From: a virus
Strand: one strand, 5' to 3'
Virus record (IMG/VR): IMGVR_UViG_3300008735_000091
Span: 1-25,926 of that record
Length of the DNA: 25,926 bases
The notes under the pieces are model-generated. The model was not told the DNA's origin. It saw only the letters and a list, made by a program, of their open reading frames with translations, and searched no databases. Of the stretch, positions 1-25,926 are shown one piece after another. Positions within the stretch are counted from its first letter, which is position 1. Every line of letters begins with the position of its first letter. The position numbers and the translations under genes are program-made.

Positions 1-54
1 ACAGGAAAACACTATATGTTCGATGGTACGGATACATGGAATGAGGTGGCTTAA
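1..54 (+). CDS. C-terminal end of a probable virion/tail protein (partial)
   Basis: Frame 1 is open from the window edge to a TAA at 52-54. It encodes 17 residues ending in YMFDGTDTWNEVA, a Gly/Asp/Trp-rich tail of the kind often seen at the end of phage tail or fibre proteins. The ribosome-site-like GAGGTGG at 43-49 lies inside it and serves the next gene, which begins 3 nt after this stop, so the two are probably co-transcribed. The rest of the gene lies outside the window, so its function cannot be assigned from sequence. Tail protein is inferred from context. Confidence 0.6.
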   Translation, partial: TGKHYMFDGTDTWNEVA

Positions 55-57
55 TCT

Positions 58-1830
58 GTGGTTAGAAAAGATCCGACATTTCAGAAGACAATATTCCAAA
101 ACAACCTCTTTAATGTAAACTCAGAAAACTCAGCAAGAAGAAAGATATTTCAAAGAAACGTATTTCAGAATGATGCGTTTAGTATTGAATTTGTATTTCC
201 ACCAGTGTTTGATTCAAAATCTGTATTTCAACAGAATGTTTTTCAGGGCTCTTGGAAGATATCTGACACTACAGCAGATAATGTTGGTATAACGGAATCA
301 ACACCAAACACAGTAATGGGTAGGGTAAGGACAGTAGCAACAGAGATAATCAATATAGCAGAAGCAAATATATTCTCAAGGGGTAAGTATAGATTCATCG
401 GTGAGAATGTAGCATCATCAGAAAGTATAGGAAGGGCAAGAGATGTCGCAAGATCAATAGCAGAGAGTATAGCAGTATCACACTTTGACGGTAGAATAAG
501 AGACTTGGCTAGGACACTAGCTGAGAGTATGGGAATAACAGAAGTGATATCAAATGGTAGAGTATTGGCTAGAACCTTGTCTGCCAGTATAGGAATGGTT
601 GAAAACCAAATGCAGAGACTTGCAAAATATCATACATTATCTGCAAGTGTAGGTATAGTAGAAGCCAATGATAGGGTAAGAGGACTTGTGAGAACACTCA
701 CACATGATATAGCAATGGCAGAAACATTATCAAGAATATTAAATAAAGCACATTCGGTTGCTGAAACTGTAAACATAAAGATTGGAGATACATTCCAGTC
801 TAATATATTCCAGAATAATGTATTCCAGACATTAAGTGAGGTAATAAAGGTATCTGGTAAACTTAGAGCATTAGGAGAGACTGTTAATATGACAGAAAGT
901 AATGATAGGGTAAGGGCAGTAATTAGAATATTGTCTAATTCTATAGGTATAACAGAAGTCAATGACAGATTTAGAGCATTAGTAAGAACACTTGCACACA
1001 CCATAGGTATGACTGAAACAAACTATAGGTCAAGGACATTGGCAAGAATATTAGCAGCCACAGTAGGATTAACTGAAACCAATTACAGGTCAAGAACTCT
1101 TGCAAGAGCACTAGCAGAAAGTGTTGTTGTATCACACTTCACTGGAAATATAAGGGATGTAGTGAGAAGTCTATTAGAAACAATAAACATAACAGAGTTA
1201 AACCCACACCTAAGATTAAGAATAAGAATACTTTCAGAGACAACAAGTTTGGCAGAGGTTATAGGAAGATCAAGAACACTTGTAAGAATGCTAAGTGAAT
1301 CATTGGGTATTGCAGAAACAAATATAAGATTTAGAGCATTGGCTAGAACAGTAGCTACTGAGATAGTTAATATGGCAGAAGTAGCACAAAACTTGAGAGG
1401 TAGGTTGAAGGCTATATCAGAATCAGCAGGAGTTACTGAAAGCTTAACACGCACATTAGGCAGAATAAGGGTAATATTAGAAACAACAGGAATTACTGAG
1501 ATAATACCACATCTAAGGGCACGAATAAGAATATTAGCTGAAACATTAAGTGTTTCAGAAACCAATTATAGAGTGAGAGGATTAATTAGATATATATCTG
1601 AGGTTATCAGTATAACCTTTACGATAAATAGTGTGATGGGTCAAGTAAGAATTATAGATGAATCTGTTGCAGTAGTTCATTTCACAGGAAGGTTACTTAG
1701 AGAAGGATTTGTAAGAATAAGAAAGATAGGAAGGTTGTTTAGTAGAGGACAGGGTAGTAGATTATATAGACGAGGTAAATCTACCAAAACTTATAAACGT
1801 GGGCAGTCAAGTAAAGGTGCAGATCGATAA
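58..1830 (+). CDS. Repeat-built tail fibre/adhesin-like protein, 590 aa
   Basis: The GTG start at 58 follows GAGGTGG at 43-49 and is the only plausible start before a long open frame. The N-terminal 70 residues contain FQ-x-N-x-FQ motifs (IFQNNLF, RNVFQND, QQNVFQG); a further copy (SNIFQNNVFQ) sits near residue 250. Residues about 80-550 are some 23 copies of a 20-residue unit of the form RxRxLxRxLAExxGITExN. Three units end in a variant (V)HF(D/T)G near residues 140, 355 and 540. The C-terminus is basic, with three short units (RLFSRGQGS, RLYRRGKST, KTYKRGQSS). No signal peptide or catalytic motif is visible. The regular repeats, the position between a tail-like protein and a baseplate-like protein, and the lack of an enzyme motif suggest an extended fibre or spike that contacts the host. 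The family is not identified by name. Confidence 0.7.
   Translation: MVRKDPTFQKTIFQNNLFNVNSENSARRKIFQRNVFQNDAFSIEFVFPPVFDSKSVFQQNVFQGSWKISDTTADNVGITESTPNTVMGRVRTVATEIINIAEANIFSRGKYRFIGENVASSESIGRARDVARSIAESIAVSHFDGRIRDLARTLAESMGITEVISNGRVLARTLSASIGMVENQMQRLAKYHTLSASVGIVEANDRVRGLVRTLTHDIAMAETLSRILNKAHSVAETVNIKIGDTFQSNIFQNNVFQTLSEVIKVSGKLRALGETVNMTESNDRVRAVIRILSNSIGITEVNDRFRALVRTLAHTIGMTETNYRSRTLARILAATVGLTETNYRSRTLARALAESVVVSHFTGNIRDVVRSLLETINITELNPHLRLRIRILSETTSLAEVIGRSRTLVRMLSESLGIAETNIRFRALARTVATEIVNMAEVAQNLRGRLKAISESAGVTESLTRTLGRIRVILETTGITEIIPHLRARIRILAETLSVSETNYRVRGLIRYISEVISITFTINSVMGQVRIIDESVAVVHFTGRLLREGFVRIRKIGRLFSRGQGSRLYRRGKSTKTYKRGQSSKGADR
290..1690 (+). repeat. About 23 degenerate 60-bp coding repeats
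   Basis: Units encode a conserved pattern: basic residue, x, Arg, two variable, Arg, small/hydrophobic, Leu-Ala/Ser-Glu-Ser/Thr, hydrophobic, Gly/Asn-Ile-Thr/Ala-Glu. At DNA level, words such as aggacattggcaag and actgaaaccaattacagg recur with drift. The copies are not identical, so this is old duplication and divergence rather than recent expansion. The units keep frame and length, which argues for selection on protein structure. Confidence 0.8.
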
Positions 1831-2180
1831 TGTCAATGGTAAGAGGTAGAGCAATAGAATATAGAGTAAAGGCTGGTAGTAGAGCTACACTAGAAATGAC
1901 TATAAATGATTCTACAGGGGCTGCTAAATCCTTAACAGATAATGTTACATATGCTACAGGAACATGGAAAGTGTGGAAACCAGACGGTACACTTATAATT
2001 AATGGTGCAATAACATATGATAATAGAGCTAACGGTCTGGTAATATACGCATTAACTGCCAACGATACTGTTATAGCCAATGCAGGAAACTGGGAAGGGG
2101 AGATAGAACTTTATAATTCAAGTGGTATTCTAGTTGAGCAAACACAAACTTTTAGTTTCATAATAGAGGAGAGCTACTAA
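1830..2180 (+). CDS. Baseplate/upper-fibre-like beta protein, 116 aa
   Basis: The start overlaps the preceding stop as TAATG, and AGGTG at 1815-1819 is a fitting ribosome site. The protein is predicted to be almost all beta: RVKAGSRATLEMTINDSTG, a TWKVWKPDG turn, then NWEGEIELYNSSG and a C-terminal QTFSFIIEESY. The pattern of a polarised strand, a 'G.W.GEIEL' strand and a 'FxFxIxES' end resembles the N-terminal domain of phage BppU-type baseplate proteins. That is a resemblance by eye, not a demonstrated match. Context (downstream of a fibre-like gene, in a coupled operon) supports a structural tail role, perhaps anchoring the repeat protein. Confidence 0.55.
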   Translation: MSMVRGRAIEYRVKAGSRATLEMTINDSTGAAKSLTDNVTYATGTWKVWKPDGTLIINGAITYDNRANGLVIYALTANDTVIANAGNWEGEIELYNSSGILVEQTQTFSFIIEESY

Positions 2181-2308
2181 TGGGTAAAATAATTCAAACA
2201 ACAGGTGGAGTTTGTGAGTTATGTGGTCATCATCAATCAAATCACTATCATAATGATGGTTGTGACCTATGTGATTGTAAAAGCCGTGGCAGAAGAGTAA
2301 TCACGTAA
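2180..2308 (+). CDS. Cys/His-rich microprotein, 42 aa
   Basis: ATG at 2180 shares its A with the previous TAA (TAATG), and GAGGAG at 2166-2171 gives a good ribosome site. The product contains VCELCGHH, then a His/Asn-rich loop and CDLCDCK: two CxxC knuckles that could bind one zinc. The ending CxxCxC recalls the two microproteins at 4831-4941 and 5049-5135. Small size, coupling and the paired Cys make it a real gene; the function is unknown. It closes the tail operon, and a new promoter begins immediately after its stop. Confidence 0.7.
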   Translation: MGKIIQTTGGVCELCGHHQSNHYHNDGCDLCDCKSRGRRVIT

Positions 2309-2310
2309 CA

Positions 2311-2320
2311 TTTATATTAG
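2311..2320 (+). promoter_or_regulatory. TATA box for the 2341 gene
   Basis: TTTATATTAG begins exactly 30 nt before the ATG at 2341. The wider word ACATTTATATTAGG is nearly identical to the promoter in front of 15718. There is no ribosome site between, so the transcript is expected to be leaderless. Confidence 0.75.
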
Positions 2321-2340
2321 GGATCAATCCTTAACAATAC

Positions 2341-3105
2341 ATGATTACACTGGATAAAGTAAAAAATAAGGTATATTTTGCCTTTAGAAAGTCACAGATG
2401 AAGGCAATGGAGACTGAAAGATTGGGTGTAATTCATGTCTCAGATTTGATCAAACCATGTTCAAGAAATGTCATGTATAGTAAGTTCAGCAAGCACCCAA
2501 CAAGTGCAAACGATATAAGAAGTCTATTCTATGGTCAGATAATTCATCAGGCTACAATATTAAATGATGATAAAAAATATAATGAGATGTTTTTAGGTTA
2601 TGATTATGTGAGGGATGAGCCTGTAAGTCTTGAGGAAGCACAGGCATTAAAGCCTGACGATCCACGACATTTAGATATAATATATGGTTCAATAGATGAC
2701 TTGATTAAGGTAGATGATGAGTGGATTATATGTGATAAGAAAACAACAGGAAGTATTGACTACTTTTCGAAATATAATTCAAAACCTAGTGATAGTCATA
2801 GAGACCAGATTAACAGATATAGGGTTCTACTTGATAAGTGTTATAACATAAATGCGAAATTCGGAGCTGTGGTATACATATCTAATAATGTACCAAAAGA
2901 TAAGATTGACAAACCGTCAGTTTTACCCTTTAAATTAGACCAAATAGAGAAAACTTTACAAGATATGGTTGAAAAAGCTAAGATTATTAAGGAATCATAT
3001 ACACAGAAGATACTACCAGAGAGGACATTTTGTTATATGTGTGATAATTTTTGTCCGTATGCCACTAAATGCTTTACAGATGAGAGTGATAAAATTGAGA
3101 CATGA
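2341..3105 (+). CDS. Cas4-like PD-(D/E)XK exonuclease with Fe-S cluster
   Basis: The 254-aa protein has the order of motifs of Cas4/RecB-like nucleases: an N-terminal Cys (C40, in IKPCSRN), H69 in YGQIIHQ, D119/D120 in GSIDDLI, D132-x-K134 in CDKKTTG, Q156 and Y160 in QINRY, and a C-terminal cysteine cluster C231-x2-C234-x3-C238-x5-C244. The four Cys (C40 plus three of the C-terminal set) would hold a 4Fe-4S cluster as in Cas4. Family members degrade single-stranded DNA ends and act in recombination or DNA processing. No cas1/cas2 or CRISPR array is nearby, so a role in viral replication or packaging is more likely than spacer acquisition. It heads the packaging operon with a leaderless start. 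Confidence 0.85.
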   Translation: MITLDKVKNKVYFAFRKSQMKAMETERLGVIHVSDLIKPCSRNVMYSKFSKHPTSANDIRSLFYGQIIHQATILNDDKKYNEMFLGYDYVRDEPVSLEEAQALKPDDPRHLDIIYGSIDDLIKVDDEWIICDKKTTGSIDYFSKYNSKPSDSHRDQINRYRVLLDKCYNINAKFGAVVYISNNVPKDKIDKPSVLPFKLDQIEKTLQDMVEKAKIIKESYTQKILPERTFCYMCDNFCPYATKCFTDESDKIET

Positions 3106-3280
3106 AGACAAGGTAAGGGATGTTGTTCTTTTCATGCATGAAGCATTAATACATGAACCTATAGATCCTGTAGAATATGGTGTTCCTCCCAAATGGATTA
3201 ATATTAATGATGATGAAATACGTGGAATGATTCGTGCCCTTCGTTGGGTTCTGGATGATTCAGATGAAAATTTACTTTAA
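3080..3280 (+). CDS. Small helical protein, 66 aa, unknown
   Basis: The frame after the nuclease stop encodes a charged helical protein (KVRDVVLFMHEALIHEP, then a Pro-rich turn, then IRGMIRALRWVLDDSDENLL). The only in-frame ATG that gives a complete gene without a long overlap is at 3080, overlapping the nuclease gene by 26 nt. The next gene in turn overlaps its end by 17 nt. No family is recognised and no catalytic residues stand out. The tight packing suggests co-translation with the nuclease and the TIM-barrel gene. Confidence 0.6.
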   Translation: MRVIKLRHEDKVRDVVLFMHEALIHEPIDPVEYGVPPKWININDDEIRGMIRALRWVLDDSDENLL

Positions 3281-4031
3281 CGCTAACAACAAGGCTCATC
3301 TTGAGACTCTTAAGGCTTGTGGGGCTAAAAACGTCCTTTTAGCATACAAGTATTCATATGCTAATATTAAGAAGTTTTACGGTAATTTTGATTCAATAAT
3401 GGTTGTAGCTGGGGTAGGTGTAAATCCAGATAAATATCATAGTTGGTTAAAAGATAAGAAAGAATATTATAATTATGCTACACAGTTTGATGTATATTAT
3501 GATATGGAAAAGACAATAAAACATTGGGAAAAAGAAAAAGAGGAGGGAATAGATTGGACACTACCTGTATTACAGGAAAACTATCTGCAACATATAAGTA
3601 GAATTAGACCAAAGTCAGGTTCATATGTTTGTCTTGGGGAGATAAAAGGTAAGTTTGAGACAGAAGACCAGATGAGAAAACTACCTGCAAACTTAAAGTT
3701 TCACGGTCTGGCAAAAGGCAAGTTTGTCCAAGATAGAAAATTTCATAGTATAGATACTAGTGGTTGGGTTTCTGCTGCTATGAGTAAAAAGACAGAGATA
3801 TGGAGTGGTAACAGTACATACTCCATGTATTTTGGTCAAAAGGGCAGGGGTATGACACCAATGTTAAGGCATTCATGTGAGGTTTACAGAGATAATATGG
3901 ATAAATTAGGTATAAATATAGAAGATGTTATCAATGCAGATTACTACACATTGCTTAAAATACCACTTGCATTACTATTTATGCCCATGTGTAAAGCTTT
4001 AAATATGTATGACGAAAACTTTAATAATTGA
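3264..4031 (+). CDS. TGT/DpdA-like TIM-barrel protein, 255 aa
   Basis: The ATG at 3264 (MKIYFNANNKAHLETL) is preferred over an upstream TTG/ATG because the extra residues come from the overlapping gene. Visible landmarks are FDVYYDM (an aspartate-ending strand), TLPVLQENY, YVCLGEIKG, LKFHGLAKGKF and FHSIDTSGW. The series PVLQ, then a (V/C)xLG(E/G) strand, then H-G-L-x, then S-(I/V)-D-(T/S)-S-x-W follows the layout of phage proteins annotated as queuine tRNA-ribosyltransferase-like, including DpdA, which inserts 7-deazaguanine bases into DNA. The usual zinc-binding Cys cluster of tRNA TGT is not visible, which would fit a DNA-directed or divergent member. No queuosine-precursor synthesis genes are in the window. 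Assignment is by motif order only. Confidence 0.5.
   Translation: MKIYFNANNKAHLETLKACGAKNVLLAYKYSYANIKKFYGNFDSIMVVAGVGVNPDKYHSWLKDKKEYYNYATQFDVYYDMEKTIKHWEKEKEEGIDWTLPVLQENYLQHISRIRPKSGSYVCLGEIKGKFETEDQMRKLPANLKFHGLAKGKFVQDRKFHSIDTSGWVSAAMSKKTEIWSGNSTYSMYFGQKGRGMTPMLRHSCEVYRDNMDKLGINIEDVINADYYTLLKIPLALLFMPMCKALNMYDENFNN
4020..4028 (+). promoter_or_regulatory. Weak TATA box for the 4049 gene
   Basis: TTTAATAAT starts 29 nt before the ATG at 4049, inside the end of the previous gene. The spacing equals that of the strong promoters in the window, so a secondary leaderless promoter is likely here. Confidence 0.45.
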
Positions 4032-4048
4032 TTTGATAATTGGTATTC

Positions 4049-4561
4049 ATGACTAAGGATGATTTGTTCAAGATAGAGCCTATTGAGGGTAATATTACTA
4101 TCGATAAGAGAAAGACTGTATCTCCATTTAACTCGGTTAAACACCTAAAGACAGCAAACATACCAGCACTATGTGATCAATGTGTATATAGGTCTATTGA
4201 TGATGGTGGGAATGGAAAGTGCCCAAAGTATGAAAAGGGTGCAGTGTGTGCTATCAGGGAGGACTTTGTTAAATTCATCAATGATTTGGATACAAGAAAC
4301 CCAGAAGACTTGAAGGCTATGATAGATATGATAGCAAAACTATCATTTGAAAATGTTCTTATGGCTTTGACACAGGCTAAAATGGATGGAAATATACCAG
4401 ATAGAAATACAAAATCAGAAATCAATACATTATTACAGATAGTGAAATCATTAAATGATCTAAATAATAAGATAGTAGTAACAGAAAGAACAGAGTTTGA
4501 CAAGACAGGAGACATATCGAATATCTTCAGGCAGATAAAAGCAAGGAAGAGTGGTGAGTAA
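4049..4561 (+). CDS. Probable terminase small subunit with Cys4 knuckle
   Basis: A TTG at 4040 also opens this frame, but ATG at 4049 sits 29 nt after a TATA-like word and gives MTKDDLFKIEP. Residues about 42-70 contain CDQC, then 11 residues, then CPKYEKGAVC, a likely zinc knuckle. The rest is helical (a DPEDLKAMIDMIAKLSFENVL-type stretch split over two helices), followed by NIPDRNTKSEINTLLQIV and GDISNIFRQIKARK at the C-terminus. The location a few small genes before the large terminase, the size (170 aa) and the helical core ending in a basic tail fit a small terminase subunit that recognises viral DNA and recruits the motor. Sequence alone does not prove it; a zinc-dependent transcription factor is the alternative. 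Confidence 0.5.
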   Translation: MTKDDLFKIEPIEGNITIDKRKTVSPFNSVKHLKTANIPALCDQCVYRSIDDGGNGKCPKYEKGAVCAIREDFVKFINDLDTRNPEDLKAMIDMIAKLSFENVLMALTQAKMDGNIPDRNTKSEINTLLQIVKSLNDLNNKIVVTERTEFDKTGDISNIFRQIKARKSGE

Positions 4562-4728
4562 TGGAAGACGGATTATTCTTATGGTTCCTCTGTGGTTGTT
4601 ATCTGTTAGGTGGATTAACCATTGGCTGGTTTGGTGGAATCTGGTGGAGAGATAGGAAAGGAAAGAAAACAGGAACAGGTAGATGGGATTACAGAAAAAG
4701 AAAGGATTATGGTGACCAGTTTAGTTGA
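4561..4728 (+). CDS. Single-pass membrane microprotein, 55 aa
   Basis: The start overlaps the previous stop as TAATG. Residues 5-28 are strongly hydrophobic with Gly-Trp motifs (LFLWFLCGCYLLGGLTIGWF), followed by WWRDRKGKK and a basic, tyrosine-rich tail. This is one transmembrane helix with a positively charged cytoplasmic side. Position in the packaging operon and size are compatible with a holin or other membrane-active late protein, but nothing proves lysis. It is the first in a chain of tiny overlapping genes leading to the large terminase. Confidence 0.6.
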   Translation: MEDGLFLWFLCGCYLLGGLTIGWFGGIWWRDRKGKKTGTGRWDYRKRKDYGDQFS

Positions 4729-4838
4729 CACCAGCATATGATATAAGGCATTGTATATACTGTGGTAAAGAATTTTGTTGCACAGATGAAGTATTATCAC
4801 ATATCAAATCTAAACATATGGTGATTGGTAGTGGCTGA
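4725..4838 (+). CDS. C2H2 zinc-finger microprotein, 37 aa
   Basis: The TTG at 4725 overlaps the previous TGA by 4 nt (TTGA); an in-frame TAG just upstream leaves no other start. The product holds a complete classical finger, C-x2-C-x12-H-x4-H (CIYCGKEF through HIKSKH), with a Phe four residues after the second Cys and a Leu two residues before the first His, the hydrophobic core positions of C2H2 fingers. The protein is little more than one finger. It would bind DNA or a protein partner; a regulatory or packaging-accessory role is a guess. Confidence 0.7.
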   Translation: MTPAYDIRHCIYCGKEFCCTDEVLSHIKSKHMVIGSG

Positions 4839-4941
4839 CACTGAGTTTATAAATGGGCATTGCACCAAATGTGGTTGCTATTGGGGAGTATCTGATGAGG
4901 TTTCAGAAGCTGTTGGTTGTGAGTGTGATTGCCATGACTGA
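4831..4941 (+). CDS. Cys-rich microprotein, 36 aa (C-x2-C-G-C … C-x-C-x-C-H)
   Basis: GTG at 4831 overlaps the stop of the C2H2 gene by 8 nt (GTGGCTGA). The product has HCTKCGCYWG, an acidic linker, then GCECDCHD at the end. Five to six Cys in 36 residues point to a metal-bound knuckle. It shares its layout with the 28-aa protein at 5049-5135, which suggests duplication. The codons for its last residues, Cys-His-Asp-stop, contain the ATG of the next gene. It is too short for standard gene callers but fits the coupled chain exactly. Confidence 0.65.
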   Translation: MADTEFINGHCTKCGCYWGVSDEVSEAVGCECDCHD

Positions 4942-5056
4942 TAATATAACATTAAGATTTAACAGGTATATGAGAGAATTGGCATTAATTGAAAAGAAAA
5001 GAGAAAGAAAATTAAGACAGATAGAAGAACTAAGAGGTAAGTTAAAACTTGGGTAA
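4934..5056 (+). CDS. Small coiled-coil protein, 40 aa
   Basis: ATG at 4934 overlaps the previous stop by 8 nt (ATGACTGA). An upstream ATG at 4853 in this frame is less likely because it would be buried in the microprotein gene. The sequence runs TDNITLRFNRYMREL, then a Lys/Arg/Glu-rich amphipathic helix (IEKKRERKLRQIEELRGK) with heptad-like Leu/Ile spacing. It probably forms a short coiled coil and may be a terminase or zinc-protein partner. No family is recognised. Confidence 0.55.
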   Translation: MTDNITLRFNRYMRELALIEKKRERKLRQIEELRGKLKLG

Positions 5057-5135
5057 AAAAGGATATTGCTGTTTCAGATGTGGTCATTGCGAGTCAGAAG
5101 ATGTTGGTAGTTGTGGGTGTAAGTGTCATGGCTAG
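5049..5135 (+). CDS. Cys-rich microprotein, 28 aa
   Basis: TTG at 5049 overlaps the previous TAA by 8 nt (TTGGGTAA), and an in-frame stop at 5043 excludes any longer form. The product is YCCFRCGHCES, a short acidic stretch and SCGCKCHG, the same C-x2-C-G-(C/H) … C-x-C-x-C-H layout as 4831-4941. Its last codons (Cys-His-Gly-stop) contain the terminase ATG. Eight Cys or more in 28 residues would be improbable in non-coding DNA. The likely role is a metal-binding peptide or a translational coupler for the terminase. Confidence 0.6.
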   Translation: MGKKGYCCFRCGHCESEDVGSCGCKCHG

Positions 5136-6513
5136 ACCAGATAAACAAGTACTAGAGGAAAGGCAGAACTTCGTACAAACTATAGCAGATTGTGCTGCAA
5201 ACCCAAGCCTATTCAGTAAGGTATTTCTTGACCATGAATTGTTTGAGTATAATAGAAAATATGTAGACTGTAACGAAAGATTCATTGTATACAGGTCTGG
5301 TAGACAGGTTGGTAAAACAATGTCTACTGCTGTCAAGGCAATACATTTTGCATTCTTCGCACCAGTAATGTTGAAGACAGTAAACAAGGAATGTACTATT
5401 GTGATAGCAGCACCTACACAAAATCAGGCAACAATCATGTTCGATAGAATTAGAAGTCTTGTTATAAATAATAAGTTCCTGAAGGGATATATAGTGAGAA
5501 ATACACAGTCAGAATTATGGGTTAAGTTTCTAGATAATAACGGTATAAGTAAGATAATCACTAGGGCTACAGGAGAAACAGGTGTATCTCTTAGGGGTTA
5601 TTCTCCTCACGTAATTATAGCTGACGAATGTTCCTTTATTAAGACAAACATATTAAAAGCATTCTTACCATCTGGTATGGCTACACAGGCAAGAGTATGG
5701 TTAACATCAACACCGTTTAGTAAATCAGGTTATTTTTATGAAGCTTGTGTTGGATCAAGACCTGCAAACCCTGAGGGTATGTGGTTAGAATTTCATGTGA
5801 AGTCAACCCAAAACCCATTGGTTCAGGAAGATCCAGCATTCCTAGAAGAAATTAAAAAACTGACAAAGGATGAATATGTACAGGAGGTGGAGGGAGAATT
5901 TCTTGATGTGGGTGATGCACTTATACCAAACTCACTACTTACAGATTCTATATCCGATGCAAGACCTAGTGGAAAAGCAAGATATTATCTAGGGGTTGAT
6001 GTGGCTCGAACTGGAAGAGATGAAACTGTATATACTGTGATAGCAGTTGATGAAAACGATACTGTTTATGTGGAACATACAGAAGCAGAAGCACAATCAA
6101 ACATAGTAGACATAGCTGGTAGAGTAGGAGATATAGTTAGAGATTATCGTATTGAAACGGTATATGTAGACGAAACAGGATTGGGTGGTGGTCTAGTAGA
6201 TTTGGTAAAAGAACAGGGTTCACCTGTAAGAGGAGTTGTATTTACCATGCAGGAAAAGGCAGTAATGTATAGAACACTACGTTTATTATTTGAAAATCAT
6301 AGAGTAAAAATCAAAGACATTAACAAACTAATATACCAACTATCCTATATAAGAAGAGAATATACCGAAACAGGTATAATGAAGATTAAATCAGATGAAC
6401 ATGACGACTATCCAGATAGCCTAGCATTAGCTTGTAAGGCTGTAGCAGGTGGAGATGGTGCCTATGTTATAGAATTAGGTAAGAATTTAAAGAAAGTGTT
6501 GTTTGGCGATTAA
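5128..6513 (+). CDS. terL: Terminase large subunit (packaging ATPase-nuclease), 461 aa
   Basis: The motor that pumps DNA into proheads and cuts it. ATG at 5128 (MARPDKQVLEER) overlaps the microprotein stop by 8 nt; a GTG at 5080 would add residues that duplicate the microprotein frame. The Walker A variant GRQVGKT is at 58-64, Walker B with catalytic Glu is VIIADE at 162-167, and the coupling motif is LTSTP near 192-196. The C-terminal RNase-H-fold nuclease carries D291 (GVDVARTG), D348 (YVDETG) and an acidic group at 426-430 (HDDYPD) before SLALA. Length and motif order are complete, so it should be active. A new promoter follows the stop directly. Tailed viruses of archaea and bacteria share this protein. 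Confidence 0.95.
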   Translation: MARPDKQVLEERQNFVQTIADCAANPSLFSKVFLDHELFEYNRKYVDCNERFIVYRSGRQVGKTMSTAVKAIHFAFFAPVMLKTVNKECTIVIAAPTQNQATIMFDRIRSLVINNKFLKGYIVRNTQSELWVKFLDNNGISKIITRATGETGVSLRGYSPHVIIADECSFIKTNILKAFLPSGMATQARVWLTSTPFSKSGYFYEACVGSRPANPEGMWLEFHVKSTQNPLVQEDPAFLEEIKKLTKDEYVQEVEGEFLDVGDALIPNSLLTDSISDARPSGKARYYLGVDVARTGRDETVYTVIAVDENDTVYVEHTEAEAQSNIVDIAGRVGDIVRDYRIETVYVDETGLGGGLVDLVKEQGSPVRGVVFTMQEKAVMYRTLRLLFENHRVKIKDINKLIYQLSYIRREYTETGIMKIKSDEHDDYPDSLALACKAVAGGDGAYVIELGKNLKKVLFGD

Positions 6514-6523
6514 CTTATATATC
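6514..6523 (+). promoter_or_regulatory. TATA box for the 6543 operon
   Basis: CTTATATATC begins 29 nt before the ATG at 6543, directly after the terminase stop. It starts the transcription unit that should run through 13525, since no other promoter of this type was seen before 13521. Confidence 0.7.
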
Positions 6524-6542
6524 ATCTATTTATACATAGCAT

Positions 6543-8267
6543 ATGCCGAAATCAGATGATAAAGGGGAGCCTGTAAAGACAGTTACTATAGGTGGAAAGA
6601 AAGTAGAAGTACCGATTATATTTGTATTACCAGAGGAAGCTGGAGAAAAGGAAATAGAGAGATATCAACATCCAAAGGTTCATATAGAAAGTAAGAAAGT
6701 TGCACCATTATTAGCAGGTGGAGCTGGAATAGCTGGTGGAGTTGCTTCTGCTGGTAAGAAAATAGGTGAGGGTATTAAAGATACTGTTGAACAAGCACCA
6801 CAAGCACTTGGAGAGGGTGCTAAACTATCAGAGACATTATCTGCTGAAAGTGAGGAAAAACCATTAGATAAATTAACACATGGTAAACTAGAAGAGGTAG
6901 AAAAATTACCATTCGCAGTACCAAAGGAAGAATCAGAAGCAATGATATCAGGAAAGGTACGTCCAAGTTGGGAAGATTCTACTAGACATGAAAGAGATTT
7001 TCAACCAAGAAATGAAGACAGCCCATTAGCAGATTTAGATAAAATGTTTAACTATTCAGATGAAGAAATAGTAGAAGAAGATGGAAAAACTACCACTAGG
7101 AAGAAAAAGAAACCAAAATTAAAAGGTTACAGTGATGAGTTTAAAGAGGGTGGATTTGCACAGGAGAGTTTTGAAGAAGCACCAAAGAAGAAAAAGAAGA
7201 AGAAGAAGCAACCATTATTATCTAACTCACGAGAAGCAATGAATGATGAGTGGTTTCCAGAAAGGAAGTCAATAGTACAAAAAAAAGAAGATTGGGATAA
7301 AGAAGAAAAAGAATGGGAGCAGATAGGAAATACTAATAAATTTAGAAAAAGAAGAAAGAAGAAACTACAAGATGTTGACTTTGATGAGTCTGATGCATTC
7401 GGTATAGATAAATTAAAATCATTACAACTAGAAATAAAGGATGCATTAAAACCAGAAAAAAATCAAGGAGAGATGTCTACTGAAGAATTTGGAGGTAGAA
7501 GTGGAAGAAATCCAAAGACAGGTAGAGAGTTAAATGATTATCTGGAAAGTCAGCAACCATATGGGTTTGGTAAACTGGGTAAAAAAGAACCACAAACAAG
7601 TAGAGGACAGGCTGATGATGCTACACAGGAGAGGGCTATGAATTATTATTCTGCTAAAGATCCTAGATCAGGAAGAGATTCTGCATTAAAAAAACCAGCT
7701 AGAGAAGCTGGAGAAAATACAGTTAGAGGAGATGCTAGAATAGATCAGCACGAACCAAAATCACATGAAACTGCAAGTAGTGGTAATGATTGGAAAAGTA
7801 GTAATAGAGTAGGTAGAGAGATGTATGACCAAGAACCTATAAGTGAAATAAAAGAAGAGGATTATGATAAAGAAGGGAAATTATCACATCATAAGATAAG
7901 AGAGGTACCAAGAGGTGGAAAGGCACCAAGAGATTCACCAGAACCATTAGGAAGAAAGGCTCAGTTTACAGGTAATGAAAAATTAATGCGACAGATGGCA
8001 GGTTATCCTCCTTCATACTTTGAAGATACATATGATAAGGAAGAGGAAAGAAGAAGAGATACAAAACTACCAAAGACAGGTAAAAGACCAAAAGGAACAA
8101 CAGGAAGAAAGAAATCATGGGAGAAATGGTTAGAAAATAAGAGCCTAGGAGCATTAGGTTGGGGTAAACTTGATAGAAAAACAGGTAAAAAAAAGAAACT
8201 AAGAAGAAGACAGCCAACATTAGATGATTTCCCAGAAGATAATGGAGATAAAAAAGATGAGACTTAA
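6543..8267 (+). CDS. Large K/E-rich, disordered late protein, 574 aa
   Basis: A leaderless start follows the TATA box by 29 nt. Residues about 1-50 look folded (VKTVTIGGKKVEVPIIFVLP). Near 58-80 is a Gly/Ala-rich helix (VAPLLAGGAGIAGGVASAG) that could insert in a membrane or bury in a complex. From about 100 to the end the protein is charged and low in hydrophobics, with runs of Lys (eight in a row near residue 220), repeated RKKK, and SGRNPKTGRE-type segments. Nothing resembles a portal or capsid fold. The position directly after terL, in a unit with another similar protein and the ART-domain protein, suggests an internal virion protein or DNA-condensing or ejected protein. The base composition is strongly purine-skewed on the plus strand. 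Confidence 0.6.
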   Translation: MPKSDDKGEPVKTVTIGGKKVEVPIIFVLPEEAGEKEIERYQHPKVHIESKKVAPLLAGGAGIAGGVASAGKKIGEGIKDTVEQAPQALGEGAKLSETLSAESEEKPLDKLTHGKLEEVEKLPFAVPKEESEAMISGKVRPSWEDSTRHERDFQPRNEDSPLADLDKMFNYSDEEIVEEDGKTTTRKKKKPKLKGYSDEFKEGGFAQESFEEAPKKKKKKKKQPLLSNSREAMNDEWFPERKSIVQKKEDWDKEEKEWEQIGNTNKFRKRRKKKLQDVDFDESDAFGIDKLKSLQLEIKDALKPEKNQGEMSTEEFGGRSGRNPKTGRELNDYLESQQPYGFGKLGKKEPQTSRGQADDATQERAMNYYSAKDPRSGRDSALKKPAREAGENTVRGDARIDQHEPKSHETASSGNDWKSSNRVGREMYDQEPISEIKEEDYDKEGKLSHHKIREVPRGGKAPRDSPEPLGRKAQFTGNEKLMRQMAGYPPSYFEDTYDKEEERRRDTKLPKTGKRPKGTTGRKKSWEKWLENKSLGALGWGKLDRKTGKKKKLRRRQPTLDDFPEDNGDKKDET

Positions 8268-9789
8268 ACCTATTAAGAAAGATGGTGGTGGGTATGGTAA
8301 TTTAGACATGGCTAATCAACATGAAAGCGATAAAGAGACCCCAATAAGACATGGGAGACAGGGTAAGGATGAAAAAAGTGAAACTTATATAGGATTGCCT
8401 GCTAGAAATGGTAAGAAGATGACACTAAACAAAATACAGCATACTAAGGTTGGAGACGATATACATTTCTTTGTAAATGGTCAGGAAAATAGGGGTGTTG
8501 TGGTAAAAATGGGTGGAACCTATGTTTCAGTATTTAAAGAGGATGGTAACATACATGAAATACCAATTAATGAGACATTTTTCGTTAAAGATATACTAGT
8601 TAATAAGACTTGGGATGATATGACTGGAGAAGAGAGAACTGAATTACTTCAAAATGCTCATGCGTATAGTCCAAGATTCCTAGCAAAGAACTGGGATGAC
8701 TTACCAAGAGAATTAAAGACAGTTTTAAGTGAGAAGGCAACAGGCATGGAACAGAATCATGCTAAAGATAATTTAGAAGTAGAAGATGCAAATCATGCAC
8801 AGACAGGATATGCACAAACACAACAGAATACTCTGGGTAAGGTAGCACCAGCAGTTGGACTCGGAGCAGCAGTTGGAGCAGGACTTGGTAGAGCAGTTGG
8901 TGGATATGCAGGTAAAAAAATAGGAGAGAAAGTAGCAGAACATAGATCAGATAAAAATCCAACCAGAGGAAGACGTAAGAAAGATTTGTTTGGTGTAGAT
9001 AAAGATGCTATAGATTCAAAAGATAATGAAAATACTCCATCCAAAACACAAGATGGACTTGGATTAGATGCTGTAATACCAGTTGAGGGTGCACGTCAAT
9101 CAAGTCAAGGACAATCTCATGATGTAAGAATACCTTATGAGGATCTAGATGAAGGAGGTAGTAAATACAATCAAGCAACTAGTTGGGGAGGTGGAACACC
9201 TGACACACTTAATGCACGACCAAAACTGGAAGATGCAAGATTTAGAGGTAGTGATGGAGATTATGAAAAAGACAGGTCTCCTGCAAAAAGGAAAAGTATA
9301 GATGGAACATTAAAAGCAATATTACAATTAAAGTCAGATGTAGAAGCTGGCAAGTATGGTAACGTAGGTAACACAGCAGAGGTAGGAGTAAGTACTGATA
9401 CACCATTAGATGTCTCAGAAGAATCAGGCTATGAAGAAAGACCACATATATCATTAGAAGAAGTAGGTCAACTACCAAGAGCAGATGCAAAAGAACATCA
9501 TGCTAACGAAGTAAAAGAGACAGGTAAGAAACAAAAGATAGAACCACATGAAGTTAAACAAGATAAAAAGAAAGGAGAAGATGGTCAGACAGGTGCAATA
9601 AATACAAGTGAGGGGGGTGCTTTCAACCCAGTTTACAATGCTTATGATACACCAATAACACCAGAAGAAACCAAGACAGGTAGAAAGATAGCAGGCAGAG
9701 ATCAAATTAAGAAAGGAATACCAATATACAATGTTAATAGTTGGGGTATAAGATATGTTACTAAAGAAGATGAAAAGAAAGATGAGTAA
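8257..9789 (+). CDS. Second charged late protein with beta-barrel-like N-part, 510 aa
   Basis: ATG at 8257 (MRLKPIKKDGGG) overlaps the previous gene by 11 nt and has GGAG at 8244-8247; upstream ATGs in frame are less well placed. Residues about 60-115 (KVGDDIHFFVNG, NRGVVVKMGGTYVSVF, IHEIPINETFFV) resemble a small SH3/KOW-type barrel. A TWDDMTGEERTELL helical part follows, then a Gly/Ala helix near 195-220 (VGLGAAVGAGLGRAVGGYAG) like that of the 574-aa neighbour. The rest is charged linker. The shared helix suggests that the two proteins come from one ancestral type. It may be a virion or ejection protein; no name is assigned. Confidence 0.6.
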   Translation: MRLKPIKKDGGGYGNLDMANQHESDKETPIRHGRQGKDEKSETYIGLPARNGKKMTLNKIQHTKVGDDIHFFVNGQENRGVVVKMGGTYVSVFKEDGNIHEIPINETFFVKDILVNKTWDDMTGEERTELLQNAHAYSPRFLAKNWDDLPRELKTVLSEKATGMEQNHAKDNLEVEDANHAQTGYAQTQQNTLGKVAPAVGLGAAVGAGLGRAVGGYAGKKIGEKVAEHRSDKNPTRGRRKKDLFGVDKDAIDSKDNENTPSKTQDGLGLDAVIPVEGARQSSQGQSHDVRIPYEDLDEGGSKYNQATSWGGGTPDTLNARPKLEDARFRGSDGDYEKDRSPAKRKSIDGTLKAILQLKSDVEAGKYGNVGNTAEVGVSTDTPLDVSEESGYEERPHISLEEVGQLPRADAKEHHANEVKETGKKQKIEPHEVKQDKKKGEDGQTGAINTSEGGAFNPVYNAYDTPITPEETKTGRKIAGRDQIKKGIPIYNVNSWGIRYVTKEDEKKDE

Positions 9790-12700
9790 GATGTCTCTGT
9801 TATCAAAAAAAAAGAACCTGTAAAAGAAAAGGAAGAAAAACCTAAGGAAGAAAAACCTGAACCTATAAAAGATAAAAAAATACAAGATGCTATAAGAAGA
9901 CTTAGGACATGGGATTCAGGTAGGAATGAACCTAAACTAAATCCAAAGCAATTACCAAAGACAGGATTAGAAACACCACCAGAAACACCTCGTATTGATG
10001 AAAGTACTGGTAAACCCTCAAGAGCAACACCTCAATTAAATGAACAAGGTAAAATAATAAATACTAAACCAACGTCAGAAGTTGTTCCACCTACAAAACC
10101 TGAGGGATATGAGGAACCTAAGGATATTGCAGAAGTACCTGAAGAAAAAATGGAAGAAATTTTGGGAACAGGTATGGACTTTAAGGCTTTATATGATGAA
10201 GAGATAGACAATGCAAAAGAAGAGGGTAGACCTGTAAACTTTCAAGCAGTTAATCCAGAAGAATTCTTACAACATATACAGTCTATACCATCAGATAGAC
10301 CATCAAATGATTATTTCATAATGCATCTTGAATCACAAGTTACTAACTATATGTCGATGCAGGGAACAAAACTTCACGAGGGATATTTACCAGATGATAT
10401 AACAAAGTTTCTTGGTTTTGATAATATACCAAAACATGAAGTTGTTTTTTCAGCACTGCATGGTGCAACGCCTGATTCAATAGGATCAGATTCACATATT
10501 AAATATTACCAAAACTTACCACTAACACCACATGAACAAATAGGAAAGGGATTAATGGATAGAAATGAACCTATAACCATGGGGGATTTAACAAACAGTG
10601 GAAAAGTTTCAGAGGGAGAATATCTTATTGGTTTTGAAACTTATAATTATTTTGAGCCTTGGGAATCAACCAAATTAATAAGAAATATTTATGGTGTGCT
10701 TGGAAGAGACTACCAAGAATTAAAACCATTCTTACATCCACCAGAAGGTAAGGATATGATGGGTAGATATACTTGGGCTATAGACATACCAATACTACCT
10801 TATTATAAGGTTGAGGGAGAATCAATAGAAGCAAAAGAGAAGCCAAGAAGAACAGAAGAAGAAGTAGCAGAAGAAAACAAACCTCATAAAGTAGGTACTA
10901 CATCTAGAGCAACCATAATTAGTTTAGGAGGGTCACTTGATAGAAAGGATGATGAAAGAACACTTGACCCTAACAAACCTTTTCCTACATTTAGATCTCC
11001 AAAACCACGAGAACGAGATTATGGTGGTAATAAACTTATTTCTGGCAGAGGAAATATTGGTGGATTTCTAGAAAAAGATCTACATGATCATAAAGTAAGA
11101 TTTGTTAATATGAATGCAGAGAGATTTGTGACTTTAGCTGGCGTAGATAGAAAATACCTAGATGAAAAAATGATTAATCATTGGAAAAAAAAGATAGCAG
11201 ATGGACAATCATATATGCCATTATTGTCTATGCAATATGATCCAATAACAAATCAAGTTCAACATTCATACTTTGATAAAGTAGAAATGGCAATAGCAGC
11301 TATTGAAATGGGAATTGAGAATGTACCAGTTGTTGTTCAATATCAACAAACAACTTCCGATTATGGACAAAGACAGTTTGTTGAAGATAGAAATCACCCT
11401 GAAGGCTGGACTCAAAATAGAAAGGGATTACCATATGACACAGATGATGTTGCCTACTATCCAGAAGTATACCAACAATTTATGGGTAAAGGCTGGCAGG
11501 AAGGAACTAAAGAACAAAGAGATAAAGTAGGAGGAGAGAAGTTTTGGAGAGCTAATGATGATAGATCTAGAATGAGTGAGAAAGAAGAGGAAAACGCAAA
11601 GGAGATATTTTTTCTTAAAAGTACACAGAAAGCAGCAGGATACGCACATTCTATTGCACTTGAACATGGTGGTTTTCAGATTGCAAGTGTAATGTCTATT
11701 TGGGATAATGGTGGAAGTAAATTTCCACAAGATGGAATAGTAATGGATCAACGAAAAAGAAAAACTAAAAAAAACACATTTACAGAGGAAGATGTGAATG
11801 TATTAATGGAGAAGTTTAATTCAGTAGAGCATAAAGGAGAGTTTGACAGAGCACTTGATAAATTTTACAAGATGTTAAATCTAAATCCTACACTAAAAGA
11901 AGAATTTGAGAAAGCAGATAGGGTTTTTGAAGATCAGCATAATCGTACTCACAGTCAACTTTACCATGGTGGTATAAGGAAGCTTCATAGAGGAACAACC
12001 CTGCAAGATGGGGCAAATATTATGGGAGATGAGGGTGGAGAATATGGAGATGAGCCACGAATCAGAAAAACAATTAAAGCAGGGAGAGGAGGAAGAGCAG
12101 TATTTGATTATATATCCACAACTATATCTCCTGATATAGCTATGAATGATCATATGCCATTTGATGGTCTTGTCTGCTTTGAATTTGGAGTAGACCAACT
12201 ACAACAAAATGCGAGGAGAGAGCATACAGGAATATGGGATGACAAATTATACAATAAACAAAAGGAAGAAGTGAAACAAGCAATAAAGGAGTGGGAGAAA
12301 AAGAATCCTGACAAACTTGAAGAAAGAGGAAGTGGAAAAATGGAGATGCCTTTCGGTCTTCAACTTGATCTTGAGCGTAAAATGTTCCCACATATAGGCG
12401 AAAGAGATAGAGCTACAAAACCATCAAGAAAAAAGTATAAAGGTGGATCATTAAGACCAGTGAGATATACTGTATACCCCACACCCATGTTGGGAGAAAA
12501 TCCTGAAGAAAAGCTTTGGGGCATGGAAAAAATAGATACAGATATGCCTGCCAATATGGCTAAGGAGATGGAAGTAAGGCTTCCAATAGGAATGTCTGCT
12601 AAAAATGCAGTGGAGGGTGTTATAATTAATCTCGGTGCAATAGGAAATCTTAAGGAACTTCTTACAGTTCTTGGAAAATGGCAGAAGAAAAATTATAGAA

Positions 12701-13287
12701 GACAGCACTTTCGTTTAAGTGGACAGGAAGAAACTATGACTGAACAGGAAATTAGTGATTGGGAGAATAGGAAAGTACTCCCCATAGGAAGAAAGCCAAG
12801 AAGTAGGTGGCTAAAACGTCTAGTAGGACATTACAATCCAAAAACTGGTGTGAAAGAACATTGGGAACCATATGCTAATCCTGCTGGCTTTGATAAGGAG
12901 TTAAATCTTCTTAAGGCTGAGAAACAACTTAACGGTTATATCGATGAAGAAGCATTAAAAAAGTTTTTGTTTGAAACAAAAGTAGTTGACCCTTTTATGG
13001 GTGATCCTCAATACGGACATACTAGAGGAGAATCTAATAAAGTTTCTTTGTGGAAAGCACTGGATGAAATTATAGGAAGATATTTGAATTTAGGTAAAGC
13101 CATGAGAAAAGAGACACATCCTGATAAATCATTTCCAATTCCCATAAGATACAAGCTCGGTAGATATTCATCTCCAGTTGGTAATGCAGTTAGAGGTTCA
13201 ATGGAAGATGGATCAGAAGAAGTCGAATACAAAACTTTTAATGATCTATGGTCTAAGTATAGGAGGAATAAAAATGACCTATACTGA
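9782..13287 (+). CDS. Giant late protein with ADP-ribosyltransferase-like domain (about 1,168 aa if frameshifted)
   Basis: Frame 1 is open from 9790 to 13287 and is protein-like throughout (Lys/Glu/Pro-rich start, then folded regions), but it has no ATG, GTG or TTG before 10150. ATG at 9782 overlaps the previous stop by 8 nt (ATGAGTAA) and would join this frame by -1 slippage at 9808-9814. The coordinates given include that shift. Counting from the Met at 10150, residues 316-400 resemble a ParB/sulfiredoxin-like fold (MPLLSMQYDP … AIEMGIENVPVVVQ). Residues 605-815 carry the R-S-E signature of ADP-ribosyltransferases: R614 in LHRGTT, S656 in YISTTIS, and E806-x-E808 in KEMEVRLPIG. ART domains transfer ADP-ribose from NAD to proteins, nucleic acids or small molecules. 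The late position suggests a virion-borne enzyme, as with T4 Alt. The first 250 residues are unassigned. Confidence 0.6.
9805..9814 (+). promoter_or_regulatory. Candidate -1 slippery site A AAA AAG
   Basis: A run of nine A then G. In the frame of the ATG at 9782 or 9791 it reads AAA AAA AAG, with the heptamer A AAA AAG at 9808-9814. The upstream frame would stop at 9821; a -1 shift enters the long ART-protein frame. The same run could also cause RNA-polymerase slippage or a sequencing indel. Confidence 0.5.
13261..13266 (+). promoter_or_regulatory. Strong Shine-Dalgarno site
   Basis: AGGAGG 7 nt before the ATG at 13274, located in the last codons of the ART-protein gene. It decides the start of the next gene, which has no nearby TATA box. 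Confidence 0.7.
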
Positions 13288-13525
13288 AAAGGAAAAAGTG
13301 ATAAGGGATAGATTAAAAGGAATAGAGGATGAGCATGGTTATGCTTATTCTAGAAGAGCTATTCTTTATTGGGCTGACAACTACATATATGGTTTAAATC
13401 TGAATGAACTACAAAGATTGATATATGGAGATGCATTCATGGATGTTCAGGAGCAGATTAAAGAGAGAAAAATAAAAGCTATGACAAAAAACACATTAAG
13501 TGAACTTGAAGATCTAAACACTTAA
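13274..13525 (+). CDS. Small helical protein, 83 aa, unknown
   Basis: Starts at ATG 13274 behind AGGAGG and overlaps the ART-protein gene by 14 nt. An earlier ATG at 13178 in the frame is rejected because the extra part lies in the larger gene. The product begins TEKEKVIRDRLKGIED, has YSRRAILYWADNYIYGLNLNEL and a charged C-terminal helix. No family is recognised. The close coupling suggests it works with the ART-domain protein, for example as a chaperone or antagonist, but that is conjecture. Confidence 0.6.
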   Translation: MTYTEKEKVIRDRLKGIEDEHGYAYSRRAILYWADNYIYGLNLNELQRLIYGDAFMDVQEQIKERKIKAMTKNTLSELEDLNT

Positions 13526-13529
13526 ATAC
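13521..13529 (+). promoter_or_regulatory. TATA-like box for the 13551 gene
   Basis: CTTAAATAC: TTAAATAC starts 29 nt before the ATG at 13551 and overlaps the stop of the upstream gene. It is weaker than TTTATAT, but the spacing fits. Confidence 0.45.
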
Positions 13530-13550
13530 TAAAACGATCGAAACACTTAT

Positions 13551-13679
13551 ATGAGGAAAGACGACACATTTTACTGCGTAGAGTGTGGTGCCACACTACC
13601 GTGGAGATACAAGGGTAGGCAGAGGATTTACTGTTCTCAAAATTGTCGCAAAAAGTACACAGAAAAGAAAAAAGATTAA
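13551..13679 (+). CDS. Zinc-ribbon microprotein, 42 aa
   Basis: The product has YCVECGATL, a basic loop, then IYCSQNCRKKY and a Lys-rich tail: C-x2-C and C-x3-C, the pattern of short 'YCSxxCR' zinc ribbons found in DNA-linked proteins. A start at ATG 13551 fits the TATA spacing. Its stop overlaps the end of the convergent RHH gene by 4 nt. Basic charge suggests nucleic-acid binding. Too short for most callers. Confidence 0.7.
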   Translation: MRKDDTFYCVECGATLPWRYKGRQRIYCSQNCRKKYTEKKKD

Positions 13680-13891
13680 CATTTTGTTGGGTATGTTGAA
13701 TTTGGTTTATCACTAGCCTGATTGCTAGCCTTATACGCTTCTAATAATTTATGGAATAGAACTGTATCGCTTTCATATAATTCTCCTGTCTTAGTTTTCT
13801 TTACAAACTTTGCAAACTTTCTAAATTCTTCCTTATCTTCCCACGTTATACAAATAGTAGTGTGGGTATTGGATTGTTTTCTTCGAGCCAT
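13676..13891 (-). CDS. Ribbon-helix-helix-type DNA-binding protein, 71 aa
   Basis: The N-terminus (ARRKQSN) leads into a strand TTICITW, then a helix DKEEFRKFAKFVKK and a second helix DTVLFHKLLEAYKAS. The order basic arm, short beta strand, two helices is that of RHH repressors of the Arc/CopG type, which bind DNA as dimers through the strand. A TATA box lies 29 nt upstream, so it is leaderless and has its own promoter. It may control itself or the neighbouring protease and methyltransferase genes on the same strand. Confidence 0.6.
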   Translation of the reverse strand: MARRKQSNTHTTICITWEDKEEFRKFAKFVKKTKTGELYESDTVLFHKLLEAYKASNQASDKPNSTYPTKC

Positions 13892-13910
13892 AAGATACTC
13901 TAGAGACTGT

Positions 13911-13920
13911 CATATATAAA
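13911..13920 (-). promoter_or_regulatory. TATA box for the RHH gene
   Basis: On the minus strand TTTATATATG starts at 13920, 29 nt before the ATG at 13891. It lies immediately downstream of the protease gene stop. Confidence 0.7.
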
Positions 13921-13923
13921 TGT

Positions 13924-14754
13924 TTACTGTCTGAAAATATTGCATTTATGGGTACAGATTTCTAAATCTCCAACAGTATAATATCCCACTTTGACAGGTG
14001 GAGATACACTTCCACCGAACCCATCTTCTTTATAGATTTTTTCCAACATTTTTATGTCCACATAATTCGGCTTGGCTACCTCATCATCTGCTGGGTTAAT
14101 AGAATAATACATGACAGATGCATTAATCCAAGGCTTGTCCTTAGCATAAATAGGATAATCTGTTATCTTATAATGCCCTAATCCTAAAGCATGACCAAAT
14201 TCATGAGTCATAATATTCTGCAATGCCACAGTCTTAAATGGTTTTATTTGAATAGAACTAGTAACATAAGCCTGTTCTCCACCACCATTACTAACATCGT
14301 AATGATGAGTTACTTTCAAGTCATGTGTAAATAATATTATATGTGTATATTTATGGTATGACTTTGAGAAATCTATATATGTAAATCCAAGACTACTACT
14401 TTCCTCGTTTACATATTCAAATGAAACCAATATACTACACACAGGAAATTGTGATGCCTGTTTATACTTATGGTCTTCTATTGATATTGTTGTTACAAGA
14501 AAATCCCAATTACCATCAGGCGAATATTCTAATAATCCCTCACTCCATAAACTTATCGAAGTATAAATTGCATCAATTATCTCTTTTCCATTATCTGAAT
14601 ATAGTGGGTCTGGTTCAAATACACATACTACTGGATTATCTGCGTGTCTAATTCCTAAGGTCTTATATACATCTGCTTCAGCAAACAGTATCCCACTTGT
14701 GCATACTATTGATACCATTAATACTATTGATACTATTGATACTATTGATACCAT
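13924..14754 (-). CDS. Secreted metzincin-type zinc protease, 276 aa
   Basis: A signal peptide (Met, then repeated Val-Ser-Ile, ending near GILFAEA at residue 26) is followed by a mature domain of about 250 aa. The zinc motif HEFGHALGLGH is at 184-194 (H184, E185, H188, H194), and a Met-turn is at SVMYY with M215. This is the HExxHxxGxxH signature of metzincins (matrixin-like), which cleave peptide bonds outside the cell. Cys residues near the C-terminus (CTHKC) could form a disulphide or bind metal. A viral secreted protease could process the host S-layer or virion protein at entry or exit. The TATA-like AAATATAAT is about 30 nt upstream. Confidence 0.8.
   Translation of the reverse strand: MVSIVSIVSIVLMVSIVCTSGILFAEADVYKTLGIRHADNPVVCVFEPDPLYSDNGKEIIDAIYTSISLWSEGLLEYSPDGNWDFLVTTISIEDHKYKQASQFPVCSILVSFEYVNEESSSLGFTYIDFSKSYHKYTHIILFTHDLKVTHHYDVSNGGGEQAYVTSSIQIKPFKTVALQNIMTHEFGHALGLGHYKITDYPIYAKDKPWINASVMYYSINPADDEVAKPNYVDIKMLEKIYKEDGFGGSVSPPVKVGYYTVGDLEICTHKCNIFRQ
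14705..14749 (-). repeat. 9-bp tandem repeat in the signal-peptide coding region
   Basis: ACTATTGAT occurs three times in perfect tandem at 14723-14749 and once more at 14705-14713, with one diverged unit between. It encodes repeated Val-Ser-Ile in the hydrophobic core of the signal peptide. Unit-length changes would keep the frame and alter only the core length. Confidence 0.75.
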
Positions 14755-14777
14755 ATATACTTTTCATATTAATGCTT

Positions 14778-14786
14778 ATTATATTT
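14778..14786 (-). promoter_or_regulatory. TATA-like box for the protease gene
   Basis: On the minus strand AAATATAAT starts at 14786, 32 nt before the ATG at 14754. It overlaps the stop region of the upstream methyltransferase gene. Moderate match only. Confidence 0.45.
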
Positions 14787-15243
14787 GACGAAAAATCACA
14801 CAGATATATGCATTCCTACTCATGAAATTTGAAGATATATAAACGTCTTCATCATTGGGAATGAGGAATCTTATCCTACCATGAATGGGGTGGTACTCTG
14901 CATTACCTTCTATGAACTCATGCCAATAGTTAGATGAAACTGCGTTGGCAGGAATAATCATCATTATATTTATATTATTTTTTCTCCATTGCTCATAAGC
15001 TTTCTTGACAAACGCACCTGTTTTACTATGTGGTGGATTGCACCATGCATCCCATGACCAGTCAATGGCAAGAGCATTTCTAGACTCTCCAATATGTCTA
15101 TCACATTGTGTGTTATTTGGATTGGCACACACATCAAGTTCTGGCTCAATATTATACTCTAAACAAAGACGTACATACAAACCCTGTGGTGTTTTATAAT
15201 CATCAGATAAACTGGCTTCACTCCTTTTCTTTCGGTGCAACAT
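14779..15243 (-). CDS. Phage-type DNA N6-adenine methyltransferase, 154 aa
   Basis: The ATG at 15243 (MLHRKKRSEASLSDDYKTPQ) is chosen because a TATA box lies 29 nt before it; the longer frame to 15444 crosses the divergent promoter. The protein has the layout of the phage Dam-like family (Pfam DNA N-6-adenine-methyltransferase): YKTPQGLY, LDVCANPNN, ALAIDWSWDAWCNPPH, a helix, IMMIIPANAVSS and a GRIRFL end. The catalytic motif is N69-P70-P71-H72; His replaces the usual Tyr/Phe/Trp. Family members methylate adenine in short motifs such as GATC. No partner restriction enzyme is present, so it probably marks or protects viral DNA. Confidence 0.8.
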   Translation of the reverse strand: MLHRKKRSEASLSDDYKTPQGLYVRLCLEYNIEPELDVCANPNNTQCDRHIGESRNALAIDWSWDAWCNPPHSKTGAFVKKAYEQWRKNNINIMMIIPANAVSSNYWHEFIEGNAEYHPIHGRIRFLIPNDEDVYISSNFMSRNAYICVIFRQI

Positions 15244-15279
15244 GAAAGGTTTATATATGGCATAATATATAAGACTTTC
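15244..15279. promoter_or_regulatory. 36-bp bidirectional promoter
   Basis: Two face-to-face TATA boxes fill the gap: TTTATATATGG on the plus strand from 15250 (30 nt before ATG 15280) and TTATATATT on the minus strand from 15272 (29 nt before ATG 15243). The boxes are close enough that two pre-initiation complexes could not bind at once, so the two directions should compete. Confidence 0.75.
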
Positions 15280-15684
15280 ATGGGTACAAAAATATCTGCA
15301 AAGTATGACGGAATGTGTAAACTGTGTGGAGAAGAGTGGAGAGTAAGCGATGAGATTTACTATCAGAAACAGCCGAAAGCTATATGTAGTGACTATGATT
15401 GCTTCCAAAAACAAAATGGAACTCTTGACACAATAAGACCACAAACAAAAAATTCATTCACATCATTCAGGGATCAAGTTATCGTAACAAAAGTTCCTGA
15501 AGCCACAGCGAGTGACAACGTAAAGAAAGTGGCTGATGTTTGGGATGAGTATATGGTAACTGCACATCATAGAACAAAGGATTTATATCCTGAACAAGAT
15601 GTAAACACACACGTATTCGGTCAAATCAGATCCAAAATAATTGATCAGTTGTTATTTATAACACAGATTCTGAAAGAAAAATAA
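15280..15684 (+). CDS. Zinc-ribbon plus helical protein, 134 aa
   Basis: ATG at 15280 fits the TATA spacing; an earlier ATG at 15235 lies across the promoter. The N-terminus, ISAKYDGMCKLCGEEWRVSDEIYY followed by AICSDYDCF, has C-x2-C and C-x4-C (KLCG and SDYDC), a ribbon of the type that follows 'AKYDGxCxxC' in many archaeal and phage proteins. The C-terminal 70 residues are helical (VADVWDEYMVTAHHR, IIDQLLFITQILKEK). The function is unknown; single-stranded DNA binding or regulation are options. Confidence 0.65.
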   Translation: MGTKISAKYDGMCKLCGEEWRVSDEIYYQKQPKAICSDYDCFQKQNGTLDTIRPQTKNSFTSFRDQVIVTKVPEATASDNVKKVADVWDEYMVTAHHRTKDLYPEQDVNTHVFGQIRSKIIDQLLFITQILKEK

Positions 15685-15686
15685 AC

Positions 15687-15697
15687 ATTTATATTAG
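15687..15697 (+). promoter_or_regulatory. TATA box for the 15718 gene
   Basis: TTTATATTAG starts at 15688, 30 nt before the ATG at 15718. It matches the promoter before 2341 over about 13 bases. Confidence 0.7.
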
Positions 15698-15717
15698 GCA
15701 ATAACTAATAATGTTCT

Positions 15718-16377
15718 ATGAATAGACTATCATTTTCTATTTTAATATTTATTACCAGCCTAGTATTTTTTAGTTTTGTTAGCTTTGCTTTCGCAGAAGA
15801 GTATACAGTGGAGATAACTGATACAGGTTTTCATCCAACTAACTCTACAATTTACCACACTGACCACCTAAGGTTTGTGTCTAATAGTACTTCTGATTGG
15901 ATTATAAATAGTGAACCACTCCTTGGTGGACAACACGTTATACGCAGTGAAGGAACCACATGGCTTGGATTTAATTCTGGTAATTATACTGTCACACTAC
16001 ATAAAAATTATGGAGATGATCTTGGTCTAACTCCATTCACTCTAGAAATAAAAGAACCACAACCAGAAGTGGTAGAGGTAATACCTACAAACTCAACTTC
16101 AACTGAGATTATTATAGTAGAGGAAGAAACACCCATAGTAGAGGAGACACCTACAGTAGAAAACCCACCTGAAAATACTTGTGGATTTACAGGCTGGCAA
16201 CAAGAGGGAAATAGAAATGTAGCCTACAGGTGTGGAGAAGAAGTGGCTTCATATATTATTGAAAACCCAACAGATAATTTTGTTGGAGATAGAATGTCTG
16301 AACAAAACCAAACTTTAGATTTAAGATTACAAATTCTCAAAGTCCTCGAATCAATTTTCAGTATTCTGTTCGGATAA
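15718..16377 (+). CDS. Secreted cupredoxin-like protein, 219 aa
   Basis: A signal peptide of 26 residues (LSFSILIFITSLVFF … FAFAEE) precedes a beta domain whose spacing follows cupredoxins: YTVEITDTGFHP, an L-R-F strand, then SNSTSDW, EGTTWLGF, GNYTVTL and FTLEI. The usual copper ligands (first His, the Cys-x-x-x-His loop and Met) are not present, so copper binding is doubtful. A Pro/Glu/Thr linker (residues about 115-155) with several Asn-x-Ser/Thr sequons follows, then a small two-Cys segment (CGFTGWQQ … YRCGEE) and a C-terminal hydrophobic helix. It could be a surface or virion-attachment protein taken from an archaeal host rich in blue-copper proteins. Confidence 0.6.
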   Translation: MNRLSFSILIFITSLVFFSFVSFAFAEEYTVEITDTGFHPTNSTIYHTDHLRFVSNSTSDWIINSEPLLGGQHVIRSEGTTWLGFNSGNYTVTLHKNYGDDLGLTPFTLEIKEPQPEVVEVIPTNSTSTEIIIVEEETPIVEETPTVENPPENTCGFTGWQQEGNRNVAYRCGEEVASYIIENPTDNFVGDRMSEQNQTLDLRLQILKVLESIFSILFG

Positions 16378-16381
16378 AAAC

Positions 16382-16391
16382 CTATATATAT
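16382..16391 (+). promoter_or_regulatory. TATA box for the 16412 gene
   Basis: CTATATATAT begins 30 nt before the ATG at 16412, just after the stop of the secreted protein gene. Confidence 0.7.
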
Positions 16392-16411
16392 TCCCTAATA
16401 TAATACCTATC

Positions 16412-16747
16412 ATGCACGTATCAAAAGTAACGGACATACAAGGCAGTTTTGAGCAATCAAAAGCACTAACTGCTGGAGAGAAAATCGTCATACAGGGATT
16501 CAGTGTCAAGGATGCTGAGTCAGTCGGTTCACAAGTTGCAGAAATAAAAACCACTGAGGGTTTACGTCACTCATTCGGAAAAGCAATCATCGGACAAGCA
16601 AAGTCAGATTATTGGAATGACATAGTAGAAAAGTGTGTTGATAAGGATGCTTCAGATGGACTTGATTGTTATGTCATCGAACGTGAAGCAGAGGGAACTG
16701 GCAGAATGATGTTGGCTCTATCTATGTTTCCACCAAGAGGACAATAA
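16412..16747 (+). CDS. Small protein of unknown function, 111 aa
   Basis: Leaderless start after a TATA box. The sequence is mixed alpha/beta: HVSKVTDIQGSF, EKIVIQGFSV, VAEIKTTEG, then YWNDIVEKCV and MMLALSMFPPRGQ at the end. The early strands and the C-terminal aromatic/basic tail could suit an OB-fold single-stranded DNA-binding protein beside replication genes, but no signature proves it. Its own promoter and the poly-T stretch after it suggest a single-gene transcript, often a sign of high or separate expression. Confidence 0.55.
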   Translation: MHVSKVTDIQGSFEQSKALTAGEKIVIQGFSVKDAESVGSQVAEIKTTEGLRHSFGKAIIGQAKSDYWNDIVEKCVDKDASDGLDCYVIEREAEGTGRMMLALSMFPPRGQ

Positions 16748-16756
16748 CCCTATCTA

Positions 16757-16764
16757 TTTTTTTT
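16757..16764 (+). terminator. Oligo-T tract, possible archaeal terminator
   Basis: Eight T in a row lie 10 nt after the stop of the 111-aa gene and before the next ATG. Archaeal RNA polymerase commonly terminates in such tracts without a hairpin. It is also close to the expected promoter position for 16777, so the assignment is uncertain. Confidence 0.4.
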
Positions 16765-16776
16765 AAGAGGTATGAT

Positions 16777-17022
16777 ATGAAACTAGATCCTAATAGTTGG
16801 GAGTATAAAAAAAGAACAGAACGTATGCTAAGAACAAATAAATTATTTTGTAATGATTGCAAGAAAGATTACACTCTGGGCGAACCCTGCATTCACCACT
16901 GTAGTGACTCACCAGAACATAGAATAAGGTATAAAGAACTTCTGAAAAAACAAAGAAAATCAAAGGAAGTTGTGGCTACAAATACCCAGAAAGATTTATA
17001 TTATCAAGGAGATATTAACTGA
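16777..17022 (+). CDS. Zinc-binding basic protein, 81 aa
   Basis: The N-terminal 20 residues are basic and helical, then LFCNDCKKDYTLGEPCIHHC gives four Cys (C-x2-C-x9-C-x3-C) with two His, a likely zinc site. A basic helix (RIRYKELLKKQRKSK) follows. A TATA-like word (CTATCTATT) sits about 27 nt upstream. The end of this gene contains the promoter of the next one. It is likely a nucleic-acid binder of unknown role. Confidence 0.6.
   Translation: MKLDPNSWEYKKRTERMLRTNKLFCNDCKKDYTLGEPCIHHCSDSPEHRIRYKELLKKQRKSKEVVATNTQKDLYYQGDIN
16995..17004 (+). promoter_or_regulatory. TATA box inside the 81-aa gene
   Basis: TTTATATTAT starts 29 nt before the ATG at 17024 while still within the coding part of the previous gene. 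It shows that even genes only 1 nt apart can have their own leaderless transcript here. Confidence 0.65.
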
Positions 17023-17023
17023 T

Positions 17024-17839
17024 ATGGCAAAAAGTTCAAAGAGTATTGTTGCGTGGACAGATGTTCATGATGGTGCTACTACAGCATTATGTTCAGCCGA
17101 GCCTTATAACTCTGAACTGGACACAATAATTAAATTAAATAGAACTCAAAAAACATTACGGAATGCATGGTTTGATTCAATAGATGACTTAGTACAAAAA
17201 CCAGATTTGGTTGTAGTAAATGGAGAGCCTATTGACGGTGCAAATAAAAAGCAAGTAGGACAGCAAACATGGTCAACTAATTTGGAAGACCAAATGAATG
17301 ACTTTATTAGATTAACTAAAGAAATACCTCATAAAGATATAATGTTTGTAAGAGGTTCTGGTTATCATACTACATTAGATGCTACTAACTTCGAAGAAGT
17401 ATTAGCAAATAGATTAAACGCTGTAAAGTATAGAGCATATGGTGGACATGGTTCGACTGATGACTTTGCATTTATAGAAATGTATGGTAAGATATTTAAC
17501 TTTGCACATCATATAGGATTTAATAAAAGTCCTGCTTACAGAACAACTGCACTTGCTAGGGAAATGGCAGGGATGCACTTCGAACATGACAAACTTGGAA
17601 GAGCTGACTTTATAATTAGAAGCCATGTACATTACTTTGTTCATATTGAATTTGTAAATACACATGGCATACTTACACCAGCTTGGAAATATCCTGACCA
17701 TCATTTGTTTAGGGGTGGCTTAGCAGGAACAACACCTGACATAGGACTAGTTGAAATAATAATAGAACCTGATGGAGAAACAATAGTTTATCCTCACATT
17801 GCAAAGATAGATATGAAAGCACAGGTGCGACACCTATGA
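17024..17839 (+). CDS. Calcineurin-like metallophosphoesterase, 271 aa
   Basis: ATG at 17024 fits the TATA spacing; the longer frame from 16970 overlaps the zinc gene. Motifs in order: D13-x-H15 (TDVHDG), N66-G67-E68 with D71 (VVNGEPIDG), a His at 115 (VRGSGYH), H162/H163 (FAHHIGF) and H201-x-H203 (RSHVHYF). This follows the DxH … GDxxD … GNH(D/E) … H … GHxH scheme of two-metal phosphoesterases, but Glu replaces the bridging Asp and the GNH motif is GYH; phage members often show such drift. Substrates could be DNA ends, nucleotides or phosphoproteins. It is coupled to a winged-helix gene by a 4-nt overlap. Confidence 0.7.
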   Translation: MAKSSKSIVAWTDVHDGATTALCSAEPYNSELDTIIKLNRTQKTLRNAWFDSIDDLVQKPDLVVVNGEPIDGANKKQVGQQTWSTNLEDQMNDFIRLTKEIPHKDIMFVRGSGYHTTLDATNFEEVLANRLNAVKYRAYGGHGSTDDFAFIEMYGKIFNFAHHIGFNKSPAYRTTALAREMAGMHFEHDKLGRADFIIRSHVHYFVHIEFVNTHGILTPAWKYPDHHLFRGGLAGTTPDIGLVEIIIEPDGETIVYPHIAKIDMKAQVRHL

Positions 17840-18099
17840 AGAAAAAATATACAATAACATTAGAAGATGATAAAGACATCTACAGAACAAAGCCAGCTAG
17901 AGAATTAATATATGAAAGTATACCAAAAGGCAAGACAACTATATCTAGTAAGGTAGCAACTACGTTTAAAATAGGAAGAAGAAAAGCATTAGAATATCTT
18001 ACAAGTCTTGAGGAATCTGGACTACTTGAATCAGAAATGGGTATTATTAGATTTAAGAGTGGGGCTAGGGCAAAGACTAGAATATTTAAAAGAATTTAA
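17836..18099 (+). CDS. Winged-helix DNA-binding protein, 87 aa
   Basis: The start overlaps the phosphoesterase stop (ATGA), with AGGTG at 17823-17827. The predicted order is: ARELIYESIP, a helix ISSKVATTF, a recognition helix GRRKALEYLTSLEESGLL, and a wing IIRFKSG, then a basic tail. This is a helix-turn-helix with a wing, typical of small archaeal regulators. It probably regulates early viral genes, perhaps including its own operon. Confidence 0.65.
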   Translation: MKKKYTITLEDDKDIYRTKPARELIYESIPKGKTTISSKVATTFKIGRRKALEYLTSLEESGLLESEMGIIRFKSGARAKTRIFKRI

Positions 18100-18124
18100 T
18101 ATAATAGATATATAATCAGGATAA

Positions 18125-18132
18125 TTTATATA
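18125..18132 (+). promoter_or_regulatory. TATA box for the 18154 gene
   Basis: TTTATATA starts 29 nt before the ATG at 18154. Confidence 0.7.
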
Positions 18133-18153
18133 GAGAGTAGTTTAATACACCCT

Positions 18154-18342
18154 ATGTTCATAGAAATTACATGGAAAAATACAAAGGGCGATGAGAAGAA
18201 AGCATTAGTTCCATCAGATAAAGTTCAAATTTTTGTTAATCAATTCCTTGAAAGAAACACACAACCAACATTAATATTACCAAATAATGATGATTCACAT
18301 TCTGTTCCTGACAAAGAACCTCTAACAATAAAGCAAAGTTAA
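18154..18342 (+). CDS. Small protein of unknown function, 62 aa
   Basis: Leaderless single gene. The first 40 residues (IEITWKNTKGDEKKALVPSD, VQIFVNQFLERN) suggest a beta hairpin and a helix; the last 20 are polar and likely unstructured. No family is recognised. Its stop lies inside the first copy of a direct repeat that may be an operator for the next promoter. Confidence 0.5.
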   Translation: MFIEITWKNTKGDEKKALVPSDKVQIFVNQFLERNTQPTLILPNNDDSHSVPDKEPLTIKQS

Positions 18343-18372
18343 CTAAGTTACGTTAATAAACTTAACTAACTT
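18339..18372 (+). repeat. Direct repeat TTAACTAA(G/C)TT, candidate operator
   Basis: TTAACTAAGTT at 18339-18349 and TTAACTAACTT at 18362-18372 differ at one base and are 23 bp apart, about two helical turns. They lie 17-50 bp upstream of the TATA box that drives the RHH-MCM operon. Spacing on one face of DNA fits cooperative binding of a dimeric regulator. Confidence 0.5.
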
Positions 18373-18388
18373 TCATCTTTCAGGTAGG

Positions 18389-18400
18389 TTTATATTATCC
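18389..18400 (+). promoter_or_regulatory. TATA box for the MCM operon
   Basis: TTTATATTATCC starts 29 nt before the ATG at 18418. Downstream of it CTTAAGATAATATAT is a partial inverted copy of the box region. Confidence 0.7.
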
Positions 18401-18417
18401 TTAAGATAATATATCTC

Positions 18418-18753
18418 ATGAAGTTTTATTCATCAACAAAAACAATTTCAGTTGGAACAAACGCTAAACCAGTATTTGAAACTCTTGATAAGATTAGACC
18501 AAATGATATTTCATTTAGTCTAATGGTAGCAATAGCTGCTGAAGAGTATATTAAAAATCATAATGATTTTAATAGCTGTATAGATAGTTTTACTTCAAAG
18601 GGTGTTGACACTTCCTTACCATTATTCTATGCTGATATTCAGAAGTGGAGAGAAAAAATAAAAAAATTAAATTCAAAGGAGTTTAAGAAACTACAACTAA
18701 GACTCTCACAGATTTCAACAATCATTAGGAAAGAGGTTGAGCAAAGGATATGA
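18418..18753 (+). CDS. RHH-like helical protein coupled to MCM, 111 aa
   Basis: Leaderless start. The N-terminus TKTISVGTNAKPVFETLDKI followed by NDISFSLMVAIAAEEYIKNH has the strand-helix-helix order of ribbon-helix-helix proteins. The rest is a charged helical part (YADIQKWREKIKKL, FKKLQLRLSQISTIIRKEV). The end overlaps the MCM start by 4 nt (ATGA), so the two are made together. It may autoregulate the operon through the direct repeats upstream, or be an MCM partner. Not a recognised GINS or Cdc6. Confidence 0.5.
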   Translation: MKFYSSTKTISVGTNAKPVFETLDKIRPNDISFSLMVAIAAEEYIKNHNDFNSCIDSFTSKGVDTSLPLFYADIQKWREKIKKLNSKEFKKLQLRLSQISTIIRKEVEQRI

Positions 18754-20708
18754 CTATGACAGTTTCAGCAAAGGAAGATAGTATCTATGATGTATTATGT
18801 GAGAGAAAACACGCAGATGTTATAGTCCAACTAAGACCTACAAGTACATACACTATACCAGCAGGACTATTAACAGATGTATTTGTGGAGTGTGATAATG
18901 TGAAAGAGTTTATTGATCATGTTAAGTGTGGTGTTTTAAGAATATTGAAAGAGAAGCATAGTGATATAGATGTGGATGAAGCATTTAAGGACTTGCAGAT
19001 AAAACTACTTGTAGATAATATGTTTAAAATGCATGAGTTATCTTCCAAGTATGAGAACACTGTAGTTAAGTTTGATTGTGTAGTGATAGCAACTGATTCT
19101 GCTAAGACTTTCATCAAAAAGGCTAGGGTATTCTGTCCATCTTGTTACAGTGAAGACCATTTAACCTGCGATTATAATAGAGAATTACCCATAATGTTTT
19201 GTACAAACTACAAATGTAAAAGACAAAAACTAAAGGTGGACACCTCAAACATGGAAACAGGAGACGTGCAGACAGTACTACTTCAGGAACTCATGGAGAA
19301 TGCTAAGAATAATAATCAGATAATATTGACAGGTAAATTAGTCAATAAGAATGTGAGAGATTCAGCAGTAGGACAGAAGAAAAGGATAACAGGTATATTC
19401 AAAACTATTGTAGATGATAAGAAAAATGAGCATGATATAGTAATAGAAATACTAACCCTCGAAGACCTTGAGGACGTATCACCGAGGTTACCCTCTCCAG
19501 AGCAACTTGAAAAATTAAAAGACGATGCTAAAAACCCTGACTTTATTAAGAGTATAGTAGATTCATTTGTACCTCAAGTATATGGTAATAAGAATATCAA
19601 ACTATCAATACTATGCATGATGGCAGGGGGTGTTGAAGGTCAGAAGAGGGCAGACATTAACATATTACTAGCAGGCGATCCTAGTATGGCAAAGTCAGTA
19701 TTATTAGTAGAAGCAGATAAGGTAACACATAAGTCAATGTATACCTCTGGAAGAGGAGCTTCTGCTGCAGGCTTGACGATAGGTATGATTAAAACATCCG
19801 ATGGTAGGATGCTAGCAATGGCAGGGGTACTACCATTAATGAGTGGTGGTATAGCATTCATAGATGAGTTTGATAAGATGAATAGAGATGACCGTTCAGC
19901 AATACACCCTGCAATGGAACAACAAAAGGTTACTATAGCAAAAGCAGGAACAACGTTAACTCTCCCTGCAAAGACAGCAATTCTAGCTGCAGCTAATCCA
20001 AAATATGGTAGGTTCGATTCTTCACAAACACTTACAGATAATATAGATATACCCCCACCTTTATTGTCTAGATTTGATTTGATATGGGTAATAAAAGATG
20101 AGATTAATCTAGCAGAAGACTTGGCAAAGGCAAACCATGTGTTAGATACATTTGAGAATAACAATAAGGAAATCATTAGAAAATATACAAAGGAAGAACT
20201 AACAGAATATCTTAATTATGTTAAGACATTAAAGCCTAAGTTATCTCCTACAATAAGAAAGAAAATCATATCAATCTATGAGAAGTTAAGAGATTTAGCA
20301 AGAAAAGATGATGTTGTTGTTGGCATAAGACAGTTAGAAGCATTGGTTAGATTGTCAACTGCTTATGCAAAACTCTCTTTAAAAGATATGGTGGACGATG
20401 AATGTGTTGATTCTGTAAAGGTTATGTTAGATGATGCTTACACAAGAATCAACCCTGACTTTGGTTCATCAGGTTATCAAGCACAACTACAGGGTGTTCC
20501 AAGTAAGTTAAGCAAAGAACAGTTAGCATTTAAAGTGTGGGAAGAGTGTGAGGATAATGATGGTCATGTAAACTTGGTTAAATTCTTTAGAGAGATGGAC
20601 AAAGTAAACTTCGACCAACGTGATGCGAAGAGAATCTTCTCACAATGGGAAACGAATTGTATTATAAAACTTAATGATGATGGCACTTATATGAGATCCA
20701 GAACATAA
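18750..20708 (+). CDS. mcm: MCM replicative helicase, 652 aa
   Basis: The hexameric ATPase that unwinds DNA at archaeal replication forks. The start at 18750 overlaps the upstream stop; a second ATG at 18756 is possible. The N-terminal domain has a zinc site C129-x2-C132 … C151-x4-C156. The AAA+ core has Walker A GDPSMAKS from residue 309, Walker B IDE with D372-E373, sensor-1 AAANPKYGR, and the arginine-finger segment LLSRFD. The C-terminal 80 residues form a winged helix (LSKEQLAFKVWEE … DAKRIFSQWE). Length and motifs are complete, so it should be active. A virus carrying its own MCM can start replication without relying on the host enzyme; no origin was identified. Confidence 0.95.
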   Translation: MTMTVSAKEDSIYDVLCERKHADVIVQLRPTSTYTIPAGLLTDVFVECDNVKEFIDHVKCGVLRILKEKHSDIDVDEAFKDLQIKLLVDNMFKMHELSSKYENTVVKFDCVVIATDSAKTFIKKARVFCPSCYSEDHLTCDYNRELPIMFCTNYKCKRQKLKVDTSNMETGDVQTVLLQELMENAKNNNQIILTGKLVNKNVRDSAVGQKKRITGIFKTIVDDKKNEHDIVIEILTLEDLEDVSPRLPSPEQLEKLKDDAKNPDFIKSIVDSFVPQVYGNKNIKLSILCMMAGGVEGQKRADINILLAGDPSMAKSVLLVEADKVTHKSMYTSGRGASAAGLTIGMIKTSDGRMLAMAGVLPLMSGGIAFIDEFDKMNRDDRSAIHPAMEQQKVTIAKAGTTLTLPAKTAILAAANPKYGRFDSSQTLTDNIDIPPPLLSRFDLIWVIKDEINLAEDLAKANHVLDTFENNNKEIIRKYTKEELTEYLNYVKTLKPKLSPTIRKKIISIYEKLRDLARKDDVVVGIRQLEALVRLSTAYAKLSLKDMVDDECVDSVKVMLDDAYTRINPDFGSSGYQAQLQGVPSKLSKEQLAFKVWEECEDNDGHVNLVKFFREMDKVNFDQRDAKRIFSQWETNCIIKLNDDGTYMRSRT

Positions 20709-20710
20709 CA

Positions 20711-20720
20711 TTAATATTAT
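20711..20720 (+). promoter_or_regulatory. TATA-like box for radA
   Basis: TTAATATTAT starts 29 nt before the ATG at 20740. A second box-like word, TTTATATAA, sits only about 11 nt before the ATG and is too close to be a TATA box for this start; it may be an initiator-region or decoy sequence. Confidence 0.5.
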
Positions 20721-20739
20721 AGTAGTCTTTATATAATAC

Positions 20740-21783
20740 ATGGCAGATGAAACAGAAATAATTATAGAAGCACAAGCACAACTAGCAGAAGATGATGGTA
20801 GAGATGATAGACATTTAATGACTCCTGAAATAGACTACTCGGTTACACAACTAGAGGGCGTTGGTGCGATGACGGAGAAGAAACTCACTGAGTTTGGTGT
20901 GTCATCAATCATAGATATATGTATCAGAGGAGCTGCTGAAGTTGCAGAAATAACAGGTGTTCCAAAATCAAAGGCAGATAATTGGGTGTTTAAATCACAA
21001 AAGATTCTTGAAGAAGCAGGGTTAATCAGAAGAACAGATATGGGAACAGTAGAGTTGTTGGAATATCAAGAGAATTATGACACACTACCTTGTAAGTGTG
21101 ATGACATTGATAAATTAATTAGTGGTGGTGTTAAACCTGAAGCAATATATGAAGTCTATGGAGAGTTCGGCTCTGGAAAGACACAATTCTGTAACTCGTT
21201 AACAGTTGAAGCAATCAACGCTGAAAAAAATGTAATTTGGATAGATTGTGAGGATACATTTAGACCTCAAAGAATAATAGAAATACTAAAGGCAAGAGAG
21301 TATGTCGAGGACAGAGAGGAAGCATTACAATACTTGGAAAGAATATCATATTATTATACCCCTAATACAGAACAATTAATGGGAACAATCAATAGTCTTT
21401 CTTCTATACTAGCAGAAAAGAAACCAAGAGTTATTATTCTTGACGGAGCTGTAGGACAGTTCAGGGAAGAGTTCTTAGGTCGTGGTACACTAGCTGCAAG
21501 ACAGAATCAGATAGCAAGAATGATGACACATCTCAAAAATATATCATTTTATTTCAGAACAACTATTATATTTACAAACCAAGTTCAATCTGATCCAGCA
21601 GTAATGTTTGGCGATCCTATCAAACCTATTGGTGGGAATATAGTAGGTCATGCTAGTACATATAGGATTTACTTTAAGAAGTCAGGTAAGAAGAGAATCG
21701 CTAGAATGGTAGATAGTCCTGAACATCCAATGGCTGATGCAGAGTTTCTCTTGAACAACAAGGGCGTGGATAATCTAGAATGA
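20740..21783 (+). CDS. radA: RadA recombinase, 347 aa
   Basis: Forms filaments on single-stranded DNA and pairs it with homologous duplex. An acidic, variable N-terminus is followed by a helix-hairpin-helix domain (LEGVGAMTEKKLTEFGV … SKADNW, residues about 38-82). Walker A GEFGSGKTQ is at 141-149 and Walker B VIILD at 231-235. The FREEFLGRGTLAARQ segment and FTNQVQSDP (near 278-286, L2 region) match archaeal RadA rather than bacterial RecA. Length (347) is normal. Position after MCM and before two nucleases makes a replication-recombination block that could drive recombination-dependent replication and concatemer formation for the packaging motor. Confidence 0.93.
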   Translation: MADETEIIIEAQAQLAEDDGRDDRHLMTPEIDYSVTQLEGVGAMTEKKLTEFGVSSIIDICIRGAAEVAEITGVPKSKADNWVFKSQKILEEAGLIRRTDMGTVELLEYQENYDTLPCKCDDIDKLISGGVKPEAIYEVYGEFGSGKTQFCNSLTVEAINAEKNVIWIDCEDTFRPQRIIEILKAREYVEDREEALQYLERISYYYTPNTEQLMGTINSLSSILAEKKPRVIILDGAVGQFREEFLGRGTLAARQNQIARMMTHLKNISFYFRTTIIFTNQVQSDPAVMFGDPIKPIGGNIVGHASTYRIYFKKSGKKRIARMVDSPEHPMADAEFLLNNKGVDNLE

Positions 21784-21784
21784 T

Positions 21785-22132
21785 ATGCATAACCGACAGC
21801 GTATGCGATTCAGTAATCGTAAGGCAGTTCTCTGGCTCTTAAAAAATGGCTATGATGACGTTTGGTTAAAACCTCACACTAAAAGAACAGATTTAACATA
21901 CACGCAGGGAGAATGGTATAGAGTTATAGATTTATGGAATTTATTTGATGGAATTTGCTTCGATGATGATGGCAATATAGTATTAATACAGATAAAAACT
22001 AACAGTTGGGCTGATGAGAATGGTATAAAGGACTTCCTATTAAATAAGAAACATTTAAAAGTTCTATCAATCAATGTAAAAGGCAAGAACCGAATATGGA
22101 ATGTTATGGTTAGAGATTATGAGACAGATTGA
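21785..22132 (+). CDS. Small PD-(D/E)XK nuclease-like protein, 115 aa
   Basis: The start is 1 nt after the radA stop; ATG at 21803 is an alternative. The core reads LWNLFDGICF, then NIVLIQIKTN, with D55 and Q69-x-K71: the nuclease fold's Asp and (E/Q)-x-K, here with Gln, as in Mrr-type members. A later strand IWNVMVRDYE fits the fold. Size is that of Holliday-junction-resolvase-like and VRR-type enzymes. Right after radA, a resolvase or recombination nuclease is a sensible role, not proven. Confidence 0.6.
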   Translation: MHNRQRMRFSNRKAVLWLLKNGYDDVWLKPHTKRTDLTYTQGEWYRVIDLWNLFDGICFDDDGNIVLIQIKTNSWADENGIKDFLLNKKHLKVLSINVKGKNRIWNVMVRDYETD

Positions 22133-22544
22133 TGATAGGTTTATTGGTAAGGGAGAGAAATCGGCTTTAGCCATTCTAAAAAAAATATTTCCCTCAGCAG
22201 ATATACAGATACAATTCCCCTTTAAGAATTTAATGAATGAGGAGTTTTTTGGCTCATTATCGGATAGGCAGAAAAAGGAGACTTTGGACATTGTTGTCTT
22301 TCAATACGCAAATCCCACAATAGTCATTAGAGTTCAAGACAAAACCCATGTAGGAACGATGAAACAAGTCAGAGATACAGTTCAGAAGAAAATGCTTGAA
22401 TGGAATGATTGTAAAGTCGTTGATTTGTGGTTTTATGAGTGTCCTACGCTATGGAAAGAAAAAGTGAATAAAACAAGTGAAGAAGAGATTAGGGTTGCTT
22501 TTCTTGATGCTGGATTGGATCAATCGCAGTTTGGGCATGGATAA
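22119..22544 (+). CDS. Second small PD-(D/E)XK-like nuclease, 141 aa
   Basis: ATG at 22119 (MRQIDDRFIGKGEKSALAIL) is chosen because the upstream ATG at 22101 adds residues only from the overlapping gene; the overlap is then 14 nt. The motif region is ETLDIVVF … IVIRVQDKTH: D57 and Q73-x-K75, again a Gln variant. A helical N-terminus (ALAILKKIF) precedes it. Two adjacent genes with the same Q-x-K core suggest paralogues or a two-subunit nuclease. The gene end overlaps the convergent zinc gene by 25 nt. Confidence 0.55.
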   Translation: MRQIDDRFIGKGEKSALAILKKIFPSADIQIQFPFKNLMNEEFFGSLSDRQKKETLDIVVFQYANPTIVIRVQDKTHVGTMKQVRDTVQKKMLEWNDCKVVDLWFYECPTLWKEKVNKTSEEEIRVAFLDAGLDQSQFGHG

Positions 22545-22651
22545 GAACAATAACCATTATCATCTAATTCTCTACCACATTCAGAACAGTCGCCATTCTT
22601 ACTCCCAAATACTTCACTTTCAAGAGCTTCAATTCTTTCTTCTAATGACAT
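22520..22651 (-). CDS. Zinc-binding microprotein, 43 aa
   Basis: Starts at ATG 22651, 3 nt after the stop of the upstream minus-strand gene. An N-terminal helix (SLEERIEALESEVFG, heptad-like) is followed by CSECGRELDDNGYCSYPCPNC, with C-x2-C, C-x3-C and C-x2-C. The fold is a short coiled coil plus zinc ribbon. Its last 25 nt overlap the nuclease gene on the other strand. It is short and overlapping and would be missed by most callers; the Cys spacing makes it credible. Confidence 0.65.
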   Translation of the reverse strand: MSLEERIEALESEVFGSKNGDCSECGRELDDNGYCSYPCPNCD

Positions 22652-22654
22652 AAC

Positions 22655-22912
22655 TTATCTATACATACTTTCAGGTAATTTTGGGCTATGTTCGTCTTTC
22701 ATATACTGCATATACAAATTCATTTTCTCTTGATTAACTTTTTCGCTTAACATCATGATTGAAGCCTGTATTTCAAAAAATGTTAATTTTTCATCTTCAT
22801 CTCTTTCCCCTAATACCTTATCAAACCCATTATACAACTCATTTATGACATTCCATCGTGGTTCAGGAACATCGTCTTTTTTCTCTTCTTCTTTATCATT
22901 TTTTTCCGACAT
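22655..22912 (-). CDS. Acidic helical protein, 85 aa
   Basis: Begins SEKNDKEEEKKDD, then WNVINELYNGFDKVLGE, LTFFEIQASIMMLSEKVNQEKMNLYMQYMKDE: two or three amphipathic helices after an acidic, probably flexible start. Overlaps the upstream 55-aa gene by 17 nt and lies 3 nt before the zinc gene, so all three form one minus-strand operon. No family is recognised; a phage-like accessory or anti-host protein is possible. Confidence 0.55.
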   Translation of the reverse strand: MSEKNDKEEEKKDDVPEPRWNVINELYNGFDKVLGERDEDEKLTFFEIQASIMMLSEKVNQEKMNLYMQYMKDEHSPKLPESMYR

Positions 22913-23063
22913 TTTCCCTCACTATCCTATTTGTCTTAGCAAAAGTTATTAAATCGGCACCTAAAGTCGTAAACTGCTCTAGCAAAAAATTGTATTTTTG
23001 TTCTAATTTGGTGTACAAATCTAAGGGTATCATAGGCACTTCAGGCTTCTTTTTGTCAGGCAT
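22896..23063 (-). CDS. Small helical protein, 55 aa
   Basis: ATG at 23063 (MPDKKKPEVPMIPLDLYTKLEQ) to a TGA at 22896. It has a Pro-rich start and a helical rest (KYNFLLEQFTTLGADLITFAK). A TATA-like CTTAAATTAGGG lies 28-29 nt upstream on the minus strand, so it is the leader gene of the three-gene operon. Unknown function. Confidence 0.55.
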   Translation of the reverse strand: MPDKKKPEVPMIPLDLYTKLEQKYNFLLEQFTTLGADLITFAKTNRIVRENVGKK

Positions 23064-23140
23064 AATAATCATATATAATACCCTAATTTAAGTGTTTCTT
23101 TGGAAAAATTTAAATCGGTTAATAATTACCTATATATAGT
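23064..23140. promoter_or_regulatory. Divergent promoter region
   Basis: On the minus strand TTAAATTA from 23091 is 28 nt before ATG 23063. On the plus strand TTTAAAT from 23109 is 32 nt before ATG 23141. Both are weaker than the main TATA boxes. A CTATATATAG palindrome lies only about 12 nt before ATG 23141 and a TTATATATG word about 10 nt before ATG 23063, a paired pattern that could bind a regulator. Confidence 0.5.
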
Positions 23141-23398
23141 ATGAGTTTAAAAGGTGGTAATCTATCGGTGGATTTTAAAGTCCAACACGCTGATAATAGG
23201 GGCATATATTTTGAGGAAACTAATAGGTGTTTAATATTCCTACCCATGCATGAAACTATGGAAGACGTTATTAAGACAATAAACCATGAAGTATTCCATC
23301 ATTGTTTCACTGTAATAGACGAATCAGATAATATGGATGAACAAATGGAAGAAGACGTGATATTTAATCTACAGTGGGCAGAGTGGTCGATTGCTTAG
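23141..23398 (+). CDS. Small HExxH metallopeptidase-like protein, 85 aa
   Basis: Contains NRGIYFEETNRCLIFL, an amphipathic helix, then INHEVFHHCF with the zinc motif H-E-x-x-H, and an acidic C-terminal helix (MEEDVIFNLQWAEW) with a Glu that could be the third ligand. The layout is that of very small ImmA/SprT-like or WLM-type proteins found in phages. A peptidase of this size might cleave a repressor or bind DNA-protein adducts; it may also be structural only. Its end overlaps the minus-strand zinc gene by 35 nt. Confidence 0.55.
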   Translation: MSLKGGNLSVDFKVQHADNRGIYFEETNRCLIFLPMHETMEDVIKTINHEVFHHCFTVIDESDNMDEQMEEDVIFNLQWAEWSIA

Positions 23399-23570
23399 TA
23401 TAGAATCTTACTTTGTTTCTTACCAAACCATGACAGCATGAGCAACGCAATCTACCATCAGTTCTTTCTTCCCTGTAAAGATTTGTTTCTCCTATAAACC
23501 TTCTACAAGCTTGACAGTAGTGGTGTGCTTCAAACATTCTTTCAAACGTAGGGCAATGTCCATTACACAT
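23364..23570 (-). CDS. Zinc-ribbon protein, 68 aa
   Basis: Start ATG 23570 overlaps the stop of the upstream gene by 1 nt (TAATG). It contains HHYCQACRRFI, a basic/acidic loop, then LRCSCCHGLVRNK: C-x2-C and C-x-C-C, the 'CxCCxxxVR' ribbon common in small archaeal proteins. Cys3 and Cys6 near the N-terminus may add a site. It is likely a nucleic-acid or protein adaptor and is coupled to another zinc protein and to the VWA gene. Confidence 0.6.
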   Translation of the reverse strand: MCNGHCPTFERMFEAHHYCQACRRFIGETNLYREERTDGRLRCSCCHGLVRNKVRFYTKQSTTLPTVD

Positions 23571-23782
23571 TAAAAAAATTTCCCTCTACAACTCTCAGCT
23601 TTAGCCTTATGAACTTCCATCTTCTTAACATTCTTCCAGCAATCTGTACATAATATAAGTCTATCGAAATTAAGAAAGTTTGGTTGTTCTAACTTACTTA
23701 CTGACCTAGCATTTAATTTTTCTTTTTCCCTACTAGCTAGGTTTCCATTTTGAAATTTTAAACAAATATGACAGAATACCAT
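23570..23782 (-). CDS. Zinc-ribbon protein, 70 aa
   Basis: The frame has FCHICLKF near the N-terminus and LILCTDCWKNVKK after a 40-residue basic middle: paired C-x2-C knuckles forming one ribbon. It begins at ATG 23782, overlapping the previous stop by 1 nt (TAATG), and is followed by the 68-aa zinc protein with the same junction. Unknown function; a matched pair with its neighbour. Confidence 0.6.
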   Translation of the reverse strand: MVFCHICLKFQNGNLASREKEKLNARSVSKLEQPNFLNFDRLILCTDCWKNVKKMEVHKAKAESCRGKFF

Positions 23783-24030
23783 TATCTACCATCTTCTTTA
23801 TCAAATCCAGAGATACCAAAATCAACAATCTCATAAATAGTCTTACCTACTAACATTTCTTCTTGTATCTCATCAAATAATTTTTTAATATCATCTCTGG
23901 TTAGTTGTCTACACCTATTTTTTCTAACCAATTCATGTAATCCCTTAGCATCTTCAAACATACCAAAATGTTGCATTGTCATTAGGGCTACCAAATGTAA
24001 TATAAATTTCTCTCTATCATTTAATGTCAT
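23782..24030 (-). CDS. Helical protein, 82 aa, unknown
   Basis: TLNDREKFILHLVALMTMQHFG, then ELVRKNRCRQLTRDDIKKLFDEI and a C-terminal EIVDFGISGF. Predicted four helices. Start ATG 24030 overlaps the VWA gene stop by 4 nt (ATGA), the usual sign of joint expression. No motif assigns a family. Confidence 0.55.
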   Translation of the reverse strand: MTLNDREKFILHLVALMTMQHFGMFEDAKGLHELVRKNRCRQLTRDDIKKLFDEIQEEMLVGKTIYEIVDFGISGFDKEDGR

Positions 24031-25697
24031 TTTAACATCGTCCTTATTACCAATGATTTGAACTCCTTTATAATTCTTTCGGAAGCTTCATTAACACCAT
24101 TTGTATGTATGAATCTTGAGCCAAATATCTCTCGCATTAGTGGTATCTCACTCTTTTCTCCTATATGAATACACATTATATTAGGTGTGTGTTTTAATGC
24201 CCTCTGTAATGATTTCTGTGTCATTGTTATCAGTTGTTTAAGATAGAATCTATAGTTGTTTTTATGATATTGTGGGTGTCCATCTGTTAATATGATTATT
24301 AATTTCTTTTCTCCCCTCATTCTTTTAGCTGTTCTTACTGCATAGTCTATTGCTAAATGTGTAGGCGTTTCCCCACCATATCCACAATTCACACTCTTAA
24401 CATCATCATAATCTTCTATCTCTTCTATTGTTATTTTTCCCTCACTATTTGATGACCAAGTTTGAGCCTTTATATCAACATTATTTAACCCCTCAACCGA
24501 TTTAAATAATGTTCCAACAAGATTCCTTGCTGTACTTATTTTTCTTCCCTGCATTGAAGCTGATACATCTACACTTAGTAACAAACAAATACCCCTTTCT
24601 AATTTTTTGTCTATCAAACACTCGTTTAAATTCTTCATCTCTATTTTATTCATAATAAATGATTCTATATCTATCTCATTACCCTGATCGTTTATTCTTT
24701 CTCTTGGTATCATGGAGAGTTTTCTAAATAATTTTCTCATTGAATTAGATATTCTTTCATTATATGTTGCTTCAGCTTCAGGTCTATCTACATATCTAAC
24801 ATAACTAACATCATCATTATCATCTGTTCGGTTGGAATCACTTAACTTATCATTTATTTCTTTAATGATATCTTTACCATTTTCCTTTTCTTTCTTAATT
24901 TCTTCTTCTAAATCATCAGATATGTTATCCTGTAAGTCATTTACATTTTCTGGGGTGGCTTCATCTCCCATCCAATCTTTAGTTTGGTCAGTAACAAACA
25001 TCTGTCGAGGTATATTTTTATGGTCATCAAGAATATTATCTTCCCACCATTCATCTAACAATGGTTTTATTTTTAGCATTACTTTAATGCTACCAAACTT
25101 ACCTGTTAGTTCAACATCTTCTAATGCTTGTTTCATTGCATTGTAGTATTTATTTTTCTTCCATTTATCTCCTTGCATAAATCTTATCATAAGCATTACA
25201 TTAGGTGGAGAATCTTTAGTTGGTTTCCACTCCCATTTTTCTTTATGTATTTTCTCATCTACAAATATATATTCTCCTCGTTTTTTCCTCATCTTTAAAA
25301 ATCTTTTACCTGTTCCTAACCATATCTTTCCACCCAATGATTCTATCCTTGTATCTTCTAATAGGTTAAGAGTAAATTTATAATAAGTAAATTTATTTCT
25401 TTCATTTCTATTGTCAGTCCAACTCCCAAGAATATTATGTATTATTCTAAATTGACTATCAAATAATATATGCCAACACTCATGGTTTAATGCTGTAAAT
25501 GATTCAATTCCTTTTATTGCAGGGCTAGCTAATTTTATAATATATTGACTAACTATGTTATCTATTTTACCTGTTTCCTTAACAGAACTATCTTGTCCTG
25601 TTGTTAATTTTATATTACAGTTTTTTATATTTTCTATTATATCAATTAATGCCCTATTCCTTTCTGTGTCAGATACTAATTCTCTATCCCTAGTCAT
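24027..25697 (-). CDS. CobT-like VWA protein with N-terminal HExxH segment, 556 aa
   Basis: The C-terminal VWA domain (residues about 365-550) has a complete MIDAS: D377-x-S379-x-S381 (DVSASM), T446 (GGETPTH) and D472 (LTDGHP). It binds Mg and a partner protein. An N-terminal part has NHECWHILFD with H72-E73-x-x-H76, a feature shared by phage and archaeal VWA proteins related to CobT, which act with a MoxR/CobS-type AAA ATPase. A long acidic middle (residues about 255-300, EEEIKKEKENG) links them. The partner ATPase is expected next in the operon, past the right edge; it is not visible here. GAGGAAG lies before the ATG. Confidence 0.8.
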   Translation of the reverse strand: MTRDRELVSDTERNRALIDIIENIKNCNIKLTTGQDSSVKETGKIDNIVSQYIIKLASPAIKGIESFTALNHECWHILFDSQFRIIHNILGSWTDNRNERNKFTYYKFTLNLLEDTRIESLGGKIWLGTGKRFLKMRKKRGEYIFVDEKIHKEKWEWKPTKDSPPNVMLMIRFMQGDKWKKNKYYNAMKQALEDVELTGKFGSIKVMLKIKPLLDEWWEDNILDDHKNIPRQMFVTDQTKDWMGDEATPENVNDLQDNISDDLEEEIKKEKENGKDIIKEINDKLSDSNRTDDNDDVSYVRYVDRPEAEATYNERISNSMRKLFRKLSMIPRERINDQGNEIDIESFIMNKIEMKNLNECLIDKKLERGICLLLSVDVSASMQGRKISTARNLVGTLFKSVEGLNNVDIKAQTWSSNSEGKITIEEIEDYDDVKSVNCGYGGETPTHLAIDYAVRTAKRMRGEKKLIIILTDGHPQYHKNNYRFYLKQLITMTQKSLQRALKHTPNIMCIHIGEKSEIPLMREIFGSRFIHTNGVNEASERIIKEFKSLVIRTMLK

Positions 25698-25812
25698 TAC
25701 TTCCTCGTTTTTTTACATACCATTCATAATCACAATCATCACAGATATATGTTCTAAATCCTTTGGTTTCTCCTGACACCACATCTTTTGATCCACATCT
25801 CTTACACTTCAT
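25690..25812 (-). CDS. Zinc-ribbon microprotein, 40 aa
   Basis: MKCKRCGSKDVV, a Gly/Thr loop, then ICDDCDYEWYVKKRG: a two-knuckle ribbon (C-x2-C … C-x2-C) of the TFIIS/RPB9-like minimal type. Start ATG 25812 has GAGGAAAG upstream and overlaps the previous gene by 11 nt. Its last 8 nt overlap the VWA gene start (ATGACTAG), the same junction as in the terminase region. Confidence 0.7.
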   Translation of the reverse strand: MKCKRCGSKDVVSGETKGFRTYICDDCDYEWYVKKRGSND

Positions 25813-25926
25813 TTCTATCTTTCCTCATGTATATCTTTAACATAGCCTTAGCTCCTGAAGCCTTAGCCTTACCTGTCGTATTCTCAAACCAACATTCCAT
25901 GATAAGAGGATTGTTCTTAACATCAA
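25802..25926 (-). CDS. C-terminal end of an unidentified protein (partial)
   Basis: Open frame from the right edge to a TAA at 25802-25804. It encodes 40 residues (NNPLIMECWFENTTGKAKASG and a basic ending). Its stop lies inside the start region of the zinc microprotein. Not enough is visible to name it; a CobS-like ATPase further out is possible by context only. Confidence 0.5.
   Translation of the reverse strand, partial: DVKNNPLIMECWFENTTGKAKASGAKAMLKIYMRKDRNEV

Follow-up and report, generated by a model that had tools for sequence, protein, structure and literature searches.

A chain of overlapping tiny genes between a putative terS and terL in a probable archaeal-type tailed virus

We identified a chain of overlapping genes that leads into terL, the gene for the terminase large subunit, in a 25.9-kb virus record (25,926 nt, IMGVR_UViG_3300008735_000091), which was analysed in its entirety and is called the window below. 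All junctions from a putative terS to terL overlap, by 1, 4 or 8 nt. With high confidence we assign the chain to the packaging operon of an archaeal-type tailed virus, and its genes are very probably translated by ordinary SD-assisted termination-reinitiation along one transcript from terS, with coupling predicted from the gene arrangement. The features concerned are the following (positions in the window).

4018..4026, plus strand: TATA-like box CTTTAATAA, about 30 nt before the putative terS ATG; predicted operon promoter, leaderless-type
4049..4561, plus strand: putative terS (terminase small subunit-like), 170 aa, next to TerL
4561..4728, plus strand: small protein with a hydrophobic segment (GG[LIV]TIG[WY]), 55 aa; 1-nt overlap with terS
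4725..4838, plus strand: C2H2 zinc-finger microprotein, 37 aa, TTG start; 4-nt overlap with the 4561 gene
4820..4833, plus strand: GGTGATTGGTA plus GTG, SD and start of the next gene; encodes part of the C2H2 microprotein C-tail VIGSG
4831..4941, plus strand: Cys-rich (CxxC...CxCxCH) microprotein, 36 aa, GTG start
4831-4838, plus strand: GTGGCTGA, 8-nt overlap of the C2H2 and Cys-rich microprotein genes
4934..5056, plus strand: basic small protein, 40 aa, SD GTGAT 4 nt upstream
4934-4941, plus strand: ATGACTGA, 8-nt overlap of the genes for the Cys-rich microprotein and the basic small protein
5049..5135, plus strand: Cys-rich CxxCGHC...CxCxCH microprotein, 28 aa, TTG start
5049-5056, plus strand: TTGGGTAA, 8-nt overlap of the genes for the basic small protein and the CxxCGHC microprotein
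5128..6513, plus strand: terL, terminase large subunit, 461 aa
5128-5135, plus strand: ATGGCTAG, 8-nt overlap of the CxxCGHC microprotein gene and terL
9782..9789, plus strand: ATGAGTAA, cited earlier as a junction; gene start unsupported, ORF of 13 codons
25697-25690, minus strand: ATGACTAG, 8-nt overlap of a zinc-ribbon-like small ORF (25690-25812) and ORF 24027-25697

The sequence-only reading of this DNA had described four 8-nt overlaps in front of terL (4831, 4934, 5049 and 5128), and these are present exactly as described, as is the junction that it reported at 25697 on the minus strand. At all five positions an NTG lies 5 nt upstream of the previous stop and the downstream gene is in the +1 frame of its predecessor, again as had been stated. 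The observation that the codons for Cys-His-x-stop contain the next ATG in two cases is also correct, and applies to 4934 and 5128. The true beginning of the chain is the putative terS, which meets the 4561 gene by a 1-nt overlap (TAATG); the 4561 and 4725 genes share 4 nt (TTGA), and the four 8-nt overlaps come next. A further junction had been proposed at 9782. The octamer is there, but the frame that it would open runs for 13 codons before it closes, the large ORF that follows uses another frame, and a search for support of a gene junction at this site found none. Nor is the second codon always RST, as had been claimed, since the 45 distinct 8-nt junctions of the window and its relatives give A (10), N (8), I (7), T (6), S (4), V (3), G (3), D (2) and P (2); only the third-base T of this codon is forced, by the upstream stop.

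The region behind 9789 has features of its own. Beyond the TAA that ends the ORF there, the same frame stays open for 120 codons, which contain no ATG, GTG or TTG and run into a 1045-aa ORF at 10150 (window 9790-13287), and a run of nine A residues lies close behind the stop (window 9787-9810). This arrangement could reflect a start that was not recognised, readthrough, slippage or an error in the assembly. By tblastn (E <= 1e-3), the 1045-aa ORF (10150-13287) has no match in any of the 64 relatives of the virus.

These relatives were found by scanning viral contigs with TerL, and mostly have 70-80% TerL identity; the closest named TerL is that of the haloarchaeal virus HGTV-1, with 31% identity. 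The protein has the ATPase and nuclease domains expected for a tailed virus (Caudoviricetes), with matches to Pfam Terminase_6N (2.9e-17) and Terminase_6C (4.1e-9) and to PHROG 2 (1.5e-46). The window also encodes a RadA/Rad51-family protein and an MCM-like ORF at 18750-20708, the latter recognised by eye only. Searches of genome contigs with TerL and with RadA gave no match to a named host. The RadA/Rad51-family gene and the TATA-like promoters point to a probable archaeal host.

The gene at 4049 is called putative terS because the assignment rests on its position. It adjoins TerL in 62 relatives, with 55-94% identity to the window copy (27 aligned sequences), and has four invariant Cys residues (C42, C45, C58 and C67), a pattern that suggests zinc binding. 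Pfam and PHROGs gave no decisive match to a TerS family, and the structure model is poor (pLDDT 53). A weak match to PHROG 887 (1e-7), annotated as queuine tRNA-ribosyltransferase, was also seen.

The tiny genes between terS and terL are real, judging by their conservation in 8-16 related loci with conserved Cys/His patterns. The sequence-only reading had made its proposal depend on such conservation, which is present in subsets of the relatives. Homologues of the 4561 gene occur in 14 loci (median dN/dS 0.38), those of the C2H2 microprotein, which has weak zf-C2H2 matches, in 16 (0.28), those of the Cys-rich microprotein at 4831 in 10 (0.45), and those of the microprotein at 5049 in eight (0.36). 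The 4934 gene is backed by its coding score and by a homologue in one relative (L060). One could argue that the microproteins are spurious ORFs and the overlap chain an artefact of reading, as the genes are very short and a composition-based gene finder missed most of them. We consider this almost certainly wrong, mainly because of the conservation, with median dN/dS values of 0.28-0.45. The CxCxCH microproteins have no match in Pfam or PHROGs, and a DNA pattern scan of viral contigs for tandem Cys-rich cassettes gave no exact match. Elsewhere in the window there are more small Cys-rich, zinc-ribbon-like ORFs (2180-2308, 13551-13679, 22520-22651 and 25690-25812), the first two of which have homologues in 34 and 43 loci, respectively.

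Overlaps of 8 nt are an ordinary class. Genes in the window and its relatives were called with a home-made gene finder, supplemented by conserved short ORFs and given no distance bonus, and yielded 851 distinct junctions, among which overlaps of 4 nt (-4) are found 97 times, of 1 nt (-1) 75 times and of 8 nt (-8) 45 times. A genome-wide excess of 8-nt overlaps, which the earlier proposal implied, is therefore not seen: -8 ranks third, and the published ranking across 1,695 species is likewise -4 > -1 > -8 (PMC10666635). In H. volcanii the counts are 354, nearly 100 and 62 in the same order, which also holds in E. coli (PMC10666635). The -8 overlap is the shortest of phase 1 (PMC10666635), because NTG starts and TRR stops make -2 and -5 impossible. 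We considered whether the motif might be rare by chance and discarded this, since about 17% of Met codons of any kind carry it: the distance to the first out-of-frame stop is 8 nt for 16.6% of internal Met codons and for 17.3% of gene starts.

There is, however, a local enrichment. Overlaps of 8 nt make up 24 of the 70 in the terS-terL interval, compared with 21 of 239 elsewhere (OR 5.4, Fisher p 9e-7, a value that is overstated because the junctions are homologous and thus non-independent). That four of the six overlaps in the chain are 8 nt has a probability of about 8e-4 if the rate for the rest of these viruses (0.088) is applied, and of about 0.11 with the terS-terL region's own rate (0.34). 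So something beyond generic compaction keeps 8-nt overlaps at terS-terL. The enrichment would be explained, partly by inference, by the terL N-terminus and by cassette junctions shared among the families of tiny genes.

The contribution of terL can be read from its first codons. TerL has a conserved start, M-A/G-R-P, written ATG GCT AGA or ATG GGT AGA, and either version holds an out-of-frame TAG, so that an upstream gene in that phase stops 8 nt into terL. In the window this stop is supplied by codons 2-3 (GCT AGA). The genes that meet TerL by 8 nt are diverse: counted as distinct cases, they are TerS (6), CxCxCH microproteins (6), a coiled-coil gene (4) and others (2). Junctions of close relatives also measure 1, 14, 20 or 29 nt instead of 8. 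In one relative (L019), whose terL has GCA and not GCT as its second codon, the overlap is 14 nt as compared with 8 nt in L010; in another (L021) it is 20 nt as compared with 8 nt in L048. For C2H2 microproteins and for some of the CxC type, the overlap with terL is 1 nt. The 14- and 20-nt overlaps indicate that overlap length is not strictly kept.

Start signals are embedded in the upstream genes. At most junctions SD-like sequences sit within the 3' end of the preceding gene, and an SD of at least 5 nt is present at 49% of 8-nt junctions and 33% of 1- or 4-nt junctions, as against 9% for spaced genes and 6% for internal Met codons; the start codons are predicted, and the SD helped to choose starts, equally for the control class. 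Several junctions have an SD of 5-6 nt, and several 8-nt junctions, among them TerS-TerL ones, have no SD of 4 nt or more. The ribosome-binding site (RBS) sequence is conserved irrespective of the upstream gene. The C2H2 microprotein located before a CxC microprotein ends in HMVIGSG or HMVVGSG, written ATGGTGATTGGTAGTGG, which supplies the SD and then the GTG start; where the gene that follows has an ATG start and a 1-nt junction, the ending is HTRAx, written CATACGAGGGCAGCATAATG, again with an SD. The Val of the tail is GTG in 11 of 11 cases (some from near-identical contigs), as against 10% of Val codons in these viruses. The Cys-Asp-Cys-His codons (TGTGATTGYCAT) similarly contain GTGAT, together with the first two letters (AT) of the ATG that follows. 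A search with the RBS/GTG junction GGTGATWGGWAGTGGNTRA recovered 12 stretches, several of them in contigs of relatives already in the set. In one relative (L050, locus 6242) a 204-aa protein that is not homologous to the C2H2 microprotein, encoded about 230 nt before terL, ends in VIGSG with the same SD and start. The tail is common to non-homologous upstream proteins because the SD of the next gene is encoded there; the last residues of the upstream protein would thus be dictated by the start signal of the next gene.

The beginning of the chain is marked differently. A TATA-like motif at -40..-20 precedes 39 of 39 TerS starts, 2 of 39 TerL starts and 6.5% of random positions, the pattern having been chosen after seeing the data. 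Together with the contrast in SD sequences, this box fits an archaeal operon in which the first gene would be leaderless and the internal genes would use SD sequences and coupling. We therefore propose a model in which one leaderless-type transcript would start at terS, and each internal gene would be started by ribosomes that have finished the previous one, aided by the embedded SD. The 8-nt overlap would be used as the shortest possible in its phase. Its recurrence would have two sources: the TerL N-terminus Met-Ala/Gly-Arg-Pro (ATG GCT AGA), whose out-of-frame TAG may stop whichever gene lies upstream in phase, and related microproteins, which may bring the same start signals and junctions when they are gained, lost or exchanged.

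The sequence-only reading had gone further, to a re-initiation device that ties terminase translation to the microproteins. Coupled translation is indeed likely, given overlaps throughout, embedded SD sequences and a TATA-like box before terS with none before terL. The special 8-nt link, however, does not stand: -8 is a generic class, other lengths (1, 14, 20 and 29 nt) occur in closely related loci, terS and terL are adjacent in 38 of 63 loci, and in relatives ATGGCTAG also joins terL to terS, the coiled-coil gene and others. A dedicated device, in which microprotein translation gates terminase synthesis via strictly 8-nt stop/start junctions, would agree with the four consecutive junctions of the window, with the local enrichment and with purifying selection on the microproteins. 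It is nonetheless very improbable, as most relatives lack microproteins, the same octamer joins terS to terL, the overlap lengths vary between relatives as described above, some microproteins reach terL by 1 nt, and published work places the re-initiation efficiency of -8 below that of shorter overlaps. At the other extreme, the overlaps could be neutral leftovers of pure compaction, with each gene started independently via its own SD. The SD sequences of 5-6 nt and the retention of the RBS whatever gene lies upstream are in keeping with such independence, but the 8-nt junctions with no SD of 4 nt or more are not, and strong coupling is established for overlapping gene pairs in archaea and bacteria (PMC6728339, PMC10666635). 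We regard compaction by itself as unlikely, although to be taken seriously, and favor SD-assisted termination-reinitiation.

The variable microprotein cassette between terS and terL is a more unusual feature, and to us a more interesting one, than the length of the overlaps. It is carried by 25 of 63 loci and varies from none in many relatives to five tiny genes in the window. In the other 38 loci terS abuts terL, in many cases through the same ATGGCTAG, which makes the microproteins dispensable. A tentative reading is that the terS-terL gap is a swap site, where microprotein genes may travel as units bounded by an RBS and an 8-nt stop/start junction and dictate the last residues of the upstream proteins; it is based on the HMVIGSG and HTRAx tails within one zinc-finger family and on the VIGSG tail in L050. 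The analysis removes a claimed new translation device, and provides natural examples of an overlap length fixed by the first codons of the downstream gene and of ribosome-binding sites that shape the C-termini of neighboring proteins. A variable microprotein cassette beside the gene for the packaging motor merits a functional look.

Several known systems resemble parts of this arrangement. Haloarchaeal zinc-finger micro-proteins (e.g. HVO_0758, PMC10716476) are very small and have paired Cys motifs, like the microproteins of the window, although no homology to the CxCxCH families is detectable in Pfam or PHROGs. The 'marthaviruses', tailed viruses of Marine Group I Thaumarchaeota (Lopez-Perez 2019, as cited in PMC9238414), are uncultured archaeal tailed viruses from metagenomes, and are mentioned as a lead only. 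Among six named records inspected, three have an 8-nt overlap before terL (HGTV-1, Riverbug and phiCD27), while Hardycor1, Tunturi_4 and phiM5 have none. In HGTV-1, gene 4 shares 8 nt with terL (ATGAGTAG) and an SD-like sequence, GTGATTG, lies just upstream, as in the window; in contrast, the gene upstream of terL encodes no microprotein and a chain of tiny genes is absent. Thermus phage Riverbug (L077) has two consecutive 8-nt overlaps into terL (gene 33/terL), similar to the window chain, but it is a bacterial phage in which terL follows directly on a gene of ordinary size (about 160 aa). Its annotated terS is located downstream of terL and has an 8-nt overlap with the portal gene. In phage phiCD27, the 8-nt overlap is between terS and terL. 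The described class of -8 nt unidirectional pairs (ATGNNTRR) with termination-reinitiation (PMC10666635; related PMC6728339), which ranks third among overlaps in archaea and bacteria, is identical in geometry to the window junctions and likewise has the SD inside the upstream gene. The window differs in that four such junctions follow in a row, between tiny Cys-rich genes whose coupling is predicted from sequence.
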